From assembly GCA_016235555.1 (NCBI GenBank), contig JACRKC010000063.1, forward strand, positions 1 through 60,770: a stretch of DNA of 60,770 nt, given 5' to 3'. Positions 1 through 60,770 of this stretch are shown here, one piece after another; the stretch's first letter is position 1, and each line of letters opens with the position of its first letter. Source of the DNA: Verrucomicrobiota bacterium (GTDB taxonomy: Bacteria > Verrucomicrobiota > Verrucomicrobiia > Opitutales > Opitutaceae). The translations under genes were made by a program, and so were the position numbers. The notes under the pieces were generated by a model. It did not search any database. It worked only from the letters and a program-made list of their open reading frames with translations, and had not been told where the DNA came from.

Positions 1-189
1 AGCGCCCGCGTCCCGCGGGCTGTCCTCGGCGTCTCGCCGAGGATTTCGGAGGTGTCGGCGAGACGCCGGCACCAGCACCCGAGACGGGTGCGCTCCCCGA
101 ACCACCGAACTCTTTGTCACCCTATTTCGCGAGACTCAGTAAGAAGCCTGCCGGGTCGCGGCGGGCTTGGGGGAAACCACACAAAACGG

Positions 190-270
190 GTGGGCGGGCA
201 CGTCCCCGTGCCCGCATGGGACGAACACGATTGCTGGGACAAATGCGGGCGCAGGGACGCGCCCGCCCAC
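190..270. repeat. GTGG-footed double palindrome in the left flank
   Basis: Two inverted hairpin arms start GTGGGCGGGCACG and end GCGCCCGCCCAC, so the whole is a REP-doublet-like palindrome. It lies just downstream of the porin stop and could act as a transcription terminator. Positions 1-189 hold another imperfect palindrome around 25-68 (CTCGGCGTCTCGCCGAG and a related GGCGAGACGCC) but no convincing gene. Confidence 0.6.
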
Positions 271-275
271 CACGA

Positions 276-1811
276 TCAGAGATTCAGCGTGAGCTGCACG
301 TAGAAGTAGCTGGCGTCCTTCGAACCGACGGCGGCGAGGGACTGCTTGATGTAGTCGCCGCGGAAGTAGCGGCAGGCGGCGGCTTCGATTTGTGCGTAGG
401 GGCGGAAAGTCCACGCGGCCACGAGGTCGAGTTCGTTGCCGACGTGGCGGCCGTAGGCGGGATTGATGCGGTAGCTGCCGCCGCTGCCGACGGCGGCGGT
501 CGTCACATTGCGCGGGACGCCGGCGACGTTATACCAAAAGTCCGTCGTGCGGTTCAGGTAGTGGGTGTGCGCCTCCAGCGCGACGACGGACGTGGTGGTG
601 GGCTTGATCGTGTAGGCGAGGCGGAGGTCGTGCAGGTTTTGGAGGCTGCTCAGATCCATGTAGCCGTAGAAGAGGTGGTTCGTGGGAAAGAGATTTTGAA
701 ACGTGCCGCTCGACGTGTCGGCGGCGCTTTCGTCGCCGGAGCCGAAGCTGTAGAGCAGCGCGAGGCGCGGCTGGCGGGTGCTGGCGGTCCACGTGTAGCC
801 GGCTTGGAGCACGGTGGCGAACGCGCGGTGGTCGAGCCGCGGGGCGGCGAGCGCGGCGGCGACGGCGGTGGCGGGGAAGACGGCGGTGCGGTTGCCGAAC
901 TGATACATCAACTCCGCGCCGTAGTCGAAGGGGTCGTAGGCGTTGGGCTTCGACTTCACGCGCACGCCGGCGGTGTAGACATCCTGCGCGCCCGGGAAAC
1001 GGAAAGGCGCGGGCACGCCGCGCCAGTCGTCGGTGGCGATGCCGCGCTCGACGTTGCGCGCGAAGAGATACGCCTCGGTGATCTCGTTTTTCAGCAGCGT
1101 CGGGAAATTGAAATAGGCGCCGGAGAAATGGTCTTGGGAGTTGGATCGGTTGAGGTTGTTCGGGTCGTTGTAGACGACGCCGCCGGTGAAGAGATCGACG
1201 CCGAAGAATTGGTTCTGCCAGCGGAGTTTCGCGGCGTCGAAGGTGCGGGCGTTGTTGTTCCAGCGGAAGTGGCCGACGAGGCGCTGGTCGCCGTAGGCGA
1301 GTTCCTGGCGGCCGATCTTCAGGGAAACGGGGAATTCCTTGTGGTTGCCGAGGAAGACGAACGCCTGGTGCACGTCGACACCGGCGTCGTTTTCGGCGAG
1401 GCCCTTGCCGGCGGCCGCGGCATTGTAGCGTTCGTCGCCGAGCGAGTAGCTGATGCGGCTCTCGGCGGTGAACGCGACCCACTTGCCCGTGTAGCCCACG
1501 CGTGGCATGAGGCGCGAGAGCAGGTAGGCGTTGTTGTTGTCGTCGACAGCGCGCTTGGAGAAATCCCAGTTGGAACCCGCGTCGGTGAAGCCGGCGCCGA
1601 GTTTGTCCTCGAAACGGATGCGGTAGTTGGCCGCGACGTCCCAGGCGCTCATGTAGACGTTGTCGGCGCGGAGGCGCTCGTTGGCGAAGCCGGGGAACGG
1701 GCGGGCGGGTGGAGGCGGCGCGTATTGGGCGAACGAGGCGCTGGCAAGGAGCGCCGCGAAGGTGGCGAGACCCTTCGACGGGCTCAGGGCGAGGCGGAGG
1801 CTGAATTTCAT
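276..1811 (-). CDS. Outer-membrane porin, alginate-export (AlgE-like) family
   Basis: A 511-residue protein with an N-terminal signal peptide ending near ASFAQ. The body is rich in alternating aromatic/polar beta-strand segments and ends in LTLNL, as expected of an outer-membrane barrel. Sequence style (FRWNNNARTFDAAKLRWQ; KIGRQELAYGDQRLVGH) matches the alginate-export domain family, which also contains general anion porins. It lies 26 bp downstream of a nitrate-type ABC ATPase on the same strand, so the likely role is passage of nitrate/nitrite through the outer membrane; this is inference from context. The signal peptide contains an ALSPSKGLA stretch encoded by a CCCTTCGACGGGCTCAGGG repeat-like sequence (1771-1789). 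Confidence 0.75.
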   Translation of the reverse strand: MKFSLRLALSPSKGLATFAALLASASFAQYAPPPPARPFPGFANERLRADNVYMSAWDVAANYRIRFEDKLGAGFTDAGSNWDFSKRAVDDNNNAYLLSRLMPRVGYTGKWVAFTAESRISYSLGDERYNAAAAGKGLAENDAGVDVHQAFVFLGNHKEFPVSLKIGRQELAYGDQRLVGHFRWNNNARTFDAAKLRWQNQFFGVDLFTGGVVYNDPNNLNRSNSQDHFSGAYFNFPTLLKNEITEAYLFARNVERGIATDDWRGVPAPFRFPGAQDVYTAGVRVKSKPNAYDPFDYGAELMYQFGNRTAVFPATAVAAALAAPRLDHRAFATVLQAGYTWTASTRQPRLALLYSFGSGDESAADTSSGTFQNLFPTNHLFYGYMDLSSLQNLHDLRLAYTIKPTTTSVVALEAHTHYLNRTTDFWYNVAGVPRNVTTAAVGSGGSYRINPAYGRHVGNELDLVAAWTFRPYAQIEAAACRYFRGDYIKQSLAAVGSKDASYFYVQLTLNL

Positions 1812-1837
1812 GGTGGTGGTCGGTGGGCGGTGGAAGT

Positions 1838-2707
1838 TCAGGCCGGGGTCAGGGCACCAAGAAAGCGGGGGCGACGCGGGGGCGCGGCAGGGGGAGGGGG
1901 CGCGGGTGGGGCGATCCGTGTTGGGCGGACATGCGAGCGCTCCTCGAGAAAACCAATGAGTTGCTCGCGCAATTCGTAGTAAAGCGGATCTTCGAGGAGC
2001 TGCTGGCGGGAGCGCGGGCGGGGGAACTTGACCTCGAGGATTTCGCCGACGGTGGCGGCGGGACCGTTGGTCATCATGACGACGCGGTCGGAAAGGAACA
2101 GTGCCTCGTCGACGTCGTGCGTGACCATGAGCGCGGTCTTCTGGTCCTTCTGCCAGAGGTCGAGCAGCACTTCCTGCAGCTCGTAGCGCGTGAGCGAGTC
2201 GAGCATGCCGAACGGCTCGTCGAGCAGCAGCATCTTGGGAGAGAGCGCGAACGCGCGCGCAATGCCGCAGCGCTGGCGCATGCCTTGCGAGAGCTCGGCG
2301 GGACGCTGGTGCATCGCATCGGCGAGGCCGACCACCGTGAGGTAATATTCCGCGATCTGGCGGCGCTCCTCGGTGTCGGCGGTGTAGTAAACCTGATCGA
2401 CACCGAGCATCACGTTTTCAAAGGCGGTCATCCACGGCAGGAGGCACGGCGCCTGAAACACGACGCCGCGGTCGGGGCCGGCGGAGTTCACTTCCTTGCC
2501 GGACAGAATGATGCCGCCGGTGGTGATGTCGGTGAGGCCTGCGAGCATCGAGAGGACGGTGGACTTGCCGCAACCGGAGTGGCCGATAAGGGTGATGAAC
2601 TCGCCCTTGCGGATCTTCAGATCGAAGTGTTCGACGATGACGGCGGGTGCGCCGTTCGGCGTCGGGTAGGTTTTGCCGAGCTGGGAAATTTCGAGGAAGG
2701 GCTTCAT
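1838..2707 (-). CDS. nrtD: Nitrate/nitrite ABC transporter ATPase (NrtD-like)
   Basis: A 289-residue ABC ATPase. Visible motifs are Walker [10 protein letters not shown], a Q-loop (FQAPCLLPW), a non-canonical signature LSQGM in place of LSGGQ, Walker B LLLDEP and an H-loop TH. The family resemblance is to the NrtD/SsuB/TauB group. It is the last ATPase before the porin gene in a minus-strand operon with NrtA- and NrtB-like proteins, which narrows the substrate to nitrate, nitrite or a similar anion (cyanate and bicarbonate remain possible). The C-terminus is a proline-rich tail of about 30 residues that is probably disordered. It probably pairs with the second ATPase encoded just upstream. 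Confidence 0.85.
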
Positions 2708-2710
2708 TGG

Positions 2711-2806
2711 AAGTAGCGAGTAGCGGGTAGCGAGTAGTGAGTAGATGCGCGCGGATGGCTGCGGTGGTTCGGGTGCTCGCTACTCGCTACACCCTACTCG
2801 CTACTT
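2711..2806. repeat. Inverted repeat of GTAGCGAGTAG units supplying a stop codon
   Basis: The left arm at 2711-2737 is built from GTAGCGAGTAG-like units and the right arm at 2776-2806 is its inverse (CTACTCGCTAC). The right arm runs into the end of the preceding ATPase gene: the TAG stop at 2787-2789 and the last residues (EVASRV) are encoded by the repeat. The element fills the gap between the two ATPase genes. Confidence 0.7.
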
Positions 2807-3674
2807 CACGCATTTCGTGCGGGCGCAGCGGCCGGCGGTGGACGCGCGGCAGGTCGAGGTCCTCGGGGAGGATGTCGGGGAGCGTGAGTTTGCGGGTGAC
2901 GGTGGACTTGCGTTTCGCGCCGTAGGCGAGGAGCTGGTTGGTCACGAGGGCGCGGAGGCGCTTGAATTCGGGATCGTGGTTGAGCGCCTTCCGCTCGCGG
3001 GGGCGGGCGAGCGTGACCGTGACGGATTCGCCGAGCGTGGCGCCGGGACCGGGCGTGAGCGGGATGATGCGATCGGCGAGGAGGAGGGCTTCGTCGACAT
3101 CGTTGGTGATGAGGACGACGGTTTTTTTTTCCGCCTCCCAGATGCGCTCGATCTCATCCTGGAGCGTGGAACGCGTGAGCGCGTCGAGCGCGGAGAGTGG
3201 TTCGTCGAGCAGGAGAATCTGCGGGTCCATCGCGAGCGCGCGGGCGACCGACACGCGCTGGCGCTGGCCGCCGGAGAGCTGGCGCGGGAGTTTGTGCGCG
3301 TGGGGCGTGAGGTTGACCATCGCGATGTATTTCGCGACGTGTTCGGCCTTCTTCGCGGGCGCGTGGTTCGGGAAGACCTGCTCGACAGCGAGCGCGATGT
3401 TTTCCGTGACGGTGAGCCAGGGCAGCAGGGAGTAGTTTTGAAAAACGATGCCGCGGTCCGGGCCGGGCTCCGTGATTTCGAGGTCATTCAGTTTCACCGT
3501 GCCGCGGTCGGGTTTGAGCAGGCCGGCGATGAGCGAGATCAGCGTGGTTTTGCCGGAGCCGGAGTAGCCGACGATGGCGACGAATTCGCCGCGGCCGATG
3601 CTGAGGTTGACGTCGCTGAGAATCGGCGGGCCGCCGAAGGCTTTGCTGACATTGCTGAGTTCGAGGAAGGGCAT
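2787..3674 (-). CDS. Nitrate/nitrite ABC transporter ATPase (NrtC-like, ATPase domain only)
   Basis: About 295 residues starting at [15 protein letters not shown]; an open frame extends 45 codons upstream but those codons look like repeat DNA, not protein. Motifs are Walker [11 protein letters not shown]-loop FQNYSLLPW, signature LSGGQRQR, Walker B LLLDEP and D-loop SALD. Cyanobacterial NrtC carries an extra substrate-binding domain after the ATPase; this protein lacks one. It is separated from the permease gene by the GxxExxY element, and its last codons and stop come from an inverted repeat. Together with the other ATPase it would power uptake through the NrtB-like permease. Confidence 0.85.
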
Positions 3675-3682
3675 CGGAATAG

Positions 3683-4183
3683 TTTTTGCCTCACGCAAAG
3701 GACGCTGAGGACGCAAAGGAAGGGGTTGAAGAGGAAGAACTGGTTCCGAAACTCGCCGCGCCATGAATGAAAACGAAATTGCCAAGAATGTTTTGGACGC
3801 AGCCTTCAAGGTTCACACGAATCTTGGGCCGGGCTTGTTGGAATCGGTTTACGAAGCGGTGCTCGCATACGAACTCTCGAAACGCGGCATCGCCGTGCGG
3901 CGGCAGGCTCCGATTCCGATTCGCTACGAGGAGTTGAGCTTCGATGAAGGGTTTCGCGCCGACTTGGTCGCGGGCGAGAGCGTGATTGTGGAACTGAAAT
4001 CCGTCGAAGCGCTCGCTCCCGTGCATAGCAAGCAATTGCTGACGCAGCTCCGGCTGAGCGGACGTCGGCTCGGGCTGCTGATTAACTTCGGCGAAGTTCA
4101 CCTGAAGAACGGTATCAAACGCGTCGTGAACGGACTTCCCGAATAACCGTTGCGTCCTCTGCGTCCGTGGCGTGAGGCAAAAA
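3683..4183. mobile_element. GxxExxY element with 37-bp terminal inverted repeats
   Basis: The left end 3683-3719 (TTTTTGCCTCACGCAAAGG...) and the right end 4147-4183 are inverted repeats, identical at 33 of 37 positions when one is reverse-complemented. They enclose one complete GxxExxY gene whose TAA stop (4144-4146) directly abuts the right repeat. The whole 501-bp unit lies between two genes of the nitrate operon, on the opposite coding strand. No transposase is present. The same termini occur without the gene at 5056-5139 and 9286-9375. Confidence 0.8.
3763..4146 (+). CDS. GxxExxY protein (PD-(D/E)XK-like)
   Basis: A 127-residue protein with the family signature [17 protein letters not shown] (GxxExxY) and a nuclease-like core of [19 protein letters not shown], where the D and the E-x-K form the PD-(D/E)XK arrangement. 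Its function is not established for the family. The length is typical and the reading frame intact. It is encoded against the direction of the surrounding operon, and its TAA is immediately followed by the right terminal repeat of the enclosing element. Family members are often found alone in intergenic spaces, consistent with mobility in trans. Confidence 0.9.
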
Positions 4184-4252
4184 GGTCTTACCCTCACGCC
4201 ACGCGCACGACGGCGCGCAATCGTAGATCGTAGATCATCAATCATAAATGCC

Positions 4253-5038
4253 TCACGCGGTCTTGAAGCGCGCTTCGAGCAGGCTCATCAGGCGGTCGAG
4301 CGCGAAGCCGATCAGGCCGATGGTGATGATCGACAGGATGATGTGCTCGTAGATGAGCGCGTTGTATTCCTGCCAGAGGAAGCCGCCGACGCCGGGGCGG
4401 CCGGTGAGCATCTCCGCGGCGACGATCACGAGCCAGGCGATGCCGAGGCTCAGGCGGAAGCCGGTGAACATGTAGGGCAGCGTCGCGGGCAGGAGGATTT
4501 TCGTGAGCGTTTTCCAGCGCGAGAGTTTCAATACGCGGCCGACGTTGAGGTAGTCCTGCGGCACGGCGCGGACGCCGACGGCGGTGTTGAGCACGGTCGG
4601 CCACATCGAGCAGATCGCGATGGTGAAGAGCGCACCGAGGGTGCCGGCCTCCTTGCCCGCGTTGAGGAAGAGCACGAGGCCGAGCGGCAGCCACGCGAGC
4701 GGCGAGACCGGGCGCAGAATCTGGATGATCGGGTCGAAGATTTTGGTGAAGGTCTTCGAGAGCCCGAGAAAAAACCCGATGGGCGTGCCGATGAGCAGGG
4801 CGAGGAAGTAGCCCTTGGCCACGAGCTGGAGTGAATACCACGTGAAGCGCAGGATGCCCTGGTCCATCTCGCCGCGTTTCGCGAAGGGCTGGAGCACGTA
4901 GTCGCGGCTGGCTTGCCACGTCTTGGTGGGCGAGGGGAGATTGCCCGCCCACGTGGCGCTCGAGACGGACCACGCGACGAGAATGAGCGCGAAGCCGAAG
5001 AGGGGCAGGAGGAGCCAGTCGAGTTTGAATTTTTTCAT
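4253..5038 (-). CDS. nrtB: Nitrate/nitrite ABC transporter permease
   Basis: A 261-residue integral membrane protein with about six hydrophobic segments, the first at residues 10-27 after a KK-containing start. The cytoplasmic loop around GVRAVPQDYLNVGRVLKLSRWKTLTKILLPATLPYMFTG is the EAA-type loop that contacts the ATPases. It resembles NrtB/CmpB/SsuC permeases and carries the PGVGGFLWQEYNAL segment typical of the nitrate branch. The TGA stop (4253-4255) falls inside a GCCTCACGC motif identical to the tip of the GxxExxY terminal repeat. It lies downstream of the binding-protein gene, separated by a gene-free copy of that repeat. Confidence 0.9.
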   Translation of the reverse strand: MKKFKLDWLLLPLFGFALILVAWSVSSATWAGNLPSPTKTWQASRDYVLQPFAKRGEMDQGILRFTWYSLQLVAKGYFLALLIGTPIGFFLGLSKTFTKIFDPIIQILRPVSPLAWLPLGLVLFLNAGKEAGTLGALFTIAICSMWPTVLNTAVGVRAVPQDYLNVGRVLKLSRWKTLTKILLPATLPYMFTGFRLSLGIAWLVIVAAEMLTGRPGVGGFLWQEYNALIYEHIILSIITIGLIGFALDRLMSLLEARFKTA

Positions 5039-5055
5039 GGATGCGAAGCAGGTGG

Positions 5056-5139
5056 TTTTGCCTCACGCCAAGGTCGCGAAGGACGCAAAGGCCGAGGCGG
5101 AAAACTCCCTGGCGACCTTTGCGTCCGTGGCGTGAGGCA
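5056..5139. mobile_element. Gene-free miniature copy of the GxxExxY-type inverted repeat
   Basis: The left arm begins TTTTGCCTCACGCCAAGG and the right arm ends GCGTCCGTGGCGTGAGGCA. The arms match the termini of the 3683-4183 element but are separated by only about 20 bp. It fills the spacer between the NrtA-like and NrtB-like genes and can fold into one long hairpin, so it may affect readthrough or mRNA processing. Confidence 0.75.
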
Positions 5140-5144
5140 TCTGA

Positions 5145-6458
5145 TCAGCCTTTTAGGTTTTTCACGGCGAAGCTCTTCGCGTAGGTTTCGGGATCGACGG
5201 GGTTGAAGACCGCGCCGTCGAAGAGCGTTTCCGGTGAGTCGTCGCGGCCGGCGTGGGTGCAGCCGATTTCCTTCATCGCCTCCTCGTAGAGATCGGTGCG
5301 CATGACGCGCTTCGCGACACCCTCGTAATCCGGCGCGCCGGTGACCATGCCCCAGCGGCGATACTGCGAGAGGAACCACTTCGCATACTTCGGCTGCGGG
5401 TAATTGCAGTTCCGCTTGCTGTAATGCATGTAGAACTCGTCCTTCGTTTTCCGGCCGTCGCCGTAGTCGAGTTCGCCGAGCAGGCGGCCGAGGATCGTCT
5501 TGGCATCGCAGTTGATGTAGGTGGCCTTCGAGACGATGTCGCACTGCTCCTTGCGGTGGCCCATATCATCGAGCCAGACGCTCGCCTCGTGGAGCGCCTT
5601 GAGGACGGCCTTCGTGGTCTTCGGATTTTTTTCGACGAACTCCTCGGTGAACGCGCAGACTTTTTCCGGGTGGTCCTTCCACAGGTCCTGCGTGGTGACG
5701 GAAGTGAACCCGATGCCGTCGTTGATGGCGCGGGCGTTCCACGGCTCGCCGACGCAGAAGCCGTCCATCTTGCCGATCTTGATGTTGGCGACCATCTGTG
5801 GGGGCGGGATGGTGATCAGGGAGATGTCTTTGTCGGGATTGATGCCGCCGGCGGCGAGGTAGTAGCGCATCCACATGGCGTGGGTGCCGGGCGGAAACGT
5901 CATCGCAAAGGTGAGCGGCTCGCCGAGTTTGTTCGCCTGGTCGACGAAGGGCTTGAGCGCTTTCGGGTCGGCGCCGACCTTCCCCTTCCACCCGGCCTTG
6001 AGGGTGATGGCCTGGCCGTTACGATTCAGAATCCACGGGATCACCATCGGTTTCTTCGGTGAACCGGCGAGGCCCATGGTCGAGGCGAGCGGCATGCCAA
6101 GGAGCATGTGCGTGGCCTGGATGGAACCGGTGGAGAGATTGTCGCGGATGGCGGCCCAGTTGGCGCCCTTCGTGACGGTGGAGTTGATGCCGTATTTTTT
6201 GAACAGGCCTTTCTCGTGCGCGATCACGATGGGCGAGCAATCGGTGAGCGCGATGATGCCGAAATTCAGGTTCGGCGATTCGGGAGCGTCGTTCGCGGTG
6301 CCGGCGCCCGCGGCCCACGTGCGGGTGCCGAGGGCGGACCACAGCGCGGCCGCACCCGTGGCGGCGGCGGCGTGCGAGATGAAACGGCGGCGGTTGAGCG
6401 TGCGGTCAGCCGGGCGTGACGGCGACCCCGCGGAGGTCAGGCGATGAGTTGGGTTCAT
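5145..6458 (-). CDS. nrtA: Nitrate/nitrite ABC transporter substrate-binding protein
   Basis: About 437 residues from MNPTHRLTSAG, the only methionine close before the export signal. That signal is a twin-arginine type (LNRRRFISHAAAATGAAALW), so the protein is probably exported folded by Tat. The mature part has the NrtA/CmpA pattern: FGIIALTDCSPIVIAHEKGLF, WAAIRDNLSTG, PPGTHAMWMRYYLAAGGINPD and GFCVGEPWNARAI. Nitrate, nitrite and bicarbonate binders share this fold; nitrate or nitrite is preferred from context. The start overlaps the end of the upstream NasS-like gene by 53 bp, implying coupled expression. Confidence 0.88.
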   Translation of the reverse strand: MNPTHRLTSAGSPSRPADRTLNRRRFISHAAAATGAAALWSALGTRTWAAGAGTANDAPESPNLNFGIIALTDCSPIVIAHEKGLFKKYGINSTVTKGANWAAIRDNLSTGSIQATHMLLGMPLASTMGLAGSPKKPMVIPWILNRNGQAITLKAGWKGKVGADPKALKPFVDQANKLGEPLTFAMTFPPGTHAMWMRYYLAAGGINPDKDISLITIPPPQMVANIKIGKMDGFCVGEPWNARAINDGIGFTSVTTQDLWKDHPEKVCAFTEEFVEKNPKTTKAVLKALHEASVWLDDMGHRKEQCDIVSKATYINCDAKTILGRLLGELDYGDGRKTKDEFYMHYSKRNCNYPQPKYAKWFLSQYRRWGMVTGAPDYEGVAKRVMRTDLYEEAMKEIGCTHAGRDDSPETLFDGAVFNPVDPETYAKSFAVKNLKG

Positions 6459-7518
6459 GCAATGGTGGGAGGTTGAGGGCATCGCGATGGAGATCCTCGC
6501 GAAACAGACGGCGGGGTAATTCGGGGTCGGCGGCCGCGGCCGGGGGCAGGAGCCCGGCGGCGGCGAGGGCGCGCTGGAGCGCGGCGGCCTTGGTGGCGGC
6601 GGGCACATTGGCGCCGCCGCGGTGAAACACGTGGAAGTCCGGCACGTTTTCGACGCGATCGTGACCGCAGTCGAACCGGCCGAGCAGCGCCGGGGTGATC
6701 ACGCGCGCGGGGAGGTTGAGCCAGCGGGCCTCGGCGAGGATCTGCGCGAGGGGCTCGCGGTTCGACGGCTCGTCGCACCACGCGCCGGCAGCGTGGAGCG
6801 CGGCGACGAGCGCGGCGTGTTCGGCGGCGCGTGCCTCGGCGAAGCGCCGCGTGACCAAGAGGACCTTCTCGGCGTGGCCGGGCGCCTGCGCGGCACTCCA
6901 CATCGGGCACCAGCCGGCGCCTTCGCGGACGGCGAGGGTGTTCCATGGCTCGCCGGCGCAGAAACCGTCGAGCGTGCCCGCGACGAGGTTGCGGAACATC
7001 TGGGCGGGCGGCACGACCACGATGCGCACATCGCGCTCGGGCTCGAGGCCGGCGCTGCGCAGCCAGTCGCGGAGCAGCAGGTGGTGCGAGGAAAACGGAA
7101 ACACGACGCCGAACGTGAGGCGCGAGCGGCTGCCGCGGTTGCGCGCGTGGATCCGGAGCGTGGCGCCATCGCGCACGCCGGCCTCGCGCAGCGCGCGGGA
7201 GAGCGTGAGGGCGTTGCCGTGGAGATTGAGGACGTGGGCGGTGAGCACGTCACACGGCGGACAGCCGAGGCCGAGTTGCGCGGACCACAGCATGGGGGCG
7301 GGGGCCTGCGCGGCCTCCAGTTCGCCGTAGATGATTTTTTCGCGGATGGTGGCCCAGCCGATCTCACGGCGCAGCTCCACGCGCAGGCCGTGCTGGGCGA
7401 AGAGCCCGAGGTGATCGGCGGCGGCGAAAGGCGCGGCGTCCGTGAGCGCCAGAAAGCCGACCCGGAGGAGGCGCGGGCGGGTGTCGGCAGGCGGGAGGTC
7501 GGGCGTGGGCGCGGGCAT
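6406..7518 (-). CDS. Signal-less NrtA paralogue, NasS-like cytosolic sensor
   Basis: A 370-residue homologue of the adjacent NrtA (shared landmarks: FLALTDAAPFAAADHLGLF, GWATIREKI, PPAQMFRNLVAGTLDGFCAGEPWN) that begins directly with the mature fold and has no signal peptide. Known proteins of this type are NasS, a cytosolic nitrate/nitrite sensor that holds the antiterminator NasT, and the C-terminal domain of NrtC. It is the first gene of the operon, 102 bp from the divergent LysR gene. No NasT (ANTAR) gene is in the window, so a sensor role is inference. The C-terminus overlaps the start of nrtA. Confidence 0.75.
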   Translation of the reverse strand: MPAPTPDLPPADTRPRLLRVGFLALTDAAPFAAADHLGLFAQHGLRVELRREIGWATIREKIIYGELEAAQAPAPMLWSAQLGLGCPPCDVLTAHVLNLHGNALTLSRALREAGVRDGATLRIHARNRGSRSRLTFGVVFPFSSHHLLLRDWLRSAGLEPERDVRIVVVPPAQMFRNLVAGTLDGFCAGEPWNTLAVREGAGWCPMWSAAQAPGHAEKVLLVTRRFAEARAAEHAALVAALHAAGAWCDEPSNREPLAQILAEARWLNLPARVITPALLGRFDCGHDRVENVPDFHVFHRGGANVPAATKAAALQRALAAAGLLPPAAAADPELPRRLFREDLHRDALNLPPLHEPNSSPDLRGVAVTPG

Positions 7519-7591
7519 CGTGATGACGCACCCGGTTCAGCCGCCGCTGTGCCACGCGGCGCGGCTGGCGCAATTACTGCTTCTCAAACAA

Positions 7592-7608
7592 TTCATTGAA
7601 CAAATGAA
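7592..7608. promoter_or_regulatory. Candidate LysR operator in the divergent intergenic region
   Basis: The only AT-rich patch in the 102-bp gap between the nitrate operon and the LysR gene holds a dyad TTCATT-5-AATGAA, centred 21 bp before the LysR start. LysR proteins bind dyads near their own promoter, and this one would sit between the two divergent genes. The T-N11-A rule is not met exactly at the dyad centre, so this is only a candidate. Confidence 0.4.
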
Positions 7609-7620
7609 GCCCACTCATCC

Positions 7621-8556
7621 ATGAGACCGACGCTCGACAGCCGGCAGTTGCACGCCTTCGCCGCGCTCGCGCGGCGCGGGAGCTTCACGCTCGCCGCCAA
7701 GGACTTGTTCCTCACGCAGTCGGCGGTGAGCCACGCGATCAAGGCGCTGGAGGACGACCTCGGCACGCGGCTCGTCGACCGCGTGGGCCGGCGCGTGCTG
7801 CTCACGCAGGCGGGCGAGCAATTCCTGCGTCACACGGAAAAAATTTTGCTCGAAATGGAGGTCGCCCGCGCGGGCCTCGACACGCTCACGAAATGGGGCC
7901 ACGGCCGGCTGCGCGTGGGCGCGAGCACGACGGCGTGCCAGCACATCCTGCCGACCGTGCTGCGGGAATTCCGCCAGAGTTATCCGAAATGCGTGCTCCG
8001 CATCGAGCCGGGCGACCACGGTCAACAACTCGACCTGTTGCGCAGCGGCCAGATCGATCTCGCGCTTATGATCGAGCCGCCGACGCCGGCGCTGGGGGAG
8101 TTCACGTTCGTGCCGCTGTTCCAGGACGAACTGCGCTTCCTCGTCGCGCCGCTGCATCCGTGGGCGAAGCTCGGCCGCGCCCCGCGCGAGACGATCGAGG
8201 CGGAGACGCTCGTGCTCTACAACAAGGCGAGCCACACGTTCCGGCTCGTGGGCGAGTATTTTCGCGAGGAAAAAATCACGCTGAGCAACTTCATCGAACT
8301 CGGCAGCATGGAGGCGATCAAGGAGCTGGTGAAAATCGGTCTCGGCGCCGGCGTGCTCGCGCCGTGGATCGCACGGGCGGAACTGGAGAGCGGCTCGCTG
8401 GTGTCGGTGCCGCTCGGCCCGCGGAAACTGAAACGCCGCTGGGGTGTCGCCCACCTCAAAGGCCGGCGGCTCGCGCTGGCGGAGGAGACGTTCGTGGGGC
8501 TGTGCGAGGCGGTGACGGAATCACTCGGGCTCACGGCGCCGCGGACGGCGGCGTGA
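7621..8556 (+). CDS. LysR-family regulator of the nitrate operon
   Basis: A 311-residue LysR-type regulator. The N-terminal winged helix-turn-helix spans about residues 8-65 (LHAFAALARRGSFTLAAKDLFLTQSAVSHAIKALE). The C-terminal co-inducer domain begins near residue 95 (GRLRVGASTTACQHILP). It resembles the CbbR/CysB/NtcB group. Divergent transcription from the nitrate uptake operon makes it the likely activator of that operon; the effector cannot be read from sequence. The last 120 bp around the stop codon are repeated at 9138-9257, beyond a toxin-antitoxin pair, so this gene was the site of an insertion that left it intact. Confidence 0.9.
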   Translation: MRPTLDSRQLHAFAALARRGSFTLAAKDLFLTQSAVSHAIKALEDDLGTRLVDRVGRRVLLTQAGEQFLRHTEKILLEMEVARAGLDTLTKWGHGRLRVGASTTACQHILPTVLREFRQSYPKCVLRIEPGDHGQQLDLLRSGQIDLALMIEPPTPALGEFTFVPLFQDELRFLVAPLHPWAKLGRAPRETIEAETLVLYNKASHTFRLVGEYFREEKITLSNFIELGSMEAIKELVKIGLGAGVLAPWIARAELESGSLVSVPLGPRKLKRRWGVAHLKGRRLALAEETFVGLCEAVTESLGLTAPRTAA

Positions 8557-8564
8557 GGGAGGGG
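8445..8564 (+). repeat. Direct repeat copy 1: 3' end of the LysR gene
   Basis: This 120-bp stretch (last 37 codons, the stop and a few bases) matches 9138-9257 at 114 of 120 positions without gaps. The two copies bracket a 573-bp segment holding the ParE-type toxin-antitoxin pair. Confidence 0.9.
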
Positions 8565-8579
8565 GCAGGTCGTGCGCCG

Positions 8580-8882
8580 CTAACCTTCTGCTTCGAGGCG
8601 CTGGCGAAGGTAGTCCGGGTGCCGGCGCTCATGCACGAGGCCCAGAATATGCAGCGTGCCCCCTTCGAGTGCGTAATAGACGAGATGGGGAAATGGCCGA
8701 CAGCGCCGGCACGGAAAGCCGTGCGGCCCGATGTGATCGCCGCCGCGCCAACGAATGATGGTGCGAATCGTCGCTTTGACGCGTTCGTGGAAATCCTCGC
8801 CCAAGCGGGGCGAGATGCTGGCGTAGCGGGTTTCCGCTTCGAGCAGGTCTTGCTTGAAGATCGAACTGAAGACGACCTTCAC
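8580..8882 (-). CDS. RelE/ParE-family toxin
   Basis: A 100-residue protein with the RelE/ParE fold pattern: an N-terminal strand (MKVVFSSIFKQDLLEA), a helical segment, then strands with RRCRPFPHLVYYALEGGTLHILGLVHERRHPDYL, which is typical of ParE-type members. It starts at GTG within a GTGA overlap with the antitoxin stop, so the two are translationally coupled, with antitoxin first. ParE toxins act on DNA gyrase and RelE toxins on ribosome-bound mRNA; sequence alone does not decide which applies, though the R-P-F-P segment favours ParE. The pair lies between two copies of the lysR 3' end. Confidence 0.85.
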   Translation of the reverse strand: MKVVFSSIFKQDLLEAETRYASISPRLGEDFHERVKATIRTIIRWRGGDHIGPHGFPCRRCRPFPHLVYYALEGGTLHILGLVHERRHPDYLRQRLEAEG

Positions 8883-9091
8883 GCGTCCTCGCCGAAGACC
8901 TCTTCGAAGCTAAGGCCGGCATCCTTGCCCGACTTGAGGTCGGCCAGGCGCGAACGGAGCATCGCGCTGATCTCGGCGTCGCTCTTCCCCTTTTCATCAA
9001 GACTGTCCATGAGCAACCTGGCGAGTTCGGCGCGCTGGGCCGGCGGCAGCGAAAGCGCCTCTTCGGCGAGGTAGATGCTGGTTGAGGCCAT
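8879..9091 (-). CDS. Antitoxin, addiction-module component family
   Basis: A 70-residue acidic protein starting MASTSIYLAEEALSLPPAQRAELARLLMDSLDE, the pattern of the short addiction-module antitoxins paired with ParE toxins (TIGR02574-type). The C-terminal half is expected to wrap the toxin. It overlaps the toxin gene by 4 bp (GTGA). The pair is probably autoregulated, but no operator is obvious upstream. Confidence 0.85.
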   Translation of the reverse strand: MASTSIYLAEEALSLPPAQRAELARLLMDSLDEKGKSDAEISAMLRSRLADLKSGKDAGLSFEEVFGEDA

Positions 9092-9137
9092 GCGTGAGAC
9101 GTTGTGGCGGTTTGTGGTTGGCGCAAGTGCGCTTTGC

Positions 9138-9257
9138 TGTCGCCCACCTCAAGGGCCGGCGGCTCGCGCTGGCGGAGGAGACGTTCGTGGGGCCGTGCGA
9201 GGCGGTGACGGAATCACTCGGTCTCACGGCGCCGCGGAATGCGGCGTGAGGGAGAGG
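9138..9257 (+). pseudogene. Duplicated 3' fragment of the LysR gene
   Basis: This carries only the last 37 codons and stop of the LysR gene at 7621-8556, 95% identical to 8445-8564. It has no start or DNA-binding domain, so it is a scar and not a gene. Changes include A to G, T to C and a two-base change near the end. Immediately beyond it lies a miniature GxxExxY-type repeat, presumably the original downstream flank of lysR. Confidence 0.85.
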
Positions 9258-9285
9258 GGCGCCGCTTCACTCTCACGAAATCGAA

Positions 9286-9375
9286 TTGCCTCACGCCAAG
9301 AACGCGAAGGCCGCAACGGCCAGGCGGGAATCGTGCCCTCTTCCTTTTCGCCCTCTGCGAACGTTGCGTGAGGCG
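9286..9375. mobile_element. Second gene-free miniature GxxExxY-type inverted repeat
   Basis: It begins TTGCCTCACGCCAAG and ends TTGCGTGAGGC with an internal CCTCTGCGAACG, matching the termini of the element at 3683-4183. The roughly 90 bp can fold into a hairpin. No reading frame is enclosed. Confidence 0.65.
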
Positions 9376-9436
9376 GATCTCGGTTGGAGATCGGTGATTG
9401 AGCCTCACGAACTTAACTTACTGCGGAAGGATTGAG

Positions 9437-9498
9437 GTAGCGCGGTGCTTCAGCCCGCGTTTCAGAGGAGAAAAGTGCGGGCTGAAGCACCGCACTAC
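9437..9498. repeat. GTAG-footed palindrome (REP-like)
   Basis: GTAGCGCGGTGCTTCAGCCC at 9437-9456 is matched by the inverse arm ending CACCGCACTAC at 9498, with an 18-bp loop of TTTCAGAGGAGAAAAGT character. It sits between the LysR scar and a small membrane protein gene and is a possible terminator for the latter. Confidence 0.65.
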
Positions 9499-9566
9499 TT
9501 CTCAGCGGGCGTCATCGGGCGGTGCGAGGTGGCGACGTGAGGCCGACGCGATATTCGCAATACCGC

Positions 9567-10025
9567 TCAGATATTCCGGAATAGTGCGATTGAGAACGAC
9601 ACGACGAAACTAATCGCGCCCGAAAAAACCGCTATGTTCTTAATCTGGCGCTCCCTTTGGTTGCTCTCTGGCAACCTGTAGCCCGCGAATGACGCTACAC
9701 CAAGACCGATGGAGCCAATGCCGATGCACACCGCATCAAATCCGCGATAGTCAAATCCCCTGACGGCGGCGTCTTGTGTGGCGATTTGGATCAGGCCTAT
9801 CGCGACCAAGAAAAGAGGAATCACGTAGCAGCGAAGAATATGCCCGAAACGGTTATCGAGAAGATCGCGCGTCCAGATACTGTTAGACGGAATCAGCGCT
9901 TCGCCTCTGAGCTGTGCGTCGAGCAGAAGTTTCTTCGAGCGGCGCTTACCAACGATGAGTCCCAGCCAAGCGGCTGCACCGGTAATCACAAATGCGAGGA
10001 GTAATAGCCAGTAGGTTTCGCGCAT
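9567..10025 (-). CDS. Small membrane protein of unknown function
   Basis: A 152-residue protein with four likely membrane segments: residues 5-26 (WLLLLAFVITGAAAWLGLIV), about 64-85, about 96-116 and about 131-150. I do not recognise a family. Base composition is clearly lower in GC than its neighbours, suggesting recent acquisition. It lies 21 bp upstream, in the minus-strand sense downstream, of the serine acetyltransferase gene, so cotranscription is possible. No metal-binding or catalytic motif is visible. Confidence 0.6.
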   Translation of the reverse strand: MRETYWLLLLAFVITGAAAWLGLIVGKRRSKKLLLDAQLRGEALIPSNSIWTRDLLDNRFGHILRCYVIPLFLVAIGLIQIATQDAAVRGFDYRGFDAVCIGIGSIGLGVASFAGYRLPESNQRERQIKNIAVFSGAISFVVSFSIALFRNI

Positions 10026-10046
10026 TGGTTCGCCGGAAGAGTAGTT

Positions 10047-11003
10047 TCAAATCTCCCACTCCCCCGACGTCACCTCCGGCACGTGGGTGGTGTGGCCGGT
10101 GGCGCTGTGGCCGACGAGGGCGTCGTTTTTCCGGCGGGAGCGCACGACCACGCTGTCGCCTTTGAAATATGCGACCGAGTCCGCCGGGATCGATTTCATG
10201 AGCCACACGTTGGAGCCGATGATCGAGCGGGCGCCGATCGACGTGTCGCCGCCGAGGATCGTCGCGTGGGCGTAGATCGTCACGTGGTCGCCGATGTCGG
10301 GATGGCGTTTCACGCCCTTGACCGGGTTGCCGTCGGGATCGGTTTCGAAGGATTTCGCGCCGAGGGTCACACCTTGGTAGAGTTTGACGTGCGAGCCGAC
10401 GGTGGCGGTTTCGCCGATGACGACGCCGGTGCAGTGGTCGACGAAGAAATGATCCCCGAGGCGCGCGCCGGGGTGGATGTCGCAGCCGGTGCGCTCATGG
10501 CCGAACTCGGTGAGCATGCGCGGGAGCAGCGGCACGCGTTGGTGGTAGAGCACGTGCGCGAGGCGCTGGAGGGAGATCACGAGCACGCAGGGGTAGGCGA
10601 CGATGATTTCCTCGACGCTGCGGGCGGCGGGGTCGCCCTGGTAGGCGGCGGTGACGTCGGTCTGGACGAGTTTGCGCAGGGCGGGGAGTTGCTGGAGGAG
10701 GGCGTTGGCGCGCTCGCGGGCCCGGGTCGCGGCGTCGGGTTCCTTGGCGAAGCGGAGGCATTTCTCGATCTCGGCGACGAGGCGGGCGTCGACGCGCGCG
10801 AGCAGGCGGCCGGTGTGCTCGGGCAGGGCGCTCTCGGTGAGGCCGGTTTCCTCGAAGAAGCCGGGGAAGAGCAGGTGCATGAGGTCAGCCGCGAGCTGGT
10901 TGACCGATTCCTGCGAGGGGAGGTTGGCGCCGTCGAGGTGGTTGATGCCGCCGTCGGCGCGGTAGGAGGCGAGCAGGGCTTGCTTGAGATCGTCGAGGTG
11001 CAT
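10047..11003 (-). CDS. epsC: Serine O-acetyltransferase
   Basis: A 318-residue enzyme of the long EpsC/CysE type. It makes O-acetylserine from serine and acetyl-CoA, the first step of cysteine synthesis, in the cytosol. The first 170 residues are helical; the left-handed beta-helix follows from DIHPGARLGDHFFVDHCTGVVIGETATVG through VKLYQGVTLGAKSF and HPDIGDHVTIYAHATILGG. The catalytic HPGA and DH residues are present. The roughly 60-residue tail (RRKNDALVGHSATGH...) is longer than in E. coli CysE, as usual in EpsC proteins. The start is ATG at the end of a repeat-filled 340-bp gap. Confidence 0.9.
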   Translation of the reverse strand: MHLDDLKQALLASYRADGGINHLDGANLPSQESVNQLAADLMHLLFPGFFEETGLTESALPEHTGRLLARVDARLVAEIEKCLRFAKEPDAATRARERANALLQQLPALRKLVQTDVTAAYQGDPAARSVEEIIVAYPCVLVISLQRLAHVLYHQRVPLLPRMLTEFGHERTGCDIHPGARLGDHFFVDHCTGVVIGETATVGSHVKLYQGVTLGAKSFETDPDGNPVKGVKRHPDIGDHVTIYAHATILGGDTSIGARSIIGSNVWLMKSIPADSVAYFKGDSVVVRSRRKNDALVGHSATGHTTHVPEVTSGEWEI

Positions 11004-11092
11004 GAAGTCTTCGCCGGGCGAAAACCTAAGCGTGGCCGGTTGCGGGTGGGCAGCAAATTATTCGAGCGATGACACGCGGCGCTGCTGGGCGC

Positions 11093-11260
11093 ACAGGAAG
11101 TGAGGTCAGCCAGCTGTGGCGGGTGTGACTCAAACTGAGGTCAGCGATCTGTAGCGGCGGTCTATGACCGCCGAACGAATGCCCTTGGCGCACCGACGGC
11201 GGTCATAGACCGCCGCTACAACCAAGGCCTCTGTTTAATGACCTCACTTCCGGTTACACC
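11093..11260. repeat. Nested palindrome: outer GGAAGTGAGGTCAGC, inner GTAGCGGCGGTC
   Basis: The outer arms are CAGGAAGTGAGGTCAGC (from 11093) and TGACCTCACTTCCGG (to about 11253). The inner GTAG-footed doublet runs 11151-11219, with arms GTAGCGGCGGTCTATGACCG and CGGTCATAGACCGCCGCTAC. The same composite occurs at 46961-47099 and 50961-51095. The rest of the 11004-11340 gap shows no gene. Confidence 0.75.
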
Positions 11261-11340
11261 CGCGCGCCCGTGTGCACACAACTCGCACTGGACAAACGCC
11301 GTGAAGGTTGTTCACTGCAATTCACAAGCTATCCACACCG

Positions 11341-12882
11341 ATGGAAAACCTGCGCGGGGCGGCGGCCCCAACTTCGCGGATGAGGGTGACGGCGAAAGTG
11401 AAGACCTTCGTGCTCGACACGAACGTCCTCATTCACGACCCCCAGTCGATTTTCAAGTTTCAGGACAACAACCTGGCCATCCCGGTGGAAGTCCTCGAAG
11501 AACTCGACGCCATCAAGGGCGAGCAGTCGACCGAGCGGGGCCGAAGCGCGCGACGCGTGCATCGCATCCTGCAGGAGCTGCTGCCCGACGCGCGGGCGAT
11601 GCACGAGGGCGTCGAGTTGGAGAACGGCGGCACGCTCTCGATCATCATCAACCCGTATCTGGCGGAGCCGCAGCGCAAGTCGCCCGTGATGGACCGGCTG
11701 CGGGCGATTTTGCCGGACCTGACGAAGAAGGATAACCGCATCATCGCCGCGGCGCTGTTCGTGCAGGAGCGGTTTCCGCCGCCGACGATCCTCGTCACGA
11801 AGGACGTCAACGTGCAGCTCAAGGCCCGCGCGGTCGGGCTCGAATCGGAGGACTACCTCAACGACAAGGTGCCGGAGAATGTCGACGAGGAGAGCTACCG
11901 TGAAATCGGCGTGAGCATCTACGATTTGCAGCGCTTCTGGTCGGACGGGGAGTTCGAGATTTCGGCCGAGGACGCCACGCCGCTTTACCTGAACGAATAC
12001 GTGCTGCTGCGCTCCGCCGAGGGCAAGACGGCGCCGGCGCGCTACTACGGCGACAACCTCGTGCGCCGCCTGCGCATCCCCGATTTCGTGAAGGCCCCCG
12101 GCGGCATCCCGATCCGCGCGCGCAACCTCGAGCAGCAGTTCTTCGTGGATGCGTTGCTCGACGACTCGATCCACCTGCTCACGTGCTTCGGCAAGGCGGG
12201 CACGGGCAAGACGCTCCTCTCCACGGCGTGCGCGCTGCACCAGACACACGACGACCAGTCGCGCTATGATGGCGTGTCGATCTCGCGGCCGGTGATCGCG
12301 CTGGGCAAGGACATCGGTTTCCTGCCCGGCTCGCTGGAGGAGAAAATGCGGCCGTGGCTCCAGCCCTACCACGACGCGCTCGAGGTGCTGATTCCCTCGA
12401 AGCCCCCGAAGGATCCGCAGTTCGCCGCCAAGAAGGTCTCGCAGAAGAAACAAAAGAAGCGCGAGGCCCAGTTGATGGCGTCGATGATTACTCCCCCGCC
12501 GAGCCACGCCGCGCAGAACAACGGCCATGGCAACGGCACGCTGGTCAAACCCTACGAGCGCTTACTGAAAAGTGGTCTCGTCGAGATCGAAGCGCTGGCG
12601 TTCATCCGCGGCCGCTCGATCGCGCGGCGGTTCTTCATCCTCGACGAGGCGCAGCAGCTCACGCCGCACGAGGTGAAGACCGTGATCACGCGCATCAGCG
12701 AGGGCTCGAAGATCGTGCTGATCGGCGACCCGGCGCAGATCGACAACCCCTACGTCGACTCGCGGAGCAACGGGCTCGTCTACACGTTCAACCGGATGAA
12801 GGGCCAGTCGATCGCCGCGCACGTGACGCTCACGAAGGGCGAGCGCTCGAAGCTCGCGGAGCTGGCGGCGGATCTGCTGTGA
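11341..12882 (+). CDS. PhoH-family ATPase with N-terminal PIN domain
   Basis: About 513 residues (start at ATG 11341; ATG 11380 is also possible, and an upstream TTG frame start is less likely). The PIN domain covers roughly the first 150 residues (KTFVLDTNVLIHDP with the acidic site D). The PhoH ATPase follows, with Walker A CFGKAGTGKTLLS and Walker B RRFFILDEAQQLTPHEVKT, and GDPAQIDNPY. This is the PhoH2 arrangement; family members are RNA helicase/ribonucleases implicated in RNA turnover. A charged linker SQKKQKKREAQ interrupts the ATPase part. It is convergent with the oxidoreductase gene, with only 43 bp between. Confidence 0.88.
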   Translation: MENLRGAAAPTSRMRVTAKVKTFVLDTNVLIHDPQSIFKFQDNNLAIPVEVLEELDAIKGEQSTERGRSARRVHRILQELLPDARAMHEGVELENGGTLSIIINPYLAEPQRKSPVMDRLRAILPDLTKKDNRIIAAALFVQERFPPPTILVTKDVNVQLKARAVGLESEDYLNDKVPENVDEESYREIGVSIYDLQRFWSDGEFEISAEDATPLYLNEYVLLRSAEGKTAPARYYGDNLVRRLRIPDFVKAPGGIPIRARNLEQQFFVDALLDDSIHLLTCFGKAGTGKTLLSTACALHQTHDDQSRYDGVSISRPVIALGKDIGFLPGSLEEKMRPWLQPYHDALEVLIPSKPPKDPQFAAKKVSQKKQKKREAQLMASMITPPPSHAAQNNGHGNGTLVKPYERLLKSGLVEIEALAFIRGRSIARRFFILDEAQQLTPHEVKTVITRISEGSKIVLIGDPAQIDNPYVDSRSNGLVYTFNRMKGQSIAAHVTLTKGERSKLAELAADLL

Positions 12883-12925
12883 GTGGGGCCAGCCGCGCCC
12901 CGGGTTGGAGGTGAAGTTGGCCCGG

Positions 12926-14188
12926 TCACAGACGTGGCCTGGCCGCCGCCATGGCGCGGACCGTGTCGTGAAACCGCGTCAGCTCCGTCGGCGTGGCAAC
13001 CTCGCCGGCCGCGCGTTCCCAGCCGCGGGCGCCGGGCCACAGGCCCTTGACCAGGAAGTTCTCATGCGCGGCGACCATGCCGGCGACATCGAGGTATTCC
13101 TTCTGCTCCTTCTCGTCGCGCACGCTGCGCACCAGCGCCGGCGGCACGGGTGCGATGGTGCGGCTGGAGATGTGGGCGAGGTCGTTGAGCACGACAAAGG
13201 GGCGCGAGTCGGCCAGCGTGGTCGCCGGCCGCGGTGAGGCGCCGCAGAGGTAGCGTTGGTAGTCGAGATGGTTTTCGACCAGGCCGTCGAAGGGCGCGGG
13301 GACGGACTTCTCCACCCGCCCGTCGCTCCACCGCACCTCGGTCGCGTGGCCGACGGCGTAACGGATGACGGCCTTGTCGCAGAGCACCATTTCGAGATGC
13401 GTGCTCGGGCCGGAACAGGCGTGCGTCAGGGCGAACCGCATGGTGACGCCGGCGGTGGTGTCCGCCTCGACAAAAAACGTGTCGGCGCCCTCGATGGCGT
13501 GGGCGCGATAGAGCTCCGCCCGCACGGCCGCCGGCTGGGCCCAGCTGAACAGCTCCTTCGTGCCAACCCAGAACAGGAGATTGTGCACGAAGTGCGCCAT
13601 GGCGTTGCCCATGCACGAATCGAGCACGGCGCGATCGTCGATCAGCAGCCGGCCGGCCCAGTTGTTGCGGGCGAAATAGCTCGTGGGCCGCGGCCAGAGG
13701 GCGCTCAGCGTCGCGCCCCGCACGGCTCCGAATTCGCCGGCCAGCAGCCGCTCCTTCAACGCCAGCCGCGGTTTCTCGATGATGAAATTGAAACCGACCA
13801 GCGAGGATTTGGCGGCCCGCGCGTCGTGGCGGATCATCTGCTCGAGTTCGGCGTAGTCGAGGGTCGGCGGTTTTTCGAGGTAGGTCGGCAGACCCAACGC
13901 CGTGGCCGCGGCGTGCATCTCGGCATGCAGCTGGATCGGCGTCGGCACCACCACGAGGTCGAGCTCGCGGTGACAGGTGTCGAGCATCGCGCGATAGTCG
14001 CGAAACACCCGGACCCCGCGCGCCGGGAGGCGCCACGTCTGCTGCTCGACGCCAAACGCCGCCTCGCGGGGATCGCAGGTGCACACGAGCCGGGCGTGAC
14101 CGCGCTCCTCCAACCGGGCGATCGCGTGGTGATGCGATCCGGCGAATCCGCCCATGCCGATGATGCCGATGCGAAAGGGTGGCTTCAC
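12926..14188 (-). CDS. Gfo/Idh/MocA-family oxidoreductase
   Basis: A 420-residue NAD(P)-dependent oxidoreductase. The Rossmann motif is at the N-terminus (IGIIGMGGFAGSHHHAIARLEE) and the conserved EKPPTLDYAELEQM lies near residues 115-130. Substrates in this family are usually sugars or their derivatives. The GTG start overlaps the TGA of the upstream KdsD gene by 4 bp (GTGA), so it is translationally coupled to it. That pairing hints at nucleotide-sugar or Kdo-type sugar metabolism, but the substrate cannot be read from sequence. A helix-strand C-terminal half makes up the rest; no truncation is seen. Confidence 0.85.
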   Translation of the reverse strand: MKPPFRIGIIGMGGFAGSHHHAIARLEERGHARLVCTCDPREAAFGVEQQTWRLPARGVRVFRDYRAMLDTCHRELDLVVVPTPIQLHAEMHAAATALGLPTYLEKPPTLDYAELEQMIRHDARAAKSSLVGFNFIIEKPRLALKERLLAGEFGAVRGATLSALWPRPTSYFARNNWAGRLLIDDRAVLDSCMGNAMAHFVHNLLFWVGTKELFSWAQPAAVRAELYRAHAIEGADTFFVEADTTAGVTMRFALTHACSGPSTHLEMVLCDKAVIRYAVGHATEVRWSDGRVEKSVPAPFDGLVENHLDYQRYLCGASPRPATTLADSRPFVVLNDLAHISSRTIAPVPPALVRSVRDEKEQKEYLDVAGMVAAHENFLVKGLWPGARGWERAAGEVATPTELTRFHDTVRAMAAARPRL

Positions 14189-15174
14189 ACGATTTTCAAC
14201 TTCGGTAGATCCTGTCCGTCGATCAACCCGACGGGCCGGCCGCGGGCGTCGACCACGATGAGGTCGTCGATCTTGTGCGCTTCGAACAGCCGCAGGGCAT
14301 CGACGCCCAGCGCGTCGTCGCGAACGGTCTTGGGGGTGCGCGTCATGAAGTCCGCGACCGGACGGCGCAAGAAATCCGGCCCGCTGAGCGCGCTGCGGCG
14401 GAAATCGCCATCGGTGAGAATGCCGGCGAGGCGGCCGGTCTTTTGGGCCACGAGCGCAATGCTCCCGCTCTTCGCGTGCGTCATGGCCAGGATCGCGTCC
14501 TGCATGGAGATCGTCTCGGGCGCGACCGGCAGCCGCTCACCGGTGCGCATGATGTCGCGCACGCGCAGCAACAGGACCCGGCCAAGATTTCCGGCCGGAT
14601 GGTATTTCGCAAAATCGTTCCGCGTGAGGCCGCGCGCCTCGAGCAGGACCATGGCGAGCGCGTCGCCGAGCGCGAGCGCGGCGGTGGTGCTCGCGGTGGG
14701 CGCGAGTTCGAGCGGGCAGGCTTCGCGCGGCACCCGGTAAACGAGGCGCAGGTCGGCGGCACGCGCGAGGTCCGAGGCCGGCGTGCTCGTGAACGCCACG
14801 AGGCGCAGGCCGAAGCGCTTCAGCATCGGCACAAGCCGGAGGATTTCCTCCGATTGCCCGCTGTTGCTGAGCAGAAACGCGAGATCGCCCCCGGCGCAGA
14901 GCCCGAGATCGCCGTGCAGCGCCTGCGTGGCGTCGAGGAAACACGACGAAACCCCCGTGCTGTTGAAGGTGGCGGCGATTTTCTGGGCGACCGGGGCGTT
15001 CTTGCCGACGCCGCTGAAGATCAACTTGCCGCCGGCCGCGGCCACCGCCTCGACCGCGCGCGCCGTGGCGACAAACTCCGCTCCCAGGCTCCTGGCCGTC
15101 TCGGCCAGTGCGGCGTTCTCGATCCGGATGCAGGCGCGGGCGCGGGCGAGAGCGGATTTCGAATGCAGGGCCAT
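14185..15174 (-). CDS. kdsD: Arabinose-5-phosphate isomerase (KpsF/GutQ/KdsD family)
   Basis: A 329-residue protein with an SIS domain (residues about 35-180: LIFSGVGKNAPVAQKIAATF, SNSGQSEEILRLVPMLKR, FAKYHPAGNLGR) followed by two CBS domains. The family interconverts ribulose-5-phosphate and arabinose-5-phosphate, the entry to Kdo and lipopolysaccharide core synthesis. The HPAGNLGR segment matches the family's HPGGxLGR loop. It is translationally coupled to the Gfo/Idh gene downstream. The start faces the LysM lipoprotein gene, so the 75-bp gap between them should hold divergent promoters. Confidence 0.88.
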   Translation of the reverse strand: MALHSKSALARARACIRIENAALAETARSLGAEFVATARAVEAVAAAGGKLIFSGVGKNAPVAQKIAATFNSTGVSSCFLDATQALHGDLGLCAGGDLAFLLSNSGQSEEILRLVPMLKRFGLRLVAFTSTPASDLARAADLRLVYRVPREACPLELAPTASTTAALALGDALAMVLLEARGLTRNDFAKYHPAGNLGRVLLLRVRDIMRTGERLPVAPETISMQDAILAMTHAKSGSIALVAQKTGRLAGILTDGDFRRSALSGPDFLRRPVADFMTRTPKTVRDDALGVDALRLFEAHKIDDLIVVDARGRPVGLIDGQDLPKLKIV

Positions 15175-15249
15175 TTAGAGTTTGAGTCGTCGAATCAGGT
15201 TGCGGAATTTACGGCGAACGACTGCCCGTTCAATCCCTTTCACCGCCAC

Positions 15250-16080
15250 ATGACTCACCGTCGCAGTTTTTTCGCGCTGGCTGCGCTGCTCGCCGTGATC
15301 GCCGGCGCGGGCTGCGGTGGCGGCGACAATCTGCTGACGGCGGTTGAGACGGATGATTCGTATTATCAGGAGGGCAAGCAGCTCCAGCGCCAGGGCCGGG
15401 ATGGCGAGGCGCTCGCCGCGTATCTCCGGGTGATCGAGAAACGCGGCGACCGGAACGCGCCGCAATCACACCTCGAGGCGGGCCAGATCTACCTCCAGCA
15501 TGTGAAGAATCCGATCGAGGCGCTGCACCATTTCAACCGCTTCCTCGAATTGCAGCCGAAGTCGCGCGAGGCACCCTATGTGCGCGGGCTGGTCAACACC
15601 GCGATGAAAGAACTCGCACGCGCGTTGCCCGGACGCCTGCTCGAGAACCAGAACCAGTGGCTGATGCTGCGCGATCAGAACGAGAACCTGCAGCGCGAGA
15701 ACGACCAGCTCAAGGCGGAGATCGCGTCGTTGCGTGGCAGCGCCGCACCCGCGGGATTGCTGCGCGTGACGCGTGCGCCCACGGAAGCGGCGGCCACCGC
15801 GCCCAGCGCGCCGCGAGCCGTGGCGACGGAACGTTCGCCGGTGTCGGTCGCCCCGGCGCCGACGCCCCTGCTGGCGGGACTCGCCGGGGGCACTGCGACA
15901 GGCGGGGCGAGTGCGGCCGGCAAGCCGGTCCGCAAACACGTCGTGGTGCTGGGCGACACGCTCTTCCGCCTCGCGACCAAATACGGCGTCAAATTGGAGG
16001 AGTTGCAGGCGGCCAATCGCGACGTGCTCGCGCCGGGCGCGACCACGTTGAAGATCGGCACAGAGCTGAAGATTCCCTGA
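15250..16080 (+). CDS. LysM lipoprotein with TPR-like and coiled-coil segments
   Basis: A 276-residue lipoprotein starting MTHRRSFFALAALLAVIAGAGCGGG; GAGC is a lipobox, so acylation at that cysteine is expected. The longer open frame upstream is antisense to kdsD and is ignored. Order of parts: a TPR-like helical region (YYQEGKQLQRQGRDGEALAAYLRVIEKRG), a coiled coil (QWLMLRDQNENLQRENDQLKAEIASLRG), a proline/alanine linker, and a C-terminal LysM (HVVVLGDTLFRLATKYGVKLEELQAANRD). It probably binds peptidoglycan and organises an envelope complex. It is 3 bp upstream of the aminotransferase gene. Confidence 0.85.
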   Translation: MTHRRSFFALAALLAVIAGAGCGGGDNLLTAVETDDSYYQEGKQLQRQGRDGEALAAYLRVIEKRGDRNAPQSHLEAGQIYLQHVKNPIEALHHFNRFLELQPKSREAPYVRGLVNTAMKELARALPGRLLENQNQWLMLRDQNENLQRENDQLKAEIASLRGSAAPAGLLRVTRAPTEAAATAPSAPRAVATERSPVSVAPAPTPLLAGLAGGTATGGASAAGKPVRKHVVVLGDTLFRLATKYGVKLEELQAANRDVLAPGATTLKIGTELKIP

Positions 16081-16083
16081 GCG

Positions 16084-17235
16084 ATGCCGCGCACCTCGCA
16101 ACGCACCGCGATTTTCGGCGAGTCGGTCATCCGCGAAATGTCGCGTGTCGCCGCCCGGCACGGCGCGATCAACCTCGCGCAAGGTTTCCCCGACTGGGAT
16201 CCGCCGGCGGCGCTCGTGCAGGCGGCGAAGGACGCGATGGACGCCGGCCGCCACCAATACGCCGTCACGTGGGGCGCGCCGGAATTGCGCGCCGCGCTGG
16301 GCGCGAAGCTCGCGCGCTTCATGGGCGTGCCCATCGAGGCCGACCGCGAACTCGTCGTGACGTGCGGCGCCACGGAGGCGATGATGGTCGCGATGATGAC
16401 CGTGTGCGATCCCGGCGATAAAGTCGGGCTGTTCTCGCCCTTCTACGAAAACTACTCCGCCGACGCGATCCTCTCGGGCGCGCAGCCCGTGCTCGTGCCG
16501 CTGCACCCGCCGCACTACCGCTTCGATCCGGCGGAGCTGCGCCGGGCGTTTGCGGGCGGGCTGAAAGCGTTCGTGCTGTGCAATCCGTCGAATCCGTGCG
16601 GCCGGGTGTTCACGCGCGAGGAGTTGTTGCAGATTGCCGCGCTCGCCGAGGAGTTCGACGTGTGGGTGCTGACCGACGAGGTCTACGAGCACATCGTGTT
16701 CGCGCCGCACCGGCACGTTTACTTTGCGACGCTGCCCGGCATGGCGCAGCGCACGCTGAGCTGCTCCTCGCTCTCGAAGACGTTTTCGATCACCGGCTGG
16801 CGCCTCGGCTACGTGCACGCCGCGCCCGAGGTGATCGCGCAGGCGCGCAAGGTGCACGATTTCCTGACGGTGGGCGCCGCCGCGCCGCTGCAACACGCGG
16901 TCGTGACGGCACTGAATTTTCCGGCGAGTTACTACGAAGGCCTCGCCGCCGAATACGCCGCGTCGCGCGACGTGTTGTTGAGTTACCTCGATCGAACCGG
17001 CTTGAGCTACACGCGGCCCGAGGGGGCCTACTTCGTGATGGTGGACATTTCGCGTTTCGGCTACGCGAGCGATGTCGAATTCGCGCACTGGATGACGCGC
17101 GAGATCGGCGTCGCACCGGTGCCGGGATCGAGTTTCTTCGCCCCGGGCGAGAACCGCTACATCCGGCTCAATTTTGCAAAGAAGCCCGCGACGTTGCACG
17201 CCGCGGGCGAGCGGTTGCGGAAGCTGACGCGCTGA
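16084..17235 (+). CDS. Class I/II PLP aminotransferase
   Basis: A 383-residue fold-type I PLP enzyme resembling methionine/kynurenine aminotransferases (YbdL and CCBL type): INLAQGFPDWDPP near the N-terminus, the cofactor site CGATEAMM, and the PLP lysine in SSLSKTFSITGWRLGY. It probably transaminates methionine, glutamine or aromatic amino acids with 2-oxo acids; the exact substrate is unclear. It begins 3 bp after the lipoprotein stop, so the two are cotranscribed. A GTAG-footed palindrome follows the stop and could terminate the transcript. Confidence 0.85.
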   Translation: MPRTSQRTAIFGESVIREMSRVAARHGAINLAQGFPDWDPPAALVQAAKDAMDAGRHQYAVTWGAPELRAALGAKLARFMGVPIEADRELVVTCGATEAMMVAMMTVCDPGDKVGLFSPFYENYSADAILSGAQPVLVPLHPPHYRFDPAELRRAFAGGLKAFVLCNPSNPCGRVFTREELLQIAALAEEFDVWVLTDEVYEHIVFAPHRHVYFATLPGMAQRTLSCSSLSKTFSITGWRLGYVHAAPEVIAQARKVHDFLTVGAAAPLQHAVVTALNFPASYYEGLAAEYAASRDVLLSYLDRTGLSYTRPEGAYFVMVDISRFGYASDVEFAHWMTREIGVAPVPGSSFFAPGENRYIRLNFAKKPATLHAAGERLRKLTR

Positions 17236-17245
17236 ATCGCAGCTG

Positions 17246-17293
17246 GTAGGTCGGGGTTTATCCCCGACACGTCGGGCGTAAAGCCCGACCTAC
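17246..17293. repeat. GTAG-footed REP doublet between convergent genes
   Basis: GTAGGTCGGGGTTTATCCCC followed by GTCGGGCGTAAAGCCC and GACCTAC forms two hairpins in inverted orientation, each with a GTAG foot. It lies between convergently transcribed genes and may serve as a bidirectional terminator. Confidence 0.75.
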
Positions 17294-17306
17294 GGAGAAC
17301 GCCGCC

Positions 17307-17894
17307 TCAGTGGCCGCCCTTGGGGTTTTCGCGCAGCGTGTGCATCATCACGCGGTCGGTGTAGGCGAGGAACATCGCGGACACGAGGAACAGCGAGTGC
17401 AGGATCGCCTGCCACATCACGGCCTTGTAGTCGCCGCTGAAACCGGGCTCGCGCACTTCGATGAAGGTTTTCAAGAGGTGAATGGACGAGATGCTGATGA
17501 GCGCGGTGCCGAGTTTGATCTTCATCACGCCGGCGTTGACGTGGCTCAGCCACTCCGGCTTGTCCTCGCGTTCGTCGAGATTGAGGCGCGACACGAAGGT
17601 CTCGTAGCCACCGATCACGACCATGATCACGAGGTTGGCGACCATCACCACGTCGATGAGGCCGAGCACGCCGACCATGATGTGCGTGCTCACCACCTCA
17701 ACGTTCTTGTCTTCGAAAAAGACGTGGAACAGGTGCCACAACTCGCGCATGAACTGAACCACGTAGATCATCTGCGCCACGATGAGGCCCAGATAGAGCG
17801 GCGCCTGCAGCCAGCGGCTGGCAAAGATCGAGTTCTCGAGGGCGGACTCGACGAACGAGGGCTTTGGTTCCTGATTCGAATCGTGGGAAGACAT
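17307..17894 (-). CDS. UPF0114 family membrane protein (YqhA-like)
   Basis: About 195 residues from MSSHDSNQEPKPSF; a start 7 codons upstream is possible. The core, LENSIFASRWLQAPLYLGLIVAQ through GYETFVSRLNLDE and KIKLGTALISISSIHLLKTFI, is the TIGR00645/UPF0114 pattern with four membrane segments. The function is not established. It is convergent with the aminotransferase. Upstream, about 50 bp separate it from the next minus-strand gene (PH-domain protein), so one transcript may cover all three. Confidence 0.88.
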   Translation of the reverse strand: MSSHDSNQEPKPSFVESALENSIFASRWLQAPLYLGLIVAQMIYVVQFMRELWHLFHVFFEDKNVEVVSTHIMVGVLGLIDVVMVANLVIMVVIGGYETFVSRLNLDEREDKPEWLSHVNAGVMKIKLGTALISISSIHLLKTFIEVREPGFSGDYKAVMWQAILHSLFLVSAMFLAYTDRVMMHTLRENPKGGH

Positions 17895-17944
17895 CGTGAA
17901 ATTGGCGCGTAGCAAATGGCCCGCGCGGGTCTACGCAAGACGGA

Positions 17945-18880
17945 TCAGAGAGCGCGGCGCAGCGCGCGGGCCTCGTCGAGAAGTTCACGGGCGGCCGCCA
18001 GCACATCACCCGTCGCGGCTGCGGCGGGCGGGTTATGCCCCGCCATCGCGTCGTCGGGATCACCGAGCCCGGCGGCGCGAAACTGCCGCAGCCGGGCGAG
18101 AATAAGATCCCGCACTTCGTGGGCGTTGTCCACGGCGTGAAACACGGCCGTGTGCAACGTGTCGCCGCCACCGCCCTTGCCGTGGGTGTCGCCGCCACCA
18201 CCGCCGGCTGATTGCACGCGCACATCGGCGAGCCCGAGCAGGCGTTGCAGCGGACCCTGCGTGACGACGACGTGCTGGATGTTCACGAAGCTCAACGTCG
18301 ACTCCTGCACCGTGAGCAGACCGCTGCGGATGCGCAGGCTCCGGTCGGTGACGACATACCACCGCATCTCGTAGTCGAGTCGCAGCGCGGCAAACGTCCA
18401 CAGCACCTGAAACAGGAACGCGCCGGCGGCGCCATACTCGAACACCTGGATCGCAACGAGCACCCACTCCGGCGTGCGCAACGCCAGCTGCCGCGCGCCG
18501 CTGCGGTTCGGGCGCTTCGCTGGGGGCTTCGCCTTCGCCGCGGGTGGCCGGGCGAGGTCGGCCGGCAGCAGCGTTCCGCCCGGACCATCCAGCGCCTCGG
18601 AACGCACGCGCGGCGGCGCGAGGCGGATCGCGGTGGTGGCGGCGGCCTCGTCCCGTTTGGCCCGGCGGGCGCTTTCAATGGCCCAACCGACGAGCCAGAG
18701 CGACACGAGCACACCGCCGAGCGCGAAGAGCTGCGCGATGGCCCAGCCCAGCACCTTCAAGTGGAAGTAACGCGCGCCGGCGCGAAACACCTTGACCGAC
18801 CCCGGCGCGCCGGCCGGCGGTTGCGGCTCCGCCGGCACGCGCAGGAGGCGCAGGGTGAGGCGGCGCAGGGCATCAAACAT
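17945..18880 (-). CDS. PH-domain membrane protein (YdbT-like half)
   Basis: About 311 residues from MFDALRRLTLRL. Two membrane segments are visible (LKVLGWAIAQLFALGGVLVSLWLVGWAIE; VLVAIQVFEYGAAGAFLFQVLWTFAALRL), then a bacterial PH domain (RWYVVTDRSLRIRSGLLTVQESTLSFVNIQHVVVTQGPLQRLLGLADVRVQSAGG). The linker between segments is alanine- and arginine-rich. The start codon overlaps the stop of the upstream PH-domain gene by 8 bp, so the two are made together. YdbS/YdbT-type pairs are membrane proteins of unclear function, linked in some bacteria to resistance to envelope-active compounds. Confidence 0.8.
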   Translation of the reverse strand: MFDALRRLTLRLLRVPAEPQPPAGAPGSVKVFRAGARYFHLKVLGWAIAQLFALGGVLVSLWLVGWAIESARRAKRDEAAATTAIRLAPPRVRSEALDGPGGTLLPADLARPPAAKAKPPAKRPNRSGARQLALRTPEWVLVAIQVFEYGAAGAFLFQVLWTFAALRLDYEMRWYVVTDRSLRIRSGLLTVQESTLSFVNIQHVVVTQGPLQRLLGLADVRVQSAGGGGGDTHGKGGGGDTLHTAVFHAVDNAHEVRDLILARLRQFRAAGLGDPDDAMAGHNPPAAAATGDVLAAARELLDEARALRRAL

Positions 18881-19439
18881 GACCGGAGTCGCGCGCCGCG
18901 AGCTGGGCCCGGATCTCACGCAGCTCAGCCGCGACGGCACGCAGCGTGGCGGCGAGTTCGGCGTCGTGGCTGGCGGCCGGCGCCGTCCGGGCGGCCGTGG
19001 CTGACGGGTGGTGGACGTGGTCCTTCACGCCGCGCATGCGCGCATAGAGAAAGTCCCGGACCGCCTCGAATTCCTTGAGCCCTTCGAGCGTCATCTCGGC
19101 CGACGAACTGCCGCTCGCGGTCTGCACGAGCACGCGGGCGAGCCCGAGCCAGCGTTCGACAAAATTGGAGCGCAGGTGGATGTCCTGGATGCGGGCGTAA
19201 GTGACGATGGTTTCGCGGCGGAAGAGAATGCCCCAGCTCATCGAGATGCCCTCGTCCGTGAACTTGTAGCGCATGGTGTGGTAGCGAAACCACATCGGCA
19301 GGATCAGCACCGGCAGGATCGGCGGAAACACCAGCAGCGAGAGCCAGTAGTAAGTGAACAGGCCCGGATGCGGCCGCTCGATGGCGAGGATGGCGGCGTC
19401 GTTGGACGGCTGGTGCACTGTTCGATCAACGCCCAACAC
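18873..19439 (-). CDS. PH-domain membrane protein (YdbS-like half)
   Basis: A 188-residue protein: a short N-terminus, a membrane hairpin (LFTYYWLSLLVFPPILPVLILPMW), then a bacterial PH domain (YKFTDEGISMSWGILFRRETIVTYARIQDIHLRSNFVERWLGLARVLVQTASG). A basic/alanine-rich helical tail follows (HDAELAATLRAVAAELREIRAQL). The assigned start is GTG and is uncertain; no ATG lies before the first membrane segment. It is the first gene of the pair and overlaps the second. Upstream is a GTAG-footed palindrome. Confidence 0.8.
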   Translation of the reverse strand: MLGVDRTVHQPSNDAAILAIERPHPGLFTYYWLSLLVFPPILPVLILPMWFRYHTMRYKFTDEGISMSWGILFRRETIVTYARIQDIHLRSNFVERWLGLARVLVQTASGSSSAEMTLEGLKEFEAVRDFLYARMRGVKDHVHHPSATAARTAPAASHDAELAATLRAVAAELREIRAQLAARDSGHV

Positions 19440-19462
19440 GTGTTTTCCGGCAAGGCTGGAAC

Positions 19463-19533
19463 GTAGCAGCCGACGTGAGGAGGCTGGGCACGGGACATCG
19501 CAGCAATCCCAACCTCGTGACCTCGGCTGCTAC
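19463..19533. repeat. GTAG-footed palindrome, GTAGCAGCCGACGTGAGGAGG family
   Basis: The left arm GTAGCAGCCGACGTGAGG and right arm CCTCGTGACCTCGGCTGCTAC are inverted. A relative in which the arms are swapped lies at 54090-54158. It fills the gap between the PH-domain gene start and the transaminase stop. Confidence 0.7.
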
Positions 19534-19549
19534 CACCCGGCGGCTTCGC

Positions 19550-20890
19550 TCACAGCGCCCCGATCGCTTCGTCGAGGACGGCGAGGAGGAAGTCGGCGTC
19601 GGCTTTCGTGATGTTCATCGGCGGGGCGAAGCGGATCGTCTGACCCCAGAGGCCGCCCTTGCCGAGCAGGAGGCCGAGTTCGCGGGCGTTTTCCACGGCT
19701 TGCGCGCACTCTTCCTTGCCGGGGACTTTCGTCGCGCGGTCTTTCACGAACTCGATGCCGAGCATCAGGCCGCGGCCGCGCACGTCGCCGATCACCTGGT
19801 ATTTTCCCTTCAGCTTGTTCAGGCCGGCGAGGATGTAGTGGCCGAGCTCGAGGCAGTTTTGCTGCGTGTTTTCCTGCTCGATCACCTCGAGCACGGCTTT
19901 GCCGATGGCGCTGACGACGGGGTTGCCGCCGAAGGTGTTGAAGTGAACTTTTTGGGTCATCATCGCGGCGATCTTCGGCGTGGTGACGACCGCGGCCAGC
20001 GGGGCGCCGTTGCCGATGCCTTTCGCCATCGTGACGATATCGGGGATGACGCCTTGCGTCTCAAAGCCCCAGAAATGCGTGCCGGTGCGCCCGAAGCCGG
20101 TCTGCACTTCGTCGGCGATGCACATCCCGCCGGCGGCGCGGACGTGCTCGTAGGTGTGCTTGAGATAGCCTTGCGGAAACTCGACGAAGCCGCCGACGCC
20201 TTGGATCGATTCGGCGATGAAGCCGGCGACTTTGCCGGGCGTGGCGTAGTCGATGAGGTTCTTGACGTCGTCGGCGTATTTGCGGCCCGCGTCGGCGTCG
20301 TCGTAGCCGTAGAGCCCACGATACGGGTAGGGCGCGATGGCGTGGTGGACGCCGAAGGAGTGCGGCACGTTGAATTTCCACGAGCTGTGCGCGGTCACAC
20401 CCATGCCGCTGGCGTTGCCGCCGTGGTAGGCGTTGCGCAGGGCGAGCATGTCGTAGTTGCCGGTGGAGAGCCGCGCCATGAGGAGCGCGAGGTCGTTGGC
20501 CTCGGAGCCGGAGTTGACGAAGTAGCACACCTTGAGGTCGCCGGGCATCTTCGACGCGAGTTTCTCGGCGAACTCGGCGATCTTCGGCTGGAGGTAGATT
20601 GTGGTGGAGTGCTGGATGAGGTTGTTCTGCGCGGTGGCGGCGGCCACGACGTGCGGGTGGCAATGACCGACGCTGATGGTTACGATGCCGCCGAGGCCGT
20701 CGAGGTAGCGTTTGCCGGTGTCGTCCCACACCCACTGCATCTTCCCTTCGACGATCATGATCGGCTTCTTGTAGTAGAGGAAGAGGCCGGGGTTGAGGTA
20801 TTGCTTGCGCGTCGCGAGGACCTGCTCGGCGGACGGGCCGGTGTAGGGCGCGGGCGTGTGCGTGGTGGACGGGAGCGGAATGGATTTCAT
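19550..20890 (-). CDS. Class III aminotransferase, probable beta-alanine transaminase
   Basis: A 446-residue PLP enzyme of the AGXT2/omega-amino-acid transaminase group. Landmarks are VWDDTGKRYLDGLGGI, the aldehyde pocket segment HGGNASGMGVT, the conserved DEVQTGFGRTGTHFWGFE and the PLP lysine in TMAKGIGNGAPLAAVV. By context it would convert beta-alanine (or beta-aminoisobutyrate) to malonate semialdehyde (or methylmalonate semialdehyde), linking the amidohydrolase product to MmsA. The start at 20890 is followed upstream by a nested palindrome that fills the gap to the permease stop. It is the most distal minus-strand gene of the pyrimidine cluster. Confidence 0.85.
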   Translation of the reverse strand: MKSIPLPSTTHTPAPYTGPSAEQVLATRKQYLNPGLFLYYKKPIMIVEGKMQWVWDDTGKRYLDGLGGIVTISVGHCHPHVVAAATAQNNLIQHSTTIYLQPKIAEFAEKLASKMPGDLKVCYFVNSGSEANDLALLMARLSTGNYDMLALRNAYHGGNASGMGVTAHSSWKFNVPHSFGVHHAIAPYPYRGLYGYDDADAGRKYADDVKNLIDYATPGKVAGFIAESIQGVGGFVEFPQGYLKHTYEHVRAAGGMCIADEVQTGFGRTGTHFWGFETQGVIPDIVTMAKGIGNGAPLAAVVTTPKIAAMMTQKVHFNTFGGNPVVSAIGKAVLEVIEQENTQQNCLELGHYILAGLNKLKGKYQVIGDVRGRGLMLGIEFVKDRATKVPGKEECAQAVENARELGLLLGKGGLWGQTIRFAPPMNITKADADFLLAVLDEAIGAL

Positions 20891-20902
20891 GGAAATTTTT
20901 TT

Positions 20903-21066
20903 ACCGCGGATTACGCGGATGTCGCGGATATTCTTGGCCTGTCATTCTGAGCGAAGCGAAGAATCCAGCAGGAGATTCGAGGCTCCAGCGAGGTGCGAAG
21001 GTCCAATTGGATTCTTCGCTGCGCTCAGAATGACAATCAATCCGTGCCCATCCGTGTAATCCGTGG

Positions 21067-21067
<1 letters not shown>
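20903..21067. repeat. Nested palindromes: CCGCGGATTACGCGG enclosing TGTCATTCTGAG
   Basis: The outer arms are 20903-20929 (ACCGCGGATTACGCGGATG...) and 21036-21067 (...CCATCCGTGTAATCCGTGG). In the middle is a complete second palindrome, 20940-20967 (TGTCATTCTGAGCGAAGCGA...) with 21008-21035 (...GCGCTCAGAATGACA). The element occupies the whole gap from 12 bp before the transaminase start to the permease stop. Confidence 0.85.
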
Positions 21068-22578
<1,511 letters not shown>

Positions 22579-22585
22579 GGTGGGA

Positions 22586-22746
22586 AACCACGAAACACGC
22601 GAAAGGCACGAAAATCTGAGATGCCGCCTGTCATTTTGAGCGGAGCGAAAAATCCAACCGGATGCCCGCCGGCGTGAGGCGCGCTGGATGCTTCGCTGCG
22701 CTCAGAATGACAAGGTCCTTTCGTGTGTTTGGTGTGTTGCGTGGTT
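22586..22746. repeat. Nested palindromes: CCACGAAACACGCGAAAGG enclosing TGTCATTTTGAG
   Basis: Outer arms are 22586-22613 (AACCACGAAACACGCGAAAGG...) and 22719-22746 (TTTCGTGTGTTTGGTGTGTT...). Inside is a second complete palindrome at 22629-22656 and 22685-22712, of the same TGTCATTYTGAGCG family as the inner element at 20940-21035. The outer family differs from the one at 20903. The right outer arm overlaps the dihydropyrimidinase stop codon. Confidence 0.85.
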
Positions 22747-24127
22747 AATAGTGCGTCGGCGTGCGGTTGAGGAACCGGCCGCGGCCGAGGGTGCCGACGA
22801 ACTTGCCGTCGCGGGCGGCGACCTGGCCGCGGACAGTGACGACGCTCGGGCGGCCCTGCAGCGGCCAGCCCTCGAACGCGCTGTAGTCGACGGCCATGTG
22901 CTGCGTCTTCACGGAAATTTTGCCGCGATACTTCGGATCGAACACGACGAGGTCGGCGTCGGCGCCGAGCTGGATGGTGCCTTTCTGCGGGAAGAGATCG
23001 AACTGCTTCGCGACATTGGTGCTGCCGACGGCGACGAAGGTGTGCAGGTCGATCCGGCCGGTGGCGACGCCGTGCGTGTAGAGGAGGTTTACGCGCTCCT
23101 CGAGCGACGGGATGCCGTTGGGAATTTTCGTGAAGTCGTGTTTTCCCATCGGCTTCTGCTTCTTGAAGTCGAAGGGCGCGTGATCGGTGGCGACCGTGTT
23201 GATGAGGCCGTCGCGCAGGCCGGCCCACAGGACGGGCTGGTTGCGGGCGTCGCGGAGCGGGGGCGACATGACGTATTTCGCGCCCTCGAACTTCGGGCGC
23301 TCGGCGTAGGTTTTGTCGAGCGTGAGGTATTGGATGAGCGTCTCGACGCCGACGCGCACGCCGCGCTGGCGGGCGGCGACGGCCTGGTCGAGCGCCTCCT
23401 TGCACGAGAGGTGGACGATGTAGACGGCGGCGCCTGTGAGTTCGGCGAACGTCATCAAGTGATGCACGCCCTCGGCTTCGACGGCGGGCGGTCGGCTCGT
23501 GTGGTGCTGGCCGGGATCGGTCTTGCCGGCGGCGAGCAATTCCTTGCAGCGCTCGGCGACGAGCGTCTCGTTTTCGCAGTGCGCGGTGACGACGACGCCG
23601 AGTTCGCGGGCGAGCTGGAGCGTGCGGTAGAGTTCGGTGTCGTCGATGCCGAACGCGCCCTTGTAGGCGAGGAAGATTTTGAACGACGAGATGCCGCGCT
23701 GCACGATCTCTTTGAGCTGCGACGGGGTGCCGGCGTCGAACTTGGTGACACCCATGTGAAACGAGAAATCGCACGCGCTCTTCCCGACGGCCTGCGACAT
23801 CCAGAGTTCGAAGGAGGCGAGGGCGTCGTCCTTGCGCGACGGGCAGCACATCTCGATGAGCGTGGTGGTGCCGCCGACGAGCGCGGCCTGCGAGCCGCTC
23901 ACGTAGGTGTCCTTGGAAAACGTGCCCATGAACGGCAGGTAGATGTGCACGTGCGGGTCGATGAAACCGGGGAAGACGTATTTCCCCTTCGCGTCGATCA
24001 CCTCGGTGCCGGCGGGGGCGGAGAGGTTCTGGCCGATCTGCGTGATGGTTTCGTTTTCGCAGAAGATGTCGGCGGAGTAGCGACTGTCGGCGGTGACGAT
24101 CTCGCCATTTTTGATGAGGAGGCTCAT
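22745..24127 (-). CDS. hydA: Dihydropyrimidinase
   Basis: A 460-residue amidohydrolase-fold enzyme hydrolysing dihydrouracil/dihydrothymine to N-carbamoyl-beta-amino acids (also hydantoins). Metal-site motifs are present: the GFIDPHVHIYLPF segment, the carboxylated lysine region FKIFLAYKGAFG, TAHCENE, VHLSCKEAL and the D in ATDHAPF. The length is typical of the D-hydantoinase/dihydropyrimidinase family. It is second-step enzyme of the reductive pathway encoded around it. Upstream is a CCGCGGATTACGCGG palindrome starting 9 bp before the ATG; no clear Shine-Dalgarno is visible. Confidence 0.92.
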   Translation of the reverse strand: MSLLIKNGEIVTADSRYSADIFCENETITQIGQNLSAPAGTEVIDAKGKYVFPGFIDPHVHIYLPFMGTFSKDTYVSGSQAALVGGTTTLIEMCCPSRKDDALASFELWMSQAVGKSACDFSFHMGVTKFDAGTPSQLKEIVQRGISSFKIFLAYKGAFGIDDTELYRTLQLARELGVVVTAHCENETLVAERCKELLAAGKTDPGQHHTSRPPAVEAEGVHHLMTFAELTGAAVYIVHLSCKEALDQAVAARQRGVRVGVETLIQYLTLDKTYAERPKFEGAKYVMSPPLRDARNQPVLWAGLRDGLINTVATDHAPFDFKKQKPMGKHDFTKIPNGIPSLEERVNLLYTHGVATGRIDLHTFVAVGSTNVAKQFDLFPQKGTIQLGADADLVVFDPKYRGKISVKTQHMAVDYSAFEGWPLQGRPSVVTVRGQVAARDGKFVGTLGRGRFLNRTPTHY

Positions 24128-24135
24128 GATTTTTT

Positions 24136-24208
24136 CCGCGGATTACGCGGATAAGCGCGGATATTTTGAGAAGTTGGTTTTATCCGCGTGCATCAGCGTA
24201 ATCCGCGG
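24136..24208. repeat. CCGCGGATTACGCGG palindrome between hydA and mmsA
   Basis: Arms 24136-24163 and 24181-24208 are inverted copies (CCGCGGATTACGCGGATAAG and ATCAGCGTAATCCGCGG ends), here without any inner element. It occupies nearly all of the 91-bp intergenic gap and leaves 8-10 bp on each side. Confidence 0.8.
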
Positions 24209-24218
24209 AGAGGATTGA

Positions 24219-25709
24219 TCATTTCTTCCACACGTCGGCGACGTCGCCGCCGAACCAGCGGGAACTGACAACTTTTTGCTGCGTGTAGAATTGGACGCTT
24301 TCCTTCCCCTGGATGTGGAGGTCGCCGTAGAAGGAGTCGTCCCAGCCGGTGAAGGGGAACATGGCCATTGTCGCGGGGACGCCGACGTTGACGCCGACCA
24401 TGCCGGCTTTCACGCGCATCGTGAACTCGCGCGCGGCGCGGCCGCTGTTCGTGAAGATCGCGGCGCCGTTGCCGAAGGCGGACTTGTTGGCCTGCTCGAT
24501 GGCGGCGTCGAGATCGTCCATGCGCATGACGTTGAGCACGGGGCCGAAGACTTCCTCGCGGGCGAGGGTCATGTTGTGCTGCACGCCGTCGACAATCGTG
24601 GCGCCGAGGTAGAAGCCCTTCGGGGCGTCGGGCACTTTTGCGCCGCGACCGTCGGCGATGACTTTGGCGCCTTCCTTCTCTCCGGTAGCGACGAGGCTGA
24701 GCACGCGGTCGCGGTGCGCGGCGGTGATGACCGGGCCCATGTCGGGCTGCGCCGGACGATCGGTGGGGCCGACCTTGATCGCGTTGACGGCCTTGATGAG
24801 ATCGGGCAGCAGGCGCTCGGCGGCGGCGCCGACGGTGATGGCGGTGGAGCCGGCCATGCAGCGCTCGCCGGCGCAACCGAAGGCGGCGGTGGTGACGTTC
24901 TCGACGGTCTTGGCGATGTCGGCATCGGGCATGACGACGATGTAGTTCTTGGCGCCGCCGTTGGCTTGGACGCGTTTGCCGTGCTTCGTGCCGGTGTCCC
25001 AGATGTATTTCGCGATCGGCGTGGAGCCGACGAAGGAGATCGCCTTCACCTTCGGGTGGGTAAGGAGCGCGTCGACGGCGGGGCGGCCGCCGTGGACGAT
25101 GTTGAAGACGCCCTTGGGGCAGCCGGCTTGCTCGAGGAGCTGACCGAGGAGGATGGCGGTGAGCGGAACCTTCTCGCTCGGCTTCAACACGAACGTGTTT
25201 CCACAGGCCAACGCCGTGGGGAACATCCAGAGCGGAACCATCGCGGGGAAGTTGAACGGCGTGATGCCGACGCAGACGCCGAGCGGCATGTTGATGGTGT
25301 CGCAGTCAACGCCGCGCGCGATGTTGCGGAGCGAATCGCCGAAGAGGAGCGTGGGGATGCCGCAGGCGTATTCGACGTTTTCGAGTCCGCGGAAGATGGA
25401 GCCGCGGGCCTCGGCGTGGGTCTTGCCGTGCTCGCGTGAGACGGTGCGGCAGAGCAGATCGAAGTTCTGTTCGATGAGCTGGCGGTATTTGAAGAACACG
25501 CGGGCTCGCTCGACGGGCGGCGTGTCGCGCCAGGCGGGAAAGGCCGCCTGTGCCGCCTCGACGGCGGCGTTCACTTCGGCGGCGCCACCGGCGGGGCACT
25601 CGGCGATGATGTCGCCGGTGGACGGATTGAAGACGGGCGTGGTGGCGCCCGAGGGCGTCTGCCATTCGCCGCCGATGAAGTTCGGACAGGAAGTGAGAAC
25701 GGAAGTCAT
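24219..25709 (-). CDS. mmsA: CoA-acylating methylmalonate-semialdehyde dehydrogenase
   Basis: A 496-residue aldehyde dehydrogenase of the MmsA class. Landmarks are NFIGGEWQTPSG at the N-terminus, the NAD site ISFVGSTPIAKYI, the active-site segment AAFGCAGERCMAG with the catalytic cysteine, and MFPFTGWDDSFYGDLH near the C-terminus. It converts malonate or methylmalonate semialdehyde plus CoA to acetyl- or propionyl-CoA, the last step of the pathway here. The first 40 codons are repeated at 26525-26653 and 27785-27905, each copy ending at the AECPA codons. The complete gene is the copy furthest from preA, so it was reconstituted after each insertion. Confidence 0.92.
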   Translation of the reverse strand: MTSVLTSCPNFIGGEWQTPSGATTPVFNPSTGDIIAECPAGGAAEVNAAVEAAQAAFPAWRDTPPVERARVFFKYRQLIEQNFDLLCRTVSREHGKTHAEARGSIFRGLENVEYACGIPTLLFGDSLRNIARGVDCDTINMPLGVCVGITPFNFPAMVPLWMFPTALACGNTFVLKPSEKVPLTAILLGQLLEQAGCPKGVFNIVHGGRPAVDALLTHPKVKAISFVGSTPIAKYIWDTGTKHGKRVQANGGAKNYIVVMPDADIAKTVENVTTAAFGCAGERCMAGSTAITVGAAAERLLPDLIKAVNAIKVGPTDRPAQPDMGPVITAAHRDRVLSLVATGEKEGAKVIADGRGAKVPDAPKGFYLGATIVDGVQHNMTLAREEVFGPVLNVMRMDDLDAAIEQANKSAFGNGAAIFTNSGRAAREFTMRVKAGMVGVNVGVPATMAMFPFTGWDDSFYGDLHIQGKESVQFYTQQKVVSSRWFGGDVADVWKK

Positions 25710-25727
25710 GAGGAACGAAATTTGTTT

Positions 25728-25753
25728 ACCGCGGATTACGCGGATGGCGCGGA
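25728..25753. repeat. Half of the CCGCGGATTACGCGG palindrome upstream of mmsA
   Basis: ACCGCGGATTACGCGGATGG lies 18 bp before the mmsA start without its inverted partner; the hepT stop follows 20 bp later. It matches the left arms at 20903 and 24136 and suggests that the other half was lost when the hepT/mntA segment arrived. Confidence 0.6.
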
Positions 25754-25772
25754 CAAGAATGCGGCGGGGCGC

Positions 25773-26138
25773 TCAGGGCGGCAGTCTGGGCGGCGGGTTT
25801 TCTTTGAAATGGGTTTCGAGCGCGGCGATGAGCGACGGAATTTCCTCCTGCGTGATCTGCCACACGATGTTGAAATTCACCTTGCCGTAATCGTGAACGA
25901 TGCGGTTGCGCGTGGCGGAGATTTTCGGAAAAGGCACGGCAGGGAGGGCGGCAACGGTGGCGGCATCGACTTTGCCGGCCGCCTCGCCAATCACGGTCAA
26001 TCGCATCGCGACCGCGTCGCGCGTCTGCCCGCGATCCCAAAAATCGTCGAACGTCAGGCCCGCCACATAATCGCGGACGATGCGGGCGGATTCCAGCATC
26101 TCGAAGAGGTAGGCGCTTGGCGGCTTAGGCGGATTCAT
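25773..26138 (-). CDS. hepT: HepT-like ribonuclease toxin (DUF86)
   Basis: A 121-residue HEPN protein. The catalytic RX4-6H motif appears as RNRIVHDYGKVN, with the conserved tyrosine two residues after the histidine. The N-terminal helix (LFEMLESARIVRDYVAGLTFDDF) is typical of DUF86. In characterised pairs HepT is an RNase whose tyrosine region is AMPylated by the partner nucleotidyltransferase. It overlaps the upstream MntA-like gene by 14 bp. The pair lies just upstream of intact mmsA and downstream of a truncated mmsA 5' copy. The proline-rich C-terminus (KENPPPRLPP) is short and unremarkable. Confidence 0.9.
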   Translation of the reverse strand: MNPPKPPSAYLFEMLESARIVRDYVAGLTFDDFWDRGQTRDAVAMRLTVIGEAAGKVDAATVAALPAVPFPKISATRNRIVHDYGKVNFNIVWQITQEEIPSLIAALETHFKENPPPRLPP

Positions 26139-26484
26139 GACGCGCGTCGTAGATCACCCGGAGGTCGGCAAGGATCGAGGTCTTGAAAAACGGGTTGGTC
26201 ATCGTGTCGAGCTGGTCGCGGCTGAGGACGTGAACGGGCACGCCGAGCACGTCGCTCATCCTGTCGTCGAGGGTGAAGTAATCCCAGCCGAGCGGTTTGC
26301 TCAGGGTGAGCACCAGGTCCACATCGCTGCCGGGTTGGGCGTCGCCGCGGGCGACGGAGCCGAAGATTTCCAACCGCGTGATGCCGTGCGCGCGGCAGAG
26401 CGGGGCGAGCCGGCGGGCGATTTCGTCGGACGGGGGCGGCAGCGTGGACGCCGCAACGGTCGGGGCTTCGGTGGCGGAATTCAC
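26125..26484 (-). CDS. mntA: MntA-like nucleotidyltransferase antitoxin
   Basis: About 119 residues with a GTG start at VNSATEAPTVAAS; a longer upstream frame would run into the mmsA fragment and is rejected. The minimal nucleotidyltransferase motif is complete: GSVARGDAQPGSDVDLVL (GSX10DXD). In HepT/MntA pairs this enzyme AMPylates the toxin and neutralises it. It precedes hepT and overlaps it by 14 bp. C-terminal residues (LADLRVIYDARHESA) follow the usual family length. The promoter would lie in or just after the truncated mmsA copy at 26525-26653. Confidence 0.88.
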   Translation of the reverse strand: MNSATEAPTVAASTLPPPSDEIARRLAPLCRAHGITRLEIFGSVARGDAQPGSDVDLVLTLSKPLGWDYFTLDDRMSDVLGVPVHVLSRDQLDTMTNPFFKTSILADLRVIYDARHESA

Positions 26485-26524
26485 AGGGCAAGTGTGGCGC
26501 GACTGGGAATGGGGTAAAGCGTGC

Positions 26525-26653
26525 TTACGACACCGCGGCGGGGCACTCGGCGATGACGTTGCCGGCGGACGGATGGTGGACGGGGGTGCCGCCGGCGCGG
26601 TTGAGCCATTCACCGCCGATGAAATCGGGGCAGTGAGAATAGGTGGAAGTCAT
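26525..26653 (-). pseudogene. Truncated mmsA 5' copy (older, more diverged)
   Basis: A 42-codon frame, MTSTYSHCPDFIGGEW...AECPAAVS, corresponds to the first 40 codons of mmsA and then stops. It retains NFIGGEW-like and NVIAECPA segments, but DNA identity is only about three quarters and it is one codon shorter. It ends at the same AECPA codons as the copy at 27785-27905. It lies between the MntA gene and a coiled-coil protein gene. Confidence 0.85.
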
Positions 26654-26678
26654 GGAGATTCTGAGGCGAAGGCGATGA

Positions 26679-27101
26679 TCACTGTTTGCCGGTGGCGGCG
26701 ATCTGCGTCGTGTTCTTTTCGACGTCGGCGGAGAGAGCCTGCAGGTCGTCCTGGAGCTGGGTGATTTGCTCGTCGTGAGTGTCGAGCGCATCGGCGATCT
26801 CCTGGAGGGCGTTTTCAAATTTCACGCGAAATTCCGCGAACGAGAGGAGGGTGGATTGTCCGGCCGGGGATTTGACACCCGGGCTGGACGCGCGAGACGC
26901 GGATTCTTCCGACCGGATCAAGAGGTCGACCGCCGCCTCAATCTTCGCGTGCCGTTCGTTGAGGCCGGCAAGATTTCGGTCGATGGCGCCCAGCCGGGCC
27001 TCCACTTGTTGGAGGCGCGCGGCACTGCGACGGAAGGCGACCTCGGAACAGACAGCGCCAACAACCACGCTGGCGACCAAGAAGACGACGATGTTTTTCA
27101 T
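26679..27101 (-). CDS. Membrane-anchored coiled-coil protein of unknown function
   Basis: A 140-residue protein: an N-terminal membrane anchor (MKNIVVFLVASVVVGAVCSE) followed by two helical heptad-like stretches (LQQVEARLGAIDRNLAGLNERHAKIEAAVDLLI and LQEIADALDTHDEQITQLQDDLQALSADVE) with a serine-rich break between. No family is recognised. It lies between the two truncated mmsA copies and so belongs to the segment brought in with the DUF433/DUF5615 pair, although on the opposite strand. The sequence could fit a small structural envelope protein. Confidence 0.6.
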   Translation of the reverse strand: MKNIVVFLVASVVVGAVCSEVAFRRSAARLQQVEARLGAIDRNLAGLNERHAKIEAAVDLLIRSEESASRASSPGVKSPAGQSTLLSFAEFRVKFENALQEIADALDTHDEQITQLQDDLQALSADVEKNTTQIAATGKQ

Positions 27102-27214
27102 GGGAAGAGCGAAAAAGGAACGGAATCTTGACCACGGATCACGCGGATGGGCACGGATCAGGGTGCAGCCAGATGGAGGCTTGCTGGTGGCTACGCGGTG
27201 TGTAGGGTGCGCGC

Positions 27215-27442
27215 ATGAGTCAGTTGAGTCGAATCACGTTCAACCCGAAGCAGTGCGGCGGGAAACCGTGCATCCGGGGGATGCGGATTCGCGTGAAGGA
27301 CGTGCTCGACATGCTGGCGAGCGGGATGACCGAGGCGCAGATTCTCGAGGATTTTCCCTATCTTGAGCGCGAGGATATCCAGGCGAGCTGCGAATACGCC
27401 GCGCAATACGTGAACCACCCGGTGGTGACGGCGGGCTCGTGA
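27215..27442 (+). CDS. DUF433 antitoxin
   Basis: A 75-residue protein with the DUF433 pattern ITFNPKQCGGKPCIRGMRIRVKDVLDMLASGMTEAQILEDFPYLEREDIQA. DUF433 proteins have a helix-turn-helix and are usually encoded just before a DUF5615 PIN-like protein, as here; they act as the antitoxin and probable repressor. The stop overlaps the partner's GTG start by 4 bp. It is transcribed opposite to the surrounding pyrimidine genes. Upstream is an ACGGATCACGCGGATGGG repeat half. Confidence 0.88.
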   Translation: MSQLSRITFNPKQCGGKPCIRGMRIRVKDVLDMLASGMTEAQILEDFPYLEREDIQASCEYAAQYVNHPVVTAGS

Positions 27443-27768
27443 AATTCGTCATCGACGCGCAACTGCCCCCGGTGATGGCCCGGTGGTTGCGGGCCGGCGG
27501 GCATGAAGCGGAACATGTCGAAGGTGCCGGGTTGCTGGTAGCAGATGATTCCGCGATTTGGGCGCACGCTGGGCACGCGGGTGCGGCGATTTTGGCCAAG
27601 GATGAAGGCTTCGCTGAACGAGCGAAAGCAACGGGCGGGCCGCCGGTCGTGATCTGGCTGCGCATCGGCAACTGCTCCAACACAGAGCTGCGCCTGTGGT
27701 TCGAGCCGCGGCTGGCGAGCATCGTGCAAATGGCGAGTGAAGGCAGTCGGATCATCGAAGTGATCTGA
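27439..27768 (+). CDS. DUF5615 PIN-like toxin
   Basis: A 109-residue PIN-like protein with the family pattern MKFVIDAQLPPVMARWLRAGGHEAEHVEGAGLLVADDSAIWAHA and ILAKDEGFAERAKA, giving the acidic residues (D6, D41-D42 region, D63) of a PIN-type nuclease site. It presumably cleaves RNA. The GTG start lies in a GTGA overlap with DUF433, implying coupling. Immediately downstream and convergent is the truncated mmsA copy at 27785, so the gene's stop is only 17 bp from the insertion junction. Confidence 0.88.
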   Translation: MKFVIDAQLPPVMARWLRAGGHEAEHVEGAGLLVADDSAIWAHAGHAGAAILAKDEGFAERAKATGGPPVVIWLRIGNCSNTELRLWFEPRLASIVQMASEGSRIIEVI

Positions 27769-27784
27769 GCAAAGAGTTCACGCG

Positions 27785-27905
27785 AGGCGGGGCACTCGGC
27801 GATGATGTCGCCGATTGAGGGATTGAAGACGGGCGGGGTGGCGCCCGAACGCGTCTGCCATTCGCCGCCGATGAAATTGGGACGGGGCGTGAGGGTTTGG
27901 GTCAT
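27785..27905 (-). pseudogene. Truncated mmsA 5' copy (younger)
   Basis: The first 40 codons of mmsA (MTQTLTPRPNFIGGEW...IIAECPA) followed by unrelated sequence. The 119-bp DNA matches the start of intact mmsA at 101 positions without gaps (85%). This copy is closest to preA and probably sits at the original mmsA start, with a palindrome (27917-27986) directly upstream. After the breakpoint the frame continues only as antisense of DUF5615. Confidence 0.88.
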
Positions 27906-27916
27906 GAATTTTTTCT

Positions 27917-27986
27917 AACCACGGATTACACGGATGGGCACGGATCACGGAACGTCTGATCCGTGTTCATCCGTGAAATCCGTGGT
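27917..27986. repeat. ACCACGGATTACACGGATGG palindrome
   Basis: Arms 27917-27947 (AACCACGGATTACACGGATG...) and 27957-27986 (...CATCCGTGAAATCCGTGGT) are near-perfect inverses with a 9-bp loop. It is the same family as the outer element at 20903-21067 and lies 12 bp before the truncated mmsA start. A single arm of it also lies at 27130-27160. Confidence 0.8.
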
Positions 27987-28036
27987 CAACTGGTTTTGAG
28001 GTCCTTGTATCTAGCACGAGAGCATAAAGGCGAAGC

Positions 28037-28474
28037 TCATTTGGCATCCTTGGTGAAACGCTCGAACTGCGTGTCATTGATAGGCGGAGTGATCACGACT
28101 TTTTGAACATCGAGCTTGCTGAGCACCGCGACGTTTTTCACGACGTCGCCAAAATTTTCCTTTTCAGCGGGAAACAAGCCGATGACCCGCGGCTTGGTTG
28201 TCTTGAGAACCCAGGCAACGTAGCTACCTACGTCAGCATCTCTGATCAGTTTGCCGTGCCAAAACAGTTGGCCGTCTTGCATTCGGAGGCAGAGAGTGCC
28301 CTTGGGGTTTTCGTCGAGCCCGCAGTATTTGACGAAAGCTGACTCAACTGGCTCCTCCTTGGCTGTCGCTCCGACAGCGAGTAAAATTGCGACCAGAAGT
28401 ATTGCCCCGTTCGATCGCCATCTGCGGCCTGAAATCTTGGACTGGAAAGCACTCATGGAATTTTGGATGATCAT
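28037..28474 (-). CDS. Exported ExbD-periplasmic-domain-like protein
   Basis: About 145 residues from an ATG that overlaps the preA stop (TGATG); a start 6 codons later is possible. A hydrophobic segment (NGAILLVAILLAVGATA) is a signal peptide or anchor. The rest, DGQLFWHGKLIRDADVGSYV, KPRVIGLFPAEKENFGDVVKNVAVLSKLDVQKVVI, follows the strand/helix pattern of ExbD/TolR periplasmic domains. This assignment is by pattern only. Base composition is lower in GC than the pyrimidine genes. No ExbB or TonB is nearby, so an energy-transduction role is not supported by context. Confidence 0.6.
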   Translation of the reverse strand: MIIQNSMSAFQSKISGRRWRSNGAILLVAILLAVGATAKEEPVESAFVKYCGLDENPKGTLCLRMQDGQLFWHGKLIRDADVGSYVAWVLKTTKPRVIGLFPAEKENFGDVVKNVAVLSKLDVQKVVITPPINDTQFERFTKDAK

Positions 28475-29790
28475 CACGGATGCGGCGGGAGGGGCTGCAT
28501 TTCGCCTTTGGCGAGTTTTTCCTGGTAGCTGCCCCAGCTCATCGGGGCGTCGCCGGTTTTGAGTTCGGTCATCGTGATGCAGTCGTCCACGGGGCAGACG
28601 AGGGAGCAGAGGTTGCAGCCGACGCAGTCAGCTTCGCGGATTTGCGGGAGCGTTTTGTGCGGGACGCGGCCGGGGCCGAGGCCGACGCCGATTTCCTCGG
28701 GCGTTTTCAGGTCAATGCACTGGTGCGCGCCGTCCTCGCAGGCGATGTAGCAGAGGTTGCAGCCGATGCAGCGGTCGTAGTCGATGCGCGCGACGCGGCG
28801 GAAGTGGAGGTCGAGCGTTTCCCATTTTTGCAGCGAGGGGACGGCGCGGCCGATGAGGTCGTGGACGGAGGCGAAGCCTTTGCTGTCGAGGTAGGCGTTG
28901 AGGCCGTCGGTCATGTCTTCGACGATGCGGAAGCCGTGGTGCATGATCGCGGTGCAGACCTGCACGCTGGTCGAGCCGAGCGCGATGAACTCGGCGGCAT
29001 CGCGCCACGTGGCGATGCCGCCGATGCCGGAGATGGGCAGGCCGACCTCGGGGTCGGCGGCGCAGGACTGGACCATGTTGAGCGCAATGGGCTTCACGGA
29101 CGGGCCGCAATAGCCGCCGTGCGAGCTGCGGCCGGCGACCGTGGGCTCGGGCACGAACGTGTCGAGGTTCACGTTGGTGATCGAGTTGATGGTGTTGATG
29201 AGCGAGATGGCGTTGGCGCCGGCGCGGCGGGCGGCGCGGGCGGCGGCGGTGACGTCGGTGATGTTGGGGGTGAGCTTCACGATCACGGGGATCGTCGCCG
29301 CTTCCATGACCCAGCTCGTGATTTTTTCGGCGACGGCGGGTTGCTGGCCGACGGCGGAGCCCATGCCGCGCTCGCACATGCCGTGCGGGCAACCGTAGTT
29401 GAGCTCGATGCCGTCGGCGCCGGCATCGGCGGAGCGTTTGACGAATTCGTGCCAGCGCTCACGCGTGTCGACCATGAGCGACGCGATCACGGCGTGCTTG
29501 GGCCAGCGCTTCTTCACCTCGGCGATTTCCTTGAAGTTGGTTTCGGGCGAGCGGTCGCTGATGAGTTCGATGTTGTTGAAACCGATCATGCGGTGCGGGC
29601 CGTGGTTCAGCGCGGAGTAGCGCGAGGCGACGTTGACGATAGGGTCGCCGATGGTTTTCCAGACGACGCCGCCCCAGCCGGCGTCGAAGGCGCGATGGGC
29701 CTGGTAGCCGGTGTTGGCGGGCGGGCCGCTGGCGACCCAAAACGGGTTGGGGGATTTGATGCCGGCGAGGTTGGTGGAGAGGTCGGCCAT
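28474..29790 (-). CDS. preA: NAD-dependent dihydropyrimidine dehydrogenase, PreA subunit
   Basis: A 438-residue enzyme subunit. The first 310 residues form a dihydroorotate-dehydrogenase-like FMN barrel (ADLSTNLAGIKSPNPFWVASGPPAN; GIELNYGCPHGMCERGMGSA; ISGIGGIATWRDAAEFIALG). The C-terminus holds two 4Fe-4S motifs, CIGCNLCYIAC and CVGCNLCSLVCPVDDC. With PreT it reduces uracil and thymine to the dihydro forms, using NADH. It is encoded downstream of preT, separated by a small PQQ-like gene. The catalytic cysteine loop lies in the GCPHGMCERG segment. Length and motifs are complete. Confidence 0.93.
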   Translation of the reverse strand: MADLSTNLAGIKSPNPFWVASGPPANTGYQAHRAFDAGWGGVVWKTIGDPIVNVASRYSALNHGPHRMIGFNNIELISDRSPETNFKEIAEVKKRWPKHAVIASLMVDTRERWHEFVKRSADAGADGIELNYGCPHGMCERGMGSAVGQQPAVAEKITSWVMEAATIPVIVKLTPNITDVTAAARAARRAGANAISLINTINSITNVNLDTFVPEPTVAGRSSHGGYCGPSVKPIALNMVQSCAADPEVGLPISGIGGIATWRDAAEFIALGSTSVQVCTAIMHHGFRIVEDMTDGLNAYLDSKGFASVHDLIGRAVPSLQKWETLDLHFRRVARIDYDRCIGCNLCYIACEDGAHQCIDLKTPEEIGVGLGPGRVPHKTLPQIREADCVGCNLCSLVCPVDDCITMTELKTGDAPMSWGSYQEKLAKGEMQPLPPHP

Positions 29791-29868
29791 GGTGAAATCG
29801 GAGGATGGAGGACAGAGAGCGGAGGACGGAGGGACCGGTGGAGAGTGGGAGGTGGGGGCGGCGTGCGA

Positions 29869-30204
29869 CTAGGCGGAGGTGCTGGTGGCGGCGGCCGCGT
29901 CGCTTTGATCGCGGCGCAATTTTTCCTGCATGGCGTCGGATGGGGGCGGTTGGTTCGGCAACGCGAGCGAAGCAACGTCGTAACCGAGGCCGGGCAGGTT
30001 GTTTTGCCAGAGCCCCGTGCCGGTCTGAAGATCGAGGCAGAACAACTCGCCGCCCGTGTGAGCGTAGACCAAGAGGTCGTCGGCGATCGTGGTGACGAAA
30101 CCGTTCGACTTGAGATGTGTCGCCCAAAGCTGCTTGCCGGTATCCTTCTGAAAAGCGAGGACGGTGCCTTTCACACCGAGCAGAACGATATTTTGCGGGT
30201 CCAT
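29869..30204 (-). CDS. Small PQQ-like beta-propeller fragment protein
   Basis: A 111-residue protein with two adjacent PQQ-like blade repeats, NIVLLGVKGTVLAFQKDTGKQLWATHL and DDLLVYAHTGGELFCLDLQTGTGLWQNNL. The A-x-x-x-x-G-x-x-L-W pattern is the typical beta-propeller blade. There is no signal peptide, and a complete propeller would need six to eight blades, so it must oligomerise or be a remnant. The frame is intact with its own ATG. It lies between preT and preA on the same strand, so it would be cotranscribed. Function unknown. Confidence 0.7.
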   Translation of the reverse strand: MDPQNIVLLGVKGTVLAFQKDTGKQLWATHLKSNGFVTTIADDLLVYAHTGGELFCLDLQTGTGLWQNNLPGLGYDVASLALPNQPPPSDAMQEKLRRDQSDAAAATSTSA

Positions 30205-30262
30205 GGTGATTGTTTCCGGAGTTTGCTGCCGGTGTCGGGAGGTGCGGGAATGAAGTGCGGCG

Positions 30263-31747
30263 CTACTTTTTGGCGAAGGGGGAGCCGCTCAGGAAGGGGA
30301 CGGTGGTGAGCGCTTGCTCGAGCTCGCGGACGCGGATGGGGTTGAGCAGGCCGCTGCCGCTCGCGCCGGTCTGGGCGCCGAGGCGGGAGGGCTGGACGGG
30401 GTGCGCGGCCGTTTCCTTCGTGAGGAAAACGTGGATGCCGTGGGCGGCTTTCTTGCCTTCGCCGACGGCGTTGACGACCTCGCGTCCGCCGTTGGCGCAG
30501 TCGCCGCCGGTGAAGATGTGCGGGATGCTGGTCTGCCCGGTGAGCGGGTCGGCGGCGATGACGCCGCGGGCGTCGACGCTGAGGGACGGGAAGATGTCGC
30601 GGAGGAGTTTCGCCTGTTTTTCCTGGCCGACGGCCTTGAGGACGAGGTCGCAGGGTTCGATGAACTCGGTGTTGGGGACGATCTCGACCTTGCCGTCGGC
30701 GCCGACGCGCGTGCGGGCGCAACGGAGGCCGGTCACGTGGCCGGCGGTGCCAAGCACTTCGAGCGGGATGGCGCGGAAGACGAACTGGGCGCCGTCGTTT
30801 TTCGCGAGTTCGTATTCGAAGTCGTAGGCGGACATGTCACCTTCGTTGCGGCGGTAGATGACGGAGACGGTGTCGGCGCCGAGGCGGCGGGCCTGCGTCG
30901 CGGCGTCGATGGCGGTGTTGCCACAGCCGACGACGGCGACTCGGCGGCCGGTCGGGATCGTGTCGAGCGGGTCGGTGTGGATGCGGGTGATGTAGTCGAG
31001 CGCGTCGACGACCTCGGGCAGCTCCTCGCCGGGGATGCGGAGGCGTTGGCCGGAGCCGAGGCCGACGCCGACGAAGATCGCGTCGAAATCTTTTTCGAGC
31101 TGCGCGACCTTCATGTCGCGACCGACGCGCACGCCGGTGCGGATCTCGACGCCGAGCGACTTGACGAGTTCGACCTCGGCGAGGGAGAGCTCGGGTTTCA
31201 TCTTGTAGTAGGCGATGCCGTAGGTGTTGAGGCCGCCGGCTTGTTTCTGCTTCTCGAAGACGGTGACAGTGTGGCCGAGGCGGGCGAGTTCGGCGGCGCA
31301 GCCGAGGCCGGCGGGACCGGCGCCGATCACGGCGATTTTCCGGCCGGTCTGATTGGGGGCGGGGGCGAGCACGCTGATTTTCCGCGCTTCGATGTAATCG
31401 GTGGCGTAGCGTTGGAGGCGGCCGATCTGGATGGGTTGCTGATCGCGATCGTCGAGCACGCAGGCGCCTTCGCAAAGGACGGCGGTGGGGCAGACGCGGG
31501 CGCAGGAGGCGCCGAGGATGTTGGCGGTGAGGATGGTGCGGGCGGCGCCGACGGGGTTGCCCGAGGCAATCTTCTTGATGAAGGTGGGAATATCGATGCC
31601 GGTCGGGCAGGCCATGATGCACGGCGCGTCGAAGCAGTAGAGACAGCGGCTGGCCTCGACGTGGGCCTCCTGCGGGCGCAGCGGGGGCTTGAGGTCGGCC
31701 ATGTTCGCGGCGAGCGCGGAGGCGGGAAGCAGTGGTTGGAGCGGCAT
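30263..31747 (-). CDS. preT: NAD-dependent dihydropyrimidine dehydrogenase, PreT subunit
   Basis: A 494-residue glutamate-synthase-small-chain-like flavoprotein. The N-terminus carries cysteine motifs CLYCFDAPCIMACPTGIDIP and ASCARVCPTAVLCEGAC for 4Fe-4S clusters. Two Rossmann motifs follow: IAVIGAGPAGLGCAAELARLG (FAD) and RVAVVGCGNTAIDAATQARRLGA (NAD). PreT passes electrons from NADH to PreA. It is the first gene of the minus-strand cluster and diverges from the amidohydrolase gene across a 188-bp gap. The near-C-terminal segment HIFTGGDCANGGREVVNAVGEGKKAA is the conserved FAD-contacting loop. Confidence 0.93.
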   Translation of the reverse strand: MPLQPLLPASALAANMADLKPPLRPQEAHVEASRCLYCFDAPCIMACPTGIDIPTFIKKIASGNPVGAARTILTANILGASCARVCPTAVLCEGACVLDDRDQQPIQIGRLQRYATDYIEARKISVLAPAPNQTGRKIAVIGAGPAGLGCAAELARLGHTVTVFEKQKQAGGLNTYGIAYYKMKPELSLAEVELVKSLGVEIRTGVRVGRDMKVAQLEKDFDAIFVGVGLGSGQRLRIPGEELPEVVDALDYITRIHTDPLDTIPTGRRVAVVGCGNTAIDAATQARRLGADTVSVIYRRNEGDMSAYDFEYELAKNDGAQFVFRAIPLEVLGTAGHVTGLRCARTRVGADGKVEIVPNTEFIEPCDLVLKAVGQEKQAKLLRDIFPSLSVDARGVIAADPLTGQTSIPHIFTGGDCANGGREVVNAVGEGKKAAHGIHVFLTKETAAHPVQPSRLGAQTGASGSGLLNPIRVRELEQALTTVPFLSGSPFAKK

Positions 31748-31756
31748 GGTGGGAGA

Positions 31757-31866
31757 ATGGCTGAAGGGCCGAAAGCTGAAAGGCGGAAGGCTGGAGAGTT
31801 GGGGGACTGAATGGCAGCGACCGGAAGGGGTTGTTCTTCAGCCGTTCAGTTCTTCAGTTTTCAGCC
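31757..31866. repeat. Inverted repeat in the preT/amidohydrolase divergent gap
   Basis: The purine-rich left arm (ATGGCTGAAGGGCCGAAAGC from 31757) is matched by the pyrimidine-rich right arm ending TTCAGTTTTCAGCC at 31866. The 188-bp gap must also hold divergent promoters, probably in the AT-richer 31855-31935 part; no operator is recognised. Confidence 0.55.
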
Positions 31867-31935
31867 TTTATCTCAGTAATTGCCGGTTGAATGTGGCGGC
31901 CTACCTCGTAGTTTCCAAGTCACAAACTGTCCGAG

Positions 31936-33186
31936 ATGCCCCCGCTCGATCCGCAGAGAACCATCGCCGAACTCAAGGAGCTCCGCGCACTCACCGGTGA
32001 CGAAAACGGTGCGCAGCGGGTGGCGTTCACGCCGGTGTGGGGGGCGGCCCGCGCGTGGCTGCGAAAGAAACTCGAGGCCATCGGCGGACTCGAGGTGCAC
32101 ACCGATGCCGCGGGAAATCTCTGGGCGACGCTGCGCGGCGAGAGCGAGCGGGCGCTGCTGATCGGCGGGCACATCGACTCGGTGCCCAACGGCGGCTGGC
32201 TCGACGGCTGCCTGAACGTGCTGGCAGGGGTGGAGATTTTGCGCCGACTGCACGCGCAGTATCACGGCCGTCCGCCGGTGACGGTGCGGCTGGTCGACTG
32301 GGCGGACGAGGAGGGCGCGCGGTTTGGCAAGAGCCTGTTCGGCTCCTCGGCGTGCGCGGGTTCGCTCAATATGGACGAGGCGCGCGGGCTCGTGGACCAG
32401 CAAGGGGTGCGGCTGCCTGACGCGCTTGCCCACGTGGGCGTGGAATTTCAGCGCGTAAAGGAGAGCGGCGTGGAATTGAGGCACGCCGCGGCTTACCTCG
32501 AGTTGCATATCGAGCAGGGGCCGGTGCTGCTCGATCTCGATTTGCCGCTGGGCGCGGTGCTGGGGACATTTGGCGTGGAGCGGCACGCGATCACCTTTCA
32601 CGGGCAGGCGGCGCACTCCGGTTCGACGCCGATGAACCGGCGGCGCGATGCGTTGCGCGCCGCCGCGAAGATGAGCGAGGAGATTTACCGCATCGCGGCG
32701 CGCAGCGGCCACGGCGTGTGCACGATCGGCTCGTGCACGACGAAGCCGGGCATCGTGACGAGTGTGGTGGAGGAATGCCGCGTCACGCTCGACCAGCGGC
32801 ACCTCGATGCCGCGGCGCTGGCGCGGATGCTCGCGGAGGCGAAGGAGGCGGGTGAGCGCTTTGCGCAGGAGGGGAACGTGCGCGTGACGTGGGACCGGCT
32901 CTGGCGGATCGATCCGCGGCCGTTTCATCCGGCGCTCATCGCGCGGTGTGACGAGGCGATCAGGGAAACCTGCGGTGGGTCGCACCGGCTGCCATCGGGA
33001 CCGCTGCACGATGCCGCCGAGATGTGCGGGGCGGGCGTGCCGACCGTCATGATGTTCGTGCAAAGTCTCCACGGCATCAGCCACAACAAGATCGAAGACA
33101 CGAAGGAGGAGCACCTGCGGCTCGCGGTGATGGCATTTGACCGTCTGGCCGACAAAACCATCGCCTGGCTCCGAGCGACCGGCTGA
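31936..33186 (+). CDS. Zn-dependent N-carbamoyl amidohydrolase (beta-ureidopropionase-type)
   Basis: A 416-residue M20-fold hydrolase of the HyuC/AmaB/allantoate amidohydrolase group. Metal and substrate motifs are visible: LLIGGHIDSVPNGGWLDG, DWADEEGARFGKSLFGS, LELHIEQGPVL, FHGQAAHSGSTPM and GPLHDAAEM. By context it removes the carbamoyl group of N-carbamoyl-beta-alanine to give beta-alanine, CO2 and ammonia. Allantoate hydrolysis is the main alternative, but no other ureide gene is here. It is divergent from preT and is followed after one base pair by a small membrane protein gene. Confidence 0.85.
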   Translation: MPPLDPQRTIAELKELRALTGDENGAQRVAFTPVWGAARAWLRKKLEAIGGLEVHTDAAGNLWATLRGESERALLIGGHIDSVPNGGWLDGCLNVLAGVEILRRLHAQYHGRPPVTVRLVDWADEEGARFGKSLFGSSACAGSLNMDEARGLVDQQGVRLPDALAHVGVEFQRVKESGVELRHAAAYLELHIEQGPVLLDLDLPLGAVLGTFGVERHAITFHGQAAHSGSTPMNRRRDALRAAAKMSEEIYRIAARSGHGVCTIGSCTTKPGIVTSVVEECRVTLDQRHLDAAALARMLAEAKEAGERFAQEGNVRVTWDRLWRIDPRPFHPALIARCDEAIRETCGGSHRLPSGPLHDAAEMCGAGVPTVMMFVQSLHGISHNKIEDTKEEHLRLAVMAFDRLADKTIAWLRATG

Positions 33187-33187
33187 C

Positions 33188-33511
33188 ATGATTTTTCTGC
33201 GCGCCATGCAATCACCGCTCATAAGCCGACTGCCCGACTGGGCCTGGGAGTGTTCGCCAACGTGGTTGGCGGTGGCCAAACTGGTCAACGAATTGGGCCT
33301 GGGCATCGCGGTCGTGCTGACGATCATCGGCATCGCGATGCACTGGCATCTGCCGAATCACCGCATGTCGATGGAAGAGCGGGCGAAGGATGGCAAGATG
33401 ACCGAGGACGAGGCGGGCCGGCGGGTGAAGCTGTTCGGGCGCTGCGCCCTGGTCACGACGTTGACGGGGATGACGGTGCTCGCGGTGGTGCTGCTGGAGT
33501 TCTCGAAGTGA
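33188..33511 (+). CDS. Small two-helix membrane protein, unknown function
   Basis: About 107 residues from ATG 33188 (MIFLRAMQSPLIS), or from 33206. Two hydrophobic segments (LVNELGLGIAVVLTIIGIAMHW; CALVTTLTGMTVLAVVLLEF) flank a charged loop (MSMEERAKDGKMTEDEAGRR). No family is recognised. It begins within a base of the amidohydrolase stop (TGACATG) and is probably cotranscribed. The 3' end overlaps the convergent glycosyltransferase gene by 59 bp. Confidence 0.6.
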   Translation: MIFLRAMQSPLISRLPDWAWECSPTWLAVAKLVNELGLGIAVVLTIIGIAMHWHLPNHRMSMEERAKDGKMTEDEAGRRVKLFGRCALVTTLTGMTVLAVVLLEFSK

Positions 33512-34757
33512 GGGCGCGCTCGATCGCGTCGCATGCGAGGTGGGGGCCGTTTTCCGCCGCCAATCGAGCCGCGATGGCGTTCGCCCGGGTGACGATGGCG
33601 GGTTCCTTGAGCAGAACGGCGAGCTCGCGGGCCACGCGGCCGGAGCGGTAGCGCGAGCGGGCGATGGTGCGGGCGACGCCGAGCCGGACGGTGCGCGAGG
33701 CGTTGTCGGGTTGATCATGGGCCCAGGGCACGACGAGCATGGGCCGGCCGGCGCGCAGGGCCTGGGCGGTGGTGCCGATGCCGCCTTGGTGCACGAGGGC
33801 GGCGGCGCGCGGGAAGATTCGCGCATAGGGCAGGTAGTCCCACGCCATGACGTCAGGCGGCAGGTCCGGCGGGGGCGGATTCTGACCGACGAGCAGGAGC
33901 GCGCGCCGCCCCAGGGCCAGCGCGGCGCGGATGCTCTCGGGGTAGAAATCGCCGGCGGCATACACGGCCGCGGATCCAAGCGTGAAGACGACCGGTTCTG
34001 CGCCGGCGGCGAGAAACTGCTCGATCGGAAGCGGGAGCGCGGGGGCCGTGGAGTCTTCGTCGTGAAAGCAGAATCCACATTGGGTCGTGCTGGCGGGCCA
34101 GTCGGGTTGGGGCCTGGCGAAGGCGGGCGAAAACAGGGCGAGGTCCAGCAGCGGGGAAAATTTGCCCTCGAACAGCGGGTTGCCCCCGGGCGGAAGACCG
34201 AGGTCGTGGCGGAGCCGGCGCAACGGCCGCCACCAGCCGTGGCTCGTCAATCGCGCCAGCGCCAGCAGCGTGAGCACCCCGCGGGGCGGCAGCTGGCGCA
34301 ACCACCCGGCGCCGAACGCGACAGGCACGATCGGGGGATCGTGCAGCGAAAAATACGACAGCGGCGCGAGGGCGAACGAGGCCCAGCGCACCCGGCCTTG
34401 GGCGGCCAGCAGCGGCGCGGCGTAGACGAGTTCGCTGGTGACGAGGAGATCGGCGCCCGCGATGAGCCGGGCCAGATCGGCATACATGTCGCGCACGGCG
34501 GGAAACATGATGCGGCGCAGGAGTCGTTCGGAACCGCGCGGTCCATCCATGATCGCCCGCACGATGGCCGGGTCGACGACCATGAGTTCGGGCCGGAGGG
34601 GATGAAAGACGAGACCCAGCGCGGCGATTTTCTCGCGGTAGAGCGAGACCGTGGCCACTTCGACGCGGTGGCCGCGGCGGTGCAGTTCGCAGGCCAGCGC
34701 GAGCACCGGATGGAGATCGCCGAGTGATCCGAAGGTGGCGAGGACGATACGGGCCAT
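33453..34757 (-). CDS. UGT-like (GT1) glycosyltransferase
   Basis: A 434-residue glycosyltransferase of the MGT/COG1819 type with GT-B fold. The N-terminal domain begins ARIVLATFGSLGDLHPVLALACELHRRGHRVEVAT. The C-terminal donor-binding motif is LPYARIFPRAAALVHQGGIGTTAQALRAGRPMLVVPWAHDQPDNA, which carries the HQGG and the D-Q of the family. Substrates are typically lipids, macrolides or other small hydrophobic acceptors; none is implied by neighbours. The last 40 residues overlap the convergent membrane-protein gene. Confidence 0.85.
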   Translation of the reverse strand: MARIVLATFGSLGDLHPVLALACELHRRGHRVEVATVSLYREKIAALGLVFHPLRPELMVVDPAIVRAIMDGPRGSERLLRRIMFPAVRDMYADLARLIAGADLLVTSELVYAAPLLAAQGRVRWASFALAPLSYFSLHDPPIVPVAFGAGWLRQLPPRGVLTLLALARLTSHGWWRPLRRLRHDLGLPPGGNPLFEGKFSPLLDLALFSPAFARPQPDWPASTTQCGFCFHDEDSTAPALPLPIEQFLAAGAEPVVFTLGSAAVYAAGDFYPESIRAALALGRRALLLVGQNPPPPDLPPDVMAWDYLPYARIFPRAAALVHQGGIGTTAQALRAGRPMLVVPWAHDQPDNASRTVRLGVARTIARSRYRSGRVARELAVLLKEPAIVTRANAIAARLAAENGPHLACDAIERALTSRTPAAPPRAPSSPSTS

Positions 34758-34768
34758 GGGAGGAAGGA

Positions 34769-34853
34769 AGTATCAAGGGACAAGTCGCCAGGTAACAAGT
34801 CAGGGGCGACGTGGATGCGTTCTTGTTACTTGATGCTTGATCCTGGTTACTTT
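34769..34853. repeat. Inverted repeat of AAGTATCAAGGGACAAG/CTTGATCCTGG type
   Basis: The left arm from 34769 (AAGTATCAAGGGACAAGTC) and the right arm ending at 34853 (CTTGATCCTGGTTACTTT) are imperfect inverses. They fill the divergent gap between the glycosyltransferase and ChrA genes, where promoters must also lie. Confidence 0.5.
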
Positions 34854-34861
34854 CGACCGGC

Positions 34862-36172
34862 ATGTCCGCTCACCCCACCTTTCGCGAGGCGCTGCGCTTC
34901 TGGTGCAAGCTCGGCTGGATCAGCTTTGGCGGTCCGACCGGGCAGATCGCGCTCATGCACACGGAGCTGGTGGAAAAGAAGCAATGGATCGGCGAGCGGC
35001 GGTTTCTGCACGCCCTCAACTTTTGCATGCTGCTCCCGGGGCCGGAGGCGACCCAACTGGCGGCGTATTGCGGGTGGTTGTTGCATGGGACGCGGGGTGG
35101 AATCGCGGCGGGGGTGTTGTTCGTGCTGCCGGGAGCGGTCGTGCTGTGGGTTTTGAGCGTGGGGTATGTGTGGTATGGCGCGCTGCCGGGGGTGACGGCG
35201 ATTTTTGCCGGACTGAAGCCGGCGGTGGTGGCGATTGTGGCGGCGGCGGTGCTCCGGATCGGGCAGCGGGCGTTGCAGGGCGGTGTGAGGTGGGCGATCG
35301 CGGCGGGAGCGTTCGCGGCGATCTTTTTTGGGAAGGTGCCGTTTCCGGCGATCATGGTCGGGGCGGCGGTGGTGGGATTGGGGTGGAGCGCGTTGCCCGC
35401 AGGGAGCTGGGTGGGAGCGAGGGAGAAAAGCGCGTCCGGAGTAACGCGGTCCACCCCGGTGATCGACGATGCAGATGAGGCGCCGGCGCACACGCGGCCG
35501 TCGTGGGCACGGGCCGCGAAGGTGCTGGCGGTTTGCCTGGTGCTGTGGGGCGCGCCGGTGATCGCGGCGGGGCTGTGGCAGGGATGGGACGGGGTGCTCG
35601 TGCGCGAGGGAGTGCTTTTCAGCAAGGCGGCGATGGTGACGTTTGGCGGCGCCTACACCGTGCTGCCCTATGTGGGGCAACAGGCCGTGGAAAATCACCA
35701 GTGGCTCACGGCGGCGCAGATGCTCGACGGGCTGGGGCTCGCGGAGACGACGCCGGGGCCGCTGATCATGGTCGTGCAGTTCGTGGGCTTCCTCGGCGGG
35801 TGGCACCAGCCGGCGCCGCTCGGGCCGCTCGCGATGGCGACGCTCGGTGCGGCGATGACGACGTGGACGACGTTCGTGCCGTGCTTCCTGTGGATCTTGC
35901 TGGGCGCGCCGCACATCGAGCAGCTGCGTGGTCATGCGCGGCTGAATGGCGCGCTTGCGGCGGTGACGGCCGCGGTGGTGGGCGTGGTCTTGAATCTCGC
36001 GGTGTGGTTCGGCGCGCAGGTGTTTTTCCCGCGGGGCGTGGCGGGAGGCGTGGAGTGGCTGGCGGTGGCGGTGACCGTGGCGGCCTTCGTGGCGATGCAG
36101 TTCTGCCGCGTCGGCATCGTCCCCGTCGTGCTCGCGAGCGCGATCGTGGGGTTGGGGTGGAGTTGGTGGTAA
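34862..36172 (+). CDS. chrA: Chromate transporter
   Basis: A 436-residue membrane protein of the long (two-domain) CHR family. The first CHR domain starts FREALRFWCKLGWISFGGPTGQIALMH and includes PGPEATQLAAYCG. The second starts FSKAAMVTFGGAYTVLPYVGQQAVE and includes LAETTPGPLIMVVQFVGF. ChrA proteins export chromate with proton or sulfate antiport. A soluble linker of about 30 residues (VIDDADEAPAHTRPSWARAAK) joins the domains. The divergent start faces the glycosyltransferase gene; no metal-responsive regulator is next to it. Confidence 0.92.
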   Translation: MSAHPTFREALRFWCKLGWISFGGPTGQIALMHTELVEKKQWIGERRFLHALNFCMLLPGPEATQLAAYCGWLLHGTRGGIAAGVLFVLPGAVVLWVLSVGYVWYGALPGVTAIFAGLKPAVVAIVAAAVLRIGQRALQGGVRWAIAAGAFAAIFFGKVPFPAIMVGAAVVGLGWSALPAGSWVGAREKSASGVTRSTPVIDDADEAPAHTRPSWARAAKVLAVCLVLWGAPVIAAGLWQGWDGVLVREGVLFSKAAMVTFGGAYTVLPYVGQQAVENHQWLTAAQMLDGLGLAETTPGPLIMVVQFVGFLGGWHQPAPLGPLAMATLGAAMTTWTTFVPCFLWILLGAPHIEQLRGHARLNGALAAVTAAVVGVVLNLAVWFGAQVFFPRGVAGGVEWLAVAVTVAAFVAMQFCRVGIVPVVLASAIVGLGWSWW

Positions 36173-36243
36173 TGCCGACGCGCGATCCGTCGACACTTAC
36201 CTGCCATTCGCGTTCGTCTCATCGCGAGGGCGCGCTGGAATCA

Positions 36244-36269
36244 GCGCGTTGAGGGCAACGCGCTCCACC
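36244..36269. repeat. GCGCGTT...AACGCGC hairpin (half element)
   Basis: GCGCGTTGAGGGCAACGCGC followed by TCCAC is one hairpin of the GTGGAGCGCGTTG family, seen also at 40361-40393 and, as an outer doublet, at 53913-54033. It lies between ChrA and the stop of the large Ig-type protein. Confidence 0.6.
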
Positions 36270-36273
36270 GCGG

Positions 36274-39200
36274 TCACGGGAGATCGTAGACTTCGACCAT
36301 CGCCAAGCCGGTGGTGTTGCTCACGCCCGCCCCAGCGGGCAAGCCGCTGACCTGGGCGGTGTAGCTGCCGGGCGGGAGCGTGACGATGAGCGCGGCGTCG
36401 CGGCTGTTGTCGGCGAGGGCGAAGGCGCCGACGCTGGCGAACGCGGTCTTCAGCGCGGTGGCGCTCGCGGCGCCGGCGGCGGGCGAGCCCCAGTCGTCGT
36501 TGCTGGCGACGGTGGCGTTGGCGGCGTCGAAGAGATCGAGCTTGGGATTCGCGAGCGTGCCGGTGAGGCCGAAGCCGGCGAGGGCGGGGCCGATGCCGCG
36601 GATGAGCACGCGGCGCGGTCGCGGGCCGCTGAGGTTGAAGCCGGCGATGAGGACGTTGGCGCCGGTGCCGACCTGCGCGCGGCAGGAGAGATTCACGAGC
36701 GTGCTGGGCGAGGCGTCGGCTTCGTAGACTTCGACGAGCGAGACGCCGGTCGCGGCGGCGCCGGTGCCGCTGCCCGCGACCTGCACGGTGTAGCTGCCGG
36801 GCGGGAGCGTGACGAGGGCGGCGGCGTCGCGGCTGCCGTCGGGGAGAGCGAAGGCGCCATGCGCGGCGAACGCGGCCTTGAGGCCGAGGGCGTCGGGCAC
36901 GTCGCCCCAGTTGTCGTTGCCGACGATTTTTTCGCCGGCGGCGTTGGCGATCGAGAGCACGGGGTTGGCGAGCGTGCCGCCGACGCCGAGGGCGGCGAGC
37001 GCGGGGCCGGCGGCGCGGACGAGGAGGGTTTTCGGTTTGGTGCCCGCGACGGTGAAGCCGGGGATGACGACGTTCGCGCCGGTGCCGACGTTGGCGCGGG
37101 CGGAGAGATTGACGAGTCCGCTGAACTCGAGCGAGAGCGAGGCGGTGGCGCTCTGCGCGGAGCCGGCGGTGTTGCTCGCCACGCAGTAATAGTCGCCGGC
37201 GTAGGCGGCGGTGATGTCGTTGAGCGTGAGGACGGGGGCGTCGGTATTGCAGAACTCGCCGCCACGGAAATACCACGTATATGTCAGCGGGCTCGCGCCG
37301 GTGACGGCGGCGGTGAGCGTGGCGCTGCCGCCGAGGCGGGCGCGCGCGCTTTGCGGCTGGGTGGTGAAGGCGGGCGCGCTGGCCGCGGCGGCGACGACGA
37401 GATCGAGTGTGGTGGCGGCGGAGCCGGCGGTGTTGTCGGCGAAGATCGTGATGGCTCGGCGTCCGGCGGACGTGGGCGTGCCGGAGATGACGCCGGTGGT
37501 GGCGTCGAGCGTGAGACCGGCCGGGAGCAAATCGGCGCGGTAGGCGGCGGGCGAGTTGGTCGCGGCGAGGCGCAGCGAGAAGGCGGTGCCGACGCGCGCC
37601 TGCGCGGTGAGGCGCGAGGCGAAGACGGGGGCGCGGGAGGGGGCGCGGTCGTTGAGTTCGGCGTAGTTGATGTAGCCGATGAACATCTCCTCGCTCGTCT
37701 GCTCGCCGAAGCGGACGGTGGCGCCGGGGTTGGGGTTGGCGGGATTTTGCGCGGAGTTGTCGAAGCCGCCGCTCACGGTGATCGAGGTGCCGGCAGGGAG
37801 GCGCTTGGGCGCGACGAGGCGGTAGTTGGACTGCCACGCGAAATCGTATTGCGGGACGTTGACGAGCGTCTCGCTGGTGCCGTCGGCATAGTTGGCGTCG
37901 AACTTCATGCGTTTGCCGCGGAGGTGCATGTGGGGGTTGAGCTCGTAGAGGAGCACGTCCTTGGTGGCGGAGGGCGTGAAGGTCGCGGACACGGCGTGGT
38001 CGCGGGCGCCGGGCGGGATGGAGAACAGCACGTTGTTGGCGGCCTTGGTCTGGAGTTCACGCTCGGGCGGGCTGGCGTGGAAATAAAATCCGATCTGCGT
38101 CTGATCGGTCTCGGGCCGGCCGGTGGGCGTATAGTGCATCTGGAACGTGACGAGGCCGCCGGCGCGCAGGAATTTTCCGGTGCTTTCGGGATAGTAGTCC
38201 TGTTGCAGGCCGGGCACATAGCCGGCGAAAAACCCGCCGAGGCCGCCGCTCGCGAGCAACACGTCGAGCAGTGAGCCGTCGAAGACGAGGGCGTGATGCA
38301 CGACGCGGGCGTTGCCGGGGCGCACGACGGTGGCTTTGAGCCATTTGTCGGTGGTGGTGGGCGCGGCGAGCGTGATGTAGCGGTAGTCGATCACGCCGGT
38401 GGCGGGCAGCGTCTGGTTGGGAATCGTGAGCACGAGATCGGGCGGGCCGAGCGGCCAGTCACCGCCCGGCGGCGGCGCGGCGATGGCGAGGGGATCGGCG
38501 GTGGTGGCGCTGCCGCGCGGGGCGCCGGCGCGGGCCCACGTGTAGAGCGTGGAGGCTTCGGCGGGCGTGAGCACGGAGGAGTTGGCGAACACGCCGAACT
38601 GGGCGTCGGCGTGCCACGGGCTCATGCGTTTCACGAGGAGATCGGCGCGGATCTGGAGGGCGCGGGAGGCGAGGTCGTCGAATTTCGCGTAGACGTGCGG
38701 GGCGATGTTGCCGGGGGAGTGACACGACACGCAGCGGCGGAGCACGACGGGCGCGACGTCGGTGGCGTAGTCGGGCGTGGTGGCGGGCGGGAGGGCGAGT
38801 TCGCGCGCGGTGGCGGGGAGCGGCACGGTCGCGGGTGAAGGCGTGCGGCCGGCGAGGACGGCGGCGACCGCGTCGGCGGCGTAGTTGATCGTGGGCGCGT
38901 CGAGGGAGGTGGAGAGCGCGTTGTCGAGCGGGCCGCGGTAGGCGACGGTGAAGAAGGCCGGCGCGGTGACGCTGACGACGATGGTTTCGAGCTGGCGCGT
39001 GGCGCCGAGTTCGGCGGCGACGATCTGGGCATCGTCGAGGAGGACGGGTGTGTCGTTGGCGAAGAGCGTTTGCTCGGCGGCGAGGACGGCGCGGCTGGCG
39101 GCGAGGTTGGAGTCGATCTGCCAGATCGTGACCTGATTGGCGGGGAAGCGGGAGCGCAGGGCGCGGAGCGCGGCGGCGGTCTGGAGTGCGCGCGGGTGGC

Positions 39201-39435
39201 CGGTGTCGGTGAAGACGAGCACGACGGCTTTGGCGGTGGACTCGTAGGAGAGGTTGCGCGTGGTGCCGGTGTGATCGGTGAGGCGGAAGTCGGGCACGAA
39301 ATCGCCGGGGGCGAGGGCGCCGGCGGTGGCGGCGAGCGCGCGGGTGTCGGGCGGACGCGTGTGGTCCATCGCGGGGAGCGCCGCGACGAAACAAAGGCAC
39401 GCAGCGGCCAAGGAAGTCAGGCGTGGGAAACGCAT
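36274..39435 (-). CDS. Secreted multidomain protein: redoxin, CxxCH, monooxygenase-like, Ig and tandem modules
   Basis: A 1053-residue protein with a signal peptide (MRFPRLTSLAAACLCFVAALPA). In order: a thioredoxin/peroxiredoxin-like domain (40-195) in which the usual CxxC is absent (TDTGHPRALQTAAALR); a c-type heme motif RRCVSCHSPGN (235-239); a copper type II ascorbate-dependent monooxygenase-like region with PHMHLRGKRM (about 503); a putative Ig domain (610-690, SGTPTSAGRRAITIFADN); an Ig-like domain (695-785); then two copies of a 130-residue module ending VEVYDLP at the C-terminus. The longer open frame upstream is antisense. Redox cofactors suggest an electron-transfer or oxidative enzyme outside the cell. 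It is divergent from the FecR-like gene. Confidence 0.8.
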   Translation of the reverse strand: MRFPRLTSLAAACLCFVAALPAMDHTRPPDTRALAATAGALAPGDFVPDFRLTDHTGTTRNLSYESTAKAVVLVFTDTGHPRALQTAAALRALRSRFPANQVTIWQIDSNLAASRAVLAAEQTLFANDTPVLLDDAQIVAAELGATRQLETIVVSVTAPAFFTVAYRGPLDNALSTSLDAPTINYAADAVAAVLAGRTPSPATVPLPATARELALPPATTPDYATDVAPVVLRRCVSCHSPGNIAPHVYAKFDDLASRALQIRADLLVKRMSPWHADAQFGVFANSSVLTPAEASTLYTWARAGAPRGSATTADPLAIAAPPPGGDWPLGPPDLVLTIPNQTLPATGVIDYRYITLAAPTTTDKWLKATVVRPGNARVVHHALVFDGSLLDVLLASGGLGGFFAGYVPGLQQDYYPESTGKFLRAGGLVTFQMHYTPTGRPETDQTQIGFYFHASPPERELQTKAANNVLFSIPPGARDHAVSATFTPSATKDVLLYELNPHMHLRGKRMKFDANYADGTSETLVNVPQYDFAWQSNYRLVAPKRLPAGTSITVSGGFDNSAQNPANPNPGATVRFGEQTSEEMFIGYINYAELNDRAPSRAPVFASRLTAQARVGTAFSLRLAATNSPAAYRADLLPAGLTLDATTGVISGTPTSAGRRAITIFADNTAGSAATTLDLVVAAAASAPAFTTQPQSARARLGGSATLTAAVTGASPLTYTWYFRGGEFCNTDAPVLTLNDITAAYAGDYYCVASNTAGSAQSATASLSLEFSGLVNLSARANVGTGANVVIPGFTVAGTKPKTLLVRAAGPALAALGVGGTLANPVLSIANAAGEKIVGNDNWGDVPDALGLKAAFAAHGAFALPDGSRDAAALVTLPPGSYTVQVAGSGTGAAATGVSLVEVYEADASPSTLVNLSCRAQVGTGANVLIAGFNLSGPRPRRVLIRGIGPALAGFGLTGTLANPKLDLFDAANATVASNDDWGSPAAGAASATALKTAFASVGAFALADNSRDAALIVTLPPGSYTAQVSGLPAGAGVSNTTGLAMVEVYDLP

Positions 39436-39535
39436 GGGTGGAACGGGCAGGAACCAAAAGCGTTCGGGGCGGCTTTGTCGACCAGCGAGCGGCAAATGGG
39501 ATGGCGGGGGCGGCGGCGGGCGATAGAGTGGCGCC

Positions 39536-40237
39536 ATGAAATTTGTGCTTACGCTGGTGGCGGGTGCCGTGGCGGCGGCCGGGGTGGTGGCGCAGGGGCC
39601 CGCAGCGAAGGTGATCCAGGCGCAGATCGTGGCGGCGCAGGTGAAAGGGGAAGTGGAGATGCGGGTGGGGTCGGAACTGCGCGCGCTGAAGACGAGCGAG
39701 GTCGTGCCGCAAGGAGCGCGCGTGCTGACGGGAGCGGATTCGAGCGCCGTGCTGGTGTTTTCCAACGGAGTGACGCTCAGTCTCGCGGCGGAAACAGAGT
39801 TGGCCATCGAGCAGTTTTTGCAGGATCCGTTTTCGGCGGCGACGACCGTGGCCGGCGCGAAGCAGGAGCCGACGGTTTCGAAGACGCTGCTGAATCTGTT
39901 TCGGGGCGAAATCGTGGGTCAGACGCCGCAGCTCAATTTCGCGCAAGGCTCGGCGTTCGGTGTCCGCACCGCGGTGGGCGTTTTCATGCCGCCTGCGCGC
40001 GGCACGCCCGAGGCGGGCGAATTTCGCGGCGGAGTGTTTCGACTGCGGTGGGGGCGACCGGACGCGGCCGGTGGGATTCGGCTCGTGGCTTCGGCGGGCG
40101 GCAGTCCGTGGGTGTTTCTTCAGCCGACTGGAGGAGAGGCGAAGTCGATCATCATTCCGCCGGGGCAGCAGATCGAAATTGGGGTCGGGGTTGAGGTGAA
40201 ACGCGCACCGATTTCGCCGGTCCCGAGTGGCAAGTAG
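39536..40237 (+). CDS. FecR-domain-like exported protein
   Basis: A 233-residue protein with a signal peptide (MKFVLTLVAGAVAAAGVVAQ). The middle, VKGEVEMRVGSELRALKTSEVVPQGARVLTGADSSAVLVFSNGVTLSLAAETELAIEQF, is a FecR-type domain: small beta-strands around a charged/turn-rich core. No membrane anchor besides the signal is apparent. The neighbouring large proteins are also exported, so a cell-surface role is likely. FecR domains in this group commonly occur in envelope proteins, not in sigma-factor signalling. Confidence 0.75.
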   Translation: MKFVLTLVAGAVAAAGVVAQGPAAKVIQAQIVAAQVKGEVEMRVGSELRALKTSEVVPQGARVLTGADSSAVLVFSNGVTLSLAAETELAIEQFLQDPFSAATTVAGAKQEPTVSKTLLNLFRGEIVGQTPQLNFAQGSAFGVRTAVGVFMPPARGTPEAGEFRGGVFRLRWGRPDAAGGIRLVASAGGSPWVFLQPTGGEAKSIIIPPGQQIEIGVGVEVKRAPISPVPSGK

Positions 40238-40244
40238 GTCTGAC

Positions 40245-40345
40245 ACCAATTGCCCAATGCTTTTGGACTGTAGGCCCGGCCGCTGGCCGGGCTTACCCGG
40301 CCAGCGGCCGGTTCTACAACAAAGCAAAAGTCCAAGAGCTCCCGG
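40245..40345. repeat. Nested element: outer CAATTGCC-type arms, inner GTAGGCCCGGCC palindrome
   Basis: The inner element runs 40270-40317 (GTAGGCCCGGCCGCTGGCC to CGGCCGGTTCTAC). Outer arms are ACACCAATTGCCCAATGCTT (40245 region) and the inverse AAAGTCCAAGAG...GATTGGTAT (to 40345). The GTGGAGAAGCGCGTTGG hairpin at 40361-40393 follows and extends to within 4 bp of the next gene's stop. Confidence 0.65.
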
Positions 40346-40360
40346 CGATTGGTATGAGGT

Positions 40361-40393
40361 GGAGAAGCGCGTTGGGGGCAACGCGCTCCACCT
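40361..40393. repeat. GTGGAG-footed GCGCGTTG hairpin
   Basis: GTGGAGAAGCGCGTTGGGGG and the inverse CAACGCGCTCCACC form a hairpin with a GTGG foot. It sits 4 bp from the stop of the Ig-type protein and could terminate that transcript. Confidence 0.65.
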
Positions 40394-40396
40394 TGT

Positions 40397-42565
40397 TCAG
40401 GGCAACTCGTAAATCTCCACGAGGGCGACGCCGGTGGTGTTGCCGATGCCGCTGATCTGGGCGGTGTAGGTGCCGGGCGCGAGCGTGGCGACGAGGGCGG
40501 CGTCGCGGGAGGTGTCGTTGGCGAAAGCGAAGGCGGCGACGGAGGTGAAGGCGGCTTTCAGTTCGGCGGTGCCGGCCGCGCCGGAGGCGGGCGAGCCCCA
40601 GTTGTCGTTTTCGTTGATCTTGGTGGAGCCGGAGTAGATTTCCAATTTCGGGTCGAGGAGGGCGCCGCCGACGCCGAAGGTGCCGAGCGTCGGGCCGACG
40701 GCGCGGATGAGGACGCGCACGCTCGACTGGCCGCCGACGGCGAAGCCGGCGATGAGGATGTTGTCGCCGGTGCCGACCTGGGTGCGGGCGGAGACGTTGA
40801 CGAGACGCGGAGTGGTGGCGGTGAAACTCGCGGAGGGAGTCGCGTCGTAGATTTCGGCGAGGGCGATGCCGGTGCCGTTGTTCTTGCCGACGATCTGGAT
40901 GGAGTAGGAGTTGGGGGCGAGGGCGGGGTTGTAGATGGCGGAGTCGCGGATGGGCGTGCCGGCGAGGGCGAAGGCGCCGACACTTCCGAAATCGAAGGCG
41001 CCGGACCAGTCGTCGTTCGTGGCGACGGTGGACTGGCCCTGGAGCACGGTCATGACGGGATCGGCGAGGGCGCCGCCGACGCCGAAGGCGCCGAGGGTGG
41101 GGCCGATGGCGCGCGCGAGCACGGCCTTGGGGCCGGAGGTGGCGGCGCCGCCGAGGCCGAGGCCGACGATGAGGGTGTTGTCGCCGGTGCCGGCGCCGGT
41201 GCGGATGGACATGTTGGCGAGCCGGCCGGCGAACGCGGCGGGAATGAGCGTGAGGGCGACGGGCGTGCTGGTGGTGGTGCCGAGGGAGTTGGTGATGCGG
41301 ACGGCGTAGTTGCCGGCGCTGGCGGCGGTGACGGTCGCGATGGTGTAGGTGGCGGCGGTGGCGCCGGCGATGGCGCTGTTGTCCTTGCGCCATTGGTCGG
41401 TGTTGCCGCCGCCGGCGGCGGCGACGCTGAACGTGGCGGAGCGGCCGAGCACGGCGTTGGTGGCGAGCGGCGCGGTGGTGATCGAGGGTGGGACGGGGAA
41501 CGTGAGCGCGGGCGCGGTCGACTCGGCGAGGGTGATGATGTTGCCGCCGGCGCTGGCGCCGCCGAAGACGTTGCCGGCGGTGACGTAGCGGCCGGCGCCG
41601 AAGGCCATCTCGTTGTAGGAGGCGAAGAGCGCGCCGGTGATGGTGGGCCAGAGGCCGAATTGGGCCCAGTTGCGGCCGTCGAGGCCGGCGAGGAAATAGC
41701 CGGGCCCGGGGGCGAGGTAGCGACCGTTGATGGCGAGGATGGTGGCCGTGCCGCCGGGCGTGGTGTTGGCGCGGGTGACGGTGGTGAAGGTGGTGCCGTC
41801 GGTGCTCACGGCGTTGTTGCCCTGGCTGTAGAAGAACCACGTGCCGTCGAGATACTCGACGCGGTAGCCGCCGAGCTGGGAGAAGAAGGGCACCTGGGTC
41901 CAGGTGGAGCCGTCGGTGCTGGTGACGACGCCGCCGGCGCCGTTGGTGGTGGCGAACCAGCGGCCGCCGCCGTAGGCGATATCGAGATACGAGTAGATGC
42001 CGGCGAGCGGCGTCGGGTGCGCGGTCCAGGTGGTGAGGTCGGCGGAGCTGGCGATGGTGGAGCCGGCGGCGGAGTAGTAGCGGCCGTTGACAAAGATAAG
42101 TTCTGCAAACGAGGACGCTTCGGCGTAGGCGAGGTTGGTCCAGGTGACGCCGTCGGTGCTGGTGTGGACGAAGCCGGCGCGCGCGGTGGTGGTGCCCGAG
42201 CCGGTGAAGCCGGCGGACATGATGATGAAGCGGCCGTTCAGGAAGCGCACACGCGAGTAGCCGGGGGTGGAAAGGCCGGCGTTGAGGGTGCGCGCGGTCC
42301 ACGTGAGGCCGTCGGGGCTCGTGGCGTAGCGGAGGGCGCCGTTGGCGACGACGGAGGTGGTGACGAACACGCCGTTGCCGAAGACGATGCTGGTGAAATC
42401 GGAGTAGCCGGAACCGAGGCCGTGGGGGACGATGGACCAGGTGGGCTGGGTCTGGGCGAGGCCGACCGTGGCGAGACCGAGGGCGAGAATGCCGGAGGCC
42501 CGCCGCAGCCGCGGAGCGGGGAGAAAACGAAAAAGGCGGGGACGCGCGTGGGTGTGGTTGGGCAT
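40397..42565 (-). CDS. Secreted BNR-like/Ig protein with tandem C-terminal modules
   Basis: A 722-residue protein with a signal peptide (GILALGLATVGLAQ). Residues about 35-355 hold repeated exposed units of the form TSPDGLTWTART, TSTDGVTWTNLAYAEAS, TSTDGSTWTQVPF and STDGTTFTTV, like BNR or photosystem-assembly-factor beta-propellers. An Ig-like domain follows (about 357-440, WRKDNSAIAGATAATYTIATVTAASAGNYAVRI). Two copies of a 130-residue module end VEIYELP at the C-terminus. Similar modules end the 36274-39435 protein. This fits a surface or secreted adhesion/degradation protein of Opitutaceae. No catalytic site is visible. Confidence 0.75.
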   Translation of the reverse strand: MPNHTHARPRLFRFLPAPRLRRASGILALGLATVGLAQTQPTWSIVPHGLGSGYSDFTSIVFGNGVFVTTSVVANGALRYATSPDGLTWTARTLNAGLSTPGYSRVRFLNGRFIIMSAGFTGSGTTTARAGFVHTSTDGVTWTNLAYAEASSFAELIFVNGRYYSAAGSTIASSADLTTWTAHPTPLAGIYSYLDIAYGGGRWFATTNGAGGVVTSTDGSTWTQVPFFSQLGGYRVEYLDGTWFFYSQGNNAVSTDGTTFTTVTRANTTPGGTATILAINGRYLAPGPGYFLAGLDGRNWAQFGLWPTITGALFASYNEMAFGAGRYVTAGNVFGGASAGGNIITLAESTAPALTFPVPPSITTAPLATNAVLGRSATFSVAAAGGGNTDQWRKDNSAIAGATAATYTIATVTAASAGNYAVRITNSLGTTTSTPVALTLIPAAFAGRLANMSIRTGAGTGDNTLIVGLGLGGAATSGPKAVLARAIGPTLGAFGVGGALADPVMTVLQGQSTVATNDDWSGAFDFGSVGAFALAGTPIRDSAIYNPALAPNSYSIQIVGKNNGTGIALAEIYDATPSASFTATTPRLVNVSARTQVGTGDNILIAGFAVGGQSSVRVLIRAVGPTLGTFGVGGALLDPKLEIYSGSTKINENDNWGSPASGAAGTAELKAAFTSVAAFAFANDTSRDAALVATLAPGTYTAQISGIGNTTGVALVEIYELP

Positions 42566-42644
42566 GACGGCCCAGCGTAGCGCGAAGCGTCGCCGCTCAG
42601 AATACGCAAACGTGCGTAGGTGGACGCGAGCGGAGAGACGCGGA

Positions 42645-45359
42645 CTACGGCGGAGTGGCGGCGAGCCACGCCGTGAGGTCGGCGTCGGTGTGGAGGTTGG
42701 TGCCGAGCTGGTAGTCGGGGGCGAGCAGGCTCGCGTAGGCGGGCTCGAGGAAACGGCGGCAATGGAGAATCACCCGGGCGTGCTGGCCGGGGGCGCGCAC
42801 GAGGCGGCCGAGCGCCTGGTTCACCTTGGTCATGCCGGGAATCTGGTAGACGCGGCGGAAGGCGGATTCGCGAGCAGCGGCGGGGTTCGGCGACCCCGCC
42901 CTACATTCTTCGAGGCGTGCGCGCTGCACGGCGTTGACCTCGGGGAGTGCGGGGCCGACGACGAGCGCGTGCGTGACGCGGCCGCCGAGGGCGTCGATGC
43001 TCTCGGCGAAACTCGAACCGAGCACGAGGAAGAGCGCGTCGGCGAGGAGCAGCGATTCGTCGACCCAGGCGGATTGCGCGGCGAGGTCGCGCAGCCGGGG
43101 CTGGAGCGCGCCGCGCACGGCGGGAAAGGCCGACTCGAGTTCGCGGGCGATGGACTCGGCGTAGGCGTAGCTGGGAAAGAACACCGCGACGCAGGGCGTC
43201 GCGGAGCTGAGAGCTGAGAGTTGAGAGTTGAGAGCCGATCCGCTCGCGGCATGCAGCGCCGCGATTGTTGCGGCCGTGGTGGTGTAGTGGTGCGAGCGGT
43301 GTTGGAAGGTCGTGTCGACGCGCGCATCGAAGGCGACGTCGTAGGCGCCGTCGCGCCACGGCGTGAGCGCGCGGAGAGGGGTGGGGCGCGCGGCCTCGGC
43401 GGCTTCCTCGACGCGGAGGAGGTCGGCGGCGGTGGTGAGTTGGGTGTAGAGTTTTTTGGTGGCGCGTTTGGTGAGGCTGCCGAGCTTATCGGGCGTTTTT
43501 TCAGGTAGGGCCGGCTCTCCGAGCCGGCCTGGGTTTTTATCTCCGATGCGTGTCGGATATTGGAACTCAGGCCGGCTCGTAGAGCCGGCCCTACACCAGT
43601 CGAGGCCGCAGGCGGTGGCGAAGCCGTCGAGGGGCGTGAGCGTGGCGCTGGCGAGGACGGCGCCGCCGAATTCGCGGAGGATCGCGGCGATCGCGGGGGC
43701 GGCGTCGAGGCAGGTGAGCGCGAGTTCGCCGTCGCGCGGGCACCACCAGAGGCGCGGGAGCGGGGGCGTGGCGGCGAGTTCCTCGACGGTGTTGGGAATC
43801 TGCCAGATGAGTTCGGCGATGTGCGGGCCGAGCGCGGCGAGATCCAGCGGCGTGGTGGTGATGAGGCGGGCGAGCGAGTCGAGCAGGTGGCGCGCGTCGT
43901 CTTCGTCGGCGGGAGAAAGCGCGTCGGTCGCACGGAGGTGCGCGAGAAAGTGGCACCAGTGGTCCCACGCGGTGACGAGGGTGGCGAGCGGGCGCGTGCG
44001 GTGGAGTTCGTCGCGGACGGCGAGCGCGTCGGCGAGGAGGAGCGCCTGCGAATGCGCGTCGGCGGCGCGGGCGGGCAGGTTGTGCGCCTCGTCGATGAGC
44101 AGGAGCGTGCGCGCCGCGGCGAAGCCGGGTTGCTCGAAGAAGAGGCCGCGGTTGCGGGGGGCGAAGACGTAGTTGTAGTCGCCGATCCACATGTCGTTGA
44201 ACGCGAGCGCGGCGCGGGTGATCTCGTAGGGACAGATGCCGGCGTCGCGCCCGGCGGCGCGCAGGGTGTCGAGGTCGCGCGCGTGGCGCTCGTCGAGGTA
44301 GAAGCGAGCGAGGCCGCTCTGCGACCAACGGGCGGCGAGGCGGTCGAGATAGGCGCAGGACTCGCGGACGCAGTGGAAGGTGTGGTTGACGCAGTGCTCG
44401 GCCTTGTTGCGGACGTGCCACGCCGCGACGGGCGTCGCGGCGTGGGACTGAGGGCGTGAGGGAGTGAGGGAAGGGGTTGCGGTCCCTGGTCCTTGCGCCG
44501 TCGTCATCGCGGCGAGGGTGCGGACGACCTGGAGCTGCCCGGTAGCCTTGCTGGTGAGGTAGAGCGCGCGGTCGAAGTGGCCGGAGCGGAGCTGGCCGAG
44601 GGCGAATTCGAGGAGCACGCCGGTTTTGCCGAAACCGGTGGGCGCCTCGAAGAACACGAGGGGATTTTTTTCGAACGCGGCGGTGAGCTCGACCTGGGTC
44701 GTTTCCTGGCCGGGGCGAGGCGCGGCGAAGGCCGGGCGAAAATGCAGGCCGCGCAGGCGCTGACGCGCGCGCAGTCGCAGGTCGAGGAACTCGGTGACGC
44801 GTTCGAGCTGGACGCGGAAGAGCGCCTCGTCGGCCGGGGTGAGTGCGATGGTTTGGAGAAGGCCGGTGGCGGGCTCGACGAAAGTAAGCTGAGAGTTGAG
44901 CGCTGAGAGTTGAGCGCCGGAGGAACCGAGCCGCCAGAGCGCGGCGTAGGTGGCGAGCTGGACGAAATACCCGGGATATTCGGCGCGAAGCTCGGCCTCG
45001 TCGGCGGGCAGCGCGCGCGTGACCGTCTTGATTTCGCGGAGGACGGGGGGCGATGGAGTGTAACCTAATAGGTTACACTCCGCAGGGGGAAAGGGAGGGC
45101 GGAGGAGTTGGTCGATGCGGCCGGAGAGGGTGAGCGTCCAGCCGCGGTGGACGAGGCGGCCTTCGATCGTGACCTCGAACTCGGCGGCGGGACCGTGCTC
45201 GGCGGTGGCGCGGGCGCGCAATTCGTTGTGCCAGTGCGTGCCGAGCTGGGCGCGCCAGACGCCGCCGGAGCCGCCGCCGGCATCGTGCGGGCCGACGGTG
45301 AAATTGGCAAAATCGCCGACGCTCAGCGACGCGGTGCGGTGGTCGAGATCGAAGAGCAT
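42645..45359 (-). CDS. RecB-type nuclease fused to XPD/DinG-like Fe-S helicase
   Basis: A 904-residue protein. The N-terminal PD-(D/E)XK nuclease shows GRID (D83), EIKT (E109, K111) and the QLATYAALW (QxxxY) motif. The helicase follows: Walker A EAPTGFGKTG (239-246), Walker B LLLIDEAHNLP (421-428), and four cysteines (C323, C330, C335, C376) spaced like the XPD/DinG iron-sulfur cluster. Motif VI-like QALGRLVRAPGQHARV is near the C-terminus. It would unwind and cut DNA in repair. The gene contains at least five in-frame repeat insertions (42879-42904, 43206-43234, 43505-43594, 44888-44917, 45055-45081) and another low-complexity stretch near residues 286-308. It follows recO on the same strand. 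Confidence 0.88.
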   Translation of the reverse strand: MLFDLDHRTASLSVGDFANFTVGPHDAGGGSGGVWRAQLGTHWHNELRARATAEHGPAAEFEVTIEGRLVHRGWTLTLSGRIDQLLRPPFPPAECNLLGYTPSPPVLREIKTVTRALPADEAELRAEYPGYFVQLATYAALWRLGSSGAQLSALNSQLTFVEPATGLLQTIALTPADEALFRVQLERVTEFLDLRLRARQRLRGLHFRPAFAAPRPGQETTQVELTAAFEKNPLVFFEAPTGFGKTGVLLEFALGQLRSGHFDRALYLTSKATGQLQVVRTLAAMTTAQGPGTATPSLTPSRPQSHAATPVAAWHVRNKAEHCVNHTFHCVRESCAYLDRLAARWSQSGLARFYLDERHARDLDTLRAAGRDAGICPYEITRAALAFNDMWIGDYNYVFAPRNRGLFFEQPGFAAARTLLLIDEAHNLPARAADAHSQALLLADALAVRDELHRTRPLATLVTAWDHWCHFLAHLRATDALSPADEDDARHLLDSLARLITTTPLDLAALGPHIAELIWQIPNTVEELAATPPLPRLWWCPRDGELALTCLDAAPAIAAILREFGGAVLASATLTPLDGFATACGLDWCRAGSTSRPEFQYPTRIGDKNPGRLGEPALPEKTPDKLGSLTKRATKKLYTQLTTAADLLRVEEAAEAARPTPLRALTPWRDGAYDVAFDARVDTTFQHRSHHYTTTAATIAALHAASGSALNSQLSALSSATPCVAVFFPSYAYAESIARELESAFPAVRGALQPRLRDLAAQSAWVDESLLLADALFLVLGSSFAESIDALGGRVTHALVVGPALPEVNAVQRARLEECRAGSPNPAAARESAFRRVYQIPGMTKVNQALGRLVRAPGQHARVILHCRRFLEPAYASLLAPDYQLGTNLHTDADLTAWLAATPP
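42879..42904. repeat. In-frame GGCGGGGT palindrome inside the helicase gene
   Basis: GGCGGGGTTCGGCGACCCCG with arms GGCGGGGT and ACCCCGCC, followed by CTAC, i.e. one hairpin with a GTAG foot on the other strand. It encodes CRAGSPNPA within the helicase C-terminal domain, between the LEE and AFRRVYQIPGM segments. A related sequence lies at 47236-47260. Confidence 0.6.
43206..43234. repeat. In-frame GAGAGTTGA tandem microrepeat in the helicase gene
   Basis: GCTGAGAGCTGAGAGTTGAG and following units tile the region; on the coding strand they read LNSQLSALSS. A second such stretch lies at 44888-44917. The copy number here is about four heptameric units. Confidence 0.7.
43505..43594. repeat. In-frame 90-bp REP doublet inside the helicase gene
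   Basis: Arms 43505-43531 (GTAGGGCCGGCTCTCCGAGC...) and 43568-43594 are inverted, 26 of 27 positions identical. Each arm is itself a hairpin (CCGGCTC/GAGCCGG) with a GTAG foot. The element is exactly 30 codons long and leaves the reading frame open; it encodes the extra segment CRAGSTSRPEFQYPTRIGDK and following residues. Confidence 0.88.
44888..44917. repeat. Second in-frame GAGAGTTGAGC microrepeat in the helicase gene
   Basis: GCTGAGAGTTGAGCGCTGAG repeats the unit GCTGAGAGTTGAGC twice. On the coding strand it gives AQLSALNSQL between the nuclease and helicase domains, at residues 149-158. Confidence 0.7.
45055..45081. repeat. Perfect 27-bp palindrome inside the nuclease domain
   Basis: GGAGTGTAACCTA, one central base, then TAGGTTACACTCC: 13+1+13, no mismatch. 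It spans nine codons (ECNLLGYTP region, residues 94-102) between the GRID and EIKT motifs of the PD-(D/E)XK domain. The reading frame used avoids the TAA that the other frame would give. Confidence 0.85.
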
Positions 45360-45370
45360 CGCGGTCTACG

Positions 45371-45494
45371 GAGTGGTTTCAAATCTGGTGGGAGGGGCTT
45401 TGTGCCCCGACGGGCTGCGGGGTGCGCCGGGCGTCGGGGCATAAAGCCCCTCCCACAATGCTCGATCGCGCGATGTCATGAGTTTGAAACACTC
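45371..45494. repeat. Nested element: GAGTGGTTTCAAA arms enclosing a GTGGGAGGGG doublet
   Basis: The outer arms are 45371-45383 and 45483-45494 (TTTGAAACACTC). The inner GTGG-footed palindrome is 45388-45456 (GTGGGAGGGGCTTTGTGCCC to AAAGCCCCTCCCAC). It fills the gap between recO and the helicase and ends 1 bp from the recO stop. The inner family recurs at 53946-53995. Confidence 0.75.
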
Positions 45495-45495
45495 T

Positions 45496-46122
45496 CTACT
45501 CGAGGAGGATCTCGGTGTGGCCGCGGAGGTATTCCTCGAGGCGGCGCTGGAGGATCGCCGAATGCCGGATGCCGAGCGCCGGATTTTCCAAGCCGGCGAG
45601 CGGGGTGTGCAGAATGTGCCGGGCCTCGGCGAGCATCTCGCCCGGAAGGGTGGGGAGCCACTGCTGCGCGACGGGATAACCTTCGTCGCGGGCGAAGCGG
45701 TAGAGGCTCTTGAAGTAGACGAGATCGGGGCGGGGGCCGGCGGCGAAGGCGGCGAGTGCGGTGCGGAGGAGTTGGGCGACGGCGGCGCGGCTGTCCTCAT
45801 GCACGGGGTTGCGCGCGACGAGCGCGGCGAACGTGGAGGCGGAGCGCAGCGTCTCGTAGCTGCGGCCGAGCGTGGGATGGCGCGTGACGAGGCGCGCCTC
45901 CTTCACGAACCATGTGCGGCCCTGGTTGGAGGATTCGAGGAGGAGCGAGGCTTCGTCGAAAAGATCGAGGGCGACGCTGGTGGCGGCGGATTTTTTCGAG
46001 AGACGCTGGAGAACGGTGAGCGCGCCGTGCTCGGCGGAAAAGGCGGTGAACGATTGAAACGCGTCGGCGGGCGGGCGTTTCAGGAGGATGAAGGCGTCGG
46101 TCTGGAGGCTTTGAGCCGGCAC
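45496..46122 (-). CDS. recO: DNA repair protein RecO
   Basis: A 208-residue protein with the RecO architecture: an N-terminal OB-fold (TDAFILLKRPPADAFQSFTAFSAEHGALTVLQRL), then a helical C-terminal part. The start is GTG in this frame. RecO with RecR helps load RecA on gapped DNA. It precedes the nuclease-helicase and follows the DUF502 gene on the same strand. The zinc-finger cysteines seen in many RecO proteins are not visible here. Sequence conservation is weak, as usual in this family, so the call rests partly on the order of predicted domains. Confidence 0.7.
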   Translation of the reverse strand: MPAQSLQTDAFILLKRPPADAFQSFTAFSAEHGALTVLQRLSKKSAATSVALDLFDEASLLLESSNQGRTWFVKEARLVTRHPTLGRSYETLRSASTFAALVARNPVHEDSRAAVAQLLRTALAAFAAGPRPDLVYFKSLYRFARDEGYPVAQQWLPTLPGEMLAEARHILHTPLAGLENPALGIRHSAILQRRLEEYLRGHTEILLE

Positions 46123-46133
46123 AGGAAAATCTT

Positions 46134-46225
46134 TTTTCTTACGCTTTCTCTTTCGTCTTTCTCCGGCTCCGCGGCGGGGACTGAGCCCTGGCGAAAGAAA
46201 AAGAGAAAGAGGAACGAGAAAGACT
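46134..46225. repeat. Polypyrimidine/polypurine inverted repeat before recO
   Basis: The left arm (TTTTCTTACGCTTTCTCTTT from 46134) and right arm (AGAGAAAGAGGAACGAGAAAG to about 46222) are inverses around a GC-rich loop. It fills most of the gap between DUF502 and recO. Confidence 0.6.
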
Positions 46226-46896
46226 CACTTGGGGCTTTCGGCGGGCTTCACGTGCGGCCACGGCGGGACGACGGCGCCGCCGGAGATGATCATGCGCATG
46301 CCTTCGCCGACGCTCATGTCGAGTTCAACGACCTCGCCGCGCGGCAGGATCAGCAGGAAGCCGCTGGTGGGATTCGGCGTGGTCGGCACGAACACGGTCC
46401 ACATCTCCGAGCCGGCGCGCGACTGCGCCTCGCCTTGGGTGCGGTTGGTGAGGAAGCCGATCGTCCAGCAGCCGGCGCGGGGGAACTGCACGAGCACGAC
46501 CTTGTTGAAGAGATTTTTCCGCTCCGAACCGAAGGTGGTGACGATCTGTTTGACCGAGTGATAGACGGCGCCGATGCCCGGGATGTTCTGCACGAAGCGT
46601 TCGACGATCCCGAGGAGGAGTTTGCCGAAGAAGTAGTGCGAGAGATAGCCGAGCAGCGTGACGATCAGCAGCACCGCGATGGTGGCGACGAGGTCCCAAA
46701 GCAGCGGGATGCTCTGGAGCGACTCGGGGAGGAGGTGTTCGTAGAGCGGGCGGAAGGTGCCGCCGACGACATCGATGATCTTCGTGAACGCCCAGATGGT
46801 GACGACGAGCGGGGCGAGCAGCAGCACGCCGGCAAGCAAGGCGTTGCGCAGTGAAACGAGCGGCGAGGCGGGCTGGGTCGTCGGATCGGCAGACAT
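46225..46896 (-). CDS. DUF502 membrane protein
   Basis: A 223-residue protein of the DUF502 family. Two membrane segments are visible near the N-terminus (LRNALLAGVLLLAPLVVTIWAFTKIID; LLWDLVATIAVLLIVTLLGYL), then the conserved IPGIGAVYHSVKQIVTTFGSERKNLFNKVVLVQFPRAG and GFLLILPRGEVVELDMSVGEGMRMIISGG. The function of the family is unsettled. It is the first gene of a minus-strand set with recO and the nuclease-helicase. Confidence 0.92.
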   Translation of the reverse strand: MSADPTTQPASPLVSLRNALLAGVLLLAPLVVTIWAFTKIIDVVGGTFRPLYEHLLPESLQSIPLLWDLVATIAVLLIVTLLGYLSHYFFGKLLLGIVERFVQNIPGIGAVYHSVKQIVTTFGSERKNLFNKVVLVQFPRAGCWTIGFLTNRTQGEAQSRAGSEMWTVFVPTTPNPTSGFLLILPRGEVVELDMSVGEGMRMIISGGAVVPPWPHVKPAESPK

Positions 46897-46960
46897 CGGC
46901 GCCGAGGCTCAGGCAACGGTGGCAAGAGGCAAAGTTTTTTGCGCGGTCGGACCGCGGCGG

Positions 46961-47099
46961 GGTGTAACAGGCAGTGAGGTCAGCCAGCGGTAGCGGCGGT
47001 CTGCGACCGCCGGCGAGGCGCCGAGGGTTCTCGTTCGACGGTCGCAGACCGCCGCTACAACCAAGGCTCTGTTTGCTGACCTCACTTCCTGTTATACCA
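46961..47099. repeat. Nested element: GTGTAACAGG/TGAGGTCAGCC outer, GTAGCGGCGGTC inner
   Basis: The outer arms are GGTGTAACAGGCAGTGAGG (from 46961) and CTGACCTCACTTCCTGTTAT (to 47096). The inner GTAG-footed doublet is 46990-47058, with arms GTAGCGGCGGTCTGCGACCG and CGGTCGCAGACCGCCGCTAC. Same composite as 11093-11260. Confidence 0.75.
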
Positions 47100-47200
47100 G
47101 TTACGGTGCGCTTTGAGACTGCAGGCCCGGCCGGTGGCCGGGCAGCCCGCCCAGCGGGCGGGCCTGCAACGGAAGGGCTGAAAGTTGCGGGACGTTGGTC
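47092..47200. repeat. GCAGGCCCGGCC palindrome with CCAGTTACGGTGCGC flank
   Basis: CAGGCCCGGCCGGTGGCCGG and CCCGCCCAGCGGGCGGGCC hairpins (47121-47167) form a GCAG/CTGC-footed variant of the GTAGGCCCGGCC doublet. Flanking outer arms TACCAGTTACGGTGCGCTT and the following AAAGTTGCGGGACGTTGG are imperfect inverses. No gene lies in 46897-47260; it is filled by this and the preceding element. Confidence 0.65.
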
Positions 47201-47260
47201 TGACCTACCGTTGCGAAACCGAACCGGAAAGCCGTGCCGCGGCGGGCGCGGCGACCCCGC

Positions 47261-50200
47261 CTACCTCCCGTTCCGCAGCGCGGCGGCGAGCGCCCGCGCG
47301 AGTTCGGGTCGTGACACGGGTTTGCCGAGCACGGCGCGGGCGATGCCCTGTTCGAGGATCCGCTGGCGCGCCGATTCGATGTAGCCGCTGGCGACCACGA
47401 CGGGCAGATCGCGCCGGATTTGGTGGAGGTGGCCGATGAGTTCCTCGCCGTTCATCCCCGGCATCGCGAGGTCCGAGACGACGAGATCGTAGCTCGCGGG
47501 CGCGGCGGAAAAACGGGCGAGGGCGTCTTCGGGGCGCGTGCAGCGCTGCACCTGGTAACCGAGGCTCTCGACGAGTTTCTCGATCGCGAAGCCGCTCACG
47601 GGATCGTCGTCGACGACGAGGACGCGTTCGCCGTTGCCGCGCGGGATGTCGGTGGGGGCGGTCGCCGGAGCGGCGGGCTGCACGGCGACGGCGGGGAAAT
47701 AAAGTTCGAACGTGGTCCCCTGGCCGGGGGCGCTGCGGACGATGATCGCGCCGTCGTGGGACTTCATGATGCCGTGCACGACGGCGAGGCCGAGGCCGGT
47801 GCCTTTGCCGGTTTCCTTGGTGGTGAAGAACGGTTCGAAGATGTGCTCGAGGGTCGCGGCCTCCATGCCGCAACCATCGTCGGTCACGATGAGCCGGGCG
47901 TAGCGGCCGGCGTGCAGGTCGGGGATCGCCGCCGCCTGTTCTGACGTGACGGCGCACGGTTCGAGCGTGAGCTGGATCCGGCCGCCGCGCTCGGGCATGG
48001 CGTGCCAGGCGTTGGTGCAGAGGTTGAGCACGACCTGGTGAATCTGGGTGGCGTCGGCGAGCGCGGCCGGAGTGTCGGGCGAGATGAAGGGTTCGAGCTG
48101 GATGGTGGGCGGCAGCGTGGAGCGCAGGAGGCGCAGGGCCTCGGCGACGACCGTGTGCAGGCGCAGCGGGATGCGTTCGCCCTCCTCCTTGCGGCTGAAC
48201 GTGAGAATCTGCCGGACGAGTTCGCGCGCGCGTTGGGAACTCGCCGCGATGCGGTCGAGCCAGCCGTGCACGGAGTGGCCGGGCGGGAGTTCGAGGCGCG
48301 CGAGGTCGACGAAGCCGAAGGTGCCGTTGAGGATGTTGTTGAAATCGTGCGCGATGCCGCCGGCGAGCGTGCCGAGCGATTCCATCTTCTGGCTTTGCCG
48401 CTGTTGGGCCTCGGCGCGCTTCCGCTCCTCCTCGGCGCGCTTCAGCATCGTGACATCGGTGATCGTGCCGACGTAGCCGGCGAGCTTTCCGTCCGAGTCG
48501 AAGTGGGCGCGCGACTGGCCGACGAGCCAGCACACGGTGCCGTCGGGCCGCACGAAGCGGTATTCGGCGGCGGACGATTCGCCGTGCTCCACGGCCTCGG
48601 ACCAGCCGGCGGCGACGCGCTCGCGATCGTCGGGATGCAGCGCGACCATCCAGCCGTTGCCGAGCGCCTGGCCTTCGTCGAGGCCGGAGAGCTCGCACCA
48701 GCGCCGGTTGACGAACGTCGTGGAGCCGGTGGTGTCGCAGCTGAAAATCCCGACCGGCGCCACCTCGGCGAGCACGCGGAAGCGCTCCTCGCTTTCGCGC
48801 AGCGCGGCCTCGGCGCGCCGGCGTTTCGTGATGTCGCGAAAACTCCACACGCGCCCGGCCGGGCGGCCGTTGATGAGCTGCGGGCGCGAGTAGCGCTCGA
48901 ACACGCGGCGGTCCTTGCAGTGCAGCACGTCGAACACCTCGTCCTCCGAGCCGGAGTAGATGTCGCGCACGCTGGCGAGGAAGCGTTCGGGCGCGACGAG
49001 TTGTTCGAGGATGCGGCTGATGATCTCGGTCTCCGTGGCGCTGTCCGTGGCCCAGGGGTGGTTCGAGCCGGGGGCGGCGGCGCGGTCGAGCCGCCACATT
49101 TCGGCGAAATTGCGGTTGAAGCTTTCGATCCGCCCGGCGGCGTTGACCACGAGGAGGCCGTCGGCGGTCGATTCCAGCGTGGCGCGCATGAGGGCCAGCG
49201 ACTCGTCCAGCGCGGCCTCGGACCGCTTTCGTGCCGAGATGTCCTGGAGCAGGTTGAGACTGTAGGGCCGGCCGCCGATCGTGACGATCGAGCCGGAGTA
49301 GAGCACGGTGAACGTGTCGCCGCGCTTGCGGCGCATCTGCGCCTCGAAACCGTGCACGGGCTGGCCGGTGTGCAGTTGTTGCAGATAGCGGTCGCGCACG
49401 GCGAGGTCGGCCCAGAGGTCGAGTTCGATCGAGGTGCGTCCGAGCGCCTCGTCGCGGGTGTAGCCGAAGGCGTCGAGCGCGGCGCGGTTCATCTCGACGA
49501 TGCGGCCCTCGGGCACCGAGAGCACGCCGATGATGATCGGGCTCTGGTCGAACACGCCGCGGAAGCGCTCCTCGCTCTCGCGCAGCGCGGCGGTGCGCTG
49601 TTCGGCCTCCCGCACGGCGTCCTCGTGGATGGAGGCGTTGTGGAGGACGAGCGCGGCCATCCGGGCGAGGAGGACGCCTTCGAGGATGTCGGCGGGCGAA
49701 TAACGTTCGCCGGGGCGTTCGCGGCCGAGGCCGAGCACGCCGAGGCAGACGCCCTCGCGCAGGATGGGAAAGACGGCCGCGGCGTGGAGCGTATGGGGGC
49801 GGTAGACCTGGCGGGCGTCGGGTTCGCCGGCGTAGTCCTCGGTCACGACGGGGAGGCGTGTGTCGATGGCGCGCCAGGAGAGCGCGGCCTCGTCGCGCGA
49901 GACGCGGTCGCCGGACAGGAACTCGCGGCCGCGCGAGAAGGCCCGGACGACGAGATCCCCGCCATCGAGCAACGAGATCTCGGCGTGCGGGGAACCGAGG
50001 AGGGTGGAGGCGCGCTCGGCGAGCGCCTGGAGCAGCGAGCTGACGTTGCGGCGGCCGACGAGTTCCAAGGTGGTCTGGTTGAGCGCGGAGAGAAACTCGA
50101 GCTGGCGTTGCACCGACTCCTCGGTGCGGTGTTGCGCGGTGACGTCGATGATGACGCCGTCCCAGACGACGTCGCCCCCGGCGGTCTCGTGCGGTTGCGT

Positions 50201-50632
50201 GCGGATGCTCACCCAGCGGATCGTGCCGTCGGCGCCGCGGACACGCACATCGTGAAAGAGCCGGGTAAAATCGCGGTGGGAGCGTTCGCCCGCGGCGGCG
50301 ATGCCGGGTTCGTCCTCGGGCAGGATGCGCGCGGTGAGCCACGCGACGTCGACCGGCATGCGCGGAGGCGGCTCGCCGAAGATGCGTTCGGCGCCGCGGC
50401 CGAGATAGGTGAGGAGCTTCCGGCCGTCGGCGGTGACGGTGTATTGGTAGACGACGCCTTCGGGAAACGTCTCGCTGAGGAACTGAAGCTGGCGGTTGTG
50501 TTCACGGGCCAGCCGGGGCGACGGAGGCGTCGCCTCATCCGGGGAGGGGGGCGTGGAATCAGTGGTGCTCAAACGGGAGACTCGCCGTGGGTCGCATCGG
50601 GCTTGGCGAAGGGCGCGACCGGCGGAGAGCAT
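47261..50632 (-). CDS. Hybrid sensor histidine kinase with PAS, GAF and receiver
   Basis: About 1123 residues from ATG 50632 (a GTG 12 codons earlier and a TTG later are alternatives). In order: PAS (about 40-150), GAF (180-330), three PAS domains (360-480, 485-605, 610-735), then HisKA with the H-box MESLGTLAGGIAHDFNNIL (about 765), a HATPase_c domain (TDDGCGMEAATLEHIFEPFFTTKETGKGTGLGLAVVHGIM) and a C-terminal receiver (VLVVDDDPVSGF, phosphoacceptor D in VVSDLAMPG, LGKPV). No membrane segments are seen, so it is probably cytosolic. The ligands of GAF and PAS domains are unknown. No partner regulator is adjacent. Confidence 0.92.
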   Translation of the reverse strand: MLSAGRALRQARCDPRRVSRLSTTDSTPPSPDEATPPSPRLAREHNRQLQFLSETFPEGVVYQYTVTADGRKLLTYLGRGAERIFGEPPPRMPVDVAWLTARILPEDEPGIAAAGERSHRDFTRLFHDVRVRGADGTIRWVSIRTQPHETAGGDVVWDGVIIDVTAQHRTEESVQRQLEFLSALNQTTLELVGRRNVSSLLQALAERASTLLGSPHAEISLLDGGDLVVRAFSRGREFLSGDRVSRDEAALSWRAIDTRLPVVTEDYAGEPDARQVYRPHTLHAAAVFPILREGVCLGVLGLGRERPGERYSPADILEGVLLARMAALVLHNASIHEDAVREAEQRTAALRESEERFRGVFDQSPIIIGVLSVPEGRIVEMNRAALDAFGYTRDEALGRTSIELDLWADLAVRDRYLQQLHTGQPVHGFEAQMRRKRGDTFTVLYSGSIVTIGGRPYSLNLLQDISARKRSEAALDESLALMRATLESTADGLLVVNAAGRIESFNRNFAEMWRLDRAAAPGSNHPWATDSATETEIISRILEQLVAPERFLASVRDIYSGSEDEVFDVLHCKDRRVFERYSRPQLINGRPAGRVWSFRDITKRRRAEAALRESEERFRVLAEVAPVGIFSCDTTGSTTFVNRRWCELSGLDEGQALGNGWMVALHPDDRERVAAGWSEAVEHGESSAAEYRFVRPDGTVCWLVGQSRAHFDSDGKLAGYVGTITDVTMLKRAEEERKRAEAQQRQSQKMESLGTLAGGIAHDFNNILNGTFGFVDLARLELPPGHSVHGWLDRIAASSQRARELVRQILTFSRKEEGERIPLRLHTVVAEALRLLRSTLPPTIQLEPFISPDTPAALADATQIHQVVLNLCTNAWHAMPERGGRIQLTLEPCAVTSEQAAAIPDLHAGRYARLIVTDDGCGMEAATLEHIFEPFFTTKETGKGTGLGLAVVHGIMKSHDGAIIVRSAPGQGTTFELYFPAVAVQPAAPATAPTDIPRGNGERVLVVDDDPVSGFAIEKLVESLGYQVQRCTRPEDALARFSAAPASYDLVVSDLAMPGMNGEELIGHLHQIRRDLPVVVASGYIESARQRILEQGIARAVLGKPVSRPELARALAAALRNGR

Positions 50633-50807
50633 GAACCGTGCGCTTCGCTCTGCAAGAATGCATCGCACTTTCCGGTGAGGCGGCGTGCAAATCAGCTTGT
50701 CGGCGGCCGCTGAACGACCGCCCGAAAATCGCCCGGCGCTTCAGCGCTGGGTTTGGGGTTCACTCTCGTTGGGTCCGATCAGGTGAAACTTGTTTGGCCT
50801 TGGTTGG

Positions 50808-50873
50808 GTAGCGACGAGCGCCAGTGAGTCGAAGAGCGTCGGCTCGCTGGCGCTCGCCGCTACGATCATGCAT
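50808..50873. repeat. GTAGCGACGAGCGCCAG palindrome upstream of the kinase
   Basis: GTAGCGACGAGCGCCAGTGAG and the inverse CTCGCTGGCGCTCGCCGCTAC form a GTAG-footed doublet. About 60 bp before it are also shared with the copy at 60641-60696 (CTCGTTGGGT..., GGTTGGGTAGCG). It is in the 623-bp gap 50669-51291, which has no gene. Confidence 0.7.
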
Positions 50874-50960
50874 TTTTCCCGCGGAGACGCACGGGGACCG
50901 AGGTCGGGCAGGTCTGTGGCCTGCCCTTGCGCGCGGTGAGTGTTCGCTGGGCAGGTCACC

Positions 50961-51095
50961 GGTGTAACAGGAAGTGAGGTCAGCCAACGGATGCCTTGGT
51001 TGTAGCGGCGGTCTGTGACCGCCGACGGAGGACTGCTGGAAGTTCGACGGCGGTCACAGACCGCCGCTACAGCTGGCTGACCGCTCTTCCTGCTA
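50961..51095. repeat. Third copy of the nested GAAGTGAGGTCAGCC / GTAGCGGCGGTC element
   Basis: Outer arms GGTGTAACAGGAAGTGAGG (50961) and TGACCGCTCTTCCTGCTATT (to 51097). The inner doublet 51002-51070 has arms GTAGCGGCGGTCTGTGACCG and CGGTCACAGACCGCCGCTAC. It resembles the copies at 11093 and 46961 closely in the inner part. Confidence 0.75.
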
Positions 51096-51097
51096 TT

Positions 51098-51179
51098 CCA
51101 GTTACGTGGTGCTTCGGCACTTTGAGCGGGCTGCCCGGCCACCGGCCGGGCCTACAATGCCAAACCGCAACGTAACTGG
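51098..51179. repeat. CCAGTTACG palindrome with GGCCCGGCCGG core
   Basis: Outer arms CCAGTTACG (51098) and CGTAACTGG (to 51179) enclose a half element CCCGGCCACCGGCCGGGCC ending CCTAC. It is a relative of the 47092-47200 and 60326-60422 elements. Confidence 0.6.
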
Positions 51180-51291
51180 TATTACACCCGCAGGTCACCG
51201 GCACACGGCCCTACTCCCGGCCGCTGCTCCGCGAAAAATTCATGACCGCCTTTAACCAGCGATCATGGACTGCGGCGGCCACCCGGGGCGC

Positions 51292-53307
51292 TCAGGCGCT
51301 CCGGAAAAACTCGTCGTGATTGGAGGCGGTGTGGCCGTTGGCTTCGGCGGTGACCCTGGGCCCCGCGGGGTTGAGGCGTTTTTGCAGTGGCGCGGGCACG
51401 GAGGAGCGCGCGGTCCGGACGGGCAGGCTGACGGCGGACCGCGGCAGGGTGGCCGGGGCATGGGTGGCGGTGGGCGCCACGGTCGCACTGGTGGTGCTGC
51501 CGACGAGGGCCCCGAGATCGCCGACGATGCGTTTGAGTTCGGCGGACTGGGCGTTGAGCTCCTCGGCGGCGGCGGCGGATTCCTCGGCGCTGCCGGCGTT
51601 GGACTGCGTGACCTTGTCCATCTGCGAGACGGCGTTGTTCACCTGGCCGATGCCCTGGCTTTGTTCGTGGGAGGCGGTGGCGATCTCGGCGACGAGGGCG
51701 TCGACCTTGCGGGCGCGTTCGACGATCTGCTGGAGCGAGGTGGCGACCTTGGCGGAGATTTGCACGCCGTGGTCGCTCTTGGCGACGGCGTCTTCGATCT
51801 TGGCGGCGGTTTCCTTGGCGGATTGAGCGGAGCGCTGGGCGAGGTTGCGGACCTCCTCGGCGACGACGGCGAAGCCCATGCCGGCCTCGCCGGCGCGGGC
51901 GGCCTCGACGGCGGCGTTGAGCGCGAGGATGTTGGTCTGGAAGGCGATCTCGTCGATGGTCTTCACGATCTTGGCGATCTCGGCGGAGGAGAGTTTGATG
52001 GCATCCATCGCGCTCTTCATCTCCTCCATGTCGGTGGCGCCGGCATCGGCGGCGGCGCGGGTCTGGGCGGAGAGTTCCTTGGCCTGGCCGGCGCTGTCGG
52101 CGTTGCGCTTGGTCATGGAGGTGACCTCTTCGAGCGAAGCGCTGGTCTCTTCGAGGGAGGCGGCCTGCTCGCTGGCGCCCTCGGCGAGCGATTGGGCGGA
52201 GGCGGATACCTGGCCCGCGGCGGAGGCGGTCTGCTCGGCGCCGGCGCTGAGCGAGCCGGAGATGCGCGTGAGCACCCGGGTGATGGCGCGGCTGATGAGA
52301 ATGCCGAGGGCGAGGGCGGCGGCGACGCAGACGACCATCGCGGCCAGGCTCACGGACTTGAGGGTGGTCGAAAGGGAGGCGGAGGTCTTGGCGGTGTGCC
52401 CGGCGTTCCGTTCGTTGATTTCGGACAATTTGTTGAGCAGCGCATCGGCCGCGGCGAAGGATTCGCCGTTGGTGACCAGCGCCTGATGGCTCATGCGGCC
52501 GTAGAGGTCGTAGGCTTTGTCGGCCTCGACGAGGATGGATTCCAGATGGGTGATCGTCCGCCGGGCCGCGCTGTCGAGGTCGGTGCGGACCAGTTTGAGC
52601 GCGGCGGCCTGGTCGCCCTTGGCGACGAGGGCCTTGGCCTGCTTCACGGAGGCGTGGAAGGCGTCGTGCGTGGCACGATCAGCCTCGACGGCTTGTTTGA
52701 GGTGCGCGTTGGTGGTCGTGAACCGGCCGAGCCACCGGCCGAAATGGCACCCGGTGGGATCTTCGCCACCGGGGCACGGCTCGCCGTGCTCGATGTGATT
52801 GAGCACCGTCAAGCTGAGTTTGTAGTGGTCGCCGATGAACTGCTGGAGATCGCGCTGGAGGGCCGCCGGATCGGTGATGCCGAACGTATCGAACTCCCGG
52901 CACAGCGCCACGTAGGCTTCGTGGTCCTTCCACCATTTCTCCCAGGCGGGAACGAAGGATTTGGCCACGGCGGCCTCCTCGGCGGTCTGGGGCAGGGCGT
53001 CGTAGGTTTTCCACGCCGCGTCGACGATTTTCTTGTGCTCGTCGAAGCGCCGGTATTGTTCCTGCCGTTCGGTCGCGGAGAGACGGGTGGAGAGGAGTGC
53101 GTTTTCGGCGCCGTCGATGGCGGTCTGGGCCTCGTTCATCGTGAGCAGCGCCTGCACCGAGGGCAGGTAGTTGCCGCCGATCGCCTTGATCGCCTGATCG
53201 CCTTTGGTCGTGCCGTAATAGCCGACGACGCCGAGCAGCAGCGAGATCGCGGCCACGGCGACAAAGGCGGAATTGAGTCTTTTTCCTACAGTCCAGTTCG
53301 ATTTCAT
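51292..53307 (-). CDS. Methyl-accepting chemotaxis protein with extracytoplasmic CZB-like domain
   Basis: A 671-residue chemoreceptor. TM1 is at residues 13-30 and TM2 at 320-340 ([20 protein letters not shown]). Between them the domain at 158-220 has the CZB pattern: H161/H171, the CxFGRWL motif (C187), H202 and H214. CZB domains bind zinc and are usually in the cytoplasmic part; here the order puts it outside the cytoplasm. The signalling tip is [42 protein letters not shown]. Methylation helices flank it; no NWETF-type CheR tail is present. It is likely to signal to a Che cluster outside this window. Confidence 0.92.
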
Positions 53308-53581
53308 GGTTGGCGTTGAAGAGACGAAGAGCGACCCGCGGGCCGGCGCTCAGCCTGCGACCGGCACGCGGCCGGCGACAGGGCGCGTGAGTCGGCGCGG
53401 AGGTCGTCGGGCGCGAAACCATGCCCGGCCGGAAAAGCCTGAATTTGGGGCATAGCGAGGTTCACGTGCATGCCGCTCCAACGGATGAAACCAGAGTCAC
53501 TTGAGAGGCGGTAACACCCACCGCGGGCGCGGGATTTTTGCGCCTACGTAGTAGCGCGACCCGGAGGTCTCGTGACAGGCA

Positions 53582-53631
53582 GCCGCGAGCGCCAGCGAGT
53601 GGACCGCCCGCCACTCGCTGGCGTTCGCAGC
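53582..53631. repeat. GAGCGCCAGCGAGTGG palindrome
   Basis: GCCGCGAGCGCCAGCGAGTGG and the inverse CCACTCGCTGGCGTTCGCAGC, with an 8-bp loop. Related to the 50808-50873 and 60641-60696 family, but with a GCAG foot. Confidence 0.6.
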
Positions 53632-53737
53632 CAGCGGGCGGCGCCACGTCGCGTTTCTTTTGGGTCGTTACGCTCGACTGCATGACTCCGGCCAAGCGTC
53701 CAGCCGAGGAATACCAACCTTACCTTGCTTTTGGACT

Positions 53738-53784
53738 GTAGGCCCGGCCGGTGGCCGGGCTGCCCGCCCAGCGGGCGGGCCTAC
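53738..53784. repeat. GTAGGCCCGGCC doublet
   Basis: GTAGGCCCGGCCGGTGGCC and GCCCAGCGGGCGGGCCTAC are two inverted hairpins with GTAG feet. Outer arms TACCAACCTTACCTTGCTT and AGCTACGGGACGTTGGTAT flank it. Confidence 0.7.
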
Positions 53785-53912
53785 AACGGAAAGTCTGGAA
53801 GCTACGGGACGTTGGTATCACGCGGTGGCGGGACGGATCGGTCGCAGCGGCGATCGGCGCTTAGCCGGAATCGTGCAGTCAAACATGCTATCGCTGTCGA
53901 ACCGACGGAATC

Positions 53913-54033
53913 GAGGTGGAGCGCGTTGCCCCCAACGCGCTGGTGGTGGGAGGGGCTTTACGCCCCGACGAATCGCGGGGTAAACCCGCTCCCACCTTCA
54001 AACCAGCGCGTGGAGGTCAACGCGCTCCACCTC
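53913..54033. repeat. Nested element: GAGGTGGAGCGCGTTG arms enclosing a GTGGGAGGGG palindrome
   Basis: Outer arms 53913-53944 (GAGGTGGAGCGCGTTGCCCC...) and 54002-54033 (...CAACGCGCTCCACCTC). Inner 53946-53995: GTGGGAGGGGCTTTACGCCC to CCCGCTCCCAC. Both are GTGG-footed. The outer family is that of 36244 and 40361; the inner one recurs at 45388-45456. Confidence 0.75.
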
Positions 54034-54089
54034 AACTGCAACGTTCCGGCATAGCCGGAACATCGCAGTCGGATTTTTTTCGAAACCGG

Positions 54090-54158
54090 GTAGCTGCCGA
54101 GGTAACGAAGCTGGTGGCCACGGCCACCTTGCTCCAGCCTCCTCACGTCGGCTGCTAC
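54090..54158. repeat. GTAGCTGCCGAGG palindrome
   Basis: GTAGCTGCCGAGGTAACGAAG and the inverse CAGCCTCCTCACGTCGGCTGCTAC. It is a rearranged relative of 19463-19533 and lies just before the S46 peptidase stop. Confidence 0.6.
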
Positions 54159-54178
54159 GGTGACTACACGGTTCCGGT

Positions 54179-56254
54179 TCAGCGCTTCCCGTTGACGAGT
54201 TCGGCGGCGAGTGCGGGGACTTCGTAGACCTTGCGCAGCGCTTCGAGGATGCCGGCGCTGTGCACGCTCAGGGCGCGCGACTGCACGTCTTCGTAGCCGA
54301 AGTCGCCGGAGAGCGACTGGATGTTGCCATCGAAAATGATGCCGATGAATTCGCCGGCCTTGTTCACCGACGGGCTGCCGGAGTTGCCGCCGATGATGTC
54401 GCAGGTGCTGACGAAGTTGAAGGGCGTGGCGAGGTTCAGCGCGGACTTTTTCCTGAGCCAGCGTGCGGGCAGTTCGAAGTCGCCCTTGTTGCCCTGCTTC
54501 GCGCTGCGTTCGTAGAGGCCGGCGAGAGTGGTCACGGACGGGATTCTTTTGCCGTTCTCCTCGTAGCCGAGCACCGGGCCGTAGCTCAGGCGGAGGGTGA
54601 ACGTGGCGTCGGGATAATTGCCCGTGCCTTCGATCGCGAAGCGGGCCTTGCCGATGATCGCCTGGGCCTGCTGTTTGGTCTCGTCGGCGGCCTCGACGAT
54701 CTTGCGGAGCGAACGGGCCTCGGCGTCGATCGCGCGCGCGACCTCGATCAGCGGATCCTTCGCGGCGGCGACGGCGGCGGCCCCGCCCTCGTAGAGTTTC
54801 TTGCGGAACGCGACCTCGCGGACCTTCGTGCGGTTGATAAGTTCGGCGGCGCGGGCGCGGGGGGACTTGCCGGCGAGCGCGGCCTTGACGGCGGGATCGT
54901 TGACGCCGAGTTGCTCGACGAGGAAGGCGAGCGAGTCGGCGAGCGTGAGGATTTCGAGGTCGGGGTAGATGGGTTTGTCGGAGAAGAGCTGCTGCTCGAA
55001 CGACTCGCGGCGGGCATCGGAGTATTCGCGGAGGCGTTCGCCGTTGGGCTTCGGGCGCTCGTCGCCGGCGCGCAGGAGCTGGCGCGCGAGGCCGAAGGAG
55101 TCGGCGTTAAAGCCGGCGCCGCCCTCGAGCAGACGCTGGCGGGTGACGATCGCGGTGATGGATTTCTGCGCCCCGGCGATGCGCGCGAAGGCGGCAAGGG
55201 CGTCCTTGCCGTCGGGCCGGTCGGCGAGCTGCTTCTTGAACGCGGCCTCGGCGGCAACCTTGGTGCCGAAGAAGTCGGGGTCCTGGAGGGCGGCGAGGGC
55301 GCCGTCGCGGGCTTTGCGGCTGTTCTGGATGCCGAAGAGATCGTCCTTGGCGCGGCGGGCGTTCTCGGCGTCGCGGGCGCTCCAGTTGCCGAGGAGGACT
55401 TCGCGGCGCTTCAGGAGCGCGAGGAGATAGGGGAACTGGTTGTCGCGGATGTATTCGAGCTCCGGCACGGTGAGCAGGCGGCGCGTGGTGCCGGGGTGGC
55501 CCGAGACGAAGGAGAGCTCGCCGTCTTTCGCCCCGTCGGCGGACCACTTGAGGAAGTGCGCGGGCTTCACGGGCTGGCCGTTTTCGTAGACGCGGAAGAA
55601 ACAGATATCCAGGTCGTAGCGCGGATACTCGAAGTTGTCGGGATCGCCGCCGAAGAACGCGACCTGCTGCTCCGGCGCGAAGACGAGGCGGATGTCGGTG
55701 TATTTCTTGAAGCGGTAGAGGTGATAGGCGCCGCCCTGGTAGAGCGTGACGACGTCGCTGCGGAGGCCGGTCTTGGCGAGCGATTCCTTTTCGATCTCGG
55801 CGAAAATCTTGCGCCGGGCGAGCACGGCGTCGGTGCCGGTGGCGCCGGGCGGGATGGCGGCGTTGACGCGGGCGGTGACGTCTTCGATCGACTGGAGGAC
55901 GTTGAGCTCGAGATCGACGCACTTCTTTTCGTCGGCCGGCGTCGCGGCATGGAAACCGTCGCGGAGGTAGTTGTGTTTCTCGTCGCTGAGTTTCTGGAGA
56001 TCGTCGGCGCCGACGTGGTGGTTGGTGATGACGAGGCCGTCGCCGCTCACGAACGAGCCGGAGCCGCCGCTGTTGAAGCGCACGGAGGACTTCATGAGGT
56101 GCTCGAGCCAGGCCTCGGTGAGGTCGAAGCCGTATTTCTTTTTGATCTGCTCGCGCGGGGGCGCGGAGTAGAGCCACATGCCTTCGTCGGCGCGGAGGAG
56201 CGCGCTCGCGACGAGGAGGGTGGCCGTGAGACGGAGGGGGAGGCCGAATTTCAT
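54179..56254 (-). CDS. S46-family dipeptidyl peptidase
   Basis: A 691-residue serine peptidase of the DPP7/DPP11 type, from MKFGLPLRLTATLLVASALLRADEGMW (signal peptide). The catalytic histidine lies in FVSGDGLVITNHHVGADDLQ and the serine in IIGGNSGSPSVNKAGEFIGIIFDGN, with a chymotrypsin-like double barrel interrupted by a helical domain. The family removes dipeptides from the N-terminus of oligopeptides in the periplasm, suiting a peptide-using bacterium. Length is normal (about 700 in the family). It is divergent from the M16 peptidase across a 238-bp gap, so promoters must lie there. Confidence 0.92.
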   Translation of the reverse strand: MKFGLPLRLTATLLVASALLRADEGMWLYSAPPREQIKKKYGFDLTEAWLEHLMKSSVRFNSGGSGSFVSGDGLVITNHHVGADDLQKLSDEKHNYLRDGFHAATPADEKKCVDLELNVLQSIEDVTARVNAAIPPGATGTDAVLARRKIFAEIEKESLAKTGLRSDVVTLYQGGAYHLYRFKKYTDIRLVFAPEQQVAFFGGDPDNFEYPRYDLDICFFRVYENGQPVKPAHFLKWSADGAKDGELSFVSGHPGTTRRLLTVPELEYIRDNQFPYLLALLKRREVLLGNWSARDAENARRAKDDLFGIQNSRKARDGALAALQDPDFFGTKVAAEAAFKKQLADRPDGKDALAAFARIAGAQKSITAIVTRQRLLEGGAGFNADSFGLARQLLRAGDERPKPNGERLREYSDARRESFEQQLFSDKPIYPDLEILTLADSLAFLVEQLGVNDPAVKAALAGKSPRARAAELINRTKVREVAFRKKLYEGGAAAVAAAKDPLIEVARAIDAEARSLRKIVEAADETKQQAQAIIGKARFAIEGTGNYPDATFTLRLSYGPVLGYEENGKRIPSVTTLAGLYERSAKQGNKGDFELPARWLRKKSALNLATPFNFVSTCDIIGGNSGSPSVNKAGEFIGIIFDGNIQSLSGDFGYEDVQSRALSVHSAGILEALRKVYEVPALAAELVNGKR

Positions 56255-56492
56255 AGGCGGGCAGGAGTGCCCAACCGCCGCGGCAAATGCGAGCCGGAAG
56301 CGACGAATGGTGCGGGGGGGGCGCCCTGGTTTCCTGCCCTCCGATGAGTGCGCCGGAGAGGCGGATTTCCACCGCCGGGCCCGGGCGATGGGAAGAGCGC
56401 CCTTCCGCCACCCGGCCTTGCGCCCGCACGGCTCGCAGGTGCCAGAGCGGAGTTGAAGTCTGGGGCAGTTCGCGCACGGTTGCCGCCTTGTG

Positions 56493-59354
56493 ATGCGGAT
56501 CAGCCGACTTGTCCTTTTCACCCTGGCGCTGCTCGCCGACGGGCACGCGTTCGGAGCGTCCGCGCCGGCCGCGCCGGTCGGCGCGCGCAGCGGCAAGTGG
56601 GCGCACGAGACGCCGAAGAGCGTGGCGCCCGATCCGCACGTGACCTGGGGGCGGCTCGACAACGGCCTCCGCTACGCGCTGCTGCCCCACGCCGGCGTGC
56701 CGGGCCGCGTGACGCTGCAACTCATCGTGCTGGCCGGCTCGCTCGACGAGCGGCCCGACGAACTCGGCATCGCGCACTACATCGAGCACCTCTGCTTCGC
56801 GGGTTCCAGAAATTTCAAGGCCGAGGACATGGTGTCGCTCTTCCAGCGGCTCGGCGTCGAATACGGCAGCGACATCAACGCGAGCACGACGTTCGATGCG
56901 ACGACGTTCCGGCTCGATTTCCGCGAGAACGACGCGGCGCTGCTGCGCGAAGGGCTGCGGCTCTTCCGCGATTTCGGCGACGGCGTGAACTTCGCGCCGG
57001 CCGCGATCGAACAGGAGCGGCGCGTGGTGCTCGCCGAGCTGCGCAACCGGCGCACGATCGCGGATCAGCAGCAGCGGGCGGCGATGCCGATCGCGTTTGC
57101 CGGGTTGCGGTTTCCCGAGCGGCAGCCGGGGGGCAGCGAGGCGCAGATCGCGCAGTTCACGCGCGAAAAGTTCCTGCAATTCTACCGGCGCAACTACCGG
57201 CCCGACCTGATGGTGCTCGTGGGCGCGGGCGACTTCGACGCGGCGGCGATCGCGGCGCAGGTGCGGGAGATTTTCGGCGATCTGGCGAAACCCGCCGAGC
57301 CCGTGCCGGCGCGCGACGAGGGCCGGCTGGAGACGCGCGGGTTGCGCGCCGGAGTATTTCTCATCAACGGCACGGGCGCGGCGTCGGCGGAGGTGTCGGC
57401 GGTGGCGCCGCTCGCGGCGCGGCCCGATTCGCGTGAGGTGCGCGTGGAGCGGCAGCAGCGGAAATTCGTGATGGAGGCGTTTGCCGAGCGGCTGAAGGCC
57501 GACGCGAAGGGCGGCGGCGCGGAGTCGGCCTACGACGAGTTGCTCGGCCACGGGTTCTCCGTCGCGTCGCTCACCGTGCCCGCGCAGGCGTGGAAGGACG
57601 GATTGATTTCCATTGATCAACTCGTGCGGCTGACGATCGAACGCGGCTTGGATCGCGAGGATGTGGAGACGCTGCGCCGGCGGCAGTTGAAGATGGCGGG
57701 CCACATGCTCGAGCAGCTGCCCACGGTCGATCCCGCGATGCTGTGCGAGGCGCTCGTGGAGTCGGTGACGGAGCACACGGTGTTCGAGGGCTACGCGCAG
57801 CGGTTCGCGTGGATGCGCGAGTGGCTGGAGCATTTCACCGCGGCCGACGCGCAGAAAGTTTTCCGGGGGCTGTGGGCGACGGACGCGATGGCGTATCACC
57901 TCGCGGGTGGCGTCGACATGAACCTCACGCCGGAGCAGGTGCTGAAGGAGGTGCAGAAATCGCGCAAGAGCGGCATCAACCGGGTGATGGCGCGGCAGCA
58001 TCGCGACGTGCCCTTCACGCTGCCGAAATTCGGGGCGGCGGGCGCGGTGGCGGAACGGCGCGAGTTGCCGGCGTTCGGCGCGAAGCTGCTGCGGTTCGGC
58101 AACAACGTGCGCCTGAATTTCGTGTCGAGCCGGCAGGAGCCCGGGCTGGTGCGCGCGGTCGTGCGCGTGGGCACGGGGCTGCTGACGATGCCGGGGCAAA
58201 AGCCGGCGCTGAAGGAATTCGGCCTCAACACGCTGCTCGCGAGCGGCGCGGTGCATTTTCCCGCCGAGGATCTGCAGGCGCTCATCGCGGAACGCTTCAT
58301 GGAGTTCGGCTGCGACGTGGCGGATCGGGATGCGTTCACGTTTCGCGGGATGATGGCGGCGGAGCAGCTGGAGCCGTTCCTCGCGGTGGTGGCGGATTTT
58401 CTGCACGCGCCGCAGTTCAACCAGTTCACGATGCAGGAGCAGCGGGCGCAGGCGATCTTCGAGCGGGCGGGAGCGAGCCTCGGGCTGGGGGAGGGCATGC
58501 GGGCGCTCACGAACTATTTGTTCAAGGGCGACGCCCGTTTCACCTGGGGCAATCCGCTGGACTACGTCGCGCTGAGCGTCGTCGACGTGCGCCGGTGGAT
58601 GGAGCCGTCGTTCGCCAGCGGCTACGTCGAGGTGACCATCGTCGGCGATCTGCCGGAGGACACCGTGGTGCAGACGGCGACGCGCACGATCGGCGCCCTG
58701 CGGCCGCGCGCCGCGCAGAAAACCACGGGCACGCCGCCGAAGCCGGTGAAAGTCACGGCGAACTTCGGGGTGGAGCGCATCGAATTCATCGGCGAGCAAA
58801 ACATGGGGCTCGTGGTCGGCACGTGGCCGGTCACCGAGACGATCCACGTGCAGGACCAGTGCGCGCTCGAGGTGCTGGCGAAGATTCTCGAAATCAAAGT
58901 CCGCACGGAGGTGCGCGAGAAGCTCGGGCTGGCGTATTCGCCGTCGGCGGAGTTCCGCGCCTACGATGGGTTCGCGGACTTCGGCCTCGTGCAGACGACG
59001 ATTGATTGCGCGCCGCGCGACACCGCGAAGGTGGCGCCGCTGGTGTCCGCGATCGGTGCGCGGCTCGCGACAGACGGGGTGGGCGAGGGCGAATTCATCG
59101 GAGCGCGGGGGATTCTGAAGAGCCAGTTGCGCGCGGCGTTCCGGGATAACAGCTTTCTGGTGAACGTGCTCATGCGCGCGCAGGAGCGGCCCGAGGAAGC
59201 CGACGAGATCATCGCGCTTCACGCCGGCCTGATCGACAAGCTCACGCGCGAGGAGGTGAACGCGTGGGCGGAGAAAATCCTCCAACCGCGCAACTGCCGC
59301 GCCGCGGCCGTGGTGCCGAAGGCGTTCGTGGGGGTGCTGGACGGCGGGCGCTGA
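56493..59354 (+). CDS. M16-family metallopeptidase (two tandem halves)
   Basis: A 953-residue zinc peptidase, from MRISRLVLFTLALLADGHAFG, which is a signal peptide. The active half carries HYIEHLCFAG (HxxEH) with the downstream glutamate at about EQERRVVLAELRNRR. A second, inactive-like half follows (from about residue 520, KFGAAGAVAERRELPAFGAKLLRFGNNVRLNFVSS), the tandem arrangement of PqqL-type members. It cleaves peptides in the periplasm. With the divergent S46 peptidase it suggests local peptide processing. The alpha/beta hydrolase gene begins 6 bp after its stop. Confidence 0.9.
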   Translation: MRISRLVLFTLALLADGHAFGASAPAAPVGARSGKWAHETPKSVAPDPHVTWGRLDNGLRYALLPHAGVPGRVTLQLIVLAGSLDERPDELGIAHYIEHLCFAGSRNFKAEDMVSLFQRLGVEYGSDINASTTFDATTFRLDFRENDAALLREGLRLFRDFGDGVNFAPAAIEQERRVVLAELRNRRTIADQQQRAAMPIAFAGLRFPERQPGGSEAQIAQFTREKFLQFYRRNYRPDLMVLVGAGDFDAAAIAAQVREIFGDLAKPAEPVPARDEGRLETRGLRAGVFLINGTGAASAEVSAVAPLAARPDSREVRVERQQRKFVMEAFAERLKADAKGGGAESAYDELLGHGFSVASLTVPAQAWKDGLISIDQLVRLTIERGLDREDVETLRRRQLKMAGHMLEQLPTVDPAMLCEALVESVTEHTVFEGYAQRFAWMREWLEHFTAADAQKVFRGLWATDAMAYHLAGGVDMNLTPEQVLKEVQKSRKSGINRVMARQHRDVPFTLPKFGAAGAVAERRELPAFGAKLLRFGNNVRLNFVSSRQEPGLVRAVVRVGTGLLTMPGQKPALKEFGLNTLLASGAVHFPAEDLQALIAERFMEFGCDVADRDAFTFRGMMAAEQLEPFLAVVADFLHAPQFNQFTMQEQRAQAIFERAGASLGLGEGMRALTNYLFKGDARFTWGNPLDYVALSVVDVRRWMEPSFASGYVEVTIVGDLPEDTVVQTATRTIGALRPRAAQKTTGTPPKPVKVTANFGVERIEFIGEQNMGLVVGTWPVTETIHVQDQCALEVLAKILEIKVRTEVREKLGLAYSPSAEFRAYDGFADFGLVQTTIDCAPRDTAKVAPLVSAIGARLATDGVGEGEFIGARGILKSQLRAAFRDNSFLVNVLMRAQERPEEADEIIALHAGLIDKLTREEVNAWAEKILQPRNCRAAAVVPKAFVGVLDGGR

Positions 59355-59359
59355 ACGAA

Positions 59360-60142
59360 ATGAACTTGCTGCGAGTGAGTCTTGCGCTGCTGGTCGGACC
59401 CGCCGGGGCGGTGGCCGGGACGGTCGAGAAATTTTCGATCGAGGGGAAAGCGGTGACGCTGAAGGTGCCCGACGCGCCGGCCCCGGGGAAACCGTGGCTC
59501 TGGGTGGGCGAGTTTGCGGGGCATTTGAAATCGCTTGAGGACGGGCTCGTCGACGCCGGCTGGCATGTCGCGCACGTCAACCTGAGCAACCAGTTCGGCT
59601 CACCGCGGGCGATGGCGGTCTGGGAAAAACTCTACGCGGAGATGCACGAGCGGCGTGGGCTCTCGGCGAAGCCGGCGCTGCTCGGCATCTCCCGCGGCGG
59701 TCTCTACGTGAACGCGTGGACGCGCCTGCACCCCGATCGCGTGAGCGTGCTGTATCTCGACAATGGCGTGTGCGACATCCGCTCGTGGCCGGGCGGGTTT
59801 CAGCTGACCGCAAAAGGCGCGGGCAGCGCGAAGGACTGGGCGCTCTACCGGACCGAGTTTGGCTTCGCATCGGATGAAGCGGCGCGGGCGAAATCGGTGC
59901 GCCCGGCGGATGGCTTGGAGGCGGCGGTGAAGGCGGGCGTCTTTTTGATTTCGGTGCACGGCACCGCGGATCGGGTCGTGCCCTACGTCGACAACGCGCA
60001 ACGGGTCGTCGAGCGGTGGGAAAAATCGGGCGGTCGCTTCAAACTCTTCGCGAAACCGGGCGGCGATCATCACCCGCACGGATTGCCGGACCCGAAGCCG
60101 CTGATCGAACTGCTGTGCGCGGAGGGAAATCCGCGGCGGTGA
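59360..60142 (+). CDS. Alpha/beta hydrolase, possibly exported
   Basis: A 260-residue protein starting MNLLRVSLALLVGPAGAVAGTV, a likely signal peptide. The nucleophile elbow is LLGISRGGLYVN (GxSxGG), the acid and His regions may be VHGTADRVVPYVDNAQR and GGDHHPHGLPD. The length and order fit a small alpha/beta hydrolase (esterase, peptidase or dienelactone-hydrolase-like). It lies 6 bp downstream of the M16 peptidase, so it is expected to share its transcript. No substrate can be read. Confidence 0.78.
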   Translation: MNLLRVSLALLVGPAGAVAGTVEKFSIEGKAVTLKVPDAPAPGKPWLWVGEFAGHLKSLEDGLVDAGWHVAHVNLSNQFGSPRAMAVWEKLYAEMHERRGLSAKPALLGISRGGLYVNAWTRLHPDRVSVLYLDNGVCDIRSWPGGFQLTAKGAGSAKDWALYRTEFGFASDEAARAKSVRPADGLEAAVKAGVFLISVHGTADRVVPYVDNAQRVVERWEKSGGRFKLFAKPGGDHHPHGLPDPKPLIELLCAEGNPRR

Positions 60143-60325
60143 GGGACGGAATTACGCCCCGGGTGCGGCTCAGTTTCCTGCAATGTGCCCGCACTGCAGA
60201 GGTGGGCCGGGCACTCCGCGCCCGGCCAGTGCGCGGCGATTTCCGCTCGCGCCTGGCCGCCCGCGGAGCAGCGGCCGGCCCACCTTTCGGCTTACTGCAA
60301 GAAAGTGAGATGCGCGCATTATACC

Positions 60326-60422
60326 GGTTACGGTGCGCTTTGAGACTGTAGGCCCGGCCGGTGGCCGGGCAGCCCGCCCAGCGGGCGGGCCTGCAAGATC
60401 AGGAGTCTCAAAGCGCGCCGTA
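60326..60422. repeat. Nested element: GTTACGGTGCGCTTTGAGACT arms enclosing a GTAGGCCCGGCC doublet
   Basis: Outer arms CGGTTACGGTGCGCTTTGAG and the inverse CTCAAAGCGCGCCGTAGCTG enclose a GTAGGCCCGGCC...GGCCTGC inner unit (60348-60394). A copy with the same inner family is at 47092-47200. The tract 60143-60770 has no gene beyond this and the next repeat; a further GC-rich imperfect palindrome spans about 60170-60300. Confidence 0.7.
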
Positions 60423-60640
60423 GCTGTTATTACGCCCCGGGTGCGGAGAAAAGGCCTTGGTTTTCCGGCGGGCTCCGCCTGTTTGCGAAATCGCGTTGAT
60501 GAACGATGCCCGCTTCCGCCCCGCTCGTCGAATTGGTGACTTGGGCGCAGGCACACATCACCGGTGACGGGAGGGGGGCAGGCGCAGATTTTCATTCTCG
60601 TTGGGTTCGATACCGCGAAGCTGGCTTCGGCTTGATTGGG

Positions 60641-60696
60641 GTAGCGACGAGCGCCAGCGAGTCGAAGAGCGTCGGCTCGCTGGCGCTCGCCGCTAC
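60641..60696. repeat. Second copy of the GTAGCGACGAGCGCCAG palindrome
   Basis: GTAGCGACGAGCGCCAGCGAG and the inverse CTCGCTGGCGCTCGCCGCTAC. The roughly 45 bp before it (TCTCGTTGGGTTCGATACCG...) are also shared with 50760-50808, so the repeated unit is larger than the palindrome. Confidence 0.7.
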
Positions 60697-60770
60697 GAGA
60701 AGTGACTGAAGACGGCTGGTTAGGTTTGGGCGAATGCCCCGAGGCTGGCCCCGGGAAATTTGCGGCGGCG

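Follow-up and report, generated by a model that had tools for sequence, protein, structure and literature searches.

A GTAG-type REP doublet in the reading frame of a nuclease-helicase gene, and repeats in the linkers of its relatives

The nuclease-helicase gene of this member of the Opitutaceae contains a 30-codon segment that is a mobile repeat: a GTAG-tagged REP doublet of 90 bp at positions 43505-43594 of the window (the whole stretch of 60,770 nucleotides that was analysed). According to the structural model, the doublet probably sits in a disordered linker between two helicase domains. The same linkers of this helicase have been filled repeatedly across the family by unrelated repeats. 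We regard it as very likely that a REP dimer of the GTAG type, mobilised by a REP-associated tyrosine transposase (RAYT), is tolerated in the disordered linker and that such insertions are filtered by selection.

Structure of the doublet and its place in the helicase

The doublet (no strand assigned) begins at base 2 of codon 589 and covers codons 589-619. It comprises two inverted arms of 27 nt (GTAGGGCCGGCTCTCCGAGCCGGCCTG and GTAGGGCCGGCTCTACGAGCCGGCCTG; 26 of 27 nucleotides identical) at 43505-43531 on the plus strand and at 43568-43594 on the minus strand, separated by an unstranded spacer of 36 nt (43532-43567). The first 26 nt of arm 1 are those of 19 of 20 arms among those listed; the one mismatch of arm 2, TCC to TAC, is located at the hairpin tip. 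Each arm forms a hairpin and the GTAG feet occupy the outer ends of the doublet, in keeping with the short hairpin and the GTAG or GTRG foot of GTAG REPs; position, length and arm identity were all given correctly in the preliminary description of an intact doublet. The stem pattern occurred 2 times in the window versus 0.00 expected (100 shuffles). On the coding strand, the RNA of the doublet is predicted to fold into a single long hairpin (−68.5 kcal/mol, z −10.9); the window gave no match to Rfam at the gathering score and, thus, no known RNA family. Two of the three sense frames through the element are open; the third is interrupted by three stops, including the TAG within the GTAG foot.

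The host gene (42645-45359, minus strand, as are all domains given here) is an open reading frame of 904 residues for a DinG/XPD-like helicase with a nuclease-like N-terminal domain. Pfam assigned DEAD_2 to residues 305-439 (44043-44447) and Helicase_C_2 to residues 723-879 (42723-43193): the frame is kept, as claimed earlier, and domains are present on both sides, as in a protein-coding insertion. The nearest solved fold was the Finegoldia magna DinG (9kqh), followed by XPD (Foldseek), and rad3, DinG and other NCBIfam models matched, all under their cut-offs. The approximate nuclease domain (residues about 60-205; 44745-45182) was delimited by invariant residues and by a Foldseek match to SSO0001 (4ic1), which we take to be Cas4; D82, E108, K110, Q133 and Y137 are invariant across 44 sequences and fit a PD-(D/E)XK nuclease motif. 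Based on these residues, the DinG/XPD-like folds and the Pfam helicase domains, the label nuclease-helicase used in the preliminary description is reasonable. The named relatives are Opitutaceae. Two in-frame CTCAACTCTCA tracts are also present in the gene (43215-43232 and 44898-44914, minus strand); each lies in a further variable loop and encodes residues of the ALNSQLS type. The 18-mer from the tract at 43215-43232 has 7 sites in the genome versus 1 for the reversed pattern.

In the AlphaFold2 model of the helicase (44 sequences, mean pLDDT 80), residues 588-628 (43476-43598) had pLDDT values below 50 and the lowest block means in the model; the doublet is therefore located in a probably disordered linker, which bears out the proposed loop location as a prediction. 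Along the protein, the insert comes after the SATL motif region and before the second helicase domain. In the sister gene (L041/L051), the doublet segment is absent and the site empty; between the same anchors, there are 120 residues in the window helicase versus 98 in the sister. Since the sister segment is shorter by 22 and not by 30 residues, the loop around the element has changed too: the earlier figure of about 30 added residues is right for the element itself (30 codons) but not for the difference from the sister protein.

Dispersal of the repeat and its coding copies

The genome of the window (8.03 Mb, 140 contigs) contained 82 strict arms compared with 0 for the reversed pattern, i.e. 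the many dispersed copies typical of GTAG REPs. The foot was GTAG in 66 and GTGG in 13 of the 79 distinct strict arms from the stretches examined; their inner stems revealed the compensatory changes likewise expected of such repeats (CCG/CGG in 25, CCC/GGG in 19, ACG/CGT in 19, GCG/CGC in 5, TCG/CGA in 3, others in 8). GTAG REPs also flank RAYT genes: a RAYT gene of 145 residues (L233, 2929-3366; NF047646, 108.5 bits versus a cut-off of 80) was found between variant doublets at 2807-2914 (14 bp upstream) and 3377-3471 (10 bp downstream), both of which combine one arm with the family stem and one arm with a changed stem. Upstream of the RAYT, the preceding gene terminates just inside the flanking REP, at its first bases (2807-2810 of L233); the foot of this REP supplies the stop, as described for other species (Di Nocera et al. 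2013; PMC3733652). A search of the genome for Y1-transposases listed ten matches, of which L233 and seven other loci were examined; at L128, L130, L131 and L132, the same stretch also contains inverted repeats that end in GTAG or GTGG. With other inverted repeats at other Y1-transposase genes, several RAYT/REP pairs may coexist in this genome. The window itself contains another palindromic family (47110-47204, 53727-53821 and 60337-60431, also near 40258 and 51123; one copy starts with TGTAGGCCCGGCCGGTGGCCGGGC and ends with GCGGGCGGGCCTACA) and a further palindromic repeat at 50808-50863, 53578-53631 and 60641-60696 (GTAGCGACGAGCGCCAG...CTGGCGCTCGCCGCTAC in two copies).

A total of 57 doublets, both RAYT-flanking ones included, were read in context (54 plus three paired by a looser rule). 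A total of 53 open frames cross an element; besides the window gene, 20 were scanned with Pfam and the rest were judged spurious by eye. The search of the genome for coding copies that the preliminary description had suggested yielded 16 in-frame doublets distributed over 14 genes, with Pfam support on both sides for 15 of the doublets. The hosts are this DinG/XPD-like helicase, an MFS transporter, UvrA, a TrmA/RlmD-like methyltransferase (L196, domain match downstream only), a P-type ATPase, Tex, a molybdopterin oxidoreductase, an RND transporter, an SBP_bac_5 protein, a NuoG-like protein, an HrpA-like helicase (L213, contig C51 of the same genome) with three doublets of 81, 89 and 90 bp, a DUF7133/cytochrome c protein, an SNF2 helicase and an Fpg-like glycosylase. 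Excluded from this set after the scan were L107 and L118 (element ahead of the Pfam-supported part), L202 and L220 (no Pfam match), L206 (one-sided domain, single arm) as well as L215 and L216 (domains on both sides but only single arms). The insert of the SNF2 helicase (624-651) has SNF2-rel_dom (346-623) on one side and Helicase_C (657-769) on the other; it sits exactly at their boundary, a location of the type seen in the window helicase. The solved structures of UvrA and Tex homologues are without the inserted segment; of 64 Tex relatives with a match, the alignment was broken at the insert in 43 and continuous in 21.

The coding doublets (n=16) were 79-93 bp long. Lengths of at least 98 bp were found in 0 of 16 coding versus 20 of 41 other doublets (Fisher p 0.0004), and lengths of 84-97 bp in 7 of 16 versus 3 of 41 (p 0.003); the length bins were picked after the lengths had been seen, and the 41 other doublets, all those not counted as coding, may not all be intergenic. 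On average, 3.8 of 6 frames per doublet were open; the family is thus easily read through.

Repeats in the linkers of the orthologues

A match to the helicase was obtained in 115 of the 120 genomes searched (own genome included), and 54 named helicase loci were found, mostly of Opitutaceae or Opitutae. The orthologue set comprised 144 loci, 118 of them distinct; after five short ones had been dropped, 113 distinct sequences remained. They varied in length at 17 places, with the largest ranges at q588-659 (0-110 residues), q286-308 (1-92), q144-151 (1-64) and q91-105 (0-60). Inverted repeats with a score of at least 17 numbered 17 in 15 genes, and 17 of 17 were positioned inside three hypervariable regions (around q93, q285-322 and q588-661) that account for 11.8% of the residues, their borders drawn after the alignment had been seen; in 339 codon-shuffled genes, the score reached 16 at most. 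At a score of at least 14, 32 of 34 repeats were in the three regions, and 26 of the 113 genes contained such repeats; as some orthologues are near-copies (L101/L154), gene counts are not event counts. In the neighbour-gene control, 13 repeats with a score of at least 15 were present in 375 other conserved frames (577 kb) compared with 13 in 54 helicase frames (141 kb), i.e. the neighbour density was about one quarter of that of the helicase; several of the 13 control repeats are antisense to the helicase or near a frame end, so that this background is probably overstated.

By sequence, the loop repeats of the orthologues are of several unrelated kinds, and some resemble simple inverted tracts and not REPs. 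Five inserts were checked, and all five belong to repeats that are scattered over the genome of the orthologue concerned (L104 in G094, L037 in G101, L038 in G024, L162 in G090, L166 in G066; L162 and L166 are from the same genus); the L162 repeat had 1 and 2 weak matches in genomes G040 and G096. Three orthologues that are 96.5-98% alike outside the loops (L050, L067 and L071; 692-702 of 717 positions agree) differ in loop C: L050 is without a palindrome, L067 has an inverted GGAGATGG tract and L071 a doublet with GTGG feet. On a quick tree (LG+G4), at least 11 changes were needed for the loop-C palindrome, with 16 rows labelled by eye as bearing one, among them L055, the decayed arm of which is below the threshold. 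In the Tex linker, inverted repeats were detected in 3 of 29 relatives (L235, GTAG-tagged; L247; L248), with L263 yielding no linker segment; the score misses unequal dimers, and the doublet in Tex of the window genome was itself unscored. The assumption that the helicase is the sole target was rejected in view of the 13 other genes with in-frame doublets and the repeats in the Tex linker of relatives.

A related doublet, which belongs to the same repeat family, is present at the same place in one other genus (L022), and a decayed one in L055. The L022 doublet is 90 bp long and lies 7 nt past the same codon and 11 nt ahead of the same motif (distances read by eye); the doublets of L021 (the window gene) and L022 are equal in length and in distance from both anchors. 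Their arms agree at 23 and 24 of 27 nucleotides, whereas their spacers agree at only 15 of 36. Each doublet has the usual foot of its own genome (GTAG in 66 of 79 arms of the window genome; in G053, the genome that contains L022, GTGG in 41 of the 43 strict arms), and L062, the sister of L022 (665 of 717 identical), is without a doublet. Two readings are possible, one old insertion with converted arms or two separate insertions; if it was one old insertion, its long retention would leave room for a function.

Origin and retention of the insert and comparison with known systems

We see the GTAG-type REP dimer as a non-autonomous element that probably owes its mobility to a RAYT gene of the same genome, presumably that of L233. 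It would have landed in the DNA that encodes the linker joining the two motor domains of the nuclease-helicase; if this linker is disordered and freely variable in length, about 30 extra residues would be tolerated, and the protein that carries them presumably still works. Copies would survive if they leave the frame intact, are not read in the frame in which the foot contains TAG, and are located in such linkers; the others would be lost by selection, which we infer to act as a filter on doublet insertions. Against this explanation count the neighbour-gene control with its only fourfold lower density and the equal doublets of L021 and L022, which may stem from one long-retained insertion; furthermore, many of the targets are nucleic-acid enzymes, which simple tolerance does not obviously predict. 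It appears unlikely, in our view, that in the Opitutaceae the linkers of nucleic-acid enzymes act as recurrent landing pads, with unrelated REP families repeatedly entering the same few disordered loops, with turnover even among near-identical genes and with lineage-specific protein segments or mRNA hairpins that are favoured and not merely tolerated. We give a rather slim chance to a functional segment or mRNA hairpin, i.e. to insertions that alter activity, translation speed or co-translational folding and are kept for this reason: The hairpin is very strong, the targets include UvrA, the HrpA-like protein with its three doublets, SNF2, the Fpg-like protein, Tex and this helicase, the insertion is possibly common to two genera, and mutator effects have been speculated upon (Di Nocera et al. 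2013; PMC3733652). However, the loop sequence is not conserved, the close relatives L050, L067 and L071 have unrelated repeats or none, and transporters, the SBP_bac_5 protein and oxidoreductases are targeted as well.

With 30 residues added to a motor protein, the insertion might also have inactivated the helicase and left a frame-preserving pseudogene; as the frame of 904 residues is open with its conserved columns kept, and open-frame relatives have other inserts in the same linker, this is very improbable. Native sequence that merely resembles a REP, which the open frame and the related doublet at the same place in L022 could suggest, was rejected and deserves practically no credence: identical arms are dispersed in the genome, the sister gene is without the segment, and the RAYT adjoins doublets of the family. 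Because of this dispersal, the copies in L022 and L055 likewise represent repeats, and the 30 residues are not a native sequence shared with distant homologues, the finding named beforehand as decisive against an insertion.

In the tolerance and filter explanation, which we prefer, selection on the frame has left a trace that can be measured, namely the length shift that separates the coding copies from the rest. The helicase loops represent a natural insertion scan, in which many relatives have received several unrelated repeats in the same few loops. For the repeated capture of unrelated repeats at orthologous loops across a family and for the length shift of coding copies, no report was found in the literature searched, which covered few subscription journals.

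REPIN/BIME doublets of Pseudomonas and enterobacteria consist of two inverted REPs with a RAYT, and the window doublet is like them in this respect. In contrast to its coding position, most REPs are located between genes (PMC3733652). As a palindromic repeat in frame within a protein gene, the doublet is also similar in kind to the Rickettsia palindromic elements, the parallel drawn in the preliminary description. The latter have a CGTC end, and CGTC repeats are without a dedicated transposase (PMC3733652), whereas the window doublet has a GTAG foot and a RAYT. The type itself, supposed earlier to be unreported, is known: Di Nocera et al. (2013; PMC3733652) describe many intragenic in-frame GTAG REPs from several species, most of them in Opitutus terrae, and the window doublet therefore belongs to a known kind. 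Many of those REPs are in repair genes, nucleic-acid enzymes are frequent targets there too, dimers code for 20-30 residues, and flexible linkers or loops were proposed as their likely place; whether in-gene REPs are tolerated or useful, a question that these authors left open, becomes testable by single-element deletion. The copies described here resemble the intragenic REPs of Opitutus terrae, a member of the same phylum, in the GTAG foot, the hairpin, the in-frame dimers, the repair and RNA-enzyme genes concerned and the REP-flanked RAYT genes (PMC3733652). They differ in the DinG/XPD-like host, the name DinG occurring 0 times in the main text of that paper, and, compared with the one same-site case noted there, recB of Xanthomonas (PMC3733652), in that the same linkers were refilled across a family.
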